In this document: one piece after another, positions 1 through 64,000 of the stretch | Position numbering within the stretch: the stretch's first letter is position 1 | Layout of the letters: the number at the start of each line of letters is the position of its first letter | Assembly (NCBI RefSeq): GCF_001633165.1 | Contig: NZ_CP015418.1 | Span: 3,720,001 to 3,784,000, forward strand | Direction: 5' to 3' | From: Rhodovulum sulfidophilum DSM 1374 | GTDB lineage: Bacteria > Pseudomonadota > Alphaproteobacteria > Rhodobacterales > Rhodobacteraceae | DNA length: 64,000 bases | The notes under the pieces: model-generated | The model's input: only the letters and a program-made list of their open reading frames with translations | Database searches by the model: none | Told to the model about the DNA's origin: nothing | Translations under genes and position numbers: made by a program

Positions 1-224
1 TGGCGGGCGATTTCTTCTCGATCGCCGACATGGCGATCTGGCCCTGGGCCTCGAACTGGGAAGGACAGGAGCAGAGCCTCGACGACAACCCGCATATGGC
101 GCGCTGGCTGGAAAACGTGGCCGCCCGTCCCGGGGTGCAGCGGGGCCGGGCGCTGGCGGCCGAGAGGAAGGCCGATCTCAGCACCAACCGCAAGGCGCAG
201 GCCATGCTGTTCCGCCGCGGCTAG
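1..224 (+). CDS. Glutathione S-transferase family protein, C-terminal end (partial)
   Basis: The frame is open from the left edge of the window, so the N-terminal thioredoxin-like domain lies outside it. The visible piece reads GDFFSIADMAIWPW followed by a short helix-rich tail. This is the usual end of the all-alpha C-terminal domain of glutathione S-transferases, where the (F/Y)SIADxAxxPW stretch carries the N-capping box of the core helix. GSTs conjugate glutathione to electrophiles or reduce disulfides in the cytoplasm. The subfamily (YghU-like or other) cannot be decided from this fragment. The first in-frame ATG, at 30, is internal to the domain and is not the true start. Confidence 0.75.
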   Translation, partial: AGDFFSIADMAIWPWASNWEGQEQSLDDNPHMARWLENVAARPGVQRGRALAAERKADLSTNRKAQAMLFRRG

Positions 225-296
225 ACCGGACGGCGGGCAAACCGGCGGCAGGCCGGGGCTGGGCGAAAAATCTTCGACGAAGATTTTTCGCCCCGC

Positions 297-908
297 TCAG
301 CCCTCGCGCCCGGTCTCCTCGAGGCCATAGCGCTTGAAGAGCCGCCCCTGCGCCATGAAGAACCCGAAGATCGCGATGGTCAGTCCGAAGGTCTTGAAAT
401 TGACCCAGGCATCGGTCGACATCGTGCGCCAGATCGCCTCGTTCAGGACCGCGAGCCCGACGAAGAACAGCATCAGACGCCGGGTCAGGATCATCCAGCC
501 CGCGCGCTCCAGCGGCACCGCCTCGTCCAGCACATATTGCAGGTAGGATTTCCCGCGCAGGAGCCCGAAGCCGAGGACCGCGGCAAACAGCGCATAGATC
601 GCGGTCGGCTTCATCTTGAAGAACCTCTCGTCGTTCAGCCAGACCGTCAGCCCGCCGAACACCACGACCAGCACCGCCGTCGCGATCTGCATCTTCGAGA
701 CATGCCGCGTCAGCACCCAGAGGATCGCCGTCGTGACCAGCAAAAGCGGAATGAACCCCGCCGTCGCCAGCACGAAGCCCTGATAGTCGGTGCCCGCGAT
801 GGTGAAGGTCCGGTCGCGCAGACGCAGATAGGCGACGAAGAAGGCCACGATCGGCCCCAGTTCCAGCGCCAGTTTCAGCCCCGGATTGATCTTGCGCTTT
901 TCGGCCAT
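297..908 (-). CDS. yciB: Inner membrane-spanning protein YciB / septation protein A family
   Basis: A 203-residue polytopic membrane protein of the IspZ/YciB family, which affects cell envelope synthesis and septation. It begins MAEKRKINPGLK and then shows the family hallmarks ELGPIVAFF near residue 16, WLNDERFFKMKPT near residue 90, GLLRGKSYLQ, and NEAIWRTMSTDAWVNFK in the last third, with about five or six hydrophobic segments. The open frame runs much further upstream, but ATG at 908 gives the family N-terminus and normal length. It lies 5 bp after the DMT permease gene on the same strand, so the two are probably one transcript. Confidence 0.9.
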   Translation of the reverse strand: MAEKRKINPGLKLALELGPIVAFFVAYLRLRDRTFTIAGTDYQGFVLATAGFIPLLLVTTAILWVLTRHVSKMQIATAVLVVVFGGLTVWLNDERFFKMKPTAIYALFAAVLGFGLLRGKSYLQYVLDEAVPLERAGWMILTRRLMLFFVGLAVLNEAIWRTMSTDAWVNFKTFGLTIAIFGFFMAQGRLFKRYGLEETGREG

Positions 909-913
909 CGGCC

Positions 914-1819
914 TCAGCCTCCCATCTCGACAATCACCGCCCCGGCCGCGATCAGCGCCATCAGCGCCAGCCGCCGCGGCCCCACCTTCTCGCCCAGGAC
1001 CAGCCATCCGATCAAGGCCGCAAATACGGTCGAGGTCTCGCGCAGCACCGCCGCCTCGCCGACCTTGTCGAGCCGGGTCGCCATCATCACCGCGCCGAAG
1101 CTCATGAAGGCCACGAGCCCGCCCGCGACGCCCCGCAGCATCAGCGGCCCCGGTGCCGGGCGCTCGGCCATCTGCCGCCAGCGCATCAGCGCCAGCCAGG
1201 GCATCGTGCTCAGCCCGTCGATGAAGAAGAACCAGGCCAGGAAGGTGAAGGGATCGGCCGTCGCCCGGATGCCATAGGCATCGAAGGTGGTATAGGCGGC
1301 CACGAACCCGCCGGTCAGAACCGCGAAGGCAAGCGCGGGTTTCAGCGTCTCGCGATCCGTCGTCCAGTGCCGCAGGTTGTAGACCGCAAGCCCGTAGATC
1401 CCGGCCAGAAGCACGGCGACACCGAGCCATTGCAGCGGCTGGAAGACCTCCCCGAACAGCGCCCAGGCCCCGATCACCGTGAACAGCGGCCCGGTACCCC
1501 GCACCACCGGATAGACCACCGTATAGGCGCCCTTGGTATAGGTGTAGCCCTGGGCAAGCTTGTAGGCCAGATGGATCGCGAAGGCGCCCGCGAAGATCGG
1601 CCACATATGCGGCTCGGGCCAGGGCACCACGAACAAAGCCACCGGTGCCGCCATGAACCCGTAGGAGAAATCGATCGCGCCGCGCGACAGCCAGGGGTCG
1701 TGCCGCCCCTTCTGCAGCGCGCCGAAGACCGCATGCAGCACCGCCGCCGACAGCGCCAGTATCAGCGCCAGATCGTGCCCGGCGGATGTTCCCTCGACCG
1801 AGGCGATCCAGTCGGTCAT
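914..1819 (-). CDS. DMT-superfamily (EamA) permease
   Basis: A 301-residue integral membrane protein with about ten hydrophobic segments in two EamA-like halves. The first half contains TKGAYTVVYPVVRGTGPLFTV and the second RETSTVFAALIGWLVLGE, the usual helix-4/helix-5 and helix-9 signatures of drug/metabolite transporters. Members export or exchange small metabolites such as amino acids or sugar derivatives across the inner membrane. The substrate cannot be read from the sequence. The gene is followed 5 bp later by yciB, suggesting an operon. The 72 bp to the divergent MgtC-like gene should contain promoters for both directions. Confidence 0.85.
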   Translation of the reverse strand: MTDWIASVEGTSAGHDLALILALSAAVLHAVFGALQKGRHDPWLSRGAIDFSYGFMAAPVALFVVPWPEPHMWPIFAGAFAIHLAYKLAQGYTYTKGAYTVVYPVVRGTGPLFTVIGAWALFGEVFQPLQWLGVAVLLAGIYGLAVYNLRHWTTDRETLKPALAFAVLTGGFVAAYTTFDAYGIRATADPFTFLAWFFFIDGLSTMPWLALMRWRQMAERPAPGPLMLRGVAGGLVAFMSFGAVMMATRLDKVGEAAVLRETSTVFAALIGWLVLGEKVGPRRLALMALIAAGAVIVEMGG

Positions 1820-1891
1820 CGCCGCCCGATCCCTCGCCCGGGGCCCCCGCGCGGGCTATCTGAGTTGAGGGAAGGATCAGGAGGAGCGCAG

Positions 1892-2356
1892 ATGCTGGAC
1901 AATCTTGCGGAGGAGTTTTCCAATCCGTTCGGCGGGTTGCCGACGGAGGTCGCGATCCTTCGACTGGTCGCCGCGATGACGCTTGGCGGGCTGATCGGCT
2001 TCGAGCGCGAGCGCCGCGGCAAGCCCGCCGGGCTGCGCACCCATATGCTGATCGCGCTGGCTGCCTGCCTGTTCACGCTGATCGCGCTGCGGATGATCGA
2101 CGCGGCCAGCATGGGCGATGTCACGCTCCGGATCGACCCGTTGCGGCTGATCGAGGCGGTGACGGCGGGGGTCGCCTTCCTGGCCGCCGGGGCGATCATC
2201 ACCAATCGCGGCGGCGTCAGGGGCCTGACCACCGGCGCCGGAATGTGGCTGGCGGGCGCCATCGGGCTGGCCTGCGGCACCGGCGCCCTGCCGCTGGCCG
2301 GGCTTGCGACGCTGGTCGCCCTGATCGTTCTGGAAGTCGTCCGGCTGCTCGAATAG
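1892..2356 (+). CDS. MgtC/SapB-family membrane protein
   Basis: A 154-residue protein matching the membrane domain of the MgtC/SapB family. It has LGGLIGFERERRGKPAGLRTHML at residues 29-51, the most conserved block of the family, followed by GVAFLAAGAIITNRGGVRGLTTGAGMWLAGAIGLACG with three or four hydrophobic helices. The separate C-terminal ACT-like domain of virulence MgtC is absent, so this is the short form. Founding members act in growth under low magnesium and in intracellular survival; the role of short environmental forms is uncertain. ATG 1892 is preceded by an AGGAGG ribosome site. The gene converges with ftsY, leaving 21 bp between the stops. Confidence 0.85.
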   Translation: MLDNLAEEFSNPFGGLPTEVAILRLVAAMTLGGLIGFERERRGKPAGLRTHMLIALAACLFTLIALRMIDAASMGDVTLRIDPLRLIEAVTAGVAFLAAGAIITNRGGVRGLTTGAGMWLAGAIGLACGTGALPLAGLATLVALIVLEVVRLLE

Positions 2357-2377
2357 CGCCTGCGCCCCCGCGAGGCC

Positions 2378-3988
2378 TCACTCATCGAGCCCGGCCAGCG
2401 CGTTGGCGAAATCCTCCGGCTCGAAGGGCGCGAGATCGTCGATCTGCTCGCCCAGGCCGATGGCATGGATCGGCAGCCCGAACTTGTCGGCCAAGGCCAC
2501 CAGCACGCCGCCCTTGGCGGTGCCGTCGAGCTTGGTCATCACCAGCCCCGAGACATCGGCAAGGTTCCGGAAGATCTCGACCTGGCTCAGCGCGTTCTGG
2601 CCGGTGGTCGCATCCAGCACCAGCAGCGTGTTATGCGGCGCGGTCTCGTCGCGCTTGCGGATCACCCGCACGATCTTGGCCAGCTCCTGCATCAGATCCT
2701 GCCGGTTCTGCAGCCGCCCGGCGGTGTCGATCATCAGAAGGTCGGTGCCCTCGGCCTCGGCCCGGGCCATGGCGTCGAAGGCGAGGCTGGCCGGGTCGGC
2801 GCCCTGCGGCGCGGTCATCACCGGCACCCCCGCGCGTTCGCCCCAGACCTGAAGCTGTTCGACCGCCGCGGCGCGGAAGGTGTCGCCCGCGGCCACGATC
2901 ACCGACTTGCCCGCATCGCGGAACTGGCTGGCGAGCTTGCCGATGGTGGTGGTCTTGCCCGAGCCGTTCACGCCGACCACCAGAACCACCTGCGGCTTCT
3001 TCGGATAAAGCGGCATCGGCCGCGCGACCGGCTCCATGATCCGGGCAATTTCCTGGGCCAGCAGCTCCTTGATCTCGTCGACCGAAAGCCGCTTGCCGAA
3101 CCGGCCCTCGGCCATGTTCGCGGTGACCCGCATCGCGGTATCGACCCCCATATCGGCCGAAATCAGCAACTCTTCGAGGCTTTCCAGCATCGCATCGTCA
3201 AGCTCGCGCCGGATCACCGTCTTCTTCGGCTCGGACGCCTTCTGCTCGGAACGCCCGAAGACGCGCCCGAAAAAGCCCCGCCGCGGCGCACCCGCCCCCG
3301 TCTCTTGGCCGGTCTCTTGGCCCATCTCTTCGCCGGTTGCGTCTCCGGCTCCGGTCAGCTCCTCCCGAAACGCGTCCGAAGAGGCGGGCGCCGGGTCCGA
3401 GCGCAGCTCGGTGGGAATGTCAGCGGGGATCTCGTCAGGCACTGACGGCGGAACCTCGCCGGGCCAGTCGGGGGCTTCCTGCGGCGGCTCGGGCGGACGC
3501 TCGGAGGGTCCCGGCGGGATGTTCAGCGGCTCGGGATAAGGAACGGGCGCCGGAACCGGTTCCGGATCGGGCATCGGCACGGGCTCGGGCGCAGGCTCGG
3601 GTTCAGGCGTCGGCACCGGTTCCTCTGGCGCAGGGGTCGGCTCGGGATCGGGTTCCGGCTCCGGGGCGGGCGCAGGAGAGGGTTCCGGCTCGGGGGCATG
3701 GGTCACCGCCTCGGCAGCGCCCAGAACCAGCGGGGTCGGACGGTCTTGCTCGCGCGGCGCCGCTGGCTCCGGTGCGGGCGTGGGTTCGGGGGGACGCTCG
3801 GGCGCGGATTCGGCAGGCCCGGGATCGGCGGGCAGGACCGGGGCGGTCGCAGTCTCGTCGGCACGGGCCGCGGCCGAGGACGCGACCTCTTCCTCGCGCC
3901 CGCCATCGCGCACGATCTCTTCCAGACCCTGCTCGATCTTCGAGGACGACTTGCCGAGCCGCTGTCTGAGCTTGCTGAAAAACGCCAT
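2378..3988 (-). CDS. ftsY: Signal recognition particle receptor FtsY
   Basis: The SRP receptor GTPase, which docks ribosome-SRP complexes at the inner membrane. The 536-residue product starts MAFFSKLRQRLGKSSSKI, a typical amphipathic membrane-targeting helix. A long acidic linker follows, made largely of repeated P-E-P units (about residues 60-175), then the NG domain from about residue 240. G-domain motifs are GVNGSGKT (339-346), DTAGRL (421-426) and TKLDGTAKGG near the C-terminus. The Pro/Glu linker is unusually long and low in complexity, which makes the length larger than many FtsY proteins. No partner gene is adjacent; it converges with the MgtC-like gene. Confidence 0.97.
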   Translation of the reverse strand: MAFFSKLRQRLGKSSSKIEQGLEEIVRDGGREEEVASSAAARADETATAPVLPADPGPAESAPERPPEPTPAPEPAAPREQDRPTPLVLGAAEAVTHAPEPEPSPAPAPEPEPDPEPTPAPEEPVPTPEPEPAPEPVPMPDPEPVPAPVPYPEPLNIPPGPSERPPEPPQEAPDWPGEVPPSVPDEIPADIPTELRSDPAPASSDAFREELTGAGDATGEEMGQETGQETGAGAPRRGFFGRVFGRSEQKASEPKKTVIRRELDDAMLESLEELLISADMGVDTAMRVTANMAEGRFGKRLSVDEIKELLAQEIARIMEPVARPMPLYPKKPQVVLVVGVNGSGKTTTIGKLASQFRDAGKSVIVAAGDTFRAAAVEQLQVWGERAGVPVMTAPQGADPASLAFDAMARAEAEGTDLLMIDTAGRLQNRQDLMQELAKIVRVIRKRDETAPHNTLLVLDATTGQNALSQVEIFRNLADVSGLVMTKLDGTAKGGVLVALADKFGLPIHAIGLGEQIDDLAPFEPEDFANALAGLDE

Positions 3989-4207
3989 ATCGCCTCCTGC
4001 GCCTCCCCTGTGAGACCCTGTCCTGACCTATGCGGAAACGCCCCGATATGGAAGGGGGCGCGCCCGGCGCCATCTTCGCCGCAGCCGCGCGCCGATGCCA
4101 TGGCACCCGCCGACGCACCCGCCGATACACCTTCTCCCGGGCGGCGGCGCTGGCGAACCGGCGCAGGCTCTGGCAAAGTGACGGAAATGACAGACCGGAG
4201 GACACCG

Positions 4208-4630
4208 ATGCGCCGCGCGCCGATCGCCTTTCTTCTCGCCGCCGCCCTGCCCGCCCTGGCCGCCGGATTGACCGCAGCCGAGGCCGCCGAGCCGATGTCC
4301 GCGGCCGCCTTCGACCGCTATGCCACGGGAAAGACGCTGTTCTATGCGTCCGGGGGCCGCGCCTACGGCGCCGAGCAATATCTCAGCGGCCGCCGGGTCA
4401 TCTGGACCTTCCTCGATGGCGACTGCTCGGAAGGCGTCTGGTTCGAGGCGGACGGGCAGATCTGCTTTCGCTACGACCACGATCCCGAAGACCCGCAATG
4501 CTGGAGCTTCTTCAAGTCCGGCCAGGGCCTGATGGCCCGGTTCGAGAACGACCCGGACCAGACCGAACTGATCGAGGTCAACCAGAGCCGCGAACCGCTG
4601 ATCTGCTCCGGCCCGCGCGTCGGCGCCTGA
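4208..4630 (+). CDS. Small secreted protein with four cysteines, function unknown
   Basis: A 140-residue protein with a clear Sec signal peptide: MRRAPIAFLL, then an alanine/leucine core ending near residue 25. I do not recognise a named function. The mature part is rich in aromatic residues and contains four cysteines in the contexts GDCSEG, QICFRYD, PQCWSFF and LICSGP, which could form two periplasmic disulfides. ATG 4208 was chosen over ATG 4187 because GGAGG sits 8 bases upstream and it starts directly on a positively charged n-region. The gene lies between the divergent ftsY and the convergent xseA, so it is probably monocistronic. Confidence 0.8.
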   Translation: MRRAPIAFLLAAALPALAAGLTAAEAAEPMSAAAFDRYATGKTLFYASGGRAYGAEQYLSGRRVIWTFLDGDCSEGVWFEADGQICFRYDHDPEDPQCWSFFKSGQGLMARFENDPDQTELIEVNQSREPLICSGPRVGA

Positions 4631-4668
4631 GACCGGGCCAGGACCGCGCACCGGAGCCGGCCTGCCGT

Positions 4669-6219
4669 TTACAGCAGGGTGCCCTGTTCGGGCGGCTCGT
4701 CGGTCTTGCGGCTGCGGCGCGGCGGCCGCCCTGCGGTCGAAAGCCGCCCGTCCCGGAACTCGATCTCGAGCGCGCCCGCCTGTTCGGCCGCGGCCCGGCT
4801 CGTGACCACCTGCCCGCCCGCGCGCACCACCGCAAAGCCGCGGCGAAGCGTTTCCCGGTAGCTGAGCCCCGCCCGCATCCGCTCGAGCGCCTCGAGCCGC
4901 GCCCGGCGCCGCTCGAACCCGGCGCCCAGCGCCGCGCGAAGCCGCGCATCGAGCCGGGCCAGCGCCTCGCGCCCGGTCTCGACGCGGCGCTGCAAAAGCT
5001 CGGGACGGACCCGGCGCGCGGCCTTTTCCAGCTCTGACGCCCGCAGCCGCCGCAGCCGCGCGAGGGCGGGCGCGACCCGGGCCACGCGCTCGTCGGCACG
5101 GCGGCGTTCCTCGGCCAGCCGGCGCCTCAGACTGGCCGGGCGCAGCGCCGCACCCGCCTCGGACAGCCGCAGCCGTTCGCGCGCGACCCGAGCGGACAGT
5201 GCCGCGGGCAGCCGGTCGGCAGCGCGGTCAAGCCGCTGGGCCGCGAAATTCAAGAGGGTCTCGGGCCGGGGCAGCGCACGCGCCAGATCGGCCAGCCGCT
5301 GGCGCCGTTGTGACAGCAACCGCCCGAGCGCGGCCGAGCGGCGGGCCTCGAGCCCGTCCAGCGCCGCTATCAGCTCGATCCGCACCGGCACCGCCATCTC
5401 GGCGGCCGCCGTCGGCGTCGGCGCGCGGCGGTCGGCGGCATGGTCGATCAACGTGGTGTCGGTCTCGTGACCCACCGCCGAGATCAGCGGAATTTGCGAC
5501 GCGGCCGCGGCGCGCACCACGATTTCCTCGTTGAACCCCCAGAGATCCTCGAGGCTGCCGCCGCCGCGCGCCACGATCAGCAGATCGGGCCGCGGAATCG
5601 CGCCGCCCTCGGGCAGCGCGTTGAAGCCCTGGATGGCGCGGGCCACCTCGGGGGCGCAGGCCGCGCCCTGCACCGCGACGGGCCAGATCAGCACATGGCG
5701 CGGAAAGCGGTCGCCAAGCCGGTGCAGGATGTCGCGGATCACCGCCCCCGAGGGCGAGGTCACGACCCCGATCACCCGCGGCAGATAGGGCAGCGCGCGC
5801 TTGCGCTCGGCCGCGAACAGCCCCTCGGCCGCCAGCGCCGCCTTGCGCTTTTCCAGCATCGCCATCAGCGCGCCGACGCCTGCGGGCGCGATATCCTCGA
5901 TCACCATCTGGTAGCGCGATTGCCCGCCGAAGGTGGTCAGCCGCCCGGTGGCGATCACCTCCATGCCTTCCTCGGGCCGGGTCGCCAGCCGCTGCGCGGT
6001 GCCCTTCCAGATCACCGAGGCCAGCACGTTCCGGTCGTCCTTGAGGTCGAGATAGATATGTCCCGAGCGCGGCAGGCTGACCCGCCCGACCTCGCCGCGC
6101 ACGCGGACATGCGAGAAGGCCCCCTCGACGGTGCGCTTCACCGCGCCGGAAATTTCCGAGACGGTGAATTCGGGGGAATTGGGGCCGCCGGGGCCGTCAT
6201 CGTCAATGAGGTCGGACAT
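4669..6219 (-). CDS. xseA: Exodeoxyribonuclease VII large subunit
   Basis: The large subunit of exonuclease VII, which degrades single-stranded DNA from both ends together with the small XseB subunit. The 516-residue product has an N-terminal OB-fold (SEISGAVKRTVEGAFSHVRVRGEV at about 18-41, with a GHIYLDLKDD block after it). The catalytic domain carries VVTSPSGAVIRDIL, LLIVARGGGSLEDLWGFNEE and SAVGHETDTTLID, all diagnostic. A long Arg/Ala/Leu-rich coiled-coil tail follows. ATG 6219 was chosen because it gives the usual MSDL start; the frame continues open upstream as noise. xseB is not in the neighbourhood. Confidence 0.96.
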   Translation of the reverse strand: MSDLIDDDGPGGPNSPEFTVSEISGAVKRTVEGAFSHVRVRGEVGRVSLPRSGHIYLDLKDDRNVLASVIWKGTAQRLATRPEEGMEVIATGRLTTFGGQSRYQMVIEDIAPAGVGALMAMLEKRKAALAAEGLFAAERKRALPYLPRVIGVVTSPSGAVIRDILHRLGDRFPRHVLIWPVAVQGAACAPEVARAIQGFNALPEGGAIPRPDLLIVARGGGSLEDLWGFNEEIVVRAAAASQIPLISAVGHETDTTLIDHAADRRAPTPTAAAEMAVPVRIELIAALDGLEARRSAALGRLLSQRRQRLADLARALPRPETLLNFAAQRLDRAADRLPAALSARVARERLRLSEAGAALRPASLRRRLAEERRRADERVARVAPALARLRRLRASELEKAARRVRPELLQRRVETGREALARLDARLRAALGAGFERRRARLEALERMRAGLSYRETLRRGFAVVRAGGQVVTSRAAAEQAGALEIEFRDGRLSTAGRPPRRSRKTDEPPEQGTLL

Positions 6220-6347
6220 GGGCCCTTGGTGCCCGGAAATCGAGACGGGTTCAACTGCCTCCGAGGCCGCGCGGCACCCTGCCCTTGTTCCCGTCGGCTT
6301 GTCGCTCGGGGCTTGTCCACTCGGGCCTTGTCGTTTCGGGGCGGGGC

Positions 6348-6671
6348 TCAGGCCGCGACCTGCCCCAGGGCCAGCCCGCGCAGATAGACCGCAACACCCC
6401 GGGGCGTTCCCAGATCGACCCGCATCGCGCCCCGGCTGCTCCAGACCAGATAATCGGCGCCCCGCACCAGCGCGGCCTCGGTCTCCGGGCCGAAAGCGCC
6501 GTCGATCCGCGCCGCGTAAAGCCCGAGCTCGCGCAGTTCGCCCTGCACCGCCCGCCGCTGGTCGGGGCCGAGCCGCTGAAAGCCGGTCTCGAGCAGATCG
6601 GCGCGGTAGGACGCAGCCAGCAGCGTGCCGGGAATGGCGGTCGGGGCGAAGGCGATGGCTGGGCGGTTCAT
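6348..6671 (-). CDS. Peptidoglycan-binding-domain protein, small
   Basis: A 107-residue protein with one PGBD-1-like motif: ELRELGLYAARIDGAFGPETEAALV in the middle, matching the LxxLGYYxGxxDGxxGxxTxxAL pattern of peptidoglycan-binding modules. It has no clear signal peptide (it starts MNRPAIAFAPTAIPGTLLAASYRA), so export is uncertain. The C-terminal part ends with a short beta-rich stretch (RGVAVYLRGLALGQ) of unknown role. It lies upstream of xseA on the same strand with a 128-bp gap, and is divergent from purD. Family assignment is good; the biological role is not known. Confidence 0.75.
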   Translation of the reverse strand: MNRPAIAFAPTAIPGTLLAASYRADLLETGFQRLGPDQRRAVQGELRELGLYAARIDGAFGPETEAALVRGADYLVWSSRGAMRVDLGTPRGVAVYLRGLALGQVAA

Positions 6672-6912
6672 CGGGGCACCTGCGGGGCAGCGGTTGCGGA
6701 TCGGTCCGGTCGGGGGGCGGCCCCCGGCAGAACCGGTTAATGGCCTGTTTACCCTGTCTGTATGGCTGCCCGGCGCGGCATCGCTGCGGACAAAGCAAGG
6801 CGATTTCGCGGTCTCTTTCAGAGCCTCTTTCCGGGCCCCTTTCCCGGTCGCTTGCCCGAACCGGCCGGGCAGCCTACAAGGCGCCGGAAAAGAGCTTGGC
6901 GAAAGGCGGCAG

Positions 6913-8175
6913 ATGAACATCCTCATTCTCGGCGGCGGCGGACGGGAACATGCGCTGGCCTGGGCGATCCTGCAGAACCCGAAATGCGACCGGCTGATCG
7001 TGGCGCCGGGCAATGCAGGGATCGCGGCCATCGCCGAATGCGCGACGCTCGACATCGAGGATGGCGGCGCGGTCGCGGCCTTCGCCGAGGAGAACGCGGT
7101 CGATTTCGTGGTGATCGGCCCCGAGGCACCGCTGGCCGCGGGTGTGGCCGACCGGCTGGAAGCGGCAGGCATCCTCTGCTTCGGGCCGAGCCGCGCGGCC
7201 TCGGCGCTGGAAAGCTCGAAAAGCTTCACCAAGGCGATCTGCGATGCCAGCAACGCGCCCACCGCAGGCTATGGCCATTTCACCGATGCCGGGGCCGCGA
7301 AGGCCCATGTCCGCAAGGCGGGCGCGCCGATCGTGGTCAAGGCCGACGGTCTGGCCGCCGGCAAGGGCGTGATCGTGGCGATGAGCCTGGCCGAGGCCGA
7401 AGCCGCCATCGACGACATGTTCGGTGGCGCCTTCGGGGGCGCGGGCGCCGAGGTGGTGATCGAGGAATTCATGGAGGGCGAGGAAGCCTCGTTCTTCGTC
7501 CTTTGCGACGGCACCGATGTTCTGGCCATCGGCACCGCGCAGGACCACAAGCGCGTGGGCGAGGGCGATACCGGCCCCAATACCGGCGGCATGGGCGCCT
7601 ATTCCCCGGCCCCGGTGATGACCGACGCGGTCTGCGCGAAGGCGATGGAAGAGATCGTCAAGCCGACCGTGGCCGAGATGGCGCGGCGCGGCACCCCCTA
7701 CAAGGGCGTCCTCTATGCCGGGCTGATGGTCAGGAACGGCCAGCCTCGGCTGGTCGAATACAATGTCCGCTTCGGCGATCCCGAGGCCCAGGTGCTGATG
7801 ATGCGGCTTGGCGGGCAGGCGCTCGACCTGATGCTGGCCTGCGCCGAGGGTCGGCTTGCCGAGGCGAAGGTCAACTGGGCCGACGACCATGCCATGACCG
7901 TGGTGATGGCGGCGAAGGGCTATCCCGGCGCCTATGAGAAGGGCTCGGTCATCGGCGGGCTCGACGCCCTGCCCGCGGACAGCTTCCGGATGGTGTTTCA
8001 TGCCGGCACCCGCGCCGAGGACGGCAAGGTGACGGCGGCAGGCGGCCGGGTGCTGAACGTGACCGCCCGCGGCGCGAGCCTCGCCGAGGCACGGGAAAAG
8101 GCCTATGCGATGATCGACAGGATCGACTGGCCTGAGGGCTTCTACCGGCGCGACATCGGCTGGCGGGCGCTCTAG
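6913..8175 (+). CDS. purD: Phosphoribosylamine-glycine ligase
   Basis: The second enzyme of de novo purine synthesis, joining glycine to 5-phosphoribosylamine with ATP. The 420-residue product has the N-terminal MNILILGGGGREHALAWAI fold and the ATP-grasp glycine loop VVKADGLAAGKG at 141-152. It also carries EEFMEGEEASFFVLCDG, QDHKRVGEGDTGPNTGGMGAYSP and the metal-binding block VEYNVRFGDPEAQ. Length and motif order are standard. ATG 6913 has an AAAGGCGG-type ribosome site; a longer open frame upstream has no family similarity. It stands alone, as is common in alphaproteobacteria. Confidence 0.97.
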   Translation: MNILILGGGGREHALAWAILQNPKCDRLIVAPGNAGIAAIAECATLDIEDGGAVAAFAEENAVDFVVIGPEAPLAAGVADRLEAAGILCFGPSRAASALESSKSFTKAICDASNAPTAGYGHFTDAGAAKAHVRKAGAPIVVKADGLAAGKGVIVAMSLAEAEAAIDDMFGGAFGGAGAEVVIEEFMEGEEASFFVLCDGTDVLAIGTAQDHKRVGEGDTGPNTGGMGAYSPAPVMTDAVCAKAMEEIVKPTVAEMARRGTPYKGVLYAGLMVRNGQPRLVEYNVRFGDPEAQVLMMRLGGQALDLMLACAEGRLAEAKVNWADDHAMTVVMAAKGYPGAYEKGSVIGGLDALPADSFRMVFHAGTRAEDGKVTAAGGRVLNVTARGASLAEAREKAYAMIDRIDWPEGFYRRDIGWRAL

Positions 8176-8193
8176 CCCCGCCGCGCCCCGGCC

Positions 8194-9090
8194 TCAGATC
8201 AGCAGCACCAGCATCAGGATCGACGCCAGCAGCAGCGCCATGCCGAAGATCTCGGCCGCGCGCAGTTTCTCGTGGAAGACCAGCACCGAGGCCAGGATCG
8301 AGAAGATCAGCTCGATCTGGCCGAGGCTCCGGACATAGGCCGCGTTCTGCAGCGCGAAGGCGGTGAACCAGCCCGCGCTGCCCAGCATTCCCGTCGCGCC
8401 CACCGGCAGCACCGCCCGCCATTTCCGCGCCACCCGGGCCAGCTCGCCCGGTTCGCGCCAGGCCATCCAGGCCGCCATGGCCAGCGTCTGCATCATGGTG
8501 ACACAGCTCAGCGCCAGCAGCGCCCGCATCAGCGCATCCTCCGAGGCGACCTGCAGCGTCGCGCCGCGATAGCCGATGGCCGACAGCCCGAAGAACCCGC
8601 CCGCCAGCAGCCCGAGCCCCAGCGCGCGCCAGGACATGCCGCCCCAGCCCCCCGGCGGACGCGACAGCGCGATGACGCCCAGCACCCCGATGGCGATGGC
8701 CGCCATCCCCGGCGCCGAAACCGGCTCGCCCAGCAGCAGCGCCGAGAAGGCCGCGACCTGGATCACCTCGGTCTTGGTGAAGGCCACGCCGACCGCGAAG
8801 GAGCGTTCCGAGAACAGCGCGACGGTCGCGAAGGTGGCGATGATCTGCGCCAGCCCGCCGGTCGCGGCATGGGCCCAGAAGGCAGGCGCGATGCCGGGCA
8901 GCGCCTCGCCCCGGACCGCCATCAGGCCCGCCAGGCACAGCGCAGCAAGCGGCGCCGCGAAGACGAAGCGCGAGAATGTCGCCCCGGCGGTCGAGAGGCC
9001 CAGCCCCCGCAGCCGTTTCTGCAGCATGAAGCGGACGGTCTGAACCGCCGCCGCCCCGATCGTCATGATCACCCAGAGATCCATGGACAT
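8194..9090 (-). CDS. DMT-superfamily (EamA) permease
   Basis: A 298-residue membrane protein with about ten hydrophobic helices in two EamA repeats. The first ends around SERSFAVGVAFTKTEVIQVAAFSALLLGEP, the second around QIELIFSILASVLVFHEKL, the typical helix positions preceding conserved glutamates. It starts MSMDLWVIM; the second Met at 9084 is an equally plausible start. It converges with purD, with 18 bp between stops. The transported metabolite is unknown. It differs in sequence from the DMT permease at 914-1819, so the two are not a recent duplication. Confidence 0.85.
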   Translation of the reverse strand: MSMDLWVIMTIGAAAVQTVRFMLQKRLRGLGLSTAGATFSRFVFAAPLAALCLAGLMAVRGEALPGIAPAFWAHAATGGLAQIIATFATVALFSERSFAVGVAFTKTEVIQVAAFSALLLGEPVSAPGMAAIAIGVLGVIALSRPPGGWGGMSWRALGLGLLAGGFFGLSAIGYRGATLQVASEDALMRALLALSCVTMMQTLAMAAWMAWREPGELARVARKWRAVLPVGATGMLGSAGWFTAFALQNAAYVRSLGQIELIFSILASVLVFHEKLRAAEIFGMALLLASILMLVLLI

Positions 9091-9193
9091 CCTCGCCGCG
9101 CCCGCCTCCGCTCGGCGAGGCGCAGCCTGTTGCGCGCAGCCGGTGCCGGTGCCGTCCCCGGTCCCTTCCCCGGGGCCGTCGGAGCCGCCTTGC

Positions 9194-10307
<1,114 letters not shown>

Positions 10308-10648
10308 CACGCGGCGCGGCCCCCTGTGACAAGCGCCGCCCCCGCCATAGCCGCGGCAGAGCGGACCCGAGGCGGAGGCCGTGCCGCCCCCAGCAGTCTT
10401 CCCCGGCAATCCGCGCAAGCCGGGCGATGCGCCCGGGCCGCCGCTCCGGCCCCGGCTCGGAGGGCGTGGACCGGCCCCGCTCCGGGCGCCCGGACGCGAG
10501 TGCGGAAACGGCGCCCCCCTTCTTTGACAGTTTGCAACAAGGGGTCCGCCGGGTATGCTTTACGCTGCGGGACCCGAAAAGGACGCAAAAGCGCAGGCCG
10601 GAGCCCGCAATACCCCCGGCATATCGGGGCGTAACGGGGAGGAGGCCC
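10308..10648 (+). other. Intergenic region upstream of the TRAP operon
   Basis: No gene is supported in these 341 bases. They run from the GNAT stop to the TRAP operon. The first 200 bases are very G+C-rich and open in several frames without recognisable protein. The last 130 hold the probable promoter of the TRAP operon and an AACGGGGAGGAGG ribosome site just before its ATG. Confidence 0.6.
10532..10559 (+). promoter_or_regulatory. Candidate sigma-70 promoter of the TRAP-amidase operon
   Basis: TTGCAA (10532-10537) and TATGCT (10554-10559) are separated by 16 bases. A perfect TTGACA occurs 8 bases further upstream (10524-10529), but its spacing to TATGCT is 24, too long. Transcription would start near 10566, leaving a leader of about 80 bases. 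This is based on consensus only. Confidence 0.45.
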
Positions 10649-11779
10649 ATGACAGACATGTCCAACATGAACCGTCGTTCGTTCCTGAGGCGCAGCGCGC
10701 TGGCGGGCGGCGTCGCCGGAACCGGCGCGCTGGCCGCGCCTGCCGTTCTGGCCCAGGCGCCGATCGTCCTGAAAATGCAGACCTCCTGGGGCGCATCGAA
10801 CATCTGGGACGAATTCGCCCGCGACTATGCCCGCCGCGTCGATGAGATGTCGGGCGGGCGGCTCAGGATCGACGTGCTGCCCGCGGGCGCCGTGGTCTCG
10901 GCCTTCCAGGTGATGGATGCGGTCAATGACGGCGTGCTCGACGCCTCGCATTCGGTCTGCGCCTATTGGTACGGCAAGAACAAGGCGGCGTCGCTTTTCG
11001 GCACCGGACCGGTCTTCGGCGGCTCGGCCACGACCATGCTGGGCTGGTTCTACGCCGGCGGCGGCGACGAGCTGTTCCGCGAACTGACCCAGGATGTGAT
11101 GGGGCTGGATGTCGTGGGCTTTCTGGGCTTTCCGATGTTCGCCCAGCCCTTCGGCTGGTTCAAGGACGAGGTCGACACCGTCGCCGACCTGCAGGGTTTC
11201 AAGTACCGCACGGTGGGGCTGGCCGCCGATCTGATGGCCCGGATGGGGATGTCGGTCGCCCAGCTTCCGGGCGGCGAGCTGGTGCCCGCGATGGAACGCG
11301 GGGTGATCGATGCCTTCGAGTTCAACAACCCCTCGTCGGACAAGGATTTCGGCGCCCAGGACGTGGCCAGGCACTATTACCTGGCCTCCTATCACCAGGC
11401 CTCGGAAAGCTTCGAATTCCTGTTCAACCGGCCGTTCTTCGAGGATCTCGAGCCCGATCTGCAGGCGATCCTGCGCTACGGCGTCGAGGCGGCCTCGACC
11501 GCAAATACCGCCAAGGCCATGGACCGCTATTCGGCCGACCTGCAATGGCTGCAGGACGAGGCGGGGGTGACCGTGCACCGGACCTCGAAGGAGATCCTCG
11601 ATGCCCAGCTTGCCGCCTGGGACGAGCTGATCCCCGAGCTCGAAGAGGACGCCTTCATGAAGAAATGCCTCGACAGCCAGCGCGCCTGGGTCGAGCGCGT
11701 GACCTTCTACGAGGTGATGAACGCGCCCGATTACACGCTGGCCTACGACCACTACTTCCCCGGCCGGCTCAGGCTCTGA
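10649..11779 (+). CDS. TRAP transporter substrate-binding protein (DctP type, Tat-exported)
   Basis: The periplasmic solute receptor of a tripartite ATP-independent transporter. The 376-residue product has a twin-arginine signal, NRRSFLRRSALAGG, ending APAVLAQ near residue 36. The mature part is DctP-like with MQTSWGASNIWDEFARDYARRVDEMSGGRLRIDVLPAGAVVSAFQVMDAV and the ligand-anchoring region RTVGLAADLMARMGMSVAQLPGGELVPAMERGVIDAFEF. It resembles the 2-oxoacid-binding TakP branch of Rhodobacter more than the C4-dicarboxylate DctP, but the ligand is not determined. It is the first gene of an operon with the small permease, large permease and amidase genes. Confidence 0.92.
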   Translation: MTDMSNMNRRSFLRRSALAGGVAGTGALAAPAVLAQAPIVLKMQTSWGASNIWDEFARDYARRVDEMSGGRLRIDVLPAGAVVSAFQVMDAVNDGVLDASHSVCAYWYGKNKAASLFGTGPVFGGSATTMLGWFYAGGGDELFRELTQDVMGLDVVGFLGFPMFAQPFGWFKDEVDTVADLQGFKYRTVGLAADLMARMGMSVAQLPGGELVPAMERGVIDAFEFNNPSSDKDFGAQDVARHYYLASYHQASESFEFLFNRPFFEDLEPDLQAILRYGVEAASTANTAKAMDRYSADLQWLQDEAGVTVHRTSKEILDAQLAAWDELIPELEEDAFMKKCLDSQRAWVERVTFYEVMNAPDYTLAYDHYFPGRLRL

Positions 11780-11849
11780 GCCGGTCCCGGGGCGGGTGCC
11801 CCCGGCCGCCGACGCGCCGGGGGGCCTTCATGGGGCGCGGGGAGGTTTC

Positions 11850-12434
11850 ATGGTCGGGTTCATCCGTTTCGCCGACGCGCTGTCGGCCTGGTTCGGCAAG
11901 GCCTTCGCCTGGCTGGTCGTGCTGATGGCACTGGGGACCGGCTACGAGGTCTTCGTGCGCTACGTCCTGAACAGCCCCACCGCCTGGGCGCTGGACGTGT
12001 CCTTCATCATGTACGGGACGCTATTCATGATGGGCGGCGCCTATACCCTGTCGCGGGGCGGCCATGTGCGGGGCGATTTCCTGTACCGGCTGTGGCAGCC
12101 CCGGACCCAGGCCATGGTCGATCTGGTGCTCTACATCATCGCCTTCTTTCCCGGCGTGCTGGCGCTGATCTTCGCGGGCTGGAAATACGCCGCGCGGTCA
12201 TGGCGCTATGGCGAGGTCTCGGTCAACAGCCCGGCGGGCATCCCGATCTACCAGTTCAAGACCGTGATCGTGGTCGCGGGCGTGCTGCTGTTCATCCAGG
12301 GCATCGCCCAGGTGATGCGCTGCCTCCTCGCGATCCGCAGCAATGAATGGCTCGAGGCCGAGGAGGACATCTTCGAGACCGAGGACATCCTGATGCGCGA
12401 GGCCGACAAGGCCGAGAGGGGACCGCATATATGA
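11850..12434 (+). CDS. TRAP transporter small permease (DctQ type)
   Basis: A 194-residue four-helix membrane subunit. The DctQ signature GTGYEVFVRYVLNSPTAWALDVSFIMYGTLFMMGGAYTLSRGGHVRGDF covers helices 2 and 3. The C-terminus is acidic (LEAEEDIFETEDILMREADK). ATG 11850 was chosen over ATG 11796 because GGAGG sits just upstream and it begins directly on the amphipathic helix before the first membrane segment. It starts 70 bp after the receptor gene and overlaps the large permease gene by 4 bases (ATGA), indicating translational coupling. Confidence 0.92.
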   Translation: MVGFIRFADALSAWFGKAFAWLVVLMALGTGYEVFVRYVLNSPTAWALDVSFIMYGTLFMMGGAYTLSRGGHVRGDFLYRLWQPRTQAMVDLVLYIIAFFPGVLALIFAGWKYAARSWRYGEVSVNSPAGIPIYQFKTVIVVAGVLLFIQGIAQVMRCLLAIRSNEWLEAEEDIFETEDILMREADKAERGPHI

Positions 12435-13846
12435 CCGACCCGGAGGTCGCCCTGATCCAGCTCGGGCTGTTCATCGTCTTCGTGTTCCTGGGGTTTCCCA
12501 TCGCCTTCACCCTGATGGCGATGGGGCTGGGCTTCGGCTATTTCGCCTATTTCGACGCCGGCCGGATGTGGCGCGCCTTCGACCGGCTGGACGAGACCGC
12601 CGGGATGTGGACCCGGATCACGAGCTGGGTCGAGGGCCTCTTCAACAACCGCATCTTCGATCTCTTCGTGAACCAGACCTATACGGTGATGTCGAACGAG
12701 GTGCTGACGGCGGTGCCGCTGTTCCTGTTCATGGGCTATGTGGTCGAGCGCGCCAATATCGTCGACCGGCTGTTTTCCACCCTCAACATCGCCTCGAAGA
12801 AGATCCCGGGCTCGATGGGGGTGGCGGCGCTGATCACCTGCGCGCTGTTTGCCACCGCGACCGGCATCGTCGGCGCGGTGGTCACGCTGATGGGGCTGTT
12901 GGCGCTGCCCGCGATGCTGCGCGCGCGCTACGATCCGGCCTTTGCCAGCGGCATCATCTGCGCGGGCGGCACGCTGGGCATCCTGATCCCGCCCTCGATC
13001 ATGCTGATCGTCTATGCCGCGGCCACCAATGTCTCGATCGTGCGGCTTTACGCAGGCGCGCTTCTGCCCGGGCTGACGCTGGTCGGGCTGTATCTCGTCT
13101 ATGTGGTGGGCCGGTCCATCCTGCAGCCCTCGGCCGCACCGCGCCCGAGGGCGGACGAGATCCCCGACATGCCCTTCGGGCGTCTTCTGTGGCAGATCGC
13201 GACCTCCTTCCTGCCGCTCGCGGTGCTGATCGCGTCGGTGCTGGGCTCGATCCTGTTCGGGCTGGCGACACCGACCGAGGCCGCCTCGGTCGGCGCGCTG
13301 GGCGGGCTGGCGCTGGCCGTCATCTACCGCGCGCTCAACTGGCAGCGGCTGCGCGAAAGCGTCTATCTGACGGTCCGGACCACGGCGATGGTGTGCTGGC
13401 TTTTCGTCGGCTCCTACACCTTCTCGGCGGTGTTCTCCTATCTGGGCGGCGAGCAGCTGATCGGCCAGTTCGTCGAAGGCCTGAACCTGACGCCGATGCA
13501 GTTCCTGATCCTCGCGCAGATCATCATCTTCCTTCTGGGCTGGCCGCTCGAATGGTCCGAGATCATCATCATCTTCGTGCCGATCTTCCTGCCGCTGCTG
13601 GCATATTTCCAGATCGACCCGCTGTTCTTCGGCATCCTCGTCGCGCTGAACCTTCAGACCAGCTTCCTGACCCCGCCAATGGCGATGTCGGCCTATTACC
13701 TCAAGGGCATCGCGCCGCCCGAGGTCAGGCTGACCCAGATCTTCCGGGGCGTGATGCCGTTTCTCGTCTGCGTGCTGATCTCGATGGTCTTGATGTACGT
13801 CTTCCCGCAGATCGTCTATTTTCTGCCCGAACTGGTTTACGGATGA
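12431..13846 (+). CDS. TRAP transporter large permease (DctM type)
   Basis: The 471-residue transport subunit, with about 12-13 helices. It uses the sodium gradient to drive uptake of the ligand delivered by the receptor. Family marks include VLTAVPLFLFMGYVVERA, AALITCALFATATGIVGAVVTLMGLLALPAML, GIICAGGTLGILIPPSIMLIVYA and SILFGLATPTEAASVGALGGLALA. Length is somewhat above the usual 425-430 because of an insertion around FDRLDETAGMWTRITSWVEGLF, a feature of the mannitol/2-oxoacid subgroup. It overlaps the small permease by 4 bases and is followed by the amidase after 10 bp. Confidence 0.94.
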   Translation: MTDPEVALIQLGLFIVFVFLGFPIAFTLMAMGLGFGYFAYFDAGRMWRAFDRLDETAGMWTRITSWVEGLFNNRIFDLFVNQTYTVMSNEVLTAVPLFLFMGYVVERANIVDRLFSTLNIASKKIPGSMGVAALITCALFATATGIVGAVVTLMGLLALPAMLRARYDPAFASGIICAGGTLGILIPPSIMLIVYAAATNVSIVRLYAGALLPGLTLVGLYLVYVVGRSILQPSAAPRPRADEIPDMPFGRLLWQIATSFLPLAVLIASVLGSILFGLATPTEAASVGALGGLALAVIYRALNWQRLRESVYLTVRTTAMVCWLFVGSYTFSAVFSYLGGEQLIGQFVEGLNLTPMQFLILAQIIIFLLGWPLEWSEIIIIFVPIFLPLLAYFQIDPLFFGILVALNLQTSFLTPPMAMSAYYLKGIAPPEVRLTQIFRGVMPFLVCVLISMVLMYVFPQIVYFLPELVYG

Positions 13847-13856
13847 GGGCGCGGGC

Positions 13857-15197
13857 ATGAAGGATCTCGAAACGGCACTGGATCTGGGGGCGGTCGAGCT
13901 GCGCGACCGGCTGGCAGGCGGCGCGCTTTCGGCGCTCGATCTGGTCGAGGCCTGCCTGGCCCGGATCGCCGCGCGCGAGCCCGAGATCGGCGCCTGGGCC
14001 TGGATCGACCCCGATTACGCCCGCGAGCAGGCCCGGCGGCTCGATGCCCATCGCGCCTCGGGCCGGACGCTGGGGCCGCTTCACGGCCTGCCGGTGGGGC
14101 TGAAGGACATGATCGACACCGCCCGCATCCCGACCGGGAACGGCTGCGCGCTGGATGCCGGCCGGGTGCCCGCGCGCGACGCCTTCGTGGTCGAGAGGCT
14201 GCGGGCGGCGGGGGCGCTCATCCTCGGCAAGACGGTGACGACCGAGCTGGCCTTCCTGCATCCCGGCAAGACCCGGAACCCGCATAACCCCGCGCATACA
14301 CCGGGCGGCTCGTCCAGCGGCTCGGCCTCGGCGGTGGCCGATGCGATGGTGCCGCTGGCGCTTGGCACCCAGACCGGCGGCTCGGTCATCCGTCCCGCGG
14401 CCTTCTGCGGCGTGACCGGTTTCAAGCCCAGCTTCGGTGCGATCCCGCGGCGCGGCGTACTGATGCAGTCGCACAGTCTCGATACTGTGGGGGTCTTCGC
14501 CGCCGATCCGCTGGGCGCGGCACTGGTGGCCGAGACCCTGTTCGGCTTCGACGAGACCGACCCCGCCAGCCGCCTCGCCCCGCCGCCGCGGCTGCTCGAC
14601 ACCGCCCGCGGCACGCCGCCGCTGCCGCCGGTCTTCGCCTTCGTCAGGCCCCCGGGCTGGGATCGGGCCGATCCCGACACCCATGCCGCCTTCGCCGAGC
14701 TGACCGCCGCCCTTGGCGATCAGGTCTTCGCCCTCGATCTGCCCCCGGCCTTCGAGGAGGCCGCCCCCCAGCGTGCCCGGATCAACATGGCCGAGATGGC
14801 GCGCCATTATTACCGCTATGACCGCGACGGGCGCGATCTGCTTGGCGCCGAGACCCGCGATGCCATCGACGAGGGCGCAAACATGCCCGCCCGCGACTAT
14901 CTGGCCGCGCTGGACTGGCCCAGGGTGCTGAACGCCGCGCTGGACGAGATCTTCACCCGGTGCGACGCGATCCTCTGCCCCGCGGCGCCGGGACCGGCCC
15001 CCGAGGGCCTCGGCACGACCGGCGATCCGATCTTCAACGGGCTCTGGACGCTTTGCGGCACGCCCGCGGTGACGGTGCCGATCCTGACCGCCGGGAACGG
15101 CCTGCCGATGGGGGTGCAGCTGGTCGGCCCGCGCGGCGGCGACGCCCGACTGCTGCGCAGCGCGCAATGGCTTTACGACTGGGCTGCGGGGGCCTGA
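13857..15197 (+). CDS. Amidase-signature hydrolase
   Basis: A 446-residue amidase-signature enzyme that hydrolyses a carboxamide. The Ser-cisSer-Lys triad is K83 (GLKDMIDT), S152 at the start of the serine run in PGGSSSGSASAVA, and S176 in TQTGGSVIRPAAFCG. The end, FNGLWTLCGTPAVTVPILTAGNGLPMGVQLVG, is also typical. It does not carry GatA-specific context and gatBC are absent, so it is a catabolic amidase rather than the tRNA amidotransferase. It begins 10 bp after the TRAP large permease, which suggests that the transporter brings in the amide substrate or a related compound. The substrate itself is unknown. Confidence 0.9.
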   Translation: MKDLETALDLGAVELRDRLAGGALSALDLVEACLARIAAREPEIGAWAWIDPDYAREQARRLDAHRASGRTLGPLHGLPVGLKDMIDTARIPTGNGCALDAGRVPARDAFVVERLRAAGALILGKTVTTELAFLHPGKTRNPHNPAHTPGGSSSGSASAVADAMVPLALGTQTGGSVIRPAAFCGVTGFKPSFGAIPRRGVLMQSHSLDTVGVFAADPLGAALVAETLFGFDETDPASRLAPPPRLLDTARGTPPLPPVFAFVRPPGWDRADPDTHAAFAELTAALGDQVFALDLPPAFEEAAPQRARINMAEMARHYYRYDRDGRDLLGAETRDAIDEGANMPARDYLAALDWPRVLNAALDEIFTRCDAILCPAAPGPAPEGLGTTGDPIFNGLWTLCGTPAVTVPILTAGNGLPMGVQLVGPRGGDARLLRSAQWLYDWAAGA

Positions 15198-15229
15198 GCC
15201 CCGCCCGGCCCACAGGGAAAGGACCGCCG

Positions 15230-15391
15230 ATGGACCGCATGCTTGCCGCCGTCGCCTTCATCGCCTTCGCGGGCTTCGTCGGCATCCTCGCCCTCGAGGT
15301 CCCCCATCCCGACCTTTGGGCGGTGATCGGCATCACCCTCGCGCTGGTCGCGACCGATCTGGTCCTGGCTGCCCGGAACCGCCGCGACTGA
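15230..15391 (+). CDS. Small two-helix membrane protein, unknown function
   Basis: A predicted 53-residue protein with two hydrophobic segments, MLAAVAFIAFAGFVGILAL and AVIGITLALVATDLVLAA, and a short basic end (RNRRD). It starts 32 bp after the amidase on the same strand with an AAAGGA ribosome site, so it may be the last gene of the TRAP operon. I recognise no family. Support is the codon pattern, the membrane profile and its place in the operon. A real gene is likely but not certain. Confidence 0.6.
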   Translation: MDRMLAAVAFIAFAGFVGILALEVPHPDLWAVIGITLALVATDLVLAARNRRD

Positions 15392-15540
15392 CCTGCCAAG
15401 GCACTGGCGGGTAACGGCTTTCTTCCTGACGAAACCGACAAATTCCGGATAGGCCGCCCCCGGGCCGCGTGTTAGCATTCGGGCCAGCCCGCCAGGGAGG
15501 ATCGCGGGCCGGAAACGGGGAGCCCCCGGAGGGAGGAAAG

Positions 15541-16797
15541 ATGAAGACCACCTTGATCGGCGCGGCCATCTGGGTCGCGCTTGCCCTGCCCGCCGTCGCG
15601 CAATCGACGGATGTGCCCGACAATCTGGAAAAGCTCGGGAATTTCCGGACCACCGGCACCACCGACTTCACCTATGTCGAGCAGGACGGCCCCTATGCCG
15701 AGGGCATCCGCAAGACGCTGGAACGCATCACGCTGCCGCCGGGCTTCAGGATCGGGCTTTACGCGGTGGTGCCCGATGCGCGGCACATGGCGGTCGGCCC
15801 GCAGGGCATCGCCACCTTCGTCGGCACCCGCAAGGACAAGGTCTGGGCCGTGACCGACCGCAACAAGGACCGCATCGCCGACGAGGTGAAGGATTTCGCG
15901 CCCTCGCTGACATTCGCGATCCCGAACGGGCCCTGCTTCTCGAAGGACGGCTTCCTTTATATCGCCGAGCAGAACCGCGTGCTGCTGTTTCCGGCCGCCG
16001 AGTTCTTCTATGAAAGCCCCGATGTGGCGGCCTTCAGCCTCGTGCCGCAGGGCGAGCTGATCCCGCCCGGGGAGGAAAGCTACAACCACACCGCGCGGGT
16101 CTGCCGGATCGGCCCGGATGGCAGGATCTACATCTCGCTCGGCCAGCCCTTCAACGTGACGCCAAGGGACAAGCTGGAGCTGTACCGCGAGATCGGCATC
16201 GGCGGCATCATCCGGATGAAGACCGACGGCACCGGGCGCGAGGTCTATACCACCGGCATCCGCAACTCGGTCGGGCATGATTTCGACCCGGCGACGGGCG
16301 ATCTGTGGTTCACCGACAACCAGGTCGACGGCATGGGCGACGACATCCCGCCGGGCGAGATCAACCACCAGACCGAGATGGGCCAGCATTTCGGCTATCC
16401 CTGGTATGGCGGCGGCGATGTGCGCACCGATGACTATGCGGACGAGGAGATCCCCCTCGAGGTGGTGATGCCCGCGGTCGAGACCGTCGCCCATGCCGCC
16501 GATCTGGGCATGACCTTCTATACCGGCGGCATGTTTCCCGAAGAGTATCGCGGCGCGATCTTCTCGGCCCAGCACGGGTCCTGGAACCGAACCGAACCGA
16601 TCGGCGCGCGGGTGATGGTCACGCGCATCGCCGAGGATGGCAGCGCCAGCACCGAGCCCTTCGCCGAAGGCTGGATCGACGCCAATGGCGAATATCTGGG
16701 CCGTCCGGTCGATGTGGCCCAGCTTCGCGACGGCTCGCTCCTGGTCTCGGATGACATGGCGGGCGCGCTCTACCGGATCTGGTATGACGGGATGTGA
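15541..16797 (+). CDS. Secreted sorbosone-dehydrogenase-like beta-propeller protein
   Basis: A 418-residue periplasmic protein with signal peptide MKTTLIGAAIWVALALPAVAQ. The mature part has repeated beta-blade motifs: GPQGIATFVGTRKDKVWAV, NGPCFSKDGFLYIAEQNRV, ATGDLWFTDNQVDGMGDD and SAQHGSWNRTEPIGARVMV. These match the L-sorbosone / PQQ-dependent sugar dehydrogenase propeller family. Members oxidise sugars or aldehydes with PQQ, but many homologues have no proven activity. ATG 15541 directly follows GGAGGAAAG. No PQQ-biosynthesis gene is nearby; the next plus-strand gene, 403 bp on, is a cytochrome b561, a possible electron acceptor. Confidence 0.82.
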   Translation: MKTTLIGAAIWVALALPAVAQSTDVPDNLEKLGNFRTTGTTDFTYVEQDGPYAEGIRKTLERITLPPGFRIGLYAVVPDARHMAVGPQGIATFVGTRKDKVWAVTDRNKDRIADEVKDFAPSLTFAIPNGPCFSKDGFLYIAEQNRVLLFPAAEFFYESPDVAAFSLVPQGELIPPGEESYNHTARVCRIGPDGRIYISLGQPFNVTPRDKLELYREIGIGGIIRMKTDGTGREVYTTGIRNSVGHDFDPATGDLWFTDNQVDGMGDDIPPGEINHQTEMGQHFGYPWYGGGDVRTDDYADEEIPLEVVMPAVETVAHAADLGMTFYTGGMFPEEYRGAIFSAQHGSWNRTEPIGARVMVTRIAEDGSASTEPFAEGWIDANGEYLGRPVDVAQLRDGSLLVSDDMAGALYRIWYDGM

Positions 16798-17200
16798 CGC
16801 GCCCCTCGCGGCAGGGTTGCCGGGGGCGGAGGCGCAGATCGTGACCGGCACTGGCGCGGTCTTGGCGGCAAGCGGATCGTCGCGGCCCGGCACTTTGCCG
16901 GCCTCGCCCGCGGCAGCCTGTCTTCGGCAAGCCCGCTCAGGAGGCGCCCCCTGATCCGCGCCGGGCGCTCTGCCGCGCGCCGGCCTGAGGTCGCCGGAGC
17001 GGCCTCCGGCAGGCGCCGCAACCGGGCATGCTAGGCCCTCAAGCTGACCGGGAACTGAAGGGCCAAAACTCTGATCATACACAATAAATTTTCTTGATCC
17101 GGCCCCGAGGCAGACGCAGTCTGCGCACCGTACCGGCGCCCTGAACATGCCCGCCCGCCCCGGGCGGAGCGCAGGCGCTCGAGCCAGCAAGGAGACGGAG
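16798..17200 (+). other. Intergenic region before cytochrome b561
   Basis: No gene is supported. The first 240 bases are extremely G+C-rich and contain only frames of the wrong composition. The segment 17067-17097 is distinctly A+T-rich (around ATACACAATAAATTTTCTTG) and is where I would look for the promoter of the cytochrome b561 gene, but no convincing -35/-10 pair stands out. Confidence 0.5.
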
Positions 17201-17725
17201 ATGTCCGATACCAAAGCCAGCCCTCCCGCAACCGAAGGCGGCGCCCGCGCAGCCCCCGAGACCTATTCCTTCCGACAGAAACTCGCCCATTGGGGCGTGG
17301 TCGTCCTGGTCGCCGCCCAGTTTCTCGTCTTCGACGCCATCGGCCGCGATTTCGGCCGCGGCATGAAAACCGGCGACTGGGTCTATTCGCCCACCGCCAC
17401 CGGCCACATCCTGTTCGGCCTCGCGATCCTCGCCCTGATGGTCTGGCGGCTCAAGCTGCGCCGCGACGAGGGGGTCCCCGCCCTTCCGGCCGCCGAACCC
17501 GGCTGGGCTGCGACGCTGGCGCGCCTGACGCATGCCGCCTTCTACCTGTTGCTGCTGGCAATGCCGGTGGTCGGCGCGGTGGCCTGGTTCCTGCAGTCGG
17601 GCAACGCCGCCGAGATGCACGAGGCCGCGGCCAACCTGCTGATTGCGCTGATCGCGATCCATGTCGCGGCGGTCGCCCTGCACAAGTTCCGGTGGAGAAG
17701 CAACATCCTGAGCCGGATGATGTAA
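17201..17725 (+). CDS. Cytochrome b561 family protein
   Basis: A 174-residue four-helix membrane dihaem cytochrome of the bacterial b561 (CybB) type, which passes electrons between quinol and periplasmic or membrane partners. Candidate haem ligands are histidines in KLAHWGVVV (helix 1), TGHILFGLAILALMVWRL (helix 2), LTHAAFYLLLLAMPVVG (helix 3) and EAAANLLIALIAIHVAAVALHKF (helix 4). Length is normal for the family. ATG 17201 follows GGAGACGGAG. A strong hairpin follows the gene, so it is probably transcribed alone. Confidence 0.9.
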   Translation: MSDTKASPPATEGGARAAPETYSFRQKLAHWGVVVLVAAQFLVFDAIGRDFGRGMKTGDWVYSPTATGHILFGLAILALMVWRLKLRRDEGVPALPAAEPGWAATLARLTHAAFYLLLLAMPVVGAVAWFLQSGNAAEMHEAAANLLIALIAIHVAAVALHKFRWRSNILSRMM

Positions 17726-17775
17726 GCCGGAACGCGCCTCCCGTGCCGACCTTTCCCTGACCGGCAGGAAGGCGC

Positions 17776-17814
17776 GGCGCGGCCTGCGGGCCGATCGGTC
17801 CCGCAGGCCGCGCC
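17776..17814 (+). terminator. Strong hairpin after cytochrome b561
   Basis: Perfect 15-bp inverted repeat: arm 17776-17790 pairs with 17800-17814, with a 9-base loop (CCGATCGGT). It begins 50 bases after the cytochrome stop codon. There is only a weak T-rich tail (TATCCTCT), so it may be an imperfect intrinsic terminator or an RNA-stabilising 3' hairpin. Confidence 0.5.
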
Positions 17815-17984
17815 TATCCTCTCGGGTGCAAGCTCCCGTCTTCCTTCAAAGGATCCCCACATCGCCCCAGCTTCCTTTCAGGAGCGCAAAAGGCGGCGAC
17901 TTTGTGCAGACGCTCCCTTCCCAAACGCGCAATGGGGGCGGGTCACGGCCCCTCTTCCTGGACGGGAAGGACTTCCGGCCGCAC

Positions 17985-18275
17985 CGGCTCACCAAACGGG
18001 CCCACAGCGACAATGCCTTCTTCGAACGCCTCTGGTGGAGCATCAAATATAACGAGGTTCACCTACGTGCCCGTGTCGGCATCTCCGAAGCCTGTACCGG
18101 GATTGGCCGTGTCAGATCGGCTTCGACAGCAGCCGACGCCATTCCTCGTTTGATGGCAGAACGCCCGATCAAGCCTGCTTCCCCCATCAGCCGCCGAAGA
18201 GGACAACGGCCTGACCGAGGCGCAAAACCACATGAGGAAGACCCGCAACCTGTTCAGGCAAACCGTCCCGCCTTC
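17985..18275 (+). pseudogene. Fragment of IS3-family transposase OrfB with right IS end, frameshifted
   Basis: Two reading frames together give the C-terminal part of an IS3-family DDE transposase. The first reads SDNAFFERLWWSIKYNEVHL and then RARVGISEACTGIGR. After a frameshift between about 18102 and 18122, the second reads FDSSRRHSSFDGRTPDQACF and ends at the stop 18212-18214. The consensus is DNVFVERLW..KYEEVYLRA...RRPHSSLDG.TPDQAYF. The sequence GGCAAACCGTCCCGCC at about 18257 resembles the inverted-repeat end of such elements and the IS3 left end seen at 39618. The catalytic core is missing, so this is a dead remnant. Confidence 0.8.
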
Positions 18276-18411
18276 TGGATCGGGCGGGACCGGCCGCCCG
18301 CCCCGGGGCATCCTGCGCGGCCCGGCATTTCGGGTGGGTCCGGTTGGCGATAGATCCGACATGGCGGCGGGCAGCGGCTCCGGGCACGGATGCGCCATTC
18401 GTATCCTTTGG

Positions 18412-18558
18412 CAGGCCGCTGAAAAGTGATGAGACGAAGGCGTTGGTATCAGAACACTCCATTCCCGGTTTCTCTCGTTGCGTTGCACAGTGCTCATCGC
18501 GCTGGGGGCCGGTGAATTTGACGACAAGGATCGCCGCAAGACGTTTTTCAGCGGCCTG
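18412..18558. repeat. 147-bp stretch bounded by perfect 14-bp inverted repeats (MITE-like)
   Basis: CAGGCCGCTGAAAA at 18412-18425 is repeated in inverse orientation at 18545-18558 (TTTTCAGCGGCCTG), outermost bases included. The interior has no recognisable gene. No target-site duplication is visible immediately outside the arms. It lies next to the IS3 remnant, so it may be the two ends of an internally deleted IS. Confidence 0.5.
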
Positions 18559-18658
18559 TCAGGTTCGGCACGACAGCGGTCGGCGGTGACGCCCAGCCGT
18601 TGCATCCCCCCGCAGGGAATGCCATTGCGAAGGCCGGTCCTGCCTCGCGGATGTTTCG

Positions 18659-19522
18659 ATGCCCGTTTGCCTGCCCTCTGCGTCTGTCCGGCGTCCCGCC
18701 ACCACCCTCCGCCCTGGCGCGCGCGTGGCCGGGCATTTCGGCGAATTCCTGCAGGGGCGGCTCGGGGTCGACGGGCCGCTTGCCCTGGTGACCGTGCCCT
18801 GCCCGGCGCTGGAACTGCGCGCGGTCCGGTATCCCGGGCGCATGCCGGGGCTCTGGCAGGGCAAGCGCCCGGTCCTGAGCCGCGCGCAATTCATGACGCT
18901 TGCCGCCCGTCTCGGGACCCGGCCGGGGCGGATGCGCCTTCACGCGGGCATGCCGCCCGGCGGCGGGGCCGGAGCCTCGACCGCGGCGCTGCTGGCGGCG
19001 ATCCGCTGTCTCGCCCGGCATGCGCTTTCGGCCGAGGAGGAAGCCGCGCTCTGCCTCGCGCTGGAAGGCGCGACCGATCCGCTGATGCATCCCGCGCCCG
19101 GCCGCCTGCTTTGGGCGCCGCGCGCGGCACGGGTGTTGGACAGACTGCCGCCGGAGCCCGCTTTCGAGGTGGTGGGCGGGTTCTGCGGCAAGGGGCAGCG
19201 GACCGATCCGGCCGATACCGCTTTCGCCGACATCTCGGATCTGGTCGAGGCCTGGCGGAGCCCGCCCGATCCGGCCGGGCGGGCGCGGCTTGCCACCGAA
19301 AGCGCCCGCCGCTGCCACGCCCTGCGCGGCGGTCCCGACCCCGCTCCGCTGCTTGAACTGGGCCGTAACCTCGGCGCGCTGGGGCTAGTGGCCGCCCATA
19401 CCGGTGCCGCGCAGGGGCTGCTTTTCGCACCGGGAACGGCCCCGGCCGGGACCGAGGCGGCGCTGCGTGCGGCAGGTCTCGGGCAGGTGCTGCGGTTCCG
19501 CACCGGCGGAGGCGGGCGATGA
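18659..19522 (+). CDS. bluE: GHMP kinase, probable L-threonine kinase for cobalamin synthesis (PduX/BluE-like)
   Basis: A 287-residue GHMP-family kinase. The N-terminal GHFGEFLQGRL (25-35) corresponds to the GxxGExxQG block of PduX-type threonine kinases. The glycine/serine ATP loop is PPGGGAGASTAALLA from residue 99. PduX makes L-threonine phosphate, the precursor of the aminopropanol arm of cobalamin. The gene overlaps cobD by 4 bases and is followed by cobC, the decarboxylase that would use its product; R. capsulatus has bluE, bluD and bluC together. ATG 18659 is the first in-frame start but the true start could be slightly downstream. Function is inferred from motif and context. Confidence 0.8.
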   Translation: MPVCLPSASVRRPATTLRPGARVAGHFGEFLQGRLGVDGPLALVTVPCPALELRAVRYPGRMPGLWQGKRPVLSRAQFMTLAARLGTRPGRMRLHAGMPPGGGAGASTAALLAAIRCLARHALSAEEEAALCLALEGATDPLMHPAPGRLLWAPRAARVLDRLPPEPAFEVVGGFCGKGQRTDPADTAFADISDLVEAWRSPPDPAGRARLATESARRCHALRGGPDPAPLLELGRNLGALGLVAAHTGAAQGLLFAPGTAPAGTEAALRAAGLGQVLRFRTGGGGR

Positions 19523-20466
19523 GCGCGGCGGCGATGCTGGTGGCGCTGGCCATCGAGGGGGGGGCCGGCTGGCCCGACCGGCTTCATGCCCGGATTGGCC
19601 ATCCCGTGACCTGGATCGGGGCGCTGATCGCGGCACTCGAGGCGCGGCTGAACCGCCCCGGCGACGCGCCCGCGACCCGCAGGCGGCTGGGCGCCCTTGC
19701 GGTCGCGGTGACGCTGGCGGCGGCGGTCCTGCCGGCCTGGGCGCTGGTGTCGATCCTGCCCGGCGGCTGGGTGGGCACGGTGCTGACCGGGATCCTGGCC
19801 GCGCCGCTGGTGGCCTCGCGCAGCCTTTTCGACCATGTGGCCCGGGTCGCGAAGCCGCTGGCGGCGGGCGATCTTGCGGGCGCGCGCGAGGCGGTTTCGA
19901 TGATCGTCGGCCGCGATCCGGCGCGGCTTGACCAGGCCGGGCTGGCCCGAGCGGCGCTTGAGAGCCTGGCCGAGAACGCCTCGGACGGGATCGTGGCGCC
20001 GGTCTTCTGGGGCGTCCTGCTGGGGCTGCCGGGGATCGCGGGCTACAAGGCGGTGAACACGCTCGACAGCATGATCGGGCATCGCAACGATCGCTACGAG
20101 GATTTCGGCCGGGTCGCGGCGCGGCTGGACGATCTGGTCAATCTGCTGCCCGCGCGGCTGACCGGTGCTCTGTTCTGCCTCGTGGCCGGGCATCCGGCCC
20201 GGGCGGCGCGGACAATGATGCGGGATGCCGGGGCGCACCGTTCGCCCAATGCCGGCTGGCCCGAGGCGGCGATGGCGGGCGGGCTCGGCCTGCGGCTCTC
20301 GGGGCCGCGGATCTATGGCGATCGGGTCAGCGACGAACCCTGGCTGAACGCGGGCGCGCCCGACCCGGCGCCGGGCGATCTGTGGCGGGGGCTCTGGTTG
20401 TATGTCAGGGCGATGGCGGGGCTGGCACTGGGACTGGCGGCGCTGGTCTGGATCTTCGGAGGATAA
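19519..20466 (+). CDS. cobD: Adenosylcobinamide-phosphate synthase (CobD/CbiB)
   Basis: The membrane enzyme that attaches (R)-1-amino-2-propanol phosphate to adenosylcobyric acid. The 315-residue product shows the family blocks HPVTWIGALIAALE, AREAVSMIVGRD, ALESLAENASDGIVAPVFWGVLLGLPG, KAVNTLDSMIGHRNDRYEDFGRVAARLDDLVNLLPARLT and RSPNAGWPEAAMAGGLGLRLSGPRIY, plus several hydrophobic helices. This is the CbiB/CobD (Pseudomonas naming) synthase, not the Salmonella CobD decarboxylase. It overlaps the kinase gene by ATGA and is followed 3 bp later by cobC, so the three form one coupled operon. Confidence 0.95.
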   Translation: MSAAAMLVALAIEGGAGWPDRLHARIGHPVTWIGALIAALEARLNRPGDAPATRRRLGALAVAVTLAAAVLPAWALVSILPGGWVGTVLTGILAAPLVASRSLFDHVARVAKPLAAGDLAGAREAVSMIVGRDPARLDQAGLARAALESLAENASDGIVAPVFWGVLLGLPGIAGYKAVNTLDSMIGHRNDRYEDFGRVAARLDDLVNLLPARLTGALFCLVAGHPARAARTMMRDAGAHRSPNAGWPEAAMAGGLGLRLSGPRIYGDRVSDEPWLNAGAPDPAPGDLWRGLWLYVRAMAGLALGLAALVWIFGG

Positions 20467-20469
20467 CGC

Positions 20470-21450
20470 ATGGCGGACGGACAAGATCGCGGGCGCGATC
20501 ATGGGGGCGATCTTTCCGGAGCGATGGCCAGCTTCGGCGGCACAGCCGACGACTGGATCGATCTCTCGACCGGCATCAACCGGGTGCCCTATCCCGCGCC
20601 GCCCGCCTCGGCTGCGGCGCTTTGCGACCTGCCGGGCCGGGCCGCGATCGACCGGCTGAGCGCCGCGGCGCAAGGCGCCTATGGGACGGACTGGCCCTTG
20701 CTGCCGCTGGCAGGGGCGCAGGCGGCGATCCAGCTTCTGCCGGTCGTGGCACCCGAGGGCGCGGTGCGGGTGCTGGGGCCGACCTATAACGAATATGCAG
20801 GCGCTTTCGAGGCGGTGGACCGCAAGGTCGAGACCGTTGTCGCGGCCGAGGCGCTGGCGGGGGCGGGGCTGGCGGTGATCGTCAATCCGAACAATCCCGA
20901 CGGGCGGCGCCTCGCGCCGGAGGCACTGCGTGCCATTGCCGCCACGGTGGGCGTGCTGGTCGTCGACGAGAGCTTTGCCGACCCGCATCCGGAGCTGTCT
21001 CTGCTGCCGGGCGGCTGCCTGGAAAACGTGCTGGTACTGCGTTCCTTCGGCAAGTTCTACGGTCTTGCGGGGCTCCGGCTCGGCTTTGTGCTGGGGCCGG
21101 AGGCGCTGCTCGGGCCGTTGGCGGGGCGGGCCGGGCCTTGGGCGGTCTCGGGACCGGCGCTCGAGGCGGGCGCGCTGGCGCTGGCCGATGCGGGCTGGCG
21201 GGCAGACAGCCGGGCGCGTCTGAGTGCCGAGACGGCCCGTGCCGACGCGCTGGCCGAAGCGGCGGGCTGGCGACCGCTGGGCGGAACGGCGCTGTTCCGG
21301 CTCTATGAGACGGAGGATGCGGCCGAGGCGCAGGCCCGGCTGGCCCGGTCCTGGATCTGGTCGCGGATCTTTCCCTATTCCGCGGGCTGGCTGCGCCTTG
21401 GGCTGCCGGGATCAGAAGCCGAATGGGACAGGCTCGAAGAGGCTCTCTAG
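20470..21450 (+). CDS. cobC: Threonine-phosphate decarboxylase (CobC)
   Basis: A fold-type I PLP enzyme that decarboxylates L-threonine-O-3-phosphate to (R)-1-amino-2-propanol phosphate for the cobalamin nucleotide loop. The 326-residue product shows DLSTGINRVPYP near residue 31, NPNNPDG (139-145), D166 in VVDESF, and the PLP lysine K195 in RSFGKFYGLAGLRLGF. The related histidinol-phosphate aminotransferase is excluded mainly by operon context and the DLSTGIN block. Start ATG 20470 lies 3 bp after cobD. It supplies the substrate for the cobD product. Confidence 0.93.
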   Translation: MADGQDRGRDHGGDLSGAMASFGGTADDWIDLSTGINRVPYPAPPASAAALCDLPGRAAIDRLSAAAQGAYGTDWPLLPLAGAQAAIQLLPVVAPEGAVRVLGPTYNEYAGAFEAVDRKVETVVAAEALAGAGLAVIVNPNNPDGRRLAPEALRAIAATVGVLVVDESFADPHPELSLLPGGCLENVLVLRSFGKFYGLAGLRLGFVLGPEALLGPLAGRAGPWAVSGPALEAGALALADAGWRADSRARLSAETARADALAEAAGWRPLGGTALFRLYETEDAAEAQARLARSWIWSRIFPYSAGWLRLGLPGSEAEWDRLEEAL

Positions 21451-21847
21451 CCGTCGAAATCCCCGAAGGGCGTTCAGGCTGCATTCGGCAAACGCGCGCC
21501 TGAGCCCCACGTGGATGACCGCCCCGCATCGGAATGCCCGCATTGCCACCGGTCAAAGCACCACGGAGGCGAAGAAGGCCTTCGGCCTGTCCGTCCGCAC
21601 GCGAGCCAAGTGGCCGGCACGTTTCCGCAAAGGCGGCCATGCGGCGCTTCGGCACCGCAGGTGGTTAGCGCGCGCCTGCCGCTGCGCGCCTGGAATGAAC
21701 GAGCGGAAACCGCCCGGGTTGCTCATCTGGATGCTTCGACAGCCATGCGCATGACAAGCGCCTGATGGGAGCAGTTGTTGTCGCAGGCGATCCGGTCACC
21801 GGGGAGGCGCATCGCAGGACCAAAGAGCGGACCTGAGGATTGATCCG

Positions 21848-21862
21848 TCAGGAGACCTGGCC
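21848..21862 (+). promoter_or_regulatory. B12-box-like sequence, possible cobalamin riboswitch remnant
   Basis: GTCAGGAGACCTGGC resembles the conserved B12 box of cobalamin riboswitches (AGYCAGGAgACCtGCC). It lies 400 bases after cobC and no plus-strand gene follows for 1.2 kb. I could not identify the other conserved core elements upstream, so a working riboswitch is not supported; a decayed copy or chance match is more likely. Confidence 0.2.
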
Positions 21863-21892
21863 GGCGTTCTGACGATGCCCCTGCAGGGCGAT

Positions 21893-21915
21893 AAACCGCA
21901 GGGACCCTGCGGTTT
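21893..21915 (-). terminator. Hairpin downstream of tRNA-Met
   Basis: Perfect 10-bp inverted repeat (21893-21902 with 21906-21915) with a 3-base loop, starting 19 bases past the CCA end of the minus-strand tRNA. Read on the minus strand the 3' arm ends GCGGTTTAT, giving a short U tail. It is a probable intrinsic terminator for the tRNA transcript. Confidence 0.5.
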
Positions 21916-21934
21916 GGAAACCATGATTTTGGAT

Positions 21935-22011
21935 TGGTAGCGGAGGAGGGACTTGAACCCCCGACACAAGGATTATGATTCCTCTGCTCTAACCAACTGA
22001 GCTACTCCGCC
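21935..22011 (-). tRNA. tRNA-Met (CAT anticodon)
   Basis: Read on the minus strand this is a 77-base cloverleaf with an encoded CCA end. It has acceptor GGCGGAG, D-arm GCTCAGTTGGTTAGAGC, anticodon stem GAGGA/TCCTT with loop ATCATAA, and T-arm CGGGGGTTCAAGTCCCT. The anticodon is CAT. The overall sequence resembles the alphaproteobacterial elongator tRNA-Met; the lysidine-modified tRNA-Ile2 also has CAT and cannot be excluded rigorously. The first acceptor pair is G-U. It is not the initiator, which would have a different D-arm and anticodon stem. Confidence 0.9.
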
Positions 22012-22024
22012 AAGAGTGCGCGCT

Positions 22025-22052
22025 GAGTAAGGGAGGTGGCCGGGGGCGTCAA
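22025..22052 (-). promoter_or_regulatory. Probable promoter of tRNA-Met
   Basis: On the minus strand TTGACG (22052-22047) and TTACTC (22030-22025) are separated by 16 bases and lie 14 bases before the tRNA 5' end. The strong -35 with a weaker -10 is common for stable-RNA promoters in this group. Confidence 0.5.
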
Positions 22053-23062
22053 GAGCAAATTCGGCGGGAAAACGGGCCGCGAGGCGCGTCATTCCGGCAG
22101 GGCCGATACCAGCGGCGCCAGCGTTGCTGCGGCCTGCCCCGACTCAGTCGGACACCCCGAATGACAGCTCTTCCAATCCGGGGGCCCCCGATGCCGTAAC
22201 CGCCTCGCAGCGGCATCGATGTGCCAGGCCGGCTCTGCGAAGCCCCACAGAGAAAGACGGTCATGCCGCAGCTATTACAGCCGGGCGCGACGGCCAGAAC
22301 GACGGGGCCCGCGCCGACCGCATGACCATCGTCGCAGCAGCTGCCAGGCCCCGGCACAGATGCTTCGGGCCGGGCATGCATGTGGCGCGGCCCGCCCGGA
22401 GGCTCGCTTTCGAGCTGATCGCCGCTGACGAAACGCGCCGCGATCCGCCAGGTCTCGACAGGCCCAATGCCCGCACGCCGTCGTCACCTCCGCGAGCCAG
22501 GCGGCGGCGGTCGGTCGAAACCTGCGAGAGAGTCGCACCTGCACCGCCCGGATCAGTGACGCCGGAAACTGCGCAAACGCCCGCCGGAGGGATCGAGCGC
22601 CGCCGCGAAAGCCGCGACCTCGAGCAATGGCATTTCCGGACGATCCGGGAGCCCCGCCCGCAGGTCCATTCGGCCCGGGCCGCCTCTTCAGCGTGAAACG
22701 GCTTTCACATGTCACCCGCTCCCGTCGTCCAGCCCGGTGACGCGGTTGCCATGCGCATCGGTCTCGTCCCGGGGCAAGACCGGCGGCGCAACCGTCAGGC
22801 TCTGGCAGAGATCCGCGATGCGGTCGGGCCGGGGCGTCAGCCGCAAGAGGAGCGACCCCGCGCCCAACCGGACCCGAATCGCTGTGGTCCCTTCCGATGC
22901 CCCACCTCGAAACGCCCGTTCCTGCCGCGCGCCCCGGCTCGAGCTCCGGCCAACCGGCGAAGGGCCGCGGGCTTCCGCTAGGTCACGCAGCCCGGCGCTT
23001 CGGCATCTCGCCCCTGACGTGTAGGTTGGGTCAAACATGCACCGATGAGGGAGGATACCGAG
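22053..23062. other. About 1 kb without a recognisable gene
   Basis: Between the tRNA-Met promoter and the gamma-glutamyltransferase gene. Several frames stay open (for example 22124-22696 plus, 22275-22715 minus) but have arginine/proline/alanine-rich products of the kind produced by shadow frames in high-GC DNA, no start-site signals and no family motifs. I see no transposase motif, tRNA or repeat here. The last 20 bases carry the GGGAGGATA ribosome site of the next gene. Confidence 0.5.
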
Positions 23063-24853
23063 ATGCCGAACTGGCCGATTGCCCTGCTGCTGACCGCTTT
23101 TGCCAGCACAGCCGCCGCACAGGAGGCGGCCGATGCCGTCGCCCCCGAATCGGCGACATCCGCGGCCGAGGCCTTTGCCGGTCTTTCGCCCGAGGCCCGC
23201 GCCGCCTGGGACAACCGTGAGGCGGGCCGCCCGACCGAGGCCCGGGACTGGATGCTCGCCGCTGCCAACCCCTTGGCGGTCGAAGCGGGCGCGGAGATCC
23301 TCGCCCAGGGCGGCAGCGCGGCCGATGCCATGGTCGCGGTGCAGACCGTGCTGGGTCTGGTCGAGCCGCAATCCTCGGGGCTTGGCGGCGGCGCCTTCCT
23401 GCTGTGGTACGACGCCGAAACCGGCGAGTCGACCACGCTTGACGGGCGCGAGACCGCGCCTCTGGCGGCGACACCGCAGCTGTTCCAGACGCCCGAGGGC
23501 GAGCCCCTGGCCTTTTACGATGCGGTCGTGGGCGGGCGCTCGGTCGGGACGCCCGGCACGCCGATGCTGATGGAAGAGGCGCATCGGCGCTGGGGCCGGA
23601 TCGCCTGGCCCGACCTGTTCGACGCGGGCATCGGCCTGGCCGAGGGGGGCTTTCAGGTCTCGCCCCGGCTGGCAGAGCTGGTGGCCGGCGATGAGGACCG
23701 CCTGCGCCGCCACCCCGCGACCGAGGCCTATTTCTTCCCCGGCGGCGCCCCCGTCTCGGCGGGCACGGAGCTCGTCAACCCGGCCTATGCCGACACGCTG
23801 CGCCAGATCGCGCGCGACGGCAGCCGCGCCTTCTATACCGGCGCCATCGCCGAGGACATCGTCGCCGCCGTGCGCGGGGCCGAGGACAATCCGGGGCTTC
23901 TTTCGACCGTCGATCTGGCGCTTTACCGGGTGAAGGAACGCGCGCCGGTCTGTGCCCCCTATCGCGGGCACGAGATCTGCGGGATGGGGCCGCCTTCCTC
24001 GGGCGGGCTGACCGTGGGCCAGATCCTCGGCCTGCTGGCGCCCTACGATCTGGCGGGGCTCGGCCCCGAGGCGGCCGACAGCTGGCGGCTGATCGGCGAT
24101 GCCTCACGGCTGGCCTTCGCCGATCGCGGCCGCTACATGGCCGATTCCGATTTCGTGCCGGTGCCCGCAAAAGGGCTTCTAGACCCCGCCTATCTGGCCG
24201 GGCGCGCCAGGCTTCTGGAAGGCGACGACGCGCTGCCCGAGACCGCCCCCGGCAAGCCCGGCTGGGATCATGCGAGGCTTTGGGCCGATGACCGCTCGAT
24301 CGAGTTTCCCTCGACCTCGCATATCTCGATCGTCGACGCCCAGGGCAATGCGCTGTCGATGACCACGACCATCGAGAACGGCTTCGGCTCGCGGCTTTTC
24401 GTGCGCGGCTTTCTTCTGAACAATGAACTGACCGATTTCTCGTTCCGGACCCATGAGGACGGCCGGCCCATCGCCAACCGGGTCGAGCCCGGCAAGCGGC
24501 CGCGCTCGTCGATGGCGCCGACCATCGTTCTGACCGACGGCAAGCCCTCGCTGGTGATCGGCAGCCCGGGCGGCAGCCGGATCATCGGCTATGTCGCTCA
24601 GGCCATCGTGGCGCATCTGGACTGGGGAATGGACGTGCAGCAGGCCGTGGCGATGCCGCATCTTCTCAACCGCTTCGGCACCTACGATCTGGAAGCGGGC
24701 ACATCGGCCGAGGACCTGGCCGAACCGCTGGCCGCGCTCGGCTTCGAGGTCGGGACGCGCGAGCTGAATTCGGGGCTGCACGCGATCTCGGTCGGGGAGA
24801 CGCTGCAAGGCGGCGCCGACCCACGCCGCGAGGGCATCGCGCTGGGCCGCTGA
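23063..24853 (+). CDS. ggt: Gamma-glutamyltransferase
   Basis: A periplasmic N-terminal-nucleophile hydrolase that cleaves gamma-glutamyl bonds of glutathione and transfers or hydrolyses the glutamyl group. The 596-residue precursor has signal peptide MPNWPIALLLTAFASTAAAQ. The large-subunit blocks are ANPLAVEAGAEILAQGGSAADAMVAVQTVLGLVEPQSSGLGGGAFLLWYD and GPPSSGGLTVGQIL. Autocleavage and catalysis should occur at Thr418 in FPSTSHISIVDAQGNALSMTTTIE. The small subunit has NNELTDFS, RPRSSMAPTIVL and GSPGGSRII. ATG 23063 is preferred over ATG 23045 because GGGAGGATA lies before it. No operon partners are apparent. Confidence 0.95.
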   Translation: MPNWPIALLLTAFASTAAAQEAADAVAPESATSAAEAFAGLSPEARAAWDNREAGRPTEARDWMLAAANPLAVEAGAEILAQGGSAADAMVAVQTVLGLVEPQSSGLGGGAFLLWYDAETGESTTLDGRETAPLAATPQLFQTPEGEPLAFYDAVVGGRSVGTPGTPMLMEEAHRRWGRIAWPDLFDAGIGLAEGGFQVSPRLAELVAGDEDRLRRHPATEAYFFPGGAPVSAGTELVNPAYADTLRQIARDGSRAFYTGAIAEDIVAAVRGAEDNPGLLSTVDLALYRVKERAPVCAPYRGHEICGMGPPSSGGLTVGQILGLLAPYDLAGLGPEAADSWRLIGDASRLAFADRGRYMADSDFVPVPAKGLLDPAYLAGRARLLEGDDALPETAPGKPGWDHARLWADDRSIEFPSTSHISIVDAQGNALSMTTTIENGFGSRLFVRGFLLNNELTDFSFRTHEDGRPIANRVEPGKRPRSSMAPTIVLTDGKPSLVIGSPGGSRIIGYVAQAIVAHLDWGMDVQQAVAMPHLLNRFGTYDLEAGTSAEDLAEPLAALGFEVGTRELNSGLHAISVGETLQGGADPRREGIALGR

Positions 24854-25021
24854 GGAAGGCCCGAAGATTTCGCGGGCGGCCTATGGCGTCATCGCGACAG
24901 GCCGACCCGTCAGATCGCGCATGGTGCAAACGTCCCATGCGCGACCCGCCCTGCCCCGGGCCGCTGCCACGCCGCGCAGAGCGAAACGCAAAACCCTCTT
25001 TCCCTGCCCGACTGTGCCGCC

Positions 25022-25027
25022 TATAAT
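25022..25027 (+). promoter_or_regulatory. Perfect -10 box (TATAAT) of the leu leader
   Basis: TATAAT at 25022-25027 ends 7 bases before the ATG of the leucine leader peptide, placing the expected transcription start at or next to that ATG. The -35 region is weak (CTTTCC, 24998-25003, 18-base spacing). The arrangement implies a leaderless or nearly leaderless leader-peptide mRNA. Confidence 0.6.
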
Positions 25028-25034
25028 CCCGGCC

Positions 25035-25124
25035 ATGGAACGCCACGGACATATCACGCCTTTCGCCGCGCGGCCCGCGCGGATGCGGTCCCTCGGCCTT
25101 CTTCTTCTCCTTAGCCGCCTCTGA
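25035..25124 (+). CDS. leuL: Leucine-rich leader peptide of leuA (attenuator)
   Basis: A 29-codon reading frame, MERHGHITPF... ending in SLGLLLLLSRL, with six leucine codons in seven and a seventh just before the stop. Its stop codon (25122-25124) lies inside the 5' arm of the terminator hairpin at 25118-25154, and leuA follows. This is the classic layout of ribosome-mediated attenuation: when leucyl-tRNA is short, the ribosome stalls at the leucine run and terminator formation is changed. No ribosome binding site is present; the -10 box is so close that translation probably starts on a leaderless message, as reported for trpL of Sinorhizobium. Confidence 0.8.
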   Translation: MERHGHITPFAARPARMRSLGLLLLLSRL

Positions 25125-25162
25125 GCGTGCCGAGAAGGCGCGACCGCTCAGAGGGTATTTTT
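25118..25162 (+). terminator. leuA attenuator terminator
   Basis: CCTCTGAGCG (25118-25127) pairs perfectly with CGCTCAGAGG (25145-25154), followed by GTATTTTT. A smaller GCC/GGC hairpin can form in the 17-base loop. The leader-peptide stop codon is in the first arm. It is a Rho-independent terminator placed 52 bases before the leuA start codon, so readthrough should be controlled by the leader ribosome. Confidence 0.85.
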
Positions 25163-25205
25163 CGCGCCGCATTCCCCCAAGGCTAAAGAAAAGAGAGAAT
25201 CTGTC

Positions 25206-26765
25206 ATGAGCGAGAGTTCGCACCAGGACCGCGTCCTGATTTTCGATACCACCCTGCGCGACGGCGAACAAAGCCCCGGCGCCACCATGACCCATGACGA
25301 AAAGCTGGAAATCGCGGCGATGCTCGACGAGATGGGCGTCGACATCATCGAGGCGGGCTTTCCGATCGCCTCGGAAGGCGATTTCGAGGCGGTACGCGAC
25401 ATCGCGAAACTGTCGAAGAACGCGGTGATCTGCGGGCTGGCCCGCGCCCAGCTGCCCGATATCGACCGCGCCTGGGAGGCCGTCCAGCATGCGGCCCGGC
25501 CGCGCATCCACACCTTCATCGGCACATCGCCGCTGCATCGCGACATCACCGCGCTGACGCAGGACGAGATGGTCGAGCGGATCGAGGCGACCGTGGCCCA
25601 TGCCCGCAACCTCTGCGACGACGTGCAATGGTCGCCGATGGACGCGACCCGGACCGAGCGCGATTACCTCTGCCGCGTGGTCGAGACCGCGATCAGGGCG
25701 GGCGCCACCACCATCAACATCCCCGACACGGTGGGCTATACCGCGCCCCGCGAAAGCGCGAAGCTGATCGAGATGCTGCTGGAACGCGTGCCCGGCGCCG
25801 ACGAGATCGTCTTTGCCACGCACTGCCACAACGACCTGGGCATGGCGACGGCGAACGCGCTGGCGGCGGTCGAGGCGGGCGCCCGGCAGATCGAATGCAC
25901 CATCAACGGGCTCGGCGAACGCGCGGGCAACACCGCGCTGGAAGAGGTGGTGATGGCGCTGAAGGTGCGCAACGACATCATGCCCTTCCGGACCGGGATC
26001 GACACGACCAAGATCATGGGGCTGAGCCGCAAGGTCGCCACCGTCTCGGGCTTTCCGGTGCAGTTCAACAAGGCCATCGTCGGCAAGAACGCCTTCGCGC
26101 ATGAATCCGGCATCCACCAGGATGGCGTGCTGAAGAATGCCGAGACCTTCGAGATCATGCGCCCCGCCGATATCGGGCTGAACGCCACCAACCTGGTGAT
26201 GGGCAAGCATTCGGGCCGCGCCGCGCTGCGCTCGAAGATGAAGGAGCTGGGCTTCGATCTGGGCGACAATCAGTTGAAGGACGTCTTCGTGCGGTTCAAG
26301 GCGCTCGCCGACCGCAAGAAGGAGGTCTATGACGACGACCTGCTGGCGCTGATGCGCGACAGCGATCTGGACGCCGAGCATGACCGCATCCAGGTCAAGT
26401 TCCTGCGGGTGATCTGCGGCACCGAGGCGCCGCAATCGGCCGACCTGATCCTCTCGGTCGACGGGGTCGAGCACCGGGTGACGGCGCAGGGCGACGGGCC
26501 GGTCGACGCCACCTTTGCCGCGGTCAAGCAGCTGATCGAACATGACGCGCATCTGGAGCTTTACCAGGTGCATGCCGTCACCGGCGGGACCGACGCCCAG
26601 GCCACGGTCAGCGTCCGGCTGTCCGAGGACGGCAAGATCGCGACCGGCCAGGCCTCGGACACCGACACCGTCGTGGCCAGCGCCAAGGCCTATGTGAACG
26701 CCCTGAATCGGCTGATGGTCCGGCGCGAGAAGACCAAGCCCGAAGGGAACCTGGCCGCGATCTGA
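25206..26765 (+). CDS. leuA: 2-Isopropylmalate synthase
   Basis: The first committed enzyme of leucine synthesis, condensing acetyl-CoA with 2-oxoisovalerate. The 519-residue product has the DRE-TIM active site FDTTLRDGEQSPGATM near residue 14, the metal site FATHCHNDLGMATANALAAVEAGARQIECTINGLGERAGNTALEEV, and NAFAHESGIHQDGVLKN. The C-terminal regulatory LeuA dimer domain, where leucine feedback binds, covers roughly the last 130 residues (QVKFLRVICGTEAPQSADLILSVDGVEHRV onward). It is controlled by the attenuator directly upstream. The start ATG follows AAAGAGAGA. A hairpin follows the gene. Confidence 0.97.
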   Translation: MSESSHQDRVLIFDTTLRDGEQSPGATMTHDEKLEIAAMLDEMGVDIIEAGFPIASEGDFEAVRDIAKLSKNAVICGLARAQLPDIDRAWEAVQHAARPRIHTFIGTSPLHRDITALTQDEMVERIEATVAHARNLCDDVQWSPMDATRTERDYLCRVVETAIRAGATTINIPDTVGYTAPRESAKLIEMLLERVPGADEIVFATHCHNDLGMATANALAAVEAGARQIECTINGLGERAGNTALEEVVMALKVRNDIMPFRTGIDTTKIMGLSRKVATVSGFPVQFNKAIVGKNAFAHESGIHQDGVLKNAETFEIMRPADIGLNATNLVMGKHSGRAALRSKMKELGFDLGDNQLKDVFVRFKALADRKKEVYDDDLLALMRDSDLDAEHDRIQVKFLRVICGTEAPQSADLILSVDGVEHRVTAQGDGPVDATFAAVKQLIEHDAHLELYQVHAVTGGTDAQATVSVRLSEDGKIATGQASDTDTVVASAKAYVNALNRLMVRREKTKPEGNLAAI

Positions 26766-26777
26766 TCTGCGGCCCCG

Positions 26778-26815
26778 CTGTCGGGGCGGTTGGCCTATCG
26801 CCGCTGCCCCGACAG
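26778..26815 (+). terminator. Hairpin after leuA
   Basis: CTGTCGGGGC (26778-26787) pairs with GCCCCGACAG (26806-26815), and the inner CGG/CCG can extend the stem. It begins 13 bases after the leuA stop. The downstream sequence is GAAAATAT rather than a T run, so it is at best an imperfect intrinsic terminator. Confidence 0.4.
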
Positions 26816-26888
26816 GAAAATATCGGAAAAATGAAATTCGGAATCGAGCAGAACCGCGATGCGCCGGTGGCAAATGTTCGATTTGTGA

Positions 26889-28067
<1,179 letters not shown>

Positions 28068-28114
28068 GCCCGGCCTGACCCGGGCTGGCCGCGCGTGCCG
28101 CAAACGAGGCAGAC

Positions 28115-29038
28115 TTGGCCGCAGATCGCAACGCCCAGATCGACTATGCCCGCCCGATCCGCCGTATCCTGATCGGCGGGACCGTCTTCGTGCTGGTCGC
28201 GCTGTTCGTGCTCTGGCGCATCGACAGCCCCAGGGTCGAACGGATGCGCGCCGCGCTGATCGACCGGGTCGTGCCCGGCTTTGACTGGGCGATGGCGCCG
28301 ATCACCAAGGGCGCCGAGCTGATCGAGGGCTTCCAGTCCTATGCCCGCCTCGCCGAGCAGAACCAGGAACTGCGCCGCGAGCTGCGGCAGATGAAGGCCT
28401 GGAAGGAGGCGGCGCTGCAGCTCGAGCAGGAAAACGCCAAGCTTCTGGATCTGAACAATGTGCGGCTCGACCCCAGCCTGACCTATGTCACCGGTGTGGT
28501 GATGGCCGATAGCGGCTCGCCCTTCCGGCAATCGGTCCTGCTGAACGTGGGCGCCCGCGACGGCATCCTCGACGGCTGGGCCACCACCGACGGGCTTGGT
28601 CTGGTGGGCCGGGTCTCGGGCGTGGGCAAGACCACGGCGCGGGTGATCCTGCTGACCGATTCCAACAGCCGGCTGCCGGTAACGATCCAGCCCTCGGGTC
28701 AGCGCGCGGTGCTGTCGGGCGACAATTCCTCCGCCCCCGTCCTCGATTTCGTCGAGGACCCCGCCTTGGTGCGCCCCGGCGACCGGGTCGTTTCCTCGGG
28801 CGACGGCGGCGTGTTCCCCGCCGGTCTGCTGGTCGGCCATCTCGCGCTTGGCCGCGACCAGAGGCTTCGGGTGCGGCTTGCCGCCGAATATGACCGGCTC
28901 GAATTCCTGCGGGTGCTCAGAAGCCATGCCAATGAGAGGATCAGCGATCCCGGCGCGCTGGTGATCCCGGGGCCGGTCGGGCCGCCGCCGATCCCCGCCC
29001 CGGCGGCCGGTACCGGCGGAGATCCCGGCAATGGTTGA
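28115..29038 (+). CDS. mreC: Rod-shape-determining protein MreC
   Basis: A bitopic inner-membrane protein linking MreB to periplasmic wall synthesis. The 307-residue product has a short cytoplasmic part, one membrane helix (ILIGGTVFVLVALFVLWRI, about 18-36), a coiled coil (SYARLAEQNQELRRELRQMKAWKEAALQLEQENAKLLDL), and two beta domains with VTGVVMADSGSPFRQSVLLNVGARDGILDGWATTDGLGLVGRV. The C-terminus is proline/glycine-rich. The start codon is TTG at 28115, with GAGG upstream; no ATG or GTG fits. It lies 47 bp after mreB and overlaps mreD by 8 bases. Confidence 0.93.
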   Translation: MAADRNAQIDYARPIRRILIGGTVFVLVALFVLWRIDSPRVERMRAALIDRVVPGFDWAMAPITKGAELIEGFQSYARLAEQNQELRRELRQMKAWKEAALQLEQENAKLLDLNNVRLDPSLTYVTGVVMADSGSPFRQSVLLNVGARDGILDGWATTDGLGLVGRVSGVGKTTARVILLTDSNSRLPVTIQPSGQRAVLSGDNSSAPVLDFVEDPALVRPGDRVVSSGDGGVFPAGLLVGHLALGRDQRLRVRLAAEYDRLEFLRVLRSHANERISDPGALVIPGPVGPPPIPAPAAGTGGDPGNG

Positions 29039-29570
29039 CCCGACCACCCTCGACCGCTGGGTCTACCGGCTGGTCTTTCTCGGAATTGCGGTCATGACGG
29101 TGTTCGTGATGATCCTGCCGCTCGAAACCCGGCCCGGCCGCCTGCCCGCCCCAGACTGGATGCTGTGCCTGACCCTGGCCTGGCTGCAACGCCGGCCCGA
29201 CTACCTGCCGCCCTGGCTGATCGCCGGCGTCTTCCTGATGCTCGACATGCTGCTGATGCGGCCGCCCGGGCTGATGACCGCCCTGGTGCTGGTCGGCTCG
29301 GAGTTTTTGCGCGCGCGCCAGCATGTCTCGGTCGAAACCGCCTTCGGATCGGAGTGGCTGGTGACCGCGGCCACGATATTCGCGATCTTTCTGACCGAGG
29401 GGGTGGTGCTGGCGCTGTTCTCGGTGCCGGAGGCCGATTTCGGACGGCTGATGTTCCTGGCGCTGGCAACGGCGCTGGCCTATCCGCTGGTCGCCGCGGT
29501 GTCGCGCTATGCGCTTGGGGTGCGCCGGGTGACGCCGGGCGATCTCGACCCAAGGGGGATTGGCCGATGA
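29031..29570 (+). CDS. mreD: Rod-shape-determining protein MreD
   Basis: A 179-residue inner-membrane protein with about five hydrophobic segments, the third membrane partner of the MreBCD complex. Sequence similarity in this family is low; LPLETRPGRLPAPDWMLCLTLAWLQRRPDYLPPWLIAGVFLMLDMLLMRPPGLMTALVLVGSEFLR agrees with alphaproteobacterial MreD. Assignment rests strongly on position, overlapping mreC by 8 bases and mrdA by 4 (ATGA). The overlaps suggest translational coupling and fixed stoichiometry. Confidence 0.9.
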   Translation: MVDPTTLDRWVYRLVFLGIAVMTVFVMILPLETRPGRLPAPDWMLCLTLAWLQRRPDYLPPWLIAGVFLMLDMLLMRPPGLMTALVLVGSEFLRARQHVSVETAFGSEWLVTAATIFAIFLTEGVVLALFSVPEADFGRLMFLALATALAYPLVAAVSRYALGVRRVTPGDLDPRGIGR

Positions 29571-31513
29571 AGCGGTCGCAACGGGAAGCCGAGGAAAGCA
29601 ACCGCCGGATCGGCCGCCGCACGCTGATCATGGGCGGAGCGCAGGCGCTCTTTGCCGGGGTTCTGGCGCTCCGGATGCGGCAGCTGCAGGTGACCCAGGC
29701 GGCCGAATTCCGTCTGCTGGCCGAAGAGAACCGGATCAACATCCGCCTGATCCCGCCCGCCCGCGGCATCCTCTACGACCGCCAGGGCCATGTGATCGCC
29801 GAAAACGACCAGAATTACCGGATCGTCATCGTGCGCGAGGATGCGGGCGACCCGGAACAGGCGCTGGCGCGGCTGACCCGTCTGGTGCAGCTCGACGACG
29901 AAACGGTCGAACGCGCGCTGAAGGAGATCCGCCGCCACAGCCCCTTCGTGCCGGTGACCATCGCCGACCGGATGCGCTGGGAAGAGGTGGCAAGCGTCGC
30001 GGTGAACGCGCCGGTCCTGCCCGGCATCGCCCCCGAGGTCGGGCAGTCGCGGCATTACCCGATGGGGCCGGATTTCGCCCATATCGTGGGCTATGTGGGC
30101 CCGGTTTCCGATTACGACCTGTCGAAGCTCGAGGATCCCGACCCGCTGCTACAGATCCCGCGCTTCCAGATCGGCAAGACCGGGGTCGAGGCCAAGGAAG
30201 AAGAGCTGTTGCGCGGCAAGGCCGGGACCCGCCGGATCGAGGTCAATGCCGCGGGCCGGGTGATCCGCGAGCTCGACCGGATCGACGGCCAGCCCGGATC
30301 GGACCTGCAACTGACCATCGATGCCGGGCTGCAGAACTTCATGCAGGCCCGCCTTGGCGAGGAAAGTGCGGCGGCCGTGGTCCTCGACCTGCAGCATGGC
30401 GACGTGCTGGGCATCGCCTCTTCGCCAAGCTTCGATCCCAACAAGTTCGTCCAGGGCATTTCGGTCGCCGATTACCGGGCGCTGACCGAGACGCCCTTCC
30501 GACCGCTCTCGAACAAGGCGGTCCAGGGCGCCTACCCGCCCGGCTCGACCTTCAAGCTGGTGACCGCGCTGGCGGCGCTGGAAGCCGGGGTCATCACCCC
30601 TGACGAAACCGTCTGGTGCCCGGGCTTCCTGAAACTCGGCGACAGACGCTTCCATTGCTGGCGCCGGGGCGGGCATGGTCATGTCAATCTGACCGAAAGC
30701 CTGCAGCAATCCTGCGACGTCTATTACTACGACATCGGCCAGCGCGTCGGGATCGACAATATCGCGGCGATGGCCCGCAAGCTGGGGCTGGGCGTGCATC
30801 ACGATCTGCCGCTGTCGGCCGTGGGCGAAGGCCTGGCGCCGGATCGCGCCTGGAAACGCGCACGATACGGGCAGGACTGGCAGGTCGGCGACACGCTGAA
30901 CGCGTCGATCGGTCAGGGCTATGTCCTGGCGACGCCGCTGCAGCTGGCGGTGATGTCCGCGCGGATCGCCACCGGACGCGCGGTCACACCGCGGCTCCTG
31001 CGCTCGATCGACGGGGTCGAACAGCCCTCGGGCGCGGGCGCGCCGCTCGACATCAAGCCGGTCAACCTCGAGCGCATCCGCAAGGGCATGGACGCGGTGG
31101 TCAATTCGCGGCGCGGCACCGGCCGGCGGTCGCGGGTGGTGGCCGACGGCATGGCGATGGCGGGCAAGACCGGCACCAGCCAGGTGCGCAACATCACCGC
31201 TGCCGAACGCGCCGCGGGGGTCTTCCGCAACGAGGACCTGCCCTGGGAGCGGCGCGATCATGCGCTGTTCGTGGCCTTTGCGCCGGTCGAGGCGCCCAGG
31301 GTCGCGATCGCGGTCGTGGTCGAGCATGGCGGCGGCGGTTCGGCCGTGGCCGCGCCCATCGCCCGCGACCTCACGCTGCGCGCGCTTTATGGCAGGGTGC
31401 CGCCGGGCGATGCCTATCCCGAAAGCGACCGCTGGGAGGCCGAGCGGCGGCTGCGCGACCTGCCTCTGCGCGACCCCGGATCGCGGTCTTCGGGCGGAAG
31501 GGGCCGCGCATGA
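29567..31513 (+). CDS. mrdA: Penicillin-binding protein 2, elongasome transpeptidase
   Basis: The DD-transpeptidase of lateral wall synthesis. The 648-residue product has a short cytoplasmic N-terminus, one membrane anchor (LIMGGAQALFAGVLALRMRQLQV), the PBP dimerisation domain starting RGILYDRQGHVIAEND, and the transpeptidase domain. The active-site SxxK is S327-TFK330 in YPPGSTFKLV. Other motifs are SCDVYYYDIG (SxN-like region), TLNASIGQGYVLATPLQLA and KTGTSQVRN (KTG). It overlaps mreD and rodA by 4 bases each. It works with RodA, the glycosyltransferase encoded next. Confidence 0.96.
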   Translation: MKRSQREAEESNRRIGRRTLIMGGAQALFAGVLALRMRQLQVTQAAEFRLLAEENRINIRLIPPARGILYDRQGHVIAENDQNYRIVIVREDAGDPEQALARLTRLVQLDDETVERALKEIRRHSPFVPVTIADRMRWEEVASVAVNAPVLPGIAPEVGQSRHYPMGPDFAHIVGYVGPVSDYDLSKLEDPDPLLQIPRFQIGKTGVEAKEEELLRGKAGTRRIEVNAAGRVIRELDRIDGQPGSDLQLTIDAGLQNFMQARLGEESAAAVVLDLQHGDVLGIASSPSFDPNKFVQGISVADYRALTETPFRPLSNKAVQGAYPPGSTFKLVTALAALEAGVITPDETVWCPGFLKLGDRRFHCWRRGGHGHVNLTESLQQSCDVYYYDIGQRVGIDNIAAMARKLGLGVHHDLPLSAVGEGLAPDRAWKRARYGQDWQVGDTLNASIGQGYVLATPLQLAVMSARIATGRAVTPRLLRSIDGVEQPSGAGAPLDIKPVNLERIRKGMDAVVNSRRGTGRRSRVVADGMAMAGKTGTSQVRNITAAERAAGVFRNEDLPWERRDHALFVAFAPVEAPRVAIAVVVEHGGGGSAVAAPIARDLTLRALYGRVPPGDAYPESDRWEAERRLRDLPLRDPGSRSSGGRGRA

Positions 31514-32655
31514 GCTATCTCGAATACAACGTCAAGCGCGTGCCGACGGGCCTGTCGAAGGTGCTTTACGTCAACTGGGCGCTGGTGCTGCTTCTGACCG
31601 CCGTGGCCGGGATCGGCTTCATGATGCTCTATTCGGTGGCGGGCGGCCGGCTCGAGCCCTGGGCCGATCCGCAGATGAAGCGCTTTGCGCTGGGAATGGC
31701 GGTGATGTTCACCGTCGCCTTCGTGCCGATCTGGTTCTGGCGCAACATGGCGGCGCTGGCCTACGGGATCTCGGTTCTGCTGCTGATCGCGGTCGATTTC
31801 TTCGGCTCGGTGGGGATGGGCGCGCAACGCTGGATCGATCTCGGCGTGGTCCGGCTGCAGCCCTCGGAGCTGTCGAAGATCACCCTGGTGATGATGCTGG
31901 CGGCCTATTACGACTGGCTCGACATACGCCATGTGTCAAAGCCGCAATTCGTGGCGCTTCCGGTTCTGCTGATCCTGCTGCCGACGGCGCTGGTGCTCAA
32001 GCAGCCCGATCTGGGCACCGCGCTGCTGCTGATCGCGGGGGGCGGCATCATCATGTTTCTCGCGGGCGTGCACTGGGCCTATTTCGCGGTGGTGATCGCC
32101 GCGGGCACCGGGCTCGTCACGGCGGTCTTCGCCAGTCGCGGCACGCCCTGGCAATTGCTGAAGGACTACCAGTTCCGCCGCATCGACACCTTCCTCGATC
32201 CCTCCACCGATCCGCTGGGCGCGGGCTATCACATCACCCAGTCGAAGATCGCGCTGGGATCGGGCGGCTGGGCGGGGCGGGGCTTCATGCAGGGCACCCA
32301 GTCGCGGCTGAATTTCCTGCCCGAAAAGCATACCGACTTCATCTTCACCACCCTGGCCGAGGAATTCGGCTTTATCGGCGGGATGTCCCTGCTGGCGCTT
32401 TACGTGCTGATCATCGTCTTCTGCATCTCGTCGGCGATGCAGAACCGGGACCGCTTCTCGTCGCTGCTGACGCTGGGGATCGCGGCCACCTTCTTCCTGT
32501 TCTTCGCGGTCAACATGTCGATGGTGATGGGGCTCGCCCCGGTGGTGGGGGTGCCGCTGCCGCTGGTCTCCTATGGCGGCTCGGCGATGCTGGTGCTGCT
32601 GGCGGCCTTCGGGCTGGTGCAGAGCGCGCATATCCACCGGCCGCGGGGGCGCTGA
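31510..32655 (+). CDS. rodA: Peptidoglycan glycosyltransferase RodA (SEDS)
   Basis: The SEDS-family polymerase that extends glycan chains from lipid II during elongation. The 381-residue polytopic protein has about ten helices. Diagnostic blocks are GMGAQRWIDLGVVRLQPSELSKITLVMMLA, VLKQPDLGTALLLIAGG, YHITQSKIALGSGGWAGRGFMQGTQSRLNFLPEKHTDFIFTTLAEEFGFIGG and GVPLPLVSYGGSAMLVLLAAFG. It overlaps mrdA by ATGA, as expected for a RodA-PBP2 enzyme pair, and its stop codon shares one base with the start of the next gene. Confidence 0.96.
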   Translation: MSYLEYNVKRVPTGLSKVLYVNWALVLLLTAVAGIGFMMLYSVAGGRLEPWADPQMKRFALGMAVMFTVAFVPIWFWRNMAALAYGISVLLLIAVDFFGSVGMGAQRWIDLGVVRLQPSELSKITLVMMLAAYYDWLDIRHVSKPQFVALPVLLILLPTALVLKQPDLGTALLLIAGGGIIMFLAGVHWAYFAVVIAAGTGLVTAVFASRGTPWQLLKDYQFRRIDTFLDPSTDPLGAGYHITQSKIALGSGGWAGRGFMQGTQSRLNFLPEKHTDFIFTTLAEEFGFIGGMSLLALYVLIIVFCISSAMQNRDRFSSLLTLGIAATFFLFFAVNMSMVMGLAPVVGVPLPLVSYGGSAMLVLLAAFGLVQSAHIHRPRGR

Positions 32656-33587
32656 TGGTCAGGATCCTGTTCTCGGCGCCGCCCGGGCTCTGGGCCGAGT
32701 ATCGCGCGCCCCTGGCCCGTGCCCTCGACGAGGCGGGTATCGAGGCCGAGGTCGTTACCGGAACCGGCGATCCGGCGGCCATCGACTATGTGGTCTTCGC
32801 GCCCGGGGGCGGGCTGTCGGATTTCACGCCCTTCACCGGCGCGAAGGCGGTGCTGAGCCTCTGGGCCGGGGTCGAGACGGTGGTCGGCAACCCGACCCTG
32901 ACCCAGCCGCTCTGCCGGATGGTCGATGCCGGTCTCGAGGAGGGCATGGTCGAATGGGTGACGGGCCATGTGCTGCGCCATCATCTGGGATTTGACCGCT
33001 ACATTTGCGCGACCGAGCCGCATTGGGATCAGCGCGTGCCGCCGCTCGCGCGCGACCGGACGGTCGCGGTGCTGGGTCTGGGCGCGCTGGGCCGGGCCTG
33101 TGCCGAGGCGCTGGCCGCGCTTCGGTTCCGGGTGCTGGGCTGGAGCCGGACGCCCCGCGCGGTGCCGGGGATCGATTGCCATCACGGCGCGGAGGGGCTG
33201 CGCCCGGTGCTGGAGCAGGCCGGGATCGTCGTGCTGCTGCTGCCCCGGACGCCCGAGACCGAAGGGCTGATCGATGCCGAGCGGCTGTCCTGGCTGCCCG
33301 AGGGCGCGGTGCTGCTCAATCCGGGCCGGGGGGCGCTGATCGACGAGGCGGCGGTGCTGGCCGCGCTGGATGCCGGTCGGCTCGGCCACGCCACGCTTGA
33401 CGTTTTCCGGACCGAGCCGCTGCCGCCCGACCATCCGTTCTGGCACCATCCGCGGGTGACGGTGACGCCGCATGTCGCCTCAGAGACCCGGCCCGCCTCG
33501 GCGGCGCGGGTGATCGCCGAGAATGTGCGCCGCGCGGAAGCGGGCGAGGCGCTGCTGTTCCGGGTCGACCGGGCGCGGGGGTACTGA
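32655..33587 (+). CDS. ghrA: D-2-hydroxyacid dehydrogenase, glyoxylate/hydroxypyruvate reductase A type
   Basis: A 310-residue NAD(P)-dependent reductase of the GhrA type. The N-terminus is MVRILFSAPPGLWAEYRAPLARAL. The nucleotide-binding domain begins AVLGLGALGRACAEALAALRFRVLGWSRTPRAVPGI, and the active site includes LNPGRGALIDEAAVLAALDAGRLGHATLDVFRTEPLPPDHPFWHHPRVTVTPHVAS, with the catalytic His in the HHP or TPHV region. Length equals E. coli GhrA. It starts TGATG on the rodA stop, so it is co-transcribed with the cell-shape genes although its metabolic role (glyoxylate or hydroxypyruvate reduction) is unrelated. Confidence 0.88.
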   Translation: MVRILFSAPPGLWAEYRAPLARALDEAGIEAEVVTGTGDPAAIDYVVFAPGGGLSDFTPFTGAKAVLSLWAGVETVVGNPTLTQPLCRMVDAGLEEGMVEWVTGHVLRHHLGFDRYICATEPHWDQRVPPLARDRTVAVLGLGALGRACAEALAALRFRVLGWSRTPRAVPGIDCHHGAEGLRPVLEQAGIVVLLLPRTPETEGLIDAERLSWLPEGAVLLNPGRGALIDEAAVLAALDAGRLGHATLDVFRTEPLPPDHPFWHHPRVTVTPHVASETRPASAARVIAENVRRAEAGEALLFRVDRARGY

Positions 33588-33652
33588 ACCCGGACGCTGC
33601 CGCCCCCGGCCCGCGCGGGGCTTTTGCCTCGCTTGTCCGGCCTTGGGCCGGG

Positions 33653-33712
33653 CCGCGCGCGACCATGCGCGCGGTGCCTCCGGCGGGGGGGGGTATTTTC
33701 GCCAAGAAGAAG
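33653..33712 (+). repeat. GC hairpin followed by a GGGTATTTT...CCAAGAAGAAG element, copy 1
   Basis: CCGCGCGC (33653-33660) pairs with GCGCGCGG (33667-33674). The 22-base element at 33691-33712 starts GGGTATTTTCGCC and ends AAGAAGAAG. A second copy, with 20 of 22 bases identical, is at 63430-63451. Both copies lie between convergent genes, so a transcription-termination role is likely. Confidence 0.55.
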
Positions 33713-33736
33713 CCCAGGCGGCGGTGCGGAAGGGGC

Positions 33737-34543
33737 TCAGCGCAGTCGCGGCGGCTCGTCGGGATCGATCAGCGGGGTTTCGGTCATGGGCTCGGGCGCG
33801 GGCAGGTCGATGCGGAGACCGAGCCGGGCGAGATGCGTGGCCATCGGCCCGCTGGCGGGGAAGAAGGCCAGATCGAGCGCGGCGGTTTCGAGCCCGCTGA
33901 AGCGGACCGCCTCGGAGACCGCGCGCGCAAGCGCGGGCTCGGCCCCCTCGGCCGGGTCGAGGAAGGCAAGCAGCAGGCTCGTGGCCCCGTCCGGATGGCG
34001 GAGCCCCGCAAGCCAGGCGCGGGCGGCAAGCCCGCCCATCCCCGCGAGGCAGGTATCGAGCGCGGCGAGCAGCGGCGCGGGCAGATCGCCCGGCGGGGTC
34101 AGCGCCTCGGGGACGAGATCGAGCGTCTCGGGCGTCGCGGCCAGCATCTCGGCCCACCAGGCAACGGCCTCGGGCGGAAGGAGTTCGGCCGTCGCGCCGC
34201 CGAGATCGATGCCGAGGCCCAGCCCCTCCGCGGTCAGCATCTCCGCCAGCCTCCGGCCCGGCATCGCCGCATAGGGCGAAGGCGCACCGGTGAAATCGGT
34301 CAGCCGCCCCTCATCGGCGAAGGCCAGAACGACGCGGCCCTCCTCGAGCTCGAAGACGCTGGGCGCGATCCGGTCGTCGTCCTCGGCCTCGCGGTCGAGC
34401 AGCAGCACCAGCTCGGTGGCAGCCAGACGGCCGTAATAGACCAGCCGCAGCGACGGATCTTCGGGCGCGGCGGTCATCGCGGCATGGGCGCGGTCGAGCG
34501 GGGACACGGGCTGCGGGGCCGCGGGGGGCGTTTCGGCGGTCAT
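33737..34543 (-). CDS. SseB-family protein
   Basis: A 268-residue protein with an SseB N-terminal domain: SPLDRAHAAMTAAPEDPSLRLVYYGRLAATELVLLLD, then VFELEEGRVVLAFADEGRLTDFTG and PYAAMPGRRLAEML. The SseB domain is known from an enhanced-serine-sensitivity protein and occurs in many proteins of unknown function. The rest is alanine/leucine-rich without other recognised domains, cytoplasmic, with no signal peptide or membrane helix. It overlaps the uracil-DNA-glycosylase-like gene upstream by 4 bases, so the two are translated together. Function is unknown. Confidence 0.8.
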   Translation of the reverse strand: MTAETPPAAPQPVSPLDRAHAAMTAAPEDPSLRLVYYGRLAATELVLLLDREAEDDDRIAPSVFELEEGRVVLAFADEGRLTDFTGAPSPYAAMPGRRLAEMLTAEGLGLGIDLGGATAELLPPEAVAWWAEMLAATPETLDLVPEALTPPGDLPAPLLAALDTCLAGMGGLAARAWLAGLRHPDGATSLLLAFLDPAEGAEPALARAVSEAVRFSGLETAALDLAFFPASGPMATHLARLGLRIDLPAPEPMTETPLIDPDEPPRLR

Positions 34544-35142
34544 GCGAGAACCTCTGCGACGCGCTGGCGGAGGACGGGCAGGAGGTCGGCCTCGAACCAG
34601 GGATTGCGTTTGAGCCAGGCGGTATTGCGCCAGGAGGGATGTGGCAAGGGGAAGACTTGCGGCGCATGGGCGCGCCAGCCCTGAACCGTGGCGGTCACGC
34701 CCCGCCGTGCCGCGGCTCCGAGATGCCAGCGCTGGGCGTAGCCGCCGATCAGCAGGGTCAGCGGCACAGGGCCGAGCGCGGCGAGAACGGCCCGGTGCCA
34801 GGTCTCGGCACAGAGCGCGGGCGGCGGCAGGTCGGCACCCGCATCGTCATAGCCGGGGAAACAGAAGGCCATCGGCAGCACCGAAACCCGGGAAAGGTCG
34901 TAGAAGGTCTCGTTGTCGATGCCCATCCAGCTTCGGAGCCGGTCGCCCGACGGATCGAAGAACGGCCGCCCGGCCTTGTGCACGCGCAGTCCCGGTGCCT
35001 GACCGCAGACAAGGATGCGCGGCGCCGGGCCGAACCAAGGCACCGGGCGCGGCGCATGGCCCGTTGCCGTTGCGGCGAAGCGCGGCGCACAAAGCCGACA
35101 GGCCGCGATACGGCTGCGCAGAAGGTCGGGGGCGACGGTCAT
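34540..35142 (-). CDS. Uracil-DNA glycosylase family protein
   Basis: A 200-residue member of the UDG superfamily. RILVCGQAPGLRVHKAGRPFFDPSGDRLRSWMGID contains the GQAPG motif equivalent to the catalytic-water loop. VFPLPHPSWRN near residue 167 is the second active-site motif (HPS). Paired cysteines in CRLCAPR near residue 15 are present, but the full four-cysteine iron-sulfur pattern of family 4 UDGs is not visible. This branch (often annotated only as a uracil-DNA glycosylase family protein) is common in alphaproteobacteria and its substrate is not established. It is coupled to the downstream SseB-like gene. Confidence 0.82.
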   Translation of the reverse strand: MTVAPDLLRSRIAACRLCAPRFAATATGHAPRPVPWFGPAPRILVCGQAPGLRVHKAGRPFFDPSGDRLRSWMGIDNETFYDLSRVSVLPMAFCFPGYDDAGADLPPPALCAETWHRAVLAALGPVPLTLLIGGYAQRWHLGAAARRGVTATVQGWRAHAPQVFPLPHPSWRNTAWLKRNPWFEADLLPVLRQRVAEVLA

Positions 35143-35347
35143 GGCCCCGACCTAGGGCAAAACCGGCGGCCCGGCAATTCGTGGCGTCCGGCGACTGCCC
35201 GCGGATCGGGCATCCCGCCGCCTGCGCGACAGGACGGACCGGATCGGCGCGTTTCGGGACCGCCGAATGGCCGCGGGGCCGGTTGCCCCTGTCTTCCGCT
35301 TCGATTATGCCACTTCCAACAGAGCGAGAGAGGGGAACGGCGGAGGA

Positions 35348-36622
35348 ATGTACCGAGTCTGGAATTTCGTGACTGCCTATTCGCTGTTGCTGATCGGGGG
35401 CGCCGTCACGGCGCTGATCTGGGTCAACTTTCATCCGAATTCCTACCATGATTTTGTGGAATACGTCCTGATCGACGATTTCTTCATCGGTCATGCGCAT
35501 GAGGTCGGAGGCCATGTCAGCCGGACCCTGACCGTGCATTACCTGGTCAATGACCTCCTGATGGCCTTCTTCTTCGCCATCGCCGCCAAGGAAGTCTGGG
35601 AAGCGATCATCCTGCGCAACGGCTCGCTCAGGGGCCGCAAGGCGGCAACGCCGCTTTTCGCCACGCTGGGCGGCATGCTCGGCCCGATCGCGGTCTATCT
35701 CGGGCTTGCGGCGATCTTGGGTTCGTCCACTTTCGACGCTGTCCATCGCGGCTGGGCGATCCCGACCGCAACCGACATCGCCTTTTCCTATCTGGTCGGG
35801 CGGATCGTCTTCGGCGCCGGGCATCCGGCGGTACGGTTCCTGCTGTTGCTGGCCATTGCCGACGATGCGGCCGGGCTGATCATCCTGGCGATATTCTACC
35901 CTTCGGGCGATCTTCAGCCCCTGTGGCTGCTGCTGTCGGTCGGGGCGGCGCTGGCGACCTTCCTGCTGTTCAACTGGCTGCCGCGTCGGATGGATCGCGG
36001 CCGTCAGATGCGCCCCTGTTCAAGCTGGGTGCGCCGCTATCTGGGCTTCTGGCCCTATGCCCTCGCCGGGGCTGCCAGCTGGTTCGGCTTTCAGGAGGCG
36101 GGGCTGCACCCGGCGCTGGGGCTGTTGCCGGTGGTGCCCGCGATCCCGCATGCCGACCGCGCCTTCGGCATCTTCTCGGAGGCCGAGCAGTATCTGACGG
36201 ACCTGCTGAACCATATCGAGCATAATCTGAAGGTTCCGGTCGAGATCGTCCTGTTCTTTTTCGGGCTCTGCAATGCCGGGGTCGAGTTCTCGTCGATCGG
36301 CGTGCCGACCTGGCTGGTGCTGGCCGGGCTGCTGATCGGCAAGCCGGTGGGCGTGCTGCTGTTCGGCTGGCTGGCGGCGCGGCCGCTCCGGCTTGGCCTG
36401 CCGCAGGGCATGCGCACCGCCGATCTGCTGGTCGTGGGCTGCGTCGCGGCCATCGGCTTCACGGTGTCGCTCTTCATCGCCTCGGTCGCGTTCAATTCGG
36501 GCGTCACCCTCGATGGAATCGACGTGCAGGAAGCCGCCAAGATGGGCGCGCTGTTCAGCTTTGTCGCGGCGCTGATCGCCTTCGGCGCGGGCAAGCTGAT
36601 GCGGGTTCGCAAGCAGAGCTGA
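35348..36622 (+). CDS. nhaA: Na+/H+ antiporter NhaA
   Basis: An inner-membrane antiporter exchanging protons for sodium to control pH and salt. The 424-residue product has about 12 helices. D143 in IPTATDIAFSYLVG and the pair D172-D173 in LLAIADDAAGLIILAIFY correspond to the ion-binding aspartates 133, 163 and 164 of E. coli NhaA. The ATG at 35348 gives the conserved start MYRVWNFVTAYSLLLI; the GGAGG touching it is too close to act as ribosome site, but AGAGGGG lies 11 bases upstream. A hairpin follows the stop. No NhaR-type regulator gene is adjacent. Confidence 0.95.
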   Translation: MYRVWNFVTAYSLLLIGGAVTALIWVNFHPNSYHDFVEYVLIDDFFIGHAHEVGGHVSRTLTVHYLVNDLLMAFFFAIAAKEVWEAIILRNGSLRGRKAATPLFATLGGMLGPIAVYLGLAAILGSSTFDAVHRGWAIPTATDIAFSYLVGRIVFGAGHPAVRFLLLLAIADDAAGLIILAIFYPSGDLQPLWLLLSVGAALATFLLFNWLPRRMDRGRQMRPCSSWVRRYLGFWPYALAGAASWFGFQEAGLHPALGLLPVVPAIPHADRAFGIFSEAEQYLTDLLNHIEHNLKVPVEIVLFFFGLCNAGVEFSSIGVPTWLVLAGLLIGKPVGVLLFGWLAARPLRLGLPQGMRTADLLVVGCVAAIGFTVSLFIASVAFNSGVTLDGIDVQEAAKMGALFSFVAALIAFGAGKLMRVRKQS

Positions 36623-36627
36623 GATTG

Positions 36628-36654
36628 CCCGCGGCCGCAACATCAGGCCGCGGG
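36628..36654 (+). terminator. Hairpin after nhaA
   Basis: CCCGCGGCC (36628-36636) pairs with GGCCGCGGG (36646-36654), loop of 9 bases, starting 5 bases after the nhaA stop. No T run follows (ACAAATCC). Confidence 0.4.
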
Positions 36655-36969
36655 ACAAATCCCCAAAGCCTGGCCTGTATTGCGGCCCTATTGCCTTGCA
36701 GGACAGGCATAGCGGGATCGAACCCGGGGCAGATGCAGCCTTACAAGACCGCACCGGCGGCGCCCCTGTAGAAGCCCGGATCCCGCCCGGCAGGGGGGCG
36801 GGTCTGCATGTGCTTTGCCCGGTCACGTCCCGAAAGGGGCTGCGATAGCGGGAAGGACGGCCGAGCGATGCGCATGATCGTCAAGCCCGGTGAACCATAG
36901 GCGGAGAAGGCAAGACAACGGCGGAACGCCGCCGCCTGCCCGGTCGTTAATTGCACCTTTGAAACACGA

Positions 36970-36999
36970 CGCGGCGCCACAGTTTCTGAAGGCGCCGCG
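36970..36999 (-). terminator. Hairpin downstream of the HNH gene
   Basis: CGCGGCGCC (36970-36978) pairs with GGCGCCGCG (36991-36999) around a 12-base loop. On the minus strand it is followed by TCGTGTTTC. It lies 80 bases past the HNH stop codon and is a candidate terminator. Confidence 0.4.
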
Positions 37000-37079
37000 C
37001 TGAGCCAGTTTGATCTGCGGTTCAACTCAGCCGTGAATTCCCGTGACCCGTTGGGCATCCGCCTCGAAGTCATCGTCGC

Positions 37080-38009
37080 TCACGCTGGGAGGGATGGAGC
37101 CGGTCCCTCGGGAAGGCTGCGGCCGAAGACGTTTTCCCGGTGCCAGCGCAGGTTCTCGGGGTGCGGTGCATCGCGCACATCCTCGGGCCTGACGAGCTTG
37201 CCATCCGGCGCGAGAAGCCGCCCGATGACGTCGCCCGGCACCTTGTTGTGCGACACGAGGATCGTCTCGCAGTCCTCTGCCACCGAGATCAGGCCCCGGT
37301 CGAACATCCAATGCAGTGTCCCCGACAGCGCCAGTCCGTTGCGGACCGTGTCGTTCCCCTGGCTCTCGACGGGGCGGATATGGGCCGCTTGCACCTCGGG
37401 CCGCCCCCCGCCGTTGCGCAGCATCAGGCCGGACATGGCGCAGCGGTATCCATAGGCCGCGCGGACCTTCCGGCGGAACACTACATCCCGGTAGGGTCTT
37501 CGGGTGAGGCGCTCGAGCACCGGGCGCTCGAAGAGTTCGGCCCCCTCGGCCAGTTCTGCCGACGGCGGATCGTAGCGCGTCGCCTCGATCCGCTCGAGGT
37601 CCTGCGGCAGGCCGAAATTGACGATGCGGGCGAAGTCCGGCTCGGGCAAGCGCCTGACGGCCAGCTGCACCGCGCCACCTTTCTTCGGGGTGCCATCCGG
37701 CTCGGTCAGTGCGGCTTCCAGTGGACGACCGTCCAGCAGCCGCGGCACCTCCCGGTCGAAAGGAAGAAAGCTCCCGGGCCCGATCATCGCGAAGAACCGG
37801 CCCTCGGCGCAAGGCTTGGGGATCACCCGATTGATCTTCGCCACCGCGAAGTAGCCGCGCGGCCCGGCTTTGACCGGCTCGTAATAGACGATCCAGTCGC
37901 CGACCGCTTGCTCCACGGCCTTCAGGTAGGACCGCGGGAAATCATAGACGACGTCGGGCTCGTCCTCGTAGATCGAGTCGGCTTTATGAAGGAGGACCAG
38001 CTTAACCAT
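37080..38009 (-). CDS. HNH endonuclease domain protein
   Basis: A 309-residue protein with a C-terminal HNH nuclease domain: YGYRCAMSGLMLRNGGGRPEVQAAHIRPVESQGNDTVRNGLALSGTLHWMFDRGLISV. The histidines of AAHIRP, the Asn of the central turn and the His of LHWMFD form the HNH core of the HNH_2 family. The N-terminal half (LVLLHKADSIYEDEPDVVYDFPRSYLKAVEQAVGDWIVYYEP and GYFAVAKI) looks like an EVE/PUA-like or related sensing domain found in modified-DNA restriction enzymes, but that is tentative. It stands alone; a role in DNA defence is possible. Confidence 0.82.
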   Translation of the reverse strand: MVKLVLLHKADSIYEDEPDVVYDFPRSYLKAVEQAVGDWIVYYEPVKAGPRGYFAVAKINRVIPKPCAEGRFFAMIGPGSFLPFDREVPRLLDGRPLEAALTEPDGTPKKGGAVQLAVRRLPEPDFARIVNFGLPQDLERIEATRYDPPSAELAEGAELFERPVLERLTRRPYRDVVFRRKVRAAYGYRCAMSGLMLRNGGGRPEVQAAHIRPVESQGNDTVRNGLALSGTLHWMFDRGLISVAEDCETILVSHNKVPGDVIGRLLAPDGKLVRPEDVRDAPHPENLRWHRENVFGRSLPEGPAPSLPA

Positions 38010-38345
38010 GCGCCCAGGAAAGCCGCTGCCAGGCAAGACGCAAGGATTTCTTGCGCGAAGCGCAGCCGCCCCCATGCTTGGCATCCTGCACGCACACCAC
38101 CTCGTGGCTACAGTCCAAGAGGCCACAGCTGTTGCGATGATAGGCCGGACAGACTCCCCTGCCCCGCAGGTCGGCTACCTGAAGATCGAGAGGCCTGGCA
38201 TGACAACCGCCGAATGCACCTCCCGGCCAGGCGGCCGATCCGCGCGGCCTCGAAAATACCGCGCTTGCCCTTTTGATCTTCGGCGGCATTTCCCCCATGA
38301 TCCCGCAAACCGTTTCCACCCTTCGCGAACGAGTATCGGCCTGAC
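38010..38345. other. Intergenic region between HNH gene and kdsA
   Basis: These 336 bases lie between two divergent genes and should hold both promoters. I see no convincing -35/-10 pair, no RNA gene and no credible coding frame. The frames that are open are shadows with no start signals. Confidence 0.45.
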
Positions 38346-39179
38346 ATGAAACATATCGAGATCGGCGGCCTGCCCGTCGGAAATACCCGCCCCCTGACGG
38401 TGATCGCGGGCCCCTGCCAGCTGGAAAGCCTGGACCACGCCCTGATGATCGGCCGCGCCATGAAGGAGGCCTGCGCCGCCGCCGGGGCGGGCTACATCTT
38501 CAAGGCCAGCTTCGACAAGGCGAACCGCACCTCGCTGTCGGGACGGCGCGGCCTCGGCATCGACAAGGGGCTCGAGGTGCTGGCCGAGCTGCGCCGCCAG
38601 CTCGACGTGCCGGTCCTAACCGATGTCCACAGCCCCGAGCAATGCGCCCCCGCGGCCGAGGCCGTCGACGTGCTGCAGATCCCGGCCTTTCTCTGCCGCC
38701 AGACCGACCTTCTGCTGGCCGCGGGCGAGACCGGTGCCGCGATCAATGTGAAGAAGGGCCAGTTCCTCGCGCCCTGGGACATGGGCAATGCGGTGACCAA
38801 GATCGAATCGACCGGCAACCGGCGGATCCTTCTGACCGAGCGCGGCGTGTCCTTCGGCTACAACACCCTCGTCACCGATATGCGCAGCCTGCCGATCATG
38901 GCCGGGCTCGGCTATCCGGTGGTGATGGATGCGACCCATGCGGTGCAGCAGCCGGGTGGCCAGGGCGGCTCGAGCGGCGGACAGCGCGAATTCGCCCCGG
39001 TGCTGGCCCGCGCGGCCGTGTCCCTTGGCCTGGCGGCTGTCTTCATCGAGACTCACGAGGCCCCAGACAGCGCGCCCTCGGACGGGCCGAACATGATCCC
39101 GCTCGACCAGATGCCCGATCTGATCGCGACCTTGATGGCGTTTGACCGGCTCGCCAAGGCGCATCCGCTGTCGATCTGA
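38346..39179 (+). CDS. kdsA: 3-Deoxy-8-phosphooctulonate synthase
   Basis: Condenses arabinose 5-phosphate with phosphoenolpyruvate to make KDO-8-phosphate for lipopolysaccharide. The 277-residue product shows VIAGPCQLES near residue 19, FKASFDKANRTSLSGRRGLG, VLTDVHSPEQCAPAAEAVDVLQIPAFLCRQTDLL, NVKKGQFLAPWDMGN, RGVSFGYNTLVTDMRSLPIM and DATHAVQQPGG. The motif NVKKGQFLAPWDM and the Cys of AGPCQ agree with the family; metal dependence was not analysed. It is followed closely by tRNA-Gln on the same strand. Confidence 0.96.
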   Translation: MKHIEIGGLPVGNTRPLTVIAGPCQLESLDHALMIGRAMKEACAAAGAGYIFKASFDKANRTSLSGRRGLGIDKGLEVLAELRRQLDVPVLTDVHSPEQCAPAAEAVDVLQIPAFLCRQTDLLLAAGETGAAINVKKGQFLAPWDMGNAVTKIESTGNRRILLTERGVSFGYNTLVTDMRSLPIMAGLGYPVVMDATHAVQQPGGQGGSSGGQREFAPVLARAAVSLGLAAVFIETHEAPDSAPSDGPNMIPLDQMPDLIATLMAFDRLAKAHPLSI

Positions 39180-39218
39180 ACAAACGGTGCCCGGACTCAT
39201 TTTTTCGTCAAAATGGGC

Positions 39219-39247
39219 TTGAAGCCGGTCCGGGCATCTCGTATCTA
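39219..39247 (+). promoter_or_regulatory. Probable promoter of tRNA-Gln
   Basis: TTGAAG (39219-39224) and TATCTA (39242-39247) are separated by 17 bases and end 11 bases before the tRNA 5' end. This allows a short leader before the mature tRNA. Confidence 0.5.
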
Positions 39248-39258
39248 CGCGTCCACGT

Positions 39259-39333
39259 TGGGGCGTAGCCAAGTGGTAAGGCACCGGTTTTTGGTACCGC
39301 GCACCGTAGGTTCGAATCCTACCGCCCCAGCCA
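39259..39333 (+). tRNA. tRNA-Gln (TTG anticodon)
   Basis: A 75-base cloverleaf with an encoded CCA. It has acceptor TGGGGCG/CGCCCCA, discriminator G, D-arm GCCAAGTGGTAAGGC, anticodon loop TTTTGGT with anticodon TTG, and T-arm TAGGTTCGAATCCTA. Its 3' end is the left border of the genomic island: a truncated integrase begins about 110 bases downstream, as in many tRNA-integrated elements. I found no second copy of the tRNA 3' sequence that could serve as the other attachment site. Confidence 0.95.
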
Positions 39334-39396
39334 ATCACACTATAAATTTATATACTCCCAATGGGGTAGCCATTGATCAAGCGGCCGGCCTGCCGT

Positions 39397-39430
39397 CACC
39401 ACGTCGTGGTGGTTCACAAACTGGTTCACA
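39397..39430 (+). repeat. Palindrome plus 8-bp direct repeats near the integrase remnant
   Basis: CACCACGTCGTGGTG (39397-39411) is a 7-bp-arm palindrome with a central T. GGTTCACA occurs at 39411-39418 and again at 39423-39430. Such clusters next to an integrase can be recombinase or excisionase binding sites, but here they may simply be remnants of coding DNA. Confidence 0.3.
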
Positions 39431-39444
39431 TCATGCGCGGTGTA

Positions 39445-39620
39445 GAACGCGCGAACCGTCGAGAAAGTGGGGGCTTCATCTCGTTCGCAGAAACGGGATC
39501 TTCTACTTTCGTCATCGTCGGCCCGAAACAATCCGCTGCCTCGGCGCGCCCGCGTTTCTGTCGGTTTCGCTACGCACCCACCTCCTCGCCGAAGCGGTAA
39601 AGCGGCCGGCCGACCTGTGA
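39445..39620 (+). pseudogene. Truncated tyrosine recombinase (integrase), N-terminus only
   Basis: In the frame ending at 39620 the sequence reads KWGLHLVRRNGIFYFRHRRPETIR and then FLSVSLRTHLLAEAVKR. This matches the N-terminal arm/SAM-like start of phage-type integrases (consensus LxRRNGxFYFRRRIP...ISLRTxxxxEARR). All the core-binding and catalytic parts are missing because the IS3-family end at 39618 interrupts the gene. The position, just downstream of tRNA-Gln and in the same direction, is standard for an integrase of a tRNA-targeting island. Confidence 0.7.
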
Positions 39621-39847
39621 ACCGCACCGGGTTTGCCGGAGGCTCCAACTCCTGAGCAAGATGGAGCATCATGAGCAAGAGGACGAACAAGTTTTCGCCC
39701 GAACCGCACGAGCGTGCGGTGCGCCTGGTCCTCAACAATGAGGATCAGCATGGATCGCGCTGGCAGGCAGTCATGTCGATTTCCGCGAAGATCGGCGGTG
39801 CGCCCCAGACACTGAATGAGTGGGGCAGGAAGGCCGAGGTCGACAGC
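39618..39847 (+). mobile_element. Left end of an IS3-family element with start of orfA
   Basis: TGAACCGCACCGGGTTTGCC (from 39618) is a typical inverted-repeat end of IS3-family elements of the IS407-like group. The ATG at 39671 begins MSKRTNKFSPEPHERAVRLV, and AKIGGAPQTLNEWGRKAEVDS is the helix-turn-helix of OrfA. The element stops abruptly after that serine, where HsdM sequence starts. The rest of the IS, including orfB and the right end, has been deleted. Confidence 0.85.
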
Positions 39848-41821
39848 AGCATCCCCGCCTGCGTCATCGTCCTGCGTCAGCAGAAGCATGACGGCGCGAA
39901 CCTCGTTTCCGGCAAGCCCGCCGACCGGCAAGGCAAGGTTCTCTTCATCAACGCCGACCGCGAGTATTTCGAAGGCCGCGCTCAGAACCACCTGATGCCC
40001 GAGCATATCGAGAAGATCGTCACCACCTTCGAAGAATACCGCGAGATCCCCGGTTTCTCGACCATCGTCGACATCGACACGCTGGAAGCGAATGACTGGA
40101 ACCTCAACATCCGGCGCTACGCCGACAACGCGCCGTCGCCCGAACCGCATGACGTGCGCGCCCACCTTGTCGGCGGCATCCCGAAATCGGAGGTCGAAGC
40201 GAAGGCAGAGCTGTTCAAGTCCCACGGCCTGATCGCGGAGAAGGCGCGCGACATGCTGCGGCATTACGTGACCAATCTCTTGCCGAACGGATATAAGGCG
40301 CAGGTGGTGGCCTATAGTCGGACGGCGGTGGTCCGATATCAGGCTGCGTTTCTCGTTGCGCGTGATGAGTTGATGGCAGAGGCCGAAGCGCTTTCCGACT
40401 ATGACAAGGCGATGGACGATGAGGTGCTTTGCACCAGATCGGCGGCGGTTCAGGCATTGGTACAGGCCTGGCGGTATCGCGAGACGTTGGAGAAGATCGA
40501 GTTCGCGGCGATCATGTCAGGCGGCAACAATGATGATGCATCTTGGAGGCAATGGACTGACGGGTCTGCACAGGAGATGCGGATCAAACGGTTCAAGAAA
40601 CCCTTGTTCCACAAGGATGCCACCAAGTCGGATCCGCTGGCTTTCCTGATCGTCAAGTCCATGCTGCTGACAGGGTTCGACGCCCCGATCGAAGGTGTGA
40701 TGTATCTCGATCGTTCTATTCGGGAGGCCGAGCTGCTGCAGGCGATCGCCCGTGTGAACCGTACCGGTTTCGGAAAAACCTGCGGTATCGTTGTCGATTA
40801 CTTCGGCGTCGCGCATCACCTGAAAGCTGCCTTGGCTGCCTATTCCGACGAGGATATCGACGGGGCGCTTGTCAGCTTGAATGATCAGATCCCTGTGCTT
40901 CAGGATCGGCATATCCGGGTCATCGAAATTTTCAGACGTGCTGGACTTGATGACCTTTCGAATGACGAAGATTGCCTGCAAGTGCTTTCGACAGAAAAAG
41001 CCCGAGCGGAGTTCACCGTTAAGCTCAAGGATTTCCTGAAGTCTCTGGAAATCACCTTTCCTCGGCCTGAGGGATTACCCTTCGTGCAGGACGCCAAGAG
41101 ATTTGCATATCTGCAGGCACGCGCCCGCAATCGGTACCGCGATATGCCGGTCATCGGGGCAGATGTCGGTACCAAGGTACGGAAGCTGATCGATGATCAC
41201 GTCATCTCCCTTGGCATCGACCCGAAGATTCCACCTGTGCAACTGACGGATGCAGAGTTTGACAATCAAATCGGGCAAGCCGCGGGCGGCCGAGCCAAGG
41301 CATCCGAGATGGAACACGCGATCCGCTCTCACATACGCAAGAACCTCGAAACAGATCCGGTCCGTTTCAGGAAGATGTCAGAGCGGCTGAACGATATTTT
41401 GAAAGGCTTAGGCGAGCAGTGGGACCAGATCATCGAGCAGTTGCAGGCCATCATCGACGAGCTTCGCGGCGAAGCCAGCGACCGTGACGAAACCACCCTG
41501 GACATCCCCAAGGTCTATCTGCCTTTCCTCCGCACGGTCCTGGCGGCGAGCTCTGCAGACCAAACTACCTCAGCCGACCAACTTCGCGCATTGCACGAAG
41601 TGACACGGATTGTGGTGGACCGTATTATCGAAGAAATCGGCGCGAACCGTTCTTTGTGGAACAGTTACAAGATGGCCGATCAAGAAAACCTCAGATCAGA
41701 GATTTTTGAGATCATCTTCGACGCGCAGATCCAGGGGTTCGGCGTCGACGAGGCGGAAGCCCTTGCAGATCAGTTGATGCAGCAGGCGAAAGCCAACGAT
41801 GATAAGCTGCGAGCAGCCTGA
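39671..41821 (+). pseudogene. Chimeric open frame: IS3 OrfA start, HsdM C-terminus, HsdR C-terminal part
   Basis: One uninterrupted 716-codon frame made of three pieces. Residues 1-59 are IS3 OrfA. Residues 60-186 are the end of a type I DNA methylase: ACVIVLRQQK, GKVLFINADREYFEGRAQNHLMPEHIEKIVTTF, NDWNLNIRRYADNAPSPEPHDVRAHLVGGIPKSEVEAK. From about 187 on it is the end of a type I restriction subunit, with helicase motifs SMLLTGFDAPIEGVMYLDRSIREAELLQAIARVNRT and the C-terminal HsdM-contact region. The nuclease domain, the Walker A part and the methylase catalytic motif are missing, so it cannot restrict or methylate. The stop overlaps the next ATG. Expression would need a promoter in the IS end. 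Confidence 0.85.
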
Positions 41822-42573
41822 TGTCCAAGCTCCCCATGACGCCTATTCGCACTGGCGGAAAGCCCGCTCGCGTGAGCGAACACCGACTGGAGATTGATGG
41901 TCTTGCTTTTGACGTTCACCGCAGTGATCGCCGTAAAACCATGCAGATCACGGTGGAACGTTCCGGGGACCTGTCGATAGTTGCGCCTTCGACAGTTCCC
42001 GCCGATCAACTGGTCAGCTTCGTCGAAGACAAATTGGTCTGGGTCCACACCAAGGTCGAAGAGAAAGCCAGGCTTCAGCAACGTGCTCCGATGAAGGAAT
42101 TCGTCGAGGGTGAAGGCTTTCTGTACCTAGGCCGGAGCCACCGACTGCGCCTTGTTGATAACCAGTTGGTTGACCTCAGTCTAAAGAACGGTCGGTTCTG
42201 CCTGCGACGCAGCTCTATCCACCGGGGGCGAGACATATTTGTCTCGTGGTATACGCAGAGAGCTCAGCGATGGTTCGAAAAGCAGGTCGCCGAGTTCTCC
42301 AACCGTATGGGTGCGAATGTGCAGGAGGTAAAAGTTCAGGATCTTGGATTCAGGTGGGGGTCTTTCGGCTCCGATGGTCGCGTTTCATTTCACTGGAAGG
42401 CCATCCTCCTACCTCCTCGTATTGCCCAGTACGTTGTGATCCATGAATTGGCGCATGCTCATCACCCAGACCATTCAGCCAGTTTCTGGGTCAAGGTCGA
42501 GCAACATCTTCCTGATTGGCGCTGGAGAAAGACCTGGCTTGCAGAAAATGGAATTCAAGTTGAAGGGCTATAA
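41821..42573 (+). CDS. YgjP/DUF45-type metallopeptidase
   Basis: A 250-residue predicted zinc metallopeptidase. The N-terminal part (DVHRSDRRKTMQITVERSGDLSIVAPSTVPADQLVSFVEDKLVWV) and YLGRSHRLRLV are typical of the YgjP fold. The zinc site is H208-E-L-A-H212 in IHELAHAHHPDHSASFW, with H218 as probable third ligand. Such genes often follow hsdR in type I restriction operons, and here the start codon overlaps the stop of the HsdR-like frame (TGATG). The gene is complete although its partner is wrecked. Substrate and role are unknown. Confidence 0.88.
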   Translation: MSKLPMTPIRTGGKPARVSEHRLEIDGLAFDVHRSDRRKTMQITVERSGDLSIVAPSTVPADQLVSFVEDKLVWVHTKVEEKARLQQRAPMKEFVEGEGFLYLGRSHRLRLVDNQLVDLSLKNGRFCLRRSSIHRGRDIFVSWYTQRAQRWFEKQVAEFSNRMGANVQEVKVQDLGFRWGSFGSDGRVSFHWKAILLPPRIAQYVVIHELAHAHHPDHSASFWVKVEQHLPDWRWRKTWLAENGIQVEGL

Positions 42574-42616
42574 GCTGATTGAATTTTATCTCCGCGGAAA
42601 TTGAAGAGGATAGAAC

Positions 42617-44026
42617 GTGACTGTAACCAAAATGATCAAAGATCCAATTCATGGGGCCATTGAATTTGAAGGCGACTTTGAGAACTCCCTGAAAGGGATG
42701 CTTTCAGATAAATTTTTCCAGCGGTTGCGTCGAGTCAAGCAGCTCGGATTTTCGGATTTCGTTTTCCCATCCGCCACCCATTCTCGGTTTGCCCATTCTC
42801 TCGGGGTTTACGCGGTAGCGAAGCGTATGCTGAGGGTCGTCGAGCCGGAGGTGCGGAATGGAGACTGGTCAAATGACGGTCGAGCTTGTTTGGCGGCCGC
42901 CCTATTGCATGATGTTGGCCATGGAATGTTCAGCCACGCATTCGAAAACGCCGCAAAGTCGTATCATGCCAGTAGGGATGAGGGATCTTCCGAGGGCCTC
43001 AAGGATGCCGCTAACCATGAAAAGGTTACCAGCCGAATTTTGACATCTTCGTCGATCCAAGAAAAACTGGTAGAAATTGGCGGGACTGAATTTCCCCAGG
43101 CTGTTTCTGACATGATCGACAAGAAGGACAAGACCTGCATCTACACTTCGATCGTTTCAAGTCAGTTGGATGCCGACAGATTAGATTGCGCGGCGCGAGA
43201 TCCATATTTTGCAGGCGTGTCCTCCGGAAGGACGGATTTGAATTGGTTGATGAGAAACCTTCAAGTAGGCGACGGGCCGAATGGAAAATTCCTTTTTGTT
43301 GACAGCAAGTCCTATATTTCTATGGAGCAATTCACAGTAACGCTTTTTCACCTATACCCAACAATATATCTCCACAAGAAGACCCGAGGTCTTGAATTCC
43401 TATTTTCCAAACTTCTCTGTCGCATTTTTGAAATTGTCGAAGGCGGCCAAGCGGCCAACGCAGGCATCAGCAAATCTCACCCACTTGCGCGTTTCATACA
43501 GTCACCGAGCGATCTCGAGAATGCACTACTGCTTGATGATACTCTATTCTGGGGCTCTTTACATCTCTTCCGGGATGCGCCTGATAAGACAGTCCGGAAC
43601 ATTGCGAATGATTTCTTTCAGCGCAAGATCCCTCCAATGGTCGATGCTTGGAAACTCGCGGATGAGATAGCTGCAAGCTCTCCTTCGTTTACGGGCGTAC
43701 TTGCTCATGACCGCGTTGCGAAAATTGAACATGCTTGCGAAGTAGCCTGCAAAAAGGTCCTTGAGTCTCACGATGCGGTCTTGAAGGGATGCTATCACGA
43801 CACCTATACTCGACCCATCTACAAACCAAAATTTGAAAAGGGCGATGCCCAGCAGATTAATGTAAAAGTTGGAGGTGACTACCTGGACATTGCGGCTATT
43901 TCGCCATTGGTGGCGAGTGCCGCCTCATTCAACATCCATCGTGTATATTATGATGAGCGAATTCACAATCAGGGCAATGAACTGACGGCACGCTTGCAGG
44001 GCGCACTAAGAGAGGCGCTGGACTGA
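42617..44026 (+). CDS. HD-domain phosphohydrolase (SAMHD1/YdhJ-like)
   Basis: A 469-residue cytoplasmic protein of the HD superfamily. It starts KMIKDPIHGAIEFEGDF. The metal-binding residues are H60 in HSRFAHSLGVY, H98-D99 in LLHDVGHGMFSHAFE and the Asp in SSQLDADRLDCAARDPYFAGV, the order seen in COG1078 and SAMHD1-type dNTP triphosphohydrolases. The region after 290 is not recognised. It lies 43 bp after the metallopeptidase gene. Its DNA is markedly richer in A+T than the chromosome, which indicates recent transfer. Such enzymes can deplete dNTPs in phage defence, but this is inference. Confidence 0.85.
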   Translation: MTVTKMIKDPIHGAIEFEGDFENSLKGMLSDKFFQRLRRVKQLGFSDFVFPSATHSRFAHSLGVYAVAKRMLRVVEPEVRNGDWSNDGRACLAAALLHDVGHGMFSHAFENAAKSYHASRDEGSSEGLKDAANHEKVTSRILTSSSIQEKLVEIGGTEFPQAVSDMIDKKDKTCIYTSIVSSQLDADRLDCAARDPYFAGVSSGRTDLNWLMRNLQVGDGPNGKFLFVDSKSYISMEQFTVTLFHLYPTIYLHKKTRGLEFLFSKLLCRIFEIVEGGQAANAGISKSHPLARFIQSPSDLENALLLDDTLFWGSLHLFRDAPDKTVRNIANDFFQRKIPPMVDAWKLADEIAASSPSFTGVLAHDRVAKIEHACEVACKKVLESHDAVLKGCYHDTYTRPIYKPKFEKGDAQQINVKVGGDYLDIAAISPLVASAASFNIHRVYYDERIHNQGNELTARLQGALREALD

Positions 44027-44163
44027 ATTCAGACGATTTCGATGTTGCGGAAGGCGTTCTGGAACCCAGATCACGGCTTCCGAAGATAAAGAGTGAAGGA
44101 CAAGCTGGATGCGGGGCGGCTTTGAAGACCTGCATCATGAGCGATTTGTTCTGGCTGACGCAG

Positions 44164-44315
44164 GCGCAGATGGGCTTTGTTGCACAATCGAAGAAATCAG
44201 CGGCTGCAGCGGCTTGTACGAAGGGTTTCTTGCTCGCCAAGCAGCGCAATGTCCGGCCTCGAAAGCCACTCGGCGACGCAAGATCCTTCGATTATGCAAC
44301 AAAGCTGCGCAGATG
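44164..44315. repeat. 9-bp target-site duplication flanking the MITE
   Basis: GCGCAGATG occurs at 44164-44172 and again at 44307-44315, directly outside the element at 44173-44306. Nine bases is the target duplication length of IS903-type IS5 elements. Removing the element and one repeat restores the IS5 transposase reading frame, which confirms the insertion. Confidence 0.9.
44173..44306. mobile_element. 134-bp IS903-like MITE
   Basis: The ends are inverted repeats: GCTTTGTTGCACAATCGAAG (44174-44193) and its complement with one mismatch (44286-44305). The outer sequence GGCTTTGTTG is the start of IS903/IS5-type inverted repeats. The 90-base interior has no coding capacity of its own. It is flanked by a perfect 9-bp duplication. 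It is non-autonomous and would need a related full-length IS transposase to move. Confidence 0.88.
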
Positions 44316-44424
44316 GAGCACCTGCGTCCATTCTTTCCGAAATGCCGTGGTATGCCACACGTGGATGACAGGCTGTCATTGCGCAGGGGCCGGACAGGCT
44401 CTTCTCGATCTGCGCTTGCAGCGA

Positions 44425-46377
44425 ATGGCGACTTCGCTTCCGATCCCGAAACGGCTATGGAGCCGCGTATCGCAACACGTGGGGCGTTTGAGCACACAGG
44501 AGGTGTACTTGCTGCGGAAACTCGCCCTTACAGTGGAGCCCGTTGACCGCGAGACGCTCCCGTCGCTGTTTTCGCGCATGGCAATCCTGAATGGAACCGA
44601 CGCTGCCAACTTCGCCCTCGATCTCGGTACCACCTTTCGGCGTATCCTGGAGCAGGACGAAGAGGCCGTCGCGATTTTTGCAGAACGCGCAGGGCTGTCG
44701 GCCATGCAACTCGCCGAGCTGCTCTCCTGGACAGGTGAACGCATCGGAGACGTCCGGATGCGGTTTCGGAAGGAAGTTTTCGTCTCGCGGGCCCTACGAA
44801 ATCCGATCATTCGGGGCTGTCCACACTGCATGCGTGAGCATGCAGCCGATCAACCCCATCCATTGCGGTACATTGCCTTGCGGGGGGACTGGCTCTGCAG
44901 AGGTGTTGATATTTGCCACCGTCACCACCATCCGCTGGTTCCCTTGTGGTCTAGCTCGCGCCCCATCGAACGGGATGATATCGGCGCGCGATTGGCGGAA
45001 ATCCTGCCGGACCTGCGAGCAGGATCATTCGACTGCGCGCGCATTGATCCTACCGACTATGACCTTTGGCTTGATAAGCGTCTATCGCAGGGTATCGCTG
45101 CGGACGACACATGGCTGGCGTCACAGTCGGTGTTTCCGGCAATCACACTCTGTGAGTTCATCGGTGCCGCCTTGCTGCGCAAACAGGGCAAGGCCCCGGA
45201 CGATCGGCGCGCCAAGGCCACGGGCTTTGCCTATGTCTCGCAAGGCCCTGATGGGGTCCGAGCGGCTCTGGACATTCTTATGCGATCGGAGGACGGAGGC
45301 CACATCGTAACGCAGGGAGAGTTGGGTCCGCTCCTCCGACACCTTAGGGGCAGCTATCTTGATGACGATACCTTTGCGGGCTTTCGCAGCATCCTTCGTG
45401 ACTATTTTCTGGAAATATGGCCGTTGGCGCCAGGGGATGACCTTCTCGGGCAGGCCGTGACAGAGCGGCGCCTCCACTCCCTCACGTCAGCATCCAAGGA
45501 AACCGGCATCGGCCCGGCTGTGCTGGATGATTTCCTGACAGAAGCGGGCGCGTTTGCGCCCGGTGACAAGCGTGCCGATGCCCGCAAGACCTTTGATGCG
45601 AAGGCCTGGCAGCACATTCTTGATGAAATCCCGACACTGGTTGGTCCCATTGCGCTGCGAAAGGCAATCGGCGCAACCCTGGCCGAACTGAACGGGTTGA
45701 AGGCAGACGGTGTCCTCGTCCCGAGGACCAATGTCGCAACGATCAAATCGCCTTGGCGGATTGCGGACGGCCAAGCTCTTCTTGAGGAGCTGGAGGCCTA
45801 TGCGCAGCCGGTTGCCGCAGAGGAGCCAGGGTGGGAGAGGATCCAACTCGTTCACAAGCGGCTGGACCTTCCTGTTGGCGAGATCATTGCGGCCATCCGG
45901 ACGGGTTCTCTGCGCCTGGGTCAGCGTCCTGATGTGTTCGGCTACCACGGGCTTGTGGTGGAAATCACTGAGGTTGCTGCGTTCAAGGCGAAGGCCGCGC
46001 CGAAGCGCAAGCCATCGACCGACCAGGGAGAGGTGACCGCAGCGGCCTTCGCCCGATCGGCGGGTATTCGGGGGAAAGGTCAATTCCTGGCTCTGATCGA
46101 AGGTGGTTACACGCCTGCGATGTTGGTTTTGAATCCTACGACCAGGCGTCGGGAATGGCGCATGAGCCGCGACGATATCGCTGCGTTCGAGGCCATCTAT
46201 ACGACGCCATCGATGCTGTCGGCCGAAACCGCTGCGCATTTGAACACGATTCGGGCCGTTCTGCAGAACGAAGGTATCCAGCCGTTCCGCCCGAACGGCT
46301 TGGATGTGGGACCGGTCTATCTTCGCAACGCTGTTGAGCCGGTTGTGGCACTCCTGAAATCTCAGGGAGGTAAGTGA
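44425..46377 (+). CDS. TniQ-family protein (Tn7/Tn5053-like transposition targeting)
   Basis: A 650-residue protein. VEPVDRETLPSLFSRMAILNG matches the N-terminal TniQ motif, and the zinc ribbon is C132-x2-C135 (GCPHCMREH) with C164-x2-H167 (DICHRHHHPLVPLW). TniQ/TnsD proteins choose target sites for Tn7-like transposons together with TnsC/TniB and TnsB/TniA. No such partners are present here. The 400-residue C-terminal part has helix-turn-helix-like segments (for example AAAFARSAGIRGKGQFLALIEGGYTPAM) and is not recognised. ATG 44425 is the first plausible native start; the frame is open back to 44122 through the MITE and IS5 remnant. Confidence 0.8.
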   Translation: MATSLPIPKRLWSRVSQHVGRLSTQEVYLLRKLALTVEPVDRETLPSLFSRMAILNGTDAANFALDLGTTFRRILEQDEEAVAIFAERAGLSAMQLAELLSWTGERIGDVRMRFRKEVFVSRALRNPIIRGCPHCMREHAADQPHPLRYIALRGDWLCRGVDICHRHHHPLVPLWSSSRPIERDDIGARLAEILPDLRAGSFDCARIDPTDYDLWLDKRLSQGIAADDTWLASQSVFPAITLCEFIGAALLRKQGKAPDDRRAKATGFAYVSQGPDGVRAALDILMRSEDGGHIVTQGELGPLLRHLRGSYLDDDTFAGFRSILRDYFLEIWPLAPGDDLLGQAVTERRLHSLTSASKETGIGPAVLDDFLTEAGAFAPGDKRADARKTFDAKAWQHILDEIPTLVGPIALRKAIGATLAELNGLKADGVLVPRTNVATIKSPWRIADGQALLEELEAYAQPVAAEEPGWERIQLVHKRLDLPVGEIIAAIRTGSLRLGQRPDVFGYHGLVVEITEVAAFKAKAAPKRKPSTDQGEVTAAAFARSAGIRGKGQFLALIEGGYTPAMLVLNPTTRRREWRMSRDDIAAFEAIYTTPSMLSAETAAHLNTIRAVLQNEGIQPFRPNGLDVGPVYLRNAVEPVVALLKSQGGK

Positions 46378-46526
46378 CCGCTAGCCACGGGGTATGCTGA
46401 AATACCGTTCTACCCCAGTGTGCTAGAAGAAACCTTCGACACGGCCCCCCAAGTCTCTTGACAGGGGGTGTGCATGAAAACCGCCAAATCGTGCAAGCTT
46501 ATGGTGCATTGGCAAATTTTCAATGG

Positions 46527-46604
46527 TGGCGGGCCGTGGAGGACTCGAACCCCCGACCTGAGAATTAGAAGTTCCCTGCTCTAATCCAGCTGAGCTAACG
46601 GCCC
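46527..46604 (-). tRNA. tRNA-Arg (TCT anticodon)
   Basis: On the minus strand a 78-base cloverleaf with encoded CCA. It has acceptor GGGCCGT/ACGGCCC, discriminator G, D-arm GCTCAGCTGGATTAGAGC, anticodon stem GGGAA/TTCTC with loop CTTCTAA (anticodon TCT), and T-arm CGGGGGTTCGAGTCCTC. It marks the right border of the island and is oriented toward it, so either tRNA could have been the original integration site. Confidence 0.93.
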
Positions 46605-47511
46605 GTACTTCCTTCGGCTGTATTAGCCAAATCTCTTACCTTGTCAACTTGACCATCCACGGAAGAAATGAATAAAAGCAACACAATTTCAAATATTTAT
46701 CTCATAGCAGGAGGTTGCAGCTTGTCATTTCCGCTCTTGTGGTTGAGCACGAGGCCGTCGGGCTTCGATATCGGTTCGCCACTCGCCGACCAACGCCACA
46801 GACGATCCCTCCCAAGCATATGTTTTGAAATACTATCACAAGGCCCCCTCAGCTTGAACGCAGCCTTCGCGGATCCGCCGCCGAACACTGCGTCTGTTCT
46901 GCAAACCGGCGATCTGACGCCCCCCGCCCCGGCGCGTGGCCCGGAGTCGATCTGCGCAAGACAGTACATTCGCGCATTTTTCGGGAACGGGCTGCCCCTG
47001 CCATAGCAACCTCGCCTGCCACAGGACGCCCTGCGTCCGGCGCGGGGCCACGCCACCCGAGGGCCGCGACATGGATCGGGTCACCTGTACGGCCGAAGAG
47101 GTCCGCGTTTTCGCTCGGACGATGGCCTCCGCTCGACGCCCCTGCCTTCCGGATCGTCAGGGCCAATTGAGGCTTGGAGACAGGCAGCCGATTCGGCCGT
47201 CGGCCCAGGCAACGATACGCGTCGTCGGAGAGAGAAGGTGGCGGGCGCCTGCGACCGTGAAGAATTCTCTTTTTGTTTCCATCAGATCAGACCACTCCGC
47301 GAAAACGAAATCGCACCGGGACTGAGCGGCCGACGGTTAGACCTGTGGATCGTCTGCCCCGCGCCGTCACCCGGTCTCCGGCGCACGGCGAACTCGGCAG
47401 GCCCGGGCCGAGATGGAGCCGGGCGGCCGGCGAGGCAATTGCATCGCCCCCCTTTCACTGACCGTCGAATCCCCTATGCTGGGGCCAACACAACCTAGAG
47501 GTATCAGCGCA
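46605..47511. other. About 0.9 kb without a recognisable gene, right of the island
   Basis: The first 85 bases are A+T-rich and hold the tRNA-Arg promoter. The rest has open frames on both strands (46668-47006 plus, 46697-47056 minus), but neither has a ribosome site, family motif or normal amino-acid composition. It may be old insertion debris. The sspB start lies at the right end. Confidence 0.5.
46620..46647 (-). promoter_or_regulatory. Promoter of tRNA-Arg
   Basis: On the minus strand TTGACA (46647-46642) and TAATAC (46625-46620) are separated by 16 bases and end 15 bases before the tRNA 5' end. A perfect -35 with a good -10 makes this the clearest sigma-70 promoter in the window. Confidence 0.65.
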
Positions 47512-47985
47512 ATGTCCGACCGGATCGAGTATGGCAATCTGATGCATGCCGCGATGCGGAGTCTGATCCGCACGGTTCTGTCGGATGTCGCCGCCGACGG
47601 ATTGCCGGGCGAGCATCACTTCTTCATAACCTTCGACACGACCCATCCAGAGGCGCAGCTGGCGGACTGGCTGCGGCAGCGCTATCCTTCGGAAATGACC
47701 GTGGTGCTGCAGCACTGGTACGATCACCTGTCGGTCGGCGATGACGGCTTTTCGGTCACGCTCAATTTCGGCGAAAGCCCCGAGCCGCTGTTCATTCCCT
47801 TCGATGCGATTCGCACCTTCGTCGACCCTTCCGTCGAATTCGGGCTCCGCTTCGAAACCCAGGACAGCGACGAGGACGAAGACGAGGAGGAGGACGCCTC
47901 CGACCTGCCCGAGGCCGAGCCGCATGACAATGACACCGGAAACGGCGACGCCCAGATCGTGAGCCTCGACAAGTTCCGCAAGTAG
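47512..47985 (+). CDS. sspB: SspB, ClpXP adaptor (alphaproteobacterial type)
   Basis: The adaptor that delivers ssrA-tagged and other substrates to ClpXP. The 157-residue product begins [41 protein letters not shown] and shows [63 protein letters not shown], the SspB-alpha fold described from Caulobacter. A very acidic linker (EDEDEEED) follows, and a conserved tail, IVSLDKFRK, which is the ClpX-binding peptide. The separation of folded domain, acidic linker and tail is complete, so the protein should be functional. Confidence 0.93.
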
Positions 47986-48067
47986 CCCGTCCGGACCGGC
48001 CGCACGGGCATTGCTCCGAAGCACGGCGCGGCCTATTAGCTGGGCCGAACCCGACCGGAGGATTGCG

Positions 48068-49462
48068 ATGACCGAGACCCGCACCGAAACCGACAGCTTC
48101 GGCCCGTTGGACGTGCCCGCCGACAAGTACTGGGGCGCCCAGACCCAGCGCTCGATCCAGAATTTCCCGATCGGCTGGGAACGCCAGCCGGTGGCCATCA
48201 TCCGCGCGCTCGGCGTCATCAAGAAGGCCTGCGCGCTGGTCAATATCGACCAGGGCGGGCTCGACCCGAAGCTGGGCGAGGCCATTGCCGCGGCGGCGCA
48301 GGAAGTGATCGAGGGCCGGTTCGACGACAACTTCCCGCTGGTGGTCTGGCAGACCGGCTCGGGCACGCAGTCGAACATGAACGCCAATGAGGTGATCTCG
48401 AACCGCGCCATCGAGATGCTGGGCGGGGTCAAGGGCTCGAAGGACCCGGTGCACCCGAACGACCATTGCAACATGGGCCAGTCCTCGAACGACACCTTCC
48501 CGACCGCGATGCATGTCGCCATCGGCATGGTCGCCCGCGACGTCCTGCTGCCGGGGCTGGAAAAGCTGCACGAGGCACTGAGCGCCAAATCGGACGAATT
48601 CGCCGACATCATCAAGATCGGACGGACCCATACCCAGGACGCGACGCCGCTGACGCTGGGCCAGGAATTCTCGGGCTATGCCAAGCAGGTCGAGAAGGGC
48701 ATCACCCGCATCAAGGCCGCCCTGCCCGACATCTATGAACTCGCCCAGGGCGGCACCGCCGTCGGCACCGGGCTGAACACCAAAAAGGGCTGGGACGGCC
48801 GCGTCGCGGACCGGATCGCCGAAATCACCGGCCTGCCCTTCGTCACCGCCGGGAACAAGTTCGAGGCACTGGCCGCGCATGACGCGATGGTGATGTTCTC
48901 GGGCGCGCTGAAGACGGTGGCTGCCTCGCTGTTCAAGATCGCCAACGACATGCGGTTTCTGGGCTCCGGCCCCCGCTCGGGTCTAGGCGAGTTGATCCTG
49001 CCCGAGAACGAGCCCGGCTCGTCGATCATGCCCGGCAAGGTCAACCCGACCCAGGCCGAAGCCATGACCATGGTCTGCGCCCATGTGATGGGCAATGACG
49101 CGGCGGTGGGCTTTGCCGGCAGCCAGGGCCATTTCGAGCTGAACGTCTACAACCCGATGATGTCCTACAACGTGCTGCAATCGATGCAGCTTCTGGGCGA
49201 CGCGGCGTCGAGCTTCACCGACAACATGGTAGCGGGCACCAAGGCCAACACCGCCCGCATCGACAAGCTGATGAAGGAAAGCCTGATGCTGGTGACGGCA
49301 CTGGCGCCGACCATCGGCTATGACAACGCCACCAAGGTCGCCAAGACCGCGCACAAGAACGGCACGACGCTGCGCGAAGAGGCCATCGCGCTTGGCTTCG
49401 TCGATGCCGAGACCTTCGACCGCGTGGTGCGGCCCGAAGACATGATCGGTCCCAAGGACTGA
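48068..49462 (+). CDS. fumC: Fumarate hydratase class II
   Basis: The iron-independent fumarase of the TCA cycle. The 464-residue product has [62 protein letters not shown] and the superfamily signature [33 protein letters not shown] and the late block TVAGTKAN-like are also present. ATG 48068 follows GGAGGATTG. Its stop codon overlaps the start of the DUF4169 gene (TGATG), so expression of the two small genes after it is coupled to fumC. Confidence 0.97.
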
Positions 49463-49653
49463 TGACGGGCGGCGTCGTCAACCTGCGTCAGGCGCGCAAG
49501 GCCCGCGAGCGGGCCGCGAAGAAGGCGCAGGGCGACGAGAACGCCGCCCGCTTCGGCCGGACCAAGGGTCAGAAGGCGCGGGAGGAGCTTGATGCCACCC
49601 GCGCCCGCGACGCCCTCGACGGCCACAGGCGGACCCCGGACGACGAGGCATGA
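49462..49653 (+). CDS. DUF4169 family protein
   Basis: A 63-residue, highly charged protein: VNLRQARKARERAAKKAQGDENAARFGRTKGQKAREELDATRARDALDGHRR. This is the DUF4169 pattern (N-terminal VNLxxxRKxxxR, central NxxxFGRTKxxK). It has no membrane helix and no known function. It is translated from a start overlapping the fumC stop and overlaps the ribbon-helix-helix gene by 4 bases. The arrangement fumC-DUF4169-RHH seems common in this group, from memory. Confidence 0.85.
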   Translation: MTGGVVNLRQARKARERAAKKAQGDENAARFGRTKGQKAREELDATRARDALDGHRRTPDDEA

Positions 49654-49880
49654 GCGGGCGGCCGGTCAAGCGCTCGCTGACGCTCCGGGGCCACCGGACC
49701 TCGGTCTCTCTGGAAGACGAATTCTGGCGCGCGCTCCGCGAAATCGCGGCCGAGCGCGGGATCGCGGTCAACGCGCTGGCCGCCGAGATCGACGAAAGCC
49801 GCGGCATGGATGTCGGGCTTGCCTCGGCGCTTCGGGTGCATGTCCTGACCCATTTCCGGCGCCGCCAGGACGAGCGCTGA
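49650..49880 (+). CDS. Ribbon-helix-helix domain protein
   Basis: A 76-residue protein with a ribbon-helix-helix fold: RSLTLRGHRTSVSLEDEFWRALREIAAERGIAVNALAAEID. The strand TSVSLEDEFWRALREIA followed by a second helix is typical of the RHH_4 family. RHH proteins bind DNA as dimers and often act as repressors, so it may regulate its own operon, but this family lacks a known target. It overlaps DUF4169 by ATGA. The end is rich in Arg (HFRRRQDER). Confidence 0.82.
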   Translation: MSGRPVKRSLTLRGHRTSVSLEDEFWRALREIAAERGIAVNALAAEIDESRGMDVGLASALRVHVLTHFRRRQDER

Positions 49881-50110
49881 GCGCCAGCTTTTCTGGTCTG
49901 GGGACGCGGCGGCATGCGTTCACCAGCCAGCTTCGCAGAGAAGCTGAAAGCCACATCCCAAACGTCAGGACCGCCGCAAAGAGGACCATTCCCTTGGGAG
50001 CGTCCGCGGCGAACAAACAAACGAAATTTGAGAGACATCCGGGCGGAGCGGCGGCTTGTCACGGCCGCTCTCGCCGGTTTTCAGCCCTTGGTGGCCACGA
50101 CGACCAGCCA

Positions 50111-50148
50111 GGGCGGGCGCGAGGGCCCGGGGGTCGGGCCGCCCGCCC
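50111..50148 (-). terminator. Terminator hairpin of degP
   Basis: GGGCGGGC (50111-50118) pairs with GCCCGCCC (50141-50148), and inside it GGCCCG pairs with CGGGCC (5-base loop). The outer arm touches the degP stop codon on the minus strand. There is no long U run, so it could act with Rho or as a 3' stabilising structure. Confidence 0.45.
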
Positions 50149-51639
50149 CTACTCCTCGACCGACAGCGCCACGAAGCGGGGCTCGCCCTGCCGGCGGACC
50201 AGAAGCAGAAGCGACTTGCGCCCGGCATCGCGGGCTTCCTCGATCCGATCCTGCAGATCGGCGGCGGTGGCGACCTGACGCTGCCCGGCTTCGGTGATGA
50301 CATCGCCCGCCCGCAGGCCCTTGGAATAGGCCTCGCCGGTCTCGTCGATATCGCTGACCGCCAGCCCGTCGGCCAGGTTCCCGACCCCGAGCTGATCGCG
50401 CAGCTCGTCGGTCAGCGGCACCAGCGTCATGCCGAGGATCTCGGCCGCCTCGGGTTCGGGCGCAGAGGAGCCGTCGGAGGAGCCGCCCGCACCGGCGCCT
50501 TCCGCCGTCTCGCGACGGCCCAGCGTCACCAGCAATGTCTGCGTCTTGCCCTCACGGAACACGACCACCCGCACCGCCTTGCCGACCGGCGCATTGCCGA
50601 CCTGACGCACCAGACCGTGGGTATCCTCGACCTCGATGCCGTCGAAAGAGAGGATCACGTCGCCAGACTGCATGCCCGCCTCGGCCGCCGGGCCCTCGGG
50701 CACATCGGTCACCAGCGCGCCGCGCGCCTGGTCGAGCCCCAGCGCCTCGGCCATGTCCGGGGTCACGTCCTGGATCCGCACGCCGAGCCAACCGCGCCGG
50801 GTCTCGCCGAATTCCTTGAGCTGCGAGACGACATTGGCCACCACCTCGGAGGACATCGCGAAACCGATGCCGATCGAGCCGCCGGTGGGCGACAGGATCG
50901 CGGTGTTCACGCCGACGACCTCGCCATTCATGTTGAAGAGCGGCCCGCCCGAATTGCCCTTGTTGATCGCGGCATCGGTCTGAAGAAAGTCGTCATAGGT
51001 GCCGCTGAGCGCCCGGCCGCGGGCCGAGATGATCCCGGCCGAGACGGAAAAGCCCTGCCCCAGCGGATTGCCCATCGCCATCACCCAGTCGCCGACCCGC
51101 ATCGCCTCGCTCTTGCCGAAGGGCACGAAGGGCAGCGGCTTGTCGCTTTTCACCTTCAGAAGCGCGATGTCGGTATTGGGATCGGTGCCGACCACCTCGG
51201 CCTCGAGCGTGCCGCCCTGGAACAGCTCGACCTGGATCTCGTCCGCCTTTTCGATGACGTGATTGTTGGTGACGATATAGCCGTCTTCCGAGATCACGAA
51301 GCCCGAGCCCAGCGCCTGGCTGCGCCGCGGCGGCATGTTCGGATTGCCGTCGGGGTTCATGAAATCGCGGAAGAAATCCTCGAAGGGCGAGCCTTCGGGC
51401 AGCAGCGGATTGGGACCGGTCCGGCCCTCGACCGTGGTCGATGTGGTGATGTTGACCACGGCCGGGCTGACCTTCTCGGCAAGATCGGCAAAGCTTTCGG
51501 GCGCGGCACGGGCCAGGGCGAGGCTCGTCTGTGCCATGAGAAGCACCAGGCCCAGCATCAGCGCCCAGAGCGGACGCAACCGTTCCGACGACGACCACGA
51601 CGCGCTCCGGACCGAAAGAGAGATGGCCTGAGATGTCAC
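50149..51639 (-). CDS. degP: DegP/DegQ (Do) family periplasmic serine endopeptidase
   Basis: A periplasmic protease/chaperone for misfolded envelope proteins. The 496-residue precursor has a signal sequence (LRPLWALMLGLVLLMAQTSLALA), the trypsin-like domain with the triad H127 (NNHVI), D157 (NTDIALLKV) and S230 (KGNSGGPLF), and two PDZ domains (RRGWLGVRIQDVTPDMAEALGLDQ and ILGMTLVPLTDELRDQLGV onward). Start GTG 51639 was chosen over ATG 51681 because AGGAGGATATATCG lies directly before it. It is last in the row hflK-hflC-DUF2065-degP, a known association of membrane quality-control genes. Confidence 0.95.
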   Translation of the reverse strand: MTSQAISLSVRSASWSSSERLRPLWALMLGLVLLMAQTSLALARAAPESFADLAEKVSPAVVNITTSTTVEGRTGPNPLLPEGSPFEDFFRDFMNPDGNPNMPPRRSQALGSGFVISEDGYIVTNNHVIEKADEIQVELFQGGTLEAEVVGTDPNTDIALLKVKSDKPLPFVPFGKSEAMRVGDWVMAMGNPLGQGFSVSAGIISARGRALSGTYDDFLQTDAAINKGNSGGPLFNMNGEVVGVNTAILSPTGGSIGIGFAMSSEVVANVVSQLKEFGETRRGWLGVRIQDVTPDMAEALGLDQARGALVTDVPEGPAAEAGMQSGDVILSFDGIEVEDTHGLVRQVGNAPVGKAVRVVVFREGKTQTLLVTLGRRETAEGAGAGGSSDGSSAPEPEAAEILGMTLVPLTDELRDQLGVGNLADGLAVSDIDETGEAYSKGLRAGDVITEAGQRQVATAADLQDRIEEARDAGRKSLLLLVRRQGEPRFVALSVEE

Positions 51640-51785
51640 CGATATATCCTCCTGAAAGCTGTGCCGGCATCCCTCGCGCAAGGGACCGTTTCCCGTGAGT
51701 TATGGCGCCAGCGCACCCCTGCAAGCAACACGGGGACGGACCCGGTCGCCTCAACAGGACGTGAGTGGCTCTTGCGGCAAGTGTT

Positions 51786-51980
51786 TCAGCCCCAAAGCGA
51801 TTGAGCAAGCCAAACGAGACCCGTGCCGAGGGTGATCGCGGCCAGCCCGATCAGCCGCCTTGTCTCGGCCGGAATGCGGCGGAGGAGCTCCAGCGCCTCC
51901 TCCAGACGCGAAGGGGCCAGTGCGAACACCAGCCCCTCGATGACCAGGACCATGCCAAGGCCCAGGACGATCTTTTCCAT
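51786..51980 (-). CDS. DUF2065 (YjeT-like) small membrane protein
   Basis: A 64-residue protein with two hydrophobic helices: MEKIVLGLGMVLVIEGLVFALAP and IGLAAITLGTGLVWLAQSLWG, with the motif LEEALELLRRIPAETRRLIG between them. This is the DUF2065 pattern of YjeT, which in E. coli lies next to hflC. Start ATG 51980 lies 4 bases after the hflC stop. It is presumably an accessory of the HflKC complex; no function has been shown. Confidence 0.88.
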   Translation of the reverse strand: MEKIVLGLGMVLVIEGLVFALAPSRLEEALELLRRIPAETRRLIGLAAITLGTGLVWLAQSLWG

Positions 51981-51984
51981 CGCG

Positions 51985-52905
51985 TCAATCCGCAGCCGGG
52001 CCTGCCGCCGCAGCCGGCGCCGAGGGCGCGGGCACCACGGGACGGTCGGCCCGTTCGAGATATTCGAAGAACTCGCTGTCGGGCGAGAGCACCATCGAGG
52101 CATTCCCCTTGCCGAACGCCGCCTTGTAGGCATTGAGCGACCGGTAGAACTCGAAGAATTCCTTGTCGGCGCCGAAGGCTTCGGCAAAGACCCTGTTACG
52201 CTGGGCATCGGCCTGACCGCGAATGATCTCGGATTCGCGCCGCGCGTCCGACACAAGCTCGACCACGGTCCGGTCGGATTGCGCCCGGATACGCTGCGCC
52301 GCCTCGTCGCCGCGGGCGATCTCGTCGGCAGCCTCGCGCTCGCGTTCGGCCCGCATCCGCGCGAAGGTGGCCTCGAGGTTCTGCTCCGGCAGGTCGGTGC
52401 GCTTGAGCCGCACATCGACGATCTCGAGCCCCAGCCCCTGCGCCTCTTCGGCGGCGGCGTTGCGGATCCGCATCATCAGCGCGGCCCGGTCGGAACTGAG
52501 AATGTCGTTGGACGAGACCGAGCCCAGCACCTCGCGGGTATTGGCGCGCAGCACGCTGTCGAGCCGGTCCTCGGCGGCCCGGATGCCGCCCACACCGACC
52601 GCCTGCCGGAACTGGACCACATCGGCGATACGGTAGCGCGCGAAGGCATCGACCACCAGACGGCGGTCGTCGGAGGGCGTCACTTCCAGCGGATCGATGT
52701 CACGGCTGAGAATGCGGTCGTCATATCTCACGACTTCCTGGATCAGCGGGATCTTGAAGGCCAGCCCGGGCTCGGACTTGACCCCCTTGACCTGGCCGAA
52801 CTGCATCACGAGAGCCCGTTCCCGTTCGTCGACGATGAACATCGACGACAGGGCGGTGGCCCCGACGAGAATGGCGAGAGGGATGAGGAGTGCGCTCTTT
52901 TTCAT
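51985..52905 (-). CDS. hflC: HflC, FtsH-protease modulator
   Basis: A membrane-anchored SPFH/prohibitin protein which forms the HflKC cage around FtsH. The 306-residue product has an N-terminal membrane anchor (LLIPLAILVGATALSSMFIV), then the SPFH domain starting VDERERALVMQFGQVKGVKSEPGLAFKIPLIQEVVRYDDRILSRDI, and a long coiled-coil (ARMRAEREREAADEIARGDEAAQRIRAQSDRTV). The C-terminus is Ala/Pro-rich. It starts 3 bases after hflK, indicating coupled production of the two partners. Confidence 0.95.
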   Translation of the reverse strand: MKKSALLIPLAILVGATALSSMFIVDERERALVMQFGQVKGVKSEPGLAFKIPLIQEVVRYDDRILSRDIDPLEVTPSDDRRLVVDAFARYRIADVVQFRQAVGVGGIRAAEDRLDSVLRANTREVLGSVSSNDILSSDRAALMMRIRNAAAEEAQGLGLEIVDVRLKRTDLPEQNLEATFARMRAEREREAADEIARGDEAAQRIRAQSDRTVVELVSDARRESEIIRGQADAQRNRVFAEAFGADKEFFEFYRSLNAYKAAFGKGNASMVLSPDSEFFEYLERADRPVVPAPSAPAAAAGPAAD

Positions 52906-52908
52906 GGA

Positions 52909-54021
52909 TCAGTTCCTCCCCCCGGCTTCGCTGCGCCGCAAATCGTTCAGCGGCAGGTAGGGCACCACGCCGCCCGTCCCGGTCAGGTCCTTGTCGAGCA
53001 TGATCATGTCGACCTTGCCCAGCACCTCTTCCATGGTTTCCAGATAAAGCCGCTTGCGCGTGACCTCCGGGGCCTTGGTGTATTCGTCCAGAACCGCGCT
53101 GAAGCGGCTGGCCTCACCCTCGGCCTCGTTGACGACGCGGGCACGGTAGCCCTCGGCCTCTTCGAGGATCTGCGCCGCCTCGCCGCGCGCACCGGCGACG
53201 ACGCGGTTGGCATAGGCATCGGCCTGTTTCTCGAGCCGGTCGCGTTCCTGTTCGGCGGCCTGCACCTCGCGGAAGCTGTCGATGACCTCCTTGGGCGGGT
53301 CGGCCTTGTCGAAGTTCACACGCACGACGTTCATGCCGGAATCGTAGCTGTTCAGCGTCTGCTGGATCAGATCCGTCAGGCGCGAGGCGATCAGTCCGCG
53401 GTCCCGGTTCAGGATCGGCGCCAGTTCCGACTGGGCGATGATCTCGCGCATGGCCGATTCAGACACCGCGCGGATGGTCTGGCGCGGGTCGCGCAGGTTG
53501 AACAGAAACTTGGCGGGATCGTTGATGTTCCAGACCACCTGGAAGTCGACATCCACGATATTCTCGTCGCCGGTCAGCATCAGCCCGGCATCGACACCGG
53601 CCCGGCCCACGCCCATGTTCTCGGTCTGCTCGCGGGTGACCGGGATCACCTCGGCGCTGACCAGCGGCCAGGGCGCGAAGTTCAGGCCCGGATTGCCGGT
53701 ATCGAGATAGCGGCCGAGGAAAAGCTCGACCGACTGCTCCTCGGGCTTGACCGTGTAGAACGAGGCCCAGGCCCAGGCCACGCCCGCCGCCAGCACGGCC
53801 AGCGCCACGCCGGTCCGGGTGAATTTCGGGCCGCCGCCACGGCCGCCGCGCCCGCCCATCAGCACGCGCAGCTGCTCCTGCCCTCGGCGCATCAGTTCGT
53901 CGATTTCGGGGATCTGGGGCGGCTCGTCCCCCGGGCCGCGTCCTCCGCCGCCACCCCGGTTGCCTCCGCCACCCTGTCCAGAGCCTCCGCTCCCCCAGGG
54001 ACCGCCACTATTTCCAGCCAT
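52909..54021 (-). CDS. hflK: HflK, FtsH-protease modulator
   Basis: The partner of HflC. The 370-residue product has a long Gly-rich N-terminus (NSGGPWGSGGSGQGGGGNRGGGGGRG) and PPQIPEIDELMRRGQEQLRVLMGGRGGR, then a membrane helix (GVALAVLAAGVAWAWASFYTV) and the SPFH domain (VKPEEQSVELFLGRYLDTGNPGLNFAPWP). Conserved blocks SESAMREIIAQSELAPILNRDRGLI and FREVQAAEQERDRLEKQADAYANRVV follow. The glycine-rich N-terminus is typical. It lies 83 bp downstream of gor, so it may have its own promoter. Confidence 0.95.
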   Translation of the reverse strand: MAGNSGGPWGSGGSGQGGGGNRGGGGGRGPGDEPPQIPEIDELMRRGQEQLRVLMGGRGGRGGGPKFTRTGVALAVLAAGVAWAWASFYTVKPEEQSVELFLGRYLDTGNPGLNFAPWPLVSAEVIPVTREQTENMGVGRAGVDAGLMLTGDENIVDVDFQVVWNINDPAKFLFNLRDPRQTIRAVSESAMREIIAQSELAPILNRDRGLIASRLTDLIQQTLNSYDSGMNVVRVNFDKADPPKEVIDSFREVQAAEQERDRLEKQADAYANRVVAGARGEAAQILEEAEGYRARVVNEAEGEASRFSAVLDEYTKAPEVTRKRLYLETMEEVLGKVDMIMLDKDLTGTGGVVPYLPLNDLRRSEAGGRN

Positions 54022-54104
54022 ATGGGGTCTTACCTCTTGTCTTGCCCAATCTCGTTCTCGTTTTCGCGATGACTGCTGTGTAACTGGTCACCGCGCGCCC
54101 GAAT

Positions 54105-55463
54105 TCAACCCGTGCGCACCGGGACCTTCATCGTCACCAGCTCTTCGGCCATGGTCGGATGCACCGCCACGGTCCGGTCGAAATCCTCCTTGGTCGCGCC
54201 CATCTTGATCGCCACCGCCGCCAGCTGGATCATTTCGCCCGCCTGATCGGCCACGATATGGCAGCCCAGCACCTTGCGGCTTTCGGCCGCGACGATGAGT
54301 TTCATCATCACCCGGTCGGGCCGCCCGGCAAAGCCCGACTGCATCGGCCGGAAGGCGGTCGAATAGACCTCGATCGGACCGCGGCCGCGCGCCTCTTCCT
54401 CGGTCAGACCGACCGAGCCGTATTCGGGCCGGGTGAAGACCGCGCCCGGCACCAGATCATGATCGGCGCGGGTCGGGTTGCCCTTGAACACGGTCTCGAC
54501 GAAGGCCGCGCCCTCGCGGATCGCGACCGGCGTCAGCGCGATCCGGTCGGTGACGTCGCCCACCGCATAGACCGACGGCACCGAGCTCTGCGACCACTCG
54601 TCGACCGCCACCGCGCCATTGGCGCCAAGCGCGATGCCGGCCTCCTCGAGCCCCATACCGTCGGTATTGGGCCGCCGCCCGGTGGCAAACAGCACCGCGT
54701 CGAAGACCGCATCCCCGCCATCGGTGGCCTTGACCCAGAGCCCGTCCTCGACCCGGTCGATGCGCTGCACGTTGCAGCCGACGCGCAGGTCGACACCCTG
54801 CGCGCACATCGCCCCCGCGATATGGCCCCGCGCCTCGTCGTCGAACCCGCGCAGGATCTGCGCGCCGCGGTAGAACTGCGTGACCTCGACCCCGAGCCCG
54901 TTGAGGATGCAGGCAAATTCGCAGGCGATATAACCGCCGCCGACGATCAGGATCCGCTTCGGAAGGCTCTCGAACAGGAACACGTCATTCGAGGTGATCG
55001 CCAGCTCCGAGCCCGGGAATTCGGGCACGAAGGGCCGCCCGCCGGTCGCGATCAGGATATGCCGCGCGGTCTTCTCGGTACCGTCGGCCAGCCGCACCGT
55101 ATGCGGATCGGCCAGCACCGCGCGGCTGTCGAAGATCTCGACGCCCGCACGCTCGAGATTGCCGCGGTAGACGCCCTCGAGCCGGGTCAGTTCGTCATCG
55201 AGCCGCGCCTTGAACAGCGACCAGTCGAACTCGCCGCCATGCACCTGCCAGCCATAGGCCCGCGCATCCTCGACGGCATGCGCAAAGCCCGAGGCATAGA
55301 CCATCAGCTTTTTCGGCACGCAGCCCCGGATCACGCAGGTGCCGCCCATGCGGTATTCCTCGGCAAGCCCGACGCGTGCGCCCGCCTCGGACGCCGCGAG
55401 CCGCGCCGCGCGCACCCCGCCGGAGCCGCCGCCAATGACGAAAAGATCGTAATCGAAGCTCAT
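54105..55463 (-). CDS. gor: Glutathione-disulfide reductase
   Basis: An FAD-dependent NADPH enzyme that keeps glutathione reduced. The 452-residue product has FAD motif FVIGGGSGGVRAARLAA, redox cysteines C43 and C48 in GGTCVIRGCVPKKLMVYAS, the NADPH domain IVGGGYIACEFACILNGLG with basic residues after it, FAD motif VYAVGDVTDRIALTPVAIREG, and the catalytic His-Glu pair in AVHPTMAEELVTM. GGTCVxRGCVPKKL distinguishes it from lipoamide and mercuric reductases. ATG 55463 follows GGGAGGGGAC. It lies 10 bp after rpiA. Confidence 0.95.
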   Translation of the reverse strand: MSFDYDLFVIGGGSGGVRAARLAASEAGARVGLAEEYRMGGTCVIRGCVPKKLMVYASGFAHAVEDARAYGWQVHGGEFDWSLFKARLDDELTRLEGVYRGNLERAGVEIFDSRAVLADPHTVRLADGTEKTARHILIATGGRPFVPEFPGSELAITSNDVFLFESLPKRILIVGGGYIACEFACILNGLGVEVTQFYRGAQILRGFDDEARGHIAGAMCAQGVDLRVGCNVQRIDRVEDGLWVKATDGGDAVFDAVLFATGRRPNTDGMGLEEAGIALGANGAVAVDEWSQSSVPSVYAVGDVTDRIALTPVAIREGAAFVETVFKGNPTRADHDLVPGAVFTRPEYGSVGLTEEEARGRGPIEVYSTAFRPMQSGFAGRPDRVMMKLIVAAESRKVLGCHIVADQAGEMIQLAAVAIKMGATKEDFDRTVAVHPTMAEELVTMKVPVRTG

Positions 55464-55473
55464 GTCCCCTCCC

Positions 55474-56250
55474 TCAGAGATCGGCGAAGAGATTGTCGCT
55501 TTCGGGCAGGTCCACCCGGGCCTCCTCGCTGCCCTCGGCATCGCGCAGCTCGGCCCGGCCGTCGGGATGGCCGATCACCACCGCGTCGCAGATATCGATG
55601 AACAGCCCGTTCTCGACCACGCCCGGGATCTGGTTCAGGACCAGCCCCAGCTGGCGCGGATTGCCGATCCGGCCCAGATGCAGGTCGAGCACCAGATTGC
55701 CCTCGTCGGTGCGGAACGGCATCTCGCCCGCCATCCGGAGCGTGATCTCGCGGCCCAGCACATCGAGCCCCTCCAGCGCCTCGGCAATCAGCTTGCGGCT
55801 GGCCGACCAGCCGAAGCCGATCACCTCGACCGGAAGCGGAAACGCGCCGAGCTGGGCCACGGCCTTGGCCGGGTCTGCGATCACCACCATCCGGTCGGAG
55901 GCGGTCGCGACGATCTTTTCCTGAAGATGCGCGCCGCCGCCGCCCTTGATCAGGTTGAAGGCCGGATCGAATTCATCGGCGCCGTCGACGGTCAGGTCGA
56001 GCCAGCGCGCATCCTCGAGGCTGACCACGTCGATGCCGACCTCACGGGCCAGCGCCGCGGTCCGGTCCGAGGTCGGCACGGCGGTGATCGAGAGCCCCTC
56101 GTTGCGCACCCGCGCGCCAAGGCTCTTCACCAGCCAGGCCGCGGTCGAACCGGTGCCCAGGCCCACACGCATGCCGTCCTCGACCAGATCGGCGGCACGG
56201 CGTCCGGCGACATATTTGGCCAGTTCGATGGGGGAAAGCTCTGCGGCCAT
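55474..56250 (-). CDS. rpiA: Ribose-5-phosphate isomerase A
   Basis: Interconverts ribose 5-phosphate and ribulose 5-phosphate in the pentose phosphate pathway. The 258-residue product shows VGLGTGSTAAWLVKSLG near residue 29, AVPTSDRTAALAREVGI, LDLTVDGADEFDPAFNLIKGGGGAHLQEKIVA, ADPAKAVAQLGAFPLPVEVIGFG and FRTDEGNLVLDL. The Asp pairs in DGADEFD and the Lys of LIKGGGGAHLQEK are active-site residues. Start ATG 56250 follows AGGAGAGGCATC. rpiA and gor, both linked to NADPH metabolism, are adjacent with 10 bp between them. Confidence 0.95.
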   Translation of the reverse strand: MAAELSPIELAKYVAGRRAADLVEDGMRVGLGTGSTAAWLVKSLGARVRNEGLSITAVPTSDRTAALAREVGIDVVSLEDARWLDLTVDGADEFDPAFNLIKGGGGAHLQEKIVATASDRMVVIADPAKAVAQLGAFPLPVEVIGFGWSASRKLIAEALEGLDVLGREITLRMAGEMPFRTDEGNLVLDLHLGRIGNPRQLGLVLNQIPGVVENGLFIDICDAVVIGHPDGRAELRDAEGSEEARVDLPESDNLFADL

Positions 56251-56454
56251 GATGCCTCTCCTTTTGCGGTCTCGGCCGTTATAGACGCCAAGCGCCAGGG
56301 CCGCGAGGCCGAATTGCCCGGAGCGGGCATCGAGGGCACGAGAAGACCGGCAAGGGAGAGGGGGTTCGTCGAGGGTTCGTCGGGGCCACGACCGTCCAAT
56401 CCGGCGCCGACCGGACCCCGCAGACCAAACTGCCACAAGAGCCTTGCCGAGCGG

Positions 56455-56889
56455 TTACCGCCCCTCGCGGAGCCCCGCGATCACCGCCTGCAACAGCGCG
56501 GCGAACCGGGCGCGGTCCTCGGGCGCAAGCCGCGCCAGCGCGATGCCATTGACCTCGGTCGCGGCCTCGGTGGCACGCGCCTCCAAGGCGCGGGCCCGGT
56601 CGGTCAGCCGCACCCGGCGGGCCCGCCTGTCGGCCGCGTCCGGCTCGCGCAGGATCAGCCCGTCACGCTCCATCCGGTTCAGGGTGTTGGCGATGGTCGC
56701 CTGTTCCACATCCAGCCGCTCGACCAGATCGCGCTGGGTCAGCCCGTCTTCGCGCCAGAGCTCGAGCAGCACCATGAACTGCCCCGGCATCAGCCCCAGA
56801 GGCGCGATCCGCCGGGTCAGCGCCGCCGCGAAAAGCCGCGCCATGTGGTTGGCGAGATAGCCCGCCGAGTCGTCCTTGTCGAAGCTCAT
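56455..56889 (-). CDS. MarR-family transcriptional regulator
   Basis: A 144-residue winged-helix regulator: PGQFMVLLELWREDGLTQRDLVERLDVEQATIANTLNRMERDGLILREPDAADRRARRVRLTDRARAL covers the recognition helix and wing (DRRARRVRLT). MarR proteins are usually repressors released by small ligands. ATG 56889 was chosen over ATG 56904 because ACAGGACGG lies before it. It is divergent from the membrane protein gene at 56966, and two identical-type palindromes lie between the genes; both genes are probably its targets. The ligand is unknown. Confidence 0.9.
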   Translation of the reverse strand: MSFDKDDSAGYLANHMARLFAAALTRRIAPLGLMPGQFMVLLELWREDGLTQRDLVERLDVEQATIANTLNRMERDGLILREPDAADRRARRVRLTDRARALEARATEAATEVNGIALARLAPEDRARFAALLQAVIAGLREGR

Positions 56890-56907
56890 GCGCCGTCCTG
56901 TCATTGC

Positions 56908-56946
56908 ATAGCCCGCTATTCAATGGCATTTTACATAGCAGGCTAT
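56908..56946. promoter_or_regulatory. Twin operator palindromes ATAGCNNGCTAT between marR and membrane gene
   Basis: ATAGCCCGCTAT (56908-56919) and ATAGCAGGCTAT (56935-56946) are both perfect ATAGC-N2-GCTAT palindromes, with centres 27 bases apart. They lie in the divergent intergenic region right next to both start codons. This is the expected arrangement for MarR-type autorepression; binding is inferred from position and symmetry. Confidence 0.75.
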
Positions 56947-56965
56947 CTATAAATGGAGATTCGCC

Positions 56966-57436
56966 ATGACCACGATACCGACCGAGAAACACCGCAATCC
57001 CGGCCTGCATGCCGCGGCCGGCGCGCTTGGCCTTGCCCTGATCGCCTCGTTCTGGCTGTCGACCCTCGGCGCCGAGCTTTTCGGAACGACGGCCCAGATC
57101 GTGGCGGTCAAGACCGCGATCCCCTACGGGATCGTCCTGCTGGTGCCCGCGCTGATCGTCGCCGGGGCGGGCGGGACCCGGCTGGCGCGCGACCGCCGGG
57201 GCCCCCTTGTCGCCCGCAAGTCACGGCGGATGCGGATCGTCGCGCTGAACGGCCTGCTGATCCTCGTGCCCTCGGCGCTGTTTCTGGCAAAAAAGGCGGC
57301 CACACAGGATTTCGACACCGCCTTTGTCCTGGTGCAACTGGCCGAACTGGCAGCGGGGGCGGTCAATCTCACACTTCTGGGCGCCAACCTGCGCGACGGG
57401 CTGGCGATGCGCGACCGCCGCCTTGCCCTGCGCTGA
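56966..57436 (+). CDS. Membrane protein under MarR control, unknown function
   Basis: A 156-residue protein with four predicted helices: LHAAAGALGLALIASFWLSTLG, AVKTAIPYGIVLLVPALIVAG, MRIVALNGLLILVPSALFLAKKA and FVLVQLAELAAGAVNLTLLGANL. I recognise no family with certainty; the sequence is of the kind annotated as hypothetical membrane protein next to marR genes. The paired helices and an Asp/Glu in helix 4 could support transport or haem/quinone binding, but nothing shows it. It is transcribed away from the MarR gene past twin operators. Confidence 0.8.
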   Translation: MTTIPTEKHRNPGLHAAAGALGLALIASFWLSTLGAELFGTTAQIVAVKTAIPYGIVLLVPALIVAGAGGTRLARDRRGPLVARKSRRMRIVALNGLLILVPSALFLAKKAATQDFDTAFVLVQLAELAAGAVNLTLLGANLRDGLAMRDRRLALR

Positions 57437-57510
57437 ACGTCCGCCGAACGTCGCTTTCGGAATGGACTTGTCGGCGCCACGGGCCACCTTGGCAGGAAAG
57501 GGAGGCGCGC

Positions 57511-58890
57511 ATGGACCTGTCCGTTTTCGACATCTTCAAGATCGGCATCGGCCCTTCCTCGTCGCATACGATGGGGCCGATGCTGGCGGCGGCGCGGTTT
57601 CTCCACCTGCTGCGGGGCTCGCCCTTCCATCCGGTCGGCCTGCGCGCCTCGCTGCATGGCTCGCTGGCCTTCACCGGGGTCGGCCATGCCACCGACCGGG
57701 CGGTGATCCTCGGGCTCGACGGCTTCACCCCCGAAACCTATGATCGGGACGCCGCCGAAGAGGCGCTGAGGCGGATCAGCACCGAGGCCGAGGTCCGCCC
57801 CAAAGGCCTGCCGCCGCTGCGCTTCGATCCGGCATCCGATCTCGTCTTCGATCACGACCGCGCCCTGCCCGGCCATGCCAATGGCATGATCCTCTCGGCC
57901 ATCGACGCAGAGGGCGACATCCTGACCAGCGAGACCTATTACTCGATCGGCGGCGGCTTCGTCAGGACCGAGGCCGAGCTTGCCGCGGGCGAGACCGACA
58001 GGGGCGGCGGCACACGCCCGCTGCCCTACCCCTTTGCCAGCGCGGCCGACCTGCTTGAGCTGGCCAGAACCTCGGGCAGGTCGATCGCCGCCATGAAACG
58101 CGCCAATGAAATCGCGCGGATGGGCCCCGAGGCGCTCGAGACCGGGCTGGCGCGGATCTGGTCGGCCATGTCGGATTGCATCGAACGCGGGCTGGCCACC
58201 GACGGCCAGCTGCCCGGCGGCCTCGGCATCCGTCGGCGGGCCCATGCGATCCACAACGCCTTGCTGGCCGAACGCGGGATGAACCTGACGGCGCCGCACA
58301 CGATCAACGACTGGATGAGCGTCTATGCGATGGCCGTGAACGAGGAGAACGCGGCCGGCGGACAGGTGGTGACGGCGCCGACCAATGGCGCGGCCGGGGT
58401 GGTGCCCGCCACCATCCGCTACTGGCTGACCCATGTACCCGCGGCACAGCCCTCGAAGGTCGGGGATTTCCTGCTGACCGCCGCGGCGATCGGCGGGCTG
58501 ATCAAGAAGAATGCCTCGATCTCGGGGGCGGAATGCGGCTGTCAGGCCGAGGTGGGCTCGGCCTCGGCGATGGCGGCGGCAGGATTGGCGGCGGTGATGG
58601 GAGGCTCGCCCGAACAGGTCGAGAATGCGGCCGAGATCGCGCTCGAACATCATCTGGGCATGACCTGCGACCCGGTGAAGGGGCTGGTTCAGGTGCCCTG
58701 CATCGAGCGCAACGGCCTGGGCGCGATCAAGGCGGTCTCTGCCGCCTCGCTGGCGCTGCGCGGCGACGGGCGCCATTTCGTGCCGCTCGACGCCTGCATC
58801 GAGACCATGCGTCAGACCGGTCGCGACATGAACGAGAAATACAAGGAAACCGCGTTGGGCGGGCTGGCCGTCAACATTCCGAATTGCTGA
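57511..58890 (+). CDS. sdaA: L-serine ammonia-lyase, single-chain iron-sulfur type
   Basis: Deaminates serine to pyruvate with a [4Fe-4S] cluster. The 459-residue product has the beta domain [30 protein letters not shown], the alpha domain [18 protein letters not shown], and cluster cysteines in [27 protein letters not shown] and [18 protein letters not shown]. Both domains are in one chain, as in E. coli SdaA, not split as in Bacillus. ATG 57511 follows GGGAGG. It is on its own between the membrane protein gene and the convergent phaR. Confidence 0.95.
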
Positions 58891-58932
58891 GGGACCGTCC
58901 GCCGCCTTCCGTAGCGGCGCCCCGGCCGTGTC

Positions 58933-59478
58933 TTATCCGTTCATCTTCGAGAGCTTTTGCTGCAGCTCGGCAAGCTGGCGCTTTATCTCGTCCAGTTCGC
59001 GCTCCTCGCCCTCGCCGGCTTCTCCTTCCGCGCCGGGCGCGCCGCTCCAGCCCCCCGTCATCGCTTTCAGGAAGGCTTCCTGCTGAGCCTGGATCGCGCC
59101 GAGACCCGGCATCGCCATCGGGTTGATGCGACCGAAATTCTCCATCATCTTCGACTGGCTGTCGCGCAGCATCTCGAAGCTTGCGGCAAGGAATTGCGGC
59201 ACGACGCTCTGGGCCGAGCTGGTATAGCTGCGCACGAGATCGTTAAGCACGTTGATCGGCAACACGCTCTCGCCCTTGCTCTCGTGCTCGGCGATGATCT
59301 GAAGCAGATACTGGCGCGTCAGGTCGTCGCCGCTCTTGAGATCGACGATCTTAACGTCCCTGCCAGTCCGGATGACCTTGGCGATATCCTCCAGCGTGAC
59401 GTAATCGCTGGTCTCCGTATTGTAGAGACGCCGACTGGCATAGCGCTTGATCAGAAGCGGCTCTTTCACGTCACTCAC
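58933..59478 (-). CDS. phaR: PHA synthesis repressor PhaR
   Basis: A DNA- and PHB-binding repressor of phasin and PHB genes. The 181-residue product has the PHB/PHA accumulation regulator DNA-binding domain LLIKRYASRRLYNTETSDYVTLEDIAKVIRTGRDVKIVDLKSGDDLTRQYLLQII, then a hydrophobic part (VLNDLVRSYTSSAQSVVPQFLAASFEMLRDSQSKMMENFG) and a C-terminal coiled coil (ELDEIKRQLAELQQKLSKM). It starts with GTG 59478, preceded by GGGGAGGAG; upstream ATG at 59574 is less likely. It is downstream of phaP on the same strand. CTGC-N3-GCAG operators lie before phaP. Confidence 0.93.
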   Translation of the reverse strand: MSDVKEPLLIKRYASRRLYNTETSDYVTLEDIAKVIRTGRDVKIVDLKSGDDLTRQYLLQIIAEHESKGESVLPINVLNDLVRSYTSSAQSVVPQFLAASFEMLRDSQSKMMENFGRINPMAMPGLGAIQAQQEAFLKAMTGGWSGAPGAEGEAGEGEERELDEIKRQLAELQQKLSKMNG

Positions 59479-59634
59479 GGACTGTACTCCTCCCCGCTGG
59501 GTTCGCCGCCGGTGTTGCAGCGCAGCAAGCTTAGGCGCAGCGGCCGCAAAAAGAAAGGGCGGGTGCAGATGCACCCGCCCTTCCGGAACCGGTCCGGCCG
59601 CTGGCGGCCGGGATCAGCCGGACATGGCGTCCGA

Positions 59635-60093
59635 TCAGGCCTTTTCCGACGCGACGGTGGTGGCCTTCTTGGCAGTCTTGGTGGCGGTCGCGGTGGCTTT
59701 CTTCATCGCCGAGGTCGCATCCTCGGAGAAGTCCTTGCCCGCGGCCAGCATCAGCTCGACGGTTTCCATCTGGACCTTCTTCGCCACTTCCGCGAAGGCG
59801 GCCATGTTCTCGGCAGCCATCTCGGCCGAGGACGACGCGAAGTCGGTCATGGCCTTGGTGTAATCGGTGGGCTCATCCTTGAGCGTCGCCACCTCGCCGA
59901 CCTTGGACAGGGTGTCCTTGGTCCACTTGGAGGAAATCTCGGTCGACTTCTCGGCGGCCTCGAGAGCAACCTTGGACATCTTCTCGGCAAGGGCGGCCTG
60001 GGTCTTGAAGGCGTCCTGCATCGTGGTCGGGTCCATCGAGAACGCCGACATCATGTCCTGCATCATCTTGGTAAAGTCTTGTGCGTCAGCCAT
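59635..60093 (-). CDS. phaP: Phasin, PHB granule surface protein
   Basis: A 152-residue amphipathic helix-rich protein that coats PHB granules. It starts MADAQDFTKMMQDMMSAFSMDPTTMQDAFKTQAALAEKMSKVALEAAEKSTEISSKW and ends with an Ala/Lys/Thr-rich tail (AMKKATATATKTAKKATTVASEKA) like those seen in phasins. Start ATG 60093 follows AGGAGAG. The promoter contains two PhaR-type operators. It lies between phaC and phaR, so the group encodes synthase, coat and repressor. Confidence 0.92.
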   Translation of the reverse strand: MADAQDFTKMMQDMMSAFSMDPTTMQDAFKTQAALAEKMSKVALEAAEKSTEISSKWTKDTLSKVGEVATLKDEPTDYTKAMTDFASSSAEMAAENMAAFAEVAKKVQMETVELMLAAGKDFSEDATSAMKKATATATKTAKKATTVASEKA

Positions 60094-60151
60094 GGGTCTC
60101 TCTCCTCTTACGGGTGACCTACACCCGAACTCTGCTGTGATCCGAGACTGA

Positions 60152-60200
60152 ATATACACGCTGCAACGCAGCATTTCAAGATTATTTTGCTGCAGCGCAG
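60152..60200 (-). promoter_or_regulatory. phaP promoter with two PhaR operators
   Basis: On the minus strand TTGAAA (60179-60174) and TATATT (60157-60152) are separated by 16 bases. CTGCAACGCAG (60161-60171) lies in the spacer and CTGCAGCGCAG (60190-60200) lies just upstream; both are CTGC-N3-GCAG, the site reported for PhaR in Paracoccus and Rhodobacter. Their centres are 29 bases apart. PhaR bound there would block RNA polymerase, and PHB would release it. Confidence 0.8.
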
Positions 60201-60222
60201 CATTGCAGGCAAGACCCTGATG

Positions 60223-62022
60223 TCAGGTGGCTTTCTTCCCCATGACATAGGTTCCGGGGGCATCTCCGAGCAGCGGACGCCCATCCGCCCCCGGCTCGCG
60301 AGCGGGAACCTGCCGACCCGAGCGCCGTTTCAGCCAGGAATCCCAGCGCGGCCACCACGAGCCCTCGGTGAAGGCGGCATCCTCGCGCCAGCGGTCGGCG
60401 GCAAGATCCTTCATCGGCGCGTCATTTACGTAATGGCCGTATTTCTTGCGGTCGGGCGGGTTCACGATGCCCGCGATATGGCCCGATTGCGACAGGATGA
60501 AGGTCTTGCTGGTCGAGCCCATCTTGCGCACCCCTTCGTAACTCGACCTCCAGGCCGCGATATGGTCGGTCTCGCAGGCCACGGCGCAAAGCGGCAGGCG
60601 GACCTCCGAGATATGCACCCGCTCGCCGCAGATCTCGAACCCCTCGGTTGCGAACCGGTCCTGCTGGCAGAGCCCGCGCAGGTACTCGACCGCCATCCGC
60701 GCCGGAAGGTTGGTCGAGTCGCCGTTCCAGTAGAGCAGGTCGAAGGCGGGCGGGGCTTCGCCCATCATGTAATTGCGGATCGCCGGACGGTAGATCAGGT
60801 CGTTCGAGCGCAGGAAGGAGAAGGTCCGCGACATGAAGAAACTGTCGAGATAGCCCTTCCCCGTCACCTCGCGCTCGATCCCGTCGACGAAGTCGTTGTC
60901 GAGGAAGACCCCGACCTCGCCCTGGTCGGAAAAGTCGGTCAGCGTGGTGAAGAAGGTGGCCGAGCGGATCGAGCTGTCGCCGCGCTTCTGAAGCAGCGCC
61001 AGGGTCAGCGCCAGCGTGGTGCCCGCGATGCAGTAACCGACCGCGTTGATCTTCTCTTCGCCGGTGATCGCCTTCACCTCGGCAATCGCGGTCAGATAGC
61101 CTTCCTCGACATACTGATCGAGGCCGACATCGGCATAACCGGCATCGGGATTGACCCAGGACACGACGAAGACCGTATAGCCCTGCCCGACGAGCCAGCG
61201 GATCAGGGATTTCTGCGGCGTCAGGTCGAGAATGTAGAACTTGTTGATCCAGGGCGGAAAAATCATGATCGGAGTGGCGTGAACAGTCTCGGTCGCCGGA
61301 CTGTACTGGATCAGCTCCATCATGCGGTTGCGGAACACCACCTTGCCCGGTGCCGTCGCCAGGTTGCGGCCGACCGCAAAGGCCTCGCGGTCGGCAAGCG
61401 TGACGAGGATCTCTCCGTCATTGGCCTCGATGTCGCGCACCAGGTTCTCGAGCCCGTCGACCAGAGACTGGCCGTCGGTCGCGGCCGCGCGTTCCAGCGC
61501 CTCGGGATTGGTGCCGAGGAAATTCGCGGGCGACATCAGATCGACGATCTGCTGGGTGAAATATTCCAGCCGCCTCGCATCGCGCGGATTGAGCCCGTCG
61601 ATATCCTTGACCGCGCTCGAGATCGCCTCGGCGCTCATCAGGTATTGCTGCTTGATGTAGTTGAAATAGGGATGGGTCTGCCAGAGCGGGTTGGAAAAGC
61701 GCGGATCCTTCGGCGTGCTGTCGGGCGGCGCCTGCAGCTTGCCGCGCGCCAGCGCCTCCTGGGCCTCGACGAAATGCTTGAGCGCCTTGCCCCAGTAGGA
61801 CACCTGATGCTCGATCAGCTTGGAGGGGTTCTGCATCATCTCGGCCATGTAGGCGGCGGTCGCCTTCATGTAGAGATCCTGCCCCGGCGCCTGCAGGTTC
61901 GGGTCGATGCGCCGCTTCTTCGACATCGCCGAGACCAGTCGTTCCGTCAGCTCTTCCAGCTTGACGAGATTCTCGTTCAGCCGCTCCAGATTGGTGGCCG
62001 GCGCATCATCTTTTATTGTCAC
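60223..62022 (-). CDS. phaC: Class I polyhydroxyalkanoate synthase
   Basis: Polymerises (R)-3-hydroxybutyryl-CoA into PHB. The 599-residue product has the PhaC N-terminal domain (DPRFSNPLWQTHPYFNYIKQQYLMSAEAI) and an alpha/beta hydrolase core. The nucleophile is C331 in AVGYCIAGTTLALT, the Asp is in CETDHIAAW, and the His in SGHIAGIVNPP. The box reads CIAG where the common class I form is CxGG; an Ala here may be normal for this lineage. It is divergent from phaZ, 95 bp away, and is followed by phaP and phaR, giving synthesis, coat and control in one place. Confidence 0.96.
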   Translation of the reverse strand: MTIKDDAPATNLERLNENLVKLEELTERLVSAMSKKRRIDPNLQAPGQDLYMKATAAYMAEMMQNPSKLIEHQVSYWGKALKHFVEAQEALARGKLQAPPDSTPKDPRFSNPLWQTHPYFNYIKQQYLMSAEAISSAVKDIDGLNPRDARRLEYFTQQIVDLMSPANFLGTNPEALERAAATDGQSLVDGLENLVRDIEANDGEILVTLADREAFAVGRNLATAPGKVVFRNRMMELIQYSPATETVHATPIMIFPPWINKFYILDLTPQKSLIRWLVGQGYTVFVVSWVNPDAGYADVGLDQYVEEGYLTAIAEVKAITGEEKINAVGYCIAGTTLALTLALLQKRGDSSIRSATFFTTLTDFSDQGEVGVFLDNDFVDGIEREVTGKGYLDSFFMSRTFSFLRSNDLIYRPAIRNYMMGEAPPAFDLLYWNGDSTNLPARMAVEYLRGLCQQDRFATEGFEICGERVHISEVRLPLCAVACETDHIAAWRSSYEGVRKMGSTSKTFILSQSGHIAGIVNPPDRKKYGHYVNDAPMKDLAADRWREDAAFTEGSWWPRWDSWLKRRSGRQVPAREPGADGRPLLGDAPGTYVMGKKAT

Positions 62023-62117
62023 GGCGTTGTTTCCCCCTTAACCTTCGCAGATGCAGCATGGGCGCCAGGCCGACCGCTCGGCCGACCCCCGATATACCAT
62101 CGCAGATGGAGTGGCGA

Positions 62118-63386
62118 ATGAAATTCATGACGACCTACGACCTGATGGAGACCGCGCGAAACACGAACCAGTGGTTCGGAGCCACCGCCCGCGCATTGGG
62201 GTCCTATCCGGCCGTCGCCATGGTTCCCTCCCCGCTCTTCCGGATGGTCGCCGCCTGGGGCGAAGTCACCGAACGCGCCTTCGCCCGCATGGTGGCAAAG
62301 CCCGACTGGAACATCAACACCGTGGTGGGCGCCGACGGGCGCGACCATATCGTCTCGGTCGAGAAATCCGTGACCCGGCCGTTCGGCGATCTGATCCATT
62401 TCAAGGTACATGGCAGGCCGCAGATGCGGCGCCGGGTGATGCTGGTGGCGCCGATGTCGGGACATTATGCCACGCTGCTGCGCTCGACCGTGGCCAGCCT
62501 CTTGCCCGATTGCGACGTCTATATCACCGACTGGCACAATGCCCGCGACATTCCGGTTTCGGAGGGCAAGTTCGACATCGAGGATTACACCCTCTATCTG
62601 GTCGATTTCCTCAAGCATCTCGGCCCCGACACCCATGTCATCGCGGTCTGCCAGCCCGCGCCGCTGGCGCTGGCCGCGACCGCCTATCTGGCCGAGGAGG
62701 AACCCGCAGCCCAGCCGCGCAGCCTGACCCTGATCGGCGGGCCGATCGATCCCGATGCTGCCGCCACCGACGTCACCGATTTCGGCCGGCGGGTGACCAT
62801 GGGCCAGCTCGAGCATCTGGTGATCCAGCGGGTCGGGTTCAAATATGCGGGCGTCGGGCGGCTGGTCTATCCGGGCATGCTGCAGCTGGCCTCGTTCATG
62901 TCGATGAATGGCGACCGCCATACCCGCGCCTTCTCGGAGCAGATCCTGCGCGCAGCCAAGGGCGAGGCGGGCGATCACGACAAGCACAACCGCTTCTATG
63001 ACGAATATCTTGCCGTGATGGACATGACATCCGAGTTCTACCTGACGACGGTAGACCGGATCTTCAAGCGGGGCGAGATCGCCCGGAACGCCTTTTCGGT
63101 CAACGGCCGCAAGGTCGATATCGCGGCGATCACCGATGTTGCCGTCAAGACCGTCGAGGGCGCCAATGACGATATCTCGGCGCCGGGCCAGTGCATCGCC
63201 GCGCTCGATCTGCTGACCGGACTGCCCGACCACAAGAAGGCCAGCCATCTGGAACCCGGGGCAGGCCATTACGGCATTTTCGCGGGCAAGAGCTGGCGCA
63301 ACAACATCCGCCCGCTGGTGCTGGACTTCATCGACGCCAATTCCGGCGATCCGCAACCCGCGCGGGCCCATCTGAAAACGGTCTGA
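62118..63386 (+). CDS. phaZ: Intracellular PHB depolymerase
   Basis: Degrades native PHB granules inside the cell. The 422-residue product begins MKFMTTYDLMETARNTNQWF and shows KPDWNINTVV, MLVAPMSGHYATLLRSTV, the catalytic Cys region HVIAVCQPAPLALA with C178 replacing the serine of typical lipases, GPIDPDAAATDVTDF and LEPGAGHYGIFAGKSWRNNI with the catalytic His. ATG 62118 has GGAG 6 bases upstream and was chosen over ATG 62106. It is divergent from phaC, so synthesis and breakdown genes share one control region. Confidence 0.94.
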   Translation: MKFMTTYDLMETARNTNQWFGATARALGSYPAVAMVPSPLFRMVAAWGEVTERAFARMVAKPDWNINTVVGADGRDHIVSVEKSVTRPFGDLIHFKVHGRPQMRRRVMLVAPMSGHYATLLRSTVASLLPDCDVYITDWHNARDIPVSEGKFDIEDYTLYLVDFLKHLGPDTHVIAVCQPAPLALAATAYLAEEEPAAQPRSLTLIGGPIDPDAAATDVTDFGRRVTMGQLEHLVIQRVGFKYAGVGRLVYPGMLQLASFMSMNGDRHTRAFSEQILRAAKGEAGDHDKHNRFYDEYLAVMDMTSEFYLTTVDRIFKRGEIARNAFSVNGRKVDIAAITDVAVKTVEGANDDISAPGQCIAALDLLTGLPDHKKASHLEPGAGHYGIFAGKSWRNNIRPLVLDFIDANSGDPQPARAHLKTV

Positions 63387-63404
63387 CGAAGACCCGTGCC
63401 CCGA

Positions 63405-63451
63405 AAGGGCGCGGGCGCCTGCGGCGCGCGGGTATTTGCACCAAGAAGAAG
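63405..63451 (+). repeat. GC-rich hairpin followed by a GGGTATTTG...CCAAGAAGAAG element, copy 2
   Basis: The 22-base element at 63430-63451 is 20/22 identical to the one at 33691-33712. It is preceded by GCGCC-TGC-GGCGC, a short GC hairpin. The location, between convergent phaZ and the hydrolase gene, is the same type of place as copy 1. Confidence 0.55.
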
Positions 63452-63495
63452 ACCCCGAGGCAGAGTCTTCGGGCCGGCGTCCTGGGTCGGGGCGG

Positions 63496-64000
63496 TCAGC
63501 CGATCTCGAGGATGGCGCTTTCGATCAGGGCGAGGGTCTCGGGCGTCGAGAAGCGGTGATCGGCGCCCTTGACGAGCGTCAGCCGCAGATCCTCGGCCTC
63601 GATCCGCTCGAGCAGCCGAAGCGCGACGCGGGTCTCGACATCCTCATCGGCCGTGCCCTGCAGAAGCCGCACCGGGAAGCCGAAGGCAAGCGGATCGCGC
63701 AGCACCAGGTTGCGGCGGCCATCCTCGACCAGACGGCGGGTGATGACATAGGGGCTGTCGGCATAGGCCGAGGGAAGCTCGACCCGGCCGGTTTCGGTCA
63801 ATTCGGCGCGCCGGGCATCCGAGAACCCCGCCCACATGCTGTCCTCGGTGAAATCGGGCGCGGCGGCGATGCCGACGAGGCCCGCCACGCGTTCGGGCAG
63901 CGCCCGGGCCAGCAACAACGCGATCCAGCCGCCCATGGACGAGCCCACAAGCACCTGCGGCCCCTCGGTCAGCGCCCCGAGCGCGGCCCGGGCATCGGCC
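63496..64000 (-). CDS. Alpha/beta hydrolase, C-terminal part (partial)
   Basis: The frame is open to the right edge of the window, so the N-terminus is missing. The visible part has the nucleophile elbow VLVGSSMGGWIALLLA (Ser in GSSMGG), the Asp in LLQGTADEDVETRVALRLLE, and the His in LVKGADHRFSTPETL, a complete catalytic triad in normal order. This resembles ABHD10-like and carboxylesterase-type hydrolases of alphaproteobacteria; the substrate is not known. It converges with phaZ. Confidence 0.85.
   Translation of the reverse strand, partial: ADARAALGALTEGPQVLVGSSMGGWIALLLARALPERVAGLVGIAAAPDFTEDSMWAGFSDARRAELTETGRVELPSAYADSPYVITRRLVEDGRRNLVLRDPLAFGFPVRLLQGTADEDVETRVALRLLERIEAEDLRLTLVKGADHRFSTPETLALIESAILEIG

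Follow-up and report, generated by a model that had tools for sequence, protein, structure and literature searches.

Does an open reading frame that runs without interruption through pieces of three different genes encode a selected protein, or is it chance debris? The question is raised by a frame of 716 codons in Rhodovulum sulfidophilum DSM 1374, which joins the start of an IS3-family transposase gene to parts of the hsdM and hsdR genes of a type I restriction cassette. We analyzed it within a window of 64,000 nucleotides (NZ_CP015418.1, positions 3,720,001 to 3,784,000), and conclude that it is very probably a recent, non-functional relic of such a cassette, and thus ordinary debris. The features of the locus are given below in window coordinates.

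39259..39333, + strand: tRNA-Gln (TTG); alignments of the window with four same-genus genomes stop at the 3′ end of the tRNA
39408..39617, + strand: remnant of a gene for a DUF6538-type protein, cut by the left end of the IS; a Thioclava protein matches it over 70 aa at 54% identity
39618..39644, + strand: left terminal inverted repeat of an IS3-family element; inverted match at the opposite end of IS copies L105, L113 and L110
39671..39847, + strand: first 59 codons (helix-turn-helix part) of an IS3-family orfA, decayed; identified by IS comparison, PF01527 and PDB 2rn7
39847..39851, + strand: junction 1 (orfA/hsdM); the parent IS and hsdM share CGGCA (IS of L010) or CGGC (IS of L105) in the same codon phase
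39849..40232, + strand: hsdM fragment, approximately codons 444-569 of the 872-aa ORF of Paracoccus homiensis, without the motifs DPCCGSGG and NPPF
40228..40232, + strand: junction 2 (hsdM/hsdR); 5-bp shared word CCTGA, at which the window matches both parents in the P. homiensis locus L022
40229..41821, + strand: 3′ half of hsdR, from approximately codon 560 of 1088; T1R_D3-like and C-terminal regions kept
41821..42573, + strand: ygjP, intact, encoding a predicted metallopeptidase (PF01863, 7.1e-52); fourth gene of the cassette

The frame itself (39671..41821, + strand) begins with ATG, has zero internal stops in the ORF listing and is composed of 59 codons of IS3-family OrfA, a central hsdM segment of about 127 codons and the final 530 codons of hsdR; judged from sequence, these three origins are certain. 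Pfam searches of the chimera returned an N6_Mtase match at residues 59-154 (profile positions 221-306 of 311), a T1R_D3-like match at residues 304-377 and a T1RH-like_C match at residues 437-646 which, at 24.4 bits, falls slightly under its cut-off of 26.8, while residues 3-59 resemble IS629 OrfA (PDB 2rn7). DNA comparison places the IS fragment at 39617-39851, the hsdM piece (39849-40232) at 92.4% identity to P. homiensis L022 and 91.6% to Thioclava L008, and hsdR together with ygjP (40221-42576) at 90.2% identity to P. homiensis L022. A sequence-only reading of this DNA had described a single in-frame, three-part frame of 716 codons with junctions at about 39847 and 40229. That description is borne out: the frame is present and stop-free, each part has been matched to its parent, and the DNA comparison gives junctions at 39847-39851 and 40228-40232. 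The same reading took the methylase piece for the end of the gene, which is incorrect, as the piece comes from the middle of hsdM, and in L022 some 300 codons of the gene still follow it.

Scanning named genomes with HsdR of P. homiensis returned 51 loci. In the closest intact relative (L022, P. homiensis DSM 17862, NZ_FOHO01000012.1), the gene order is hsdM, hsdS, hsdR, ygjP, where hsdS is assigned from its place in the order, by comparison with the annotated L008. The window shares with this cassette the order of the remaining genes and an overlap of 1 nt between the hsdR stop and the ygjP start (TGATG; window 41818-41823), and differs from it in having lost hsdS, the greater part of hsdM and the 5′ half of hsdR, and in having the start of an IS orfA fused ahead. 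Among the 25 loci L022-L046, the same overlap is found in 23; L043 and L044 are short contigs of 4.5 and 4.4 kb with hsdR and no ygjP match. Its occurrence in all loci that are readable for both genes suggests that the predicted metallopeptidase may be a fixed partner of this type I family. Furthermore, in those loci whose sequence extends to this point, resemblance to the window does not continue past the end of ygjP (42566-42579), and the cassette thus appears to be transferred as one unit. Type I cassettes with a nearby M48 metallopeptidase gene have been published for an E. coli defence island (PMC12255303).

The window is not the only place where this cassette family has decayed. In plasmid p2 of Thioclava sp. 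GXIMD4215 (NZ_CP149516.1, L008), the source of the 91.6% match to the hsdM piece, hsdR is also broken by an internal deletion. Unlike the window, L008 retains an annotated hsdS, and its deletion (11190-11952) has fused hsdR, cut near codon 130, with a central portion of ygjP, in a phase other than that of the M48 reading frame; this decay is independent of that in the window. Two differing copies of the cassette family are apparently split over four contigs (L043, L044, L070 and L071) in one genome of Thioclava atlantica.

The relic is positioned 3′ of tRNA-Gln. Blastn alignments to four same-genus genomes (L099-L102) end at 39333-39335, with nothing matching beyond the tRNA in a further 0.6-13.6 kb of sequence; a fifth same-genus stretch (L103), taken at another site, had no match to the window. 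Beyond the tRNA lies the DUF6538-type remnant, which scores 25.7 bits, slightly under the DUF6538 cut-off of 27, and which we take to be the N-terminus of an integrase. Its Thioclava counterpart comes after an identical 77-bp tRNA stretch, and the alignment between the two proteins stops at the final residue preceding the IS. Since the DUF6538-type N-terminus stops exactly at the left inverted repeat of the IS (39618), the IS inserted into that gene. Compared with 12 other IS places, the IS stretch shows 84-92% identity to eight over 234-238 bp and 77-82% to L113, L013 and L017, and resembles L106 over 111 bp only. It shares the left inverted repeat and the first 59 codons with IS629 OrfA (PDB 2rn7) and with IS copies on Paracoccus and Rhodovulum plasmids, and differs from such IS3-family elements in being a fragment: the locus holds the left end and 59 orfA codons, and no remaining part of orfA, orfB or right end was found there, as a functional element would have. 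The helix-turn-helix match is also eroded, with PF01527 scoring 17.6 bits in the window vs 26.9 in the IS relative L010 (cut-off 24.1). An internally shortened related IS copy is found at 3375.5-3376.2 kb of the same contig.

Both junctions fall on short repeats. At junction 1, the window is unlike both parents at 39848, which leaves 3 bp common to all three sequences as they stand; at junction 2, the shared word is 5 bp, and the loss relative to L022 is approximately 3.86 kb, comprising the remaining hsdM, the whole of hsdS and the 5′ half of hsdR. Joints on repeats of 3-5 bp and 5 bp look like microhomology deletions. We ruled out, at the DNA level, a rearrangement that moved the missing parts elsewhere in the genome: the search for the lost cassette parts found nothing beyond a pair of short, distant matches at 3868 and 3871 kb, 140 bp (76% identity) and 123 bp (71%) long. 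No hsdS was found at the locus, and at the DNA level nothing in the R. sulfidophilum genome matches hsdS of P. homiensis. The AdoMet-binding motif DPCCGSGG and the NPPF motif lie upstream of the region of L008 that is equivalent to the hsdM piece, and HsdM is incomplete in the chimera. In the full-length HsdR P0002, HSDR_N (7-224) and SWI2_SNF2 (301-539) both precede the break at approximately codon 560, and neither the nuclease (HSDR_N) nor the SWI2/SNF2 domain was found by Pfam in the chimera. HsdS provides target recognition, and the methylase motifs, the nuclease and the helicase domain are needed for modification or restriction. Since all of these, including the first helicase domain, are gone, no restriction or modification step is expected of the frame.

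These observations are best explained by the following sequence of events. A cassette of the type hsdM-hsdS-hsdR-ygjP lies beside tRNA-Gln and an integrase remnant, and an IS3-family element entered the integrase gene, as the cut integrase and the left end of the IS show. A first deletion then probably fused the IS orfA with the central part of hsdM at the repeat of 3-5 bp, and a second probably fused hsdM with the central part of hsdR at the repeat of 5 bp. The sequence-only reading had proposed two independent deletions that each preserved the frame; the two in-frame joints on short repeats stand, and we infer the separateness of the deletions, as we do the order of the events.

That a frame survived both joints is not remarkable. 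Across three sets of parent sequences, 48-51% of the words of at least 4 bp, and 52-57% of those of at least 5 bp, that are shared between the parent frames are in phase at each joint. Base-shuffled copies gave 33%, while codon-shuffled copies gave values approximately equal to those of the real sequences, and the in-phase excess is therefore explained by codon-position composition (GC3 0.77-0.85). Ten pairs drawn from five other window genes, three of which have lower GC3, gave 38-54%. From the in-phase fraction at each joint, the chance that both are in frame is approximately 0.23-0.32, or about one in four. An impressive in-frame fusion of three genes can thus arise without selection. Given that 38-57% of the shared words of at least 5 bp in the gene pairs we counted are in phase, vs the one third expected without codon structure, in-frame chimeras should be a fairly common form of debris in GC-rich genomes.

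The joints are apparently unique, as far as comparison with other genomes can tell. The joint was found in none of 15 other genomes of the genus. The second joint, searched for as DNA across the joint, was found in none of 393 other genomes of the family, and the joint was found in none of 389 other genomes of the order at an E-value limit of 1e-60, where the family and order sets overlap, are drawn from larger groups and had at most two candidates per genome scored in full in the rows listed. Three genomes (G354, G431 and G483) carry hsdM-like and hsdR-like pieces about 4 kb apart as separate ORFs. A protein search with the full frame matched 7444 of 7998 proteins scored; among the 120 listed, only P0001 has both MTase and HsdR Pfam labels. 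A search with residues 30-260 matched 7090 of 7999 scored, and among the 120 listed P0001 covers 87% and the others at most 70%. P0001 (656 aa) stands for a protein cluster; because it begins with the first codon of the hsdM piece, it spans the second joint only and is silent on the first. Its four member sequences lie on three contigs, that of the window included, and more than one assembly or strain may therefore have the frame. Debris of this kind is evidently taken into databases as protein. We rejected the shorter HsdR proteins P0009, P0037, P0045, P0057 and P0103 as a family of C-terminal halves with the same break, since their starts differ (by eye) and none begins with hsdM. In the genomes searched, and among the proteins listed apart from P0001, no conserved chimeric family with the same junctions was found in other species, and among the open-licence titles listed none describes an OrfA-HsdM-HsdR fusion. 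The homologue check proposed in the sequence-only reading thus returned no same-junction homologue in the other genomes of the genus, family or order that were searched.

Substitution rates on the window branch were estimated with a custom codon-model script on iqtree2 trees, using 9-11 sequences per piece including the window and at most 60 iterations. The relatives used (9 of 24 for hsdM, 8 of 26 for hsdR and 9 of 25 for ygjP) were near ones and some more distant; L043 and L044 (hsdM 91%) were left out, as was the partial L070 for hsdR, and the orfA test dropped L015 because of a stop, L106 as a minus-strand copy similar over only part of the piece, and L002 as identical in location to L105. 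Evolution of the orfA piece is neutral, in that omega = 1 was not rejected (omega 1.41, background 0.11, 2dL 8.0; against omega = 1, 2dL 0.10). Without L105 (minus strand), its omega is 0.55 (2dL 6.0) and omega = 1 was again not rejected. In the same test, omega reached its upper bound on two other branches, L017 and L105, and L017, itself a decayed IS copy, exceeds the window in extremity (2dL 14.1). The hsdR piece looks relaxed on the window branch (omega 0.103, background 0.036, 2dL 11.6; omega = 1 rejected, 2dL 35.1), with omega over background in all three thirds (2dL 4.0, 8.8 and 2.5), and the hsdM piece does not (omega 0.018, background 0.039, 2dL 1.1; omega = 1 rejected, 2dL 25.5). The ygjP gene is constrained (omega 0.061, background 0.044, 2dL 0.3; omega = 1 rejected, 2dL 27.5). 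For the sequence-only reading, plain debris meant dN/dS near 1 in all pieces; this holds for orfA, and does not for hsdR or hsdM.

Control branches indicate how far these values can be read. On the eight other terminal branches of hsdR, omega reached at most 0.047 and 2dL at most 4.5. For hsdM and ygjP there were 18 control branches, some long ones of which look saturated (ygjP L041 and L027); among them, intact ygjP genes reached omega 0.136 (L022) and 0.111 (L024), with 2dL 4.4 each, and the highest 2dL was 8.0 (ygjP L027), toward lower omega. Because an omega of about 0.1 on a short branch and a control 2dL of up to 8.0 occur without truncation, the 2dL values of 8.0 (orfA) and 11.6 (hsdR) are not exact probabilities, and a moderately raised omega is, alone, no proof of decay. 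In direct counts for hsdR, unique changes, amino-acid to silent, number 18:31 in the window vs 10:36, 15:51 and 21:67 in the three nearest relatives, whereas those of hsdM (2:6) and ygjP (3:9) are not raised. The excess of approximately nine amino-acid changes in hsdR leads to about 0.4 expected stops (3.2% of mutations being stops and 71% amino-acid-changing), so that zero stops is unremarkable; no stop, gap or frameshift was found in 126 + 529 + 250 codons compared with L022, L023 and L024. If the hsdR branch is treated as a mixture of constrained and free evolution, approximately 7% of it is free, and the truncation would therefore be recent. An omega that is raised but not at 1 is expected if most of the branch predates the truncation.

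These results bear on what, if anything, keeps the frame open. The sequence-only reading had suggested a selected protein, in which the OrfA helix-turn-helix targets DNA or the HsdM and HsdR parts poison a resident type I enzyme. The open frame, the lack of relaxation in the hsdM piece and an hsdR part that starts ahead of the T1R_D3-like region, such that a folded C-terminal module is conceivable, are in keeping with this idea. The orfA piece that would supply the DNA binding is neutral and its helix-turn-helix score eroded, however, and a homologue with the same joints was found in none of the genome sets searched. Poisoning would need a close relative to bind, and the apparently intact resident type I cassette (L114) is only 28% identical in HsdR (over 669 aa) and 34% in HsdM (over 528 aa) to the P. 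homiensis subunits, which weakens the idea further; to our knowledge, type I families this far apart are not expected to exchange subunits. Selection for a DNA-binding or poison protein is thus without support. We rejected it because the OrfA piece is neutral and no same-joint homologue turned up in the genomes searched, and we give it next to no credence.

We also consider it improbable, if less so, that the protein is dispensable and that the frame stays open because it serves as a translated leader feeding the overlapping ygjP start. Ribosomes finishing at the hsdR stop would reach the start of ygjP, and events that destroy the frame would then silence ygjP. This would fit the overlap seen wherever both genes are readable and an intact, constrained ygjP, as well as a second truncated hsdR in the genome (L115, 574 aa) that also runs into an intact ygjP-like gene. 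If it were true, relics of the 3′ half of hsdR would stay open for the sake of ygjP, and the metallopeptidase would outlive its restriction system. Against it, the truncation appears recent, so that the open frame and the constraint on ygjP say little about the time since; the deletion in L008, in the same cassette family, extends into ygjP itself; and the translational coupling is read from the overlap. What counts against a relic is that the hsdM piece is not relaxed and hsdR is far from omega = 1, both of which are expected if the truncation is recent, but a constrained product would look similar. Also on that side are the uninterrupted codons relative to L022, L023 and L024 and the possible spread of P0001 beyond a single assembly or strain. 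The chance-debris option of the sequence-only reading, which the lack of same-joint homologues and the neutral OrfA piece support, is the one that we favour: the chimeric frame most likely does nothing as a protein, and it is still open because its parents were open, because in-phase repeats are over-represented between coding frames and because there has been too little time for stops.

The genome holds other type I genes. A 412-aa ORF occupies the place of hsdS in another type I cassette, and another HsdM-like stretch (L007) is 33-34% identical to the P. homiensis HsdM. The second truncated hsdR (L115, 7739-10190, contig C1) is likewise a C-terminal half followed by its overlapping ygjP-like gene, and over 2627 bp this unit shares 99.3% identity with a portion of the L114 cassette (7929-11724), 1.7 Mb away. 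One genome thus carries two pairs of an hsdR 3′ half and ygjP, from distant type I families (window 40229-42573 and L115 7739-10190). Elements of about 1.25 kb that are 78% alike are found near both L114 and L115, and the one at L114 has transposase domains.

A scan for promoters and terminators gave two and three sites, respectively, vs 1.1 and 3.0 expected, which is near chance level. On the 3′ side of ygjP, the window contains a gene with an HD domain (dGTPase-like) and a gene with a TniQ domain (42617-46377), followed by tRNA-Arg at 46527-46604. The DNA that follows tRNA-Gln in genome G008 is found at 140.6-144.6 kb of the contig of the window, vs 3759.3 kb for the tRNA of the relic. If the contig is circular, the G008-like DNA would lie approximately 0.5 Mb further on, which would point to a large insertion or rearrangement at tRNA-Gln.
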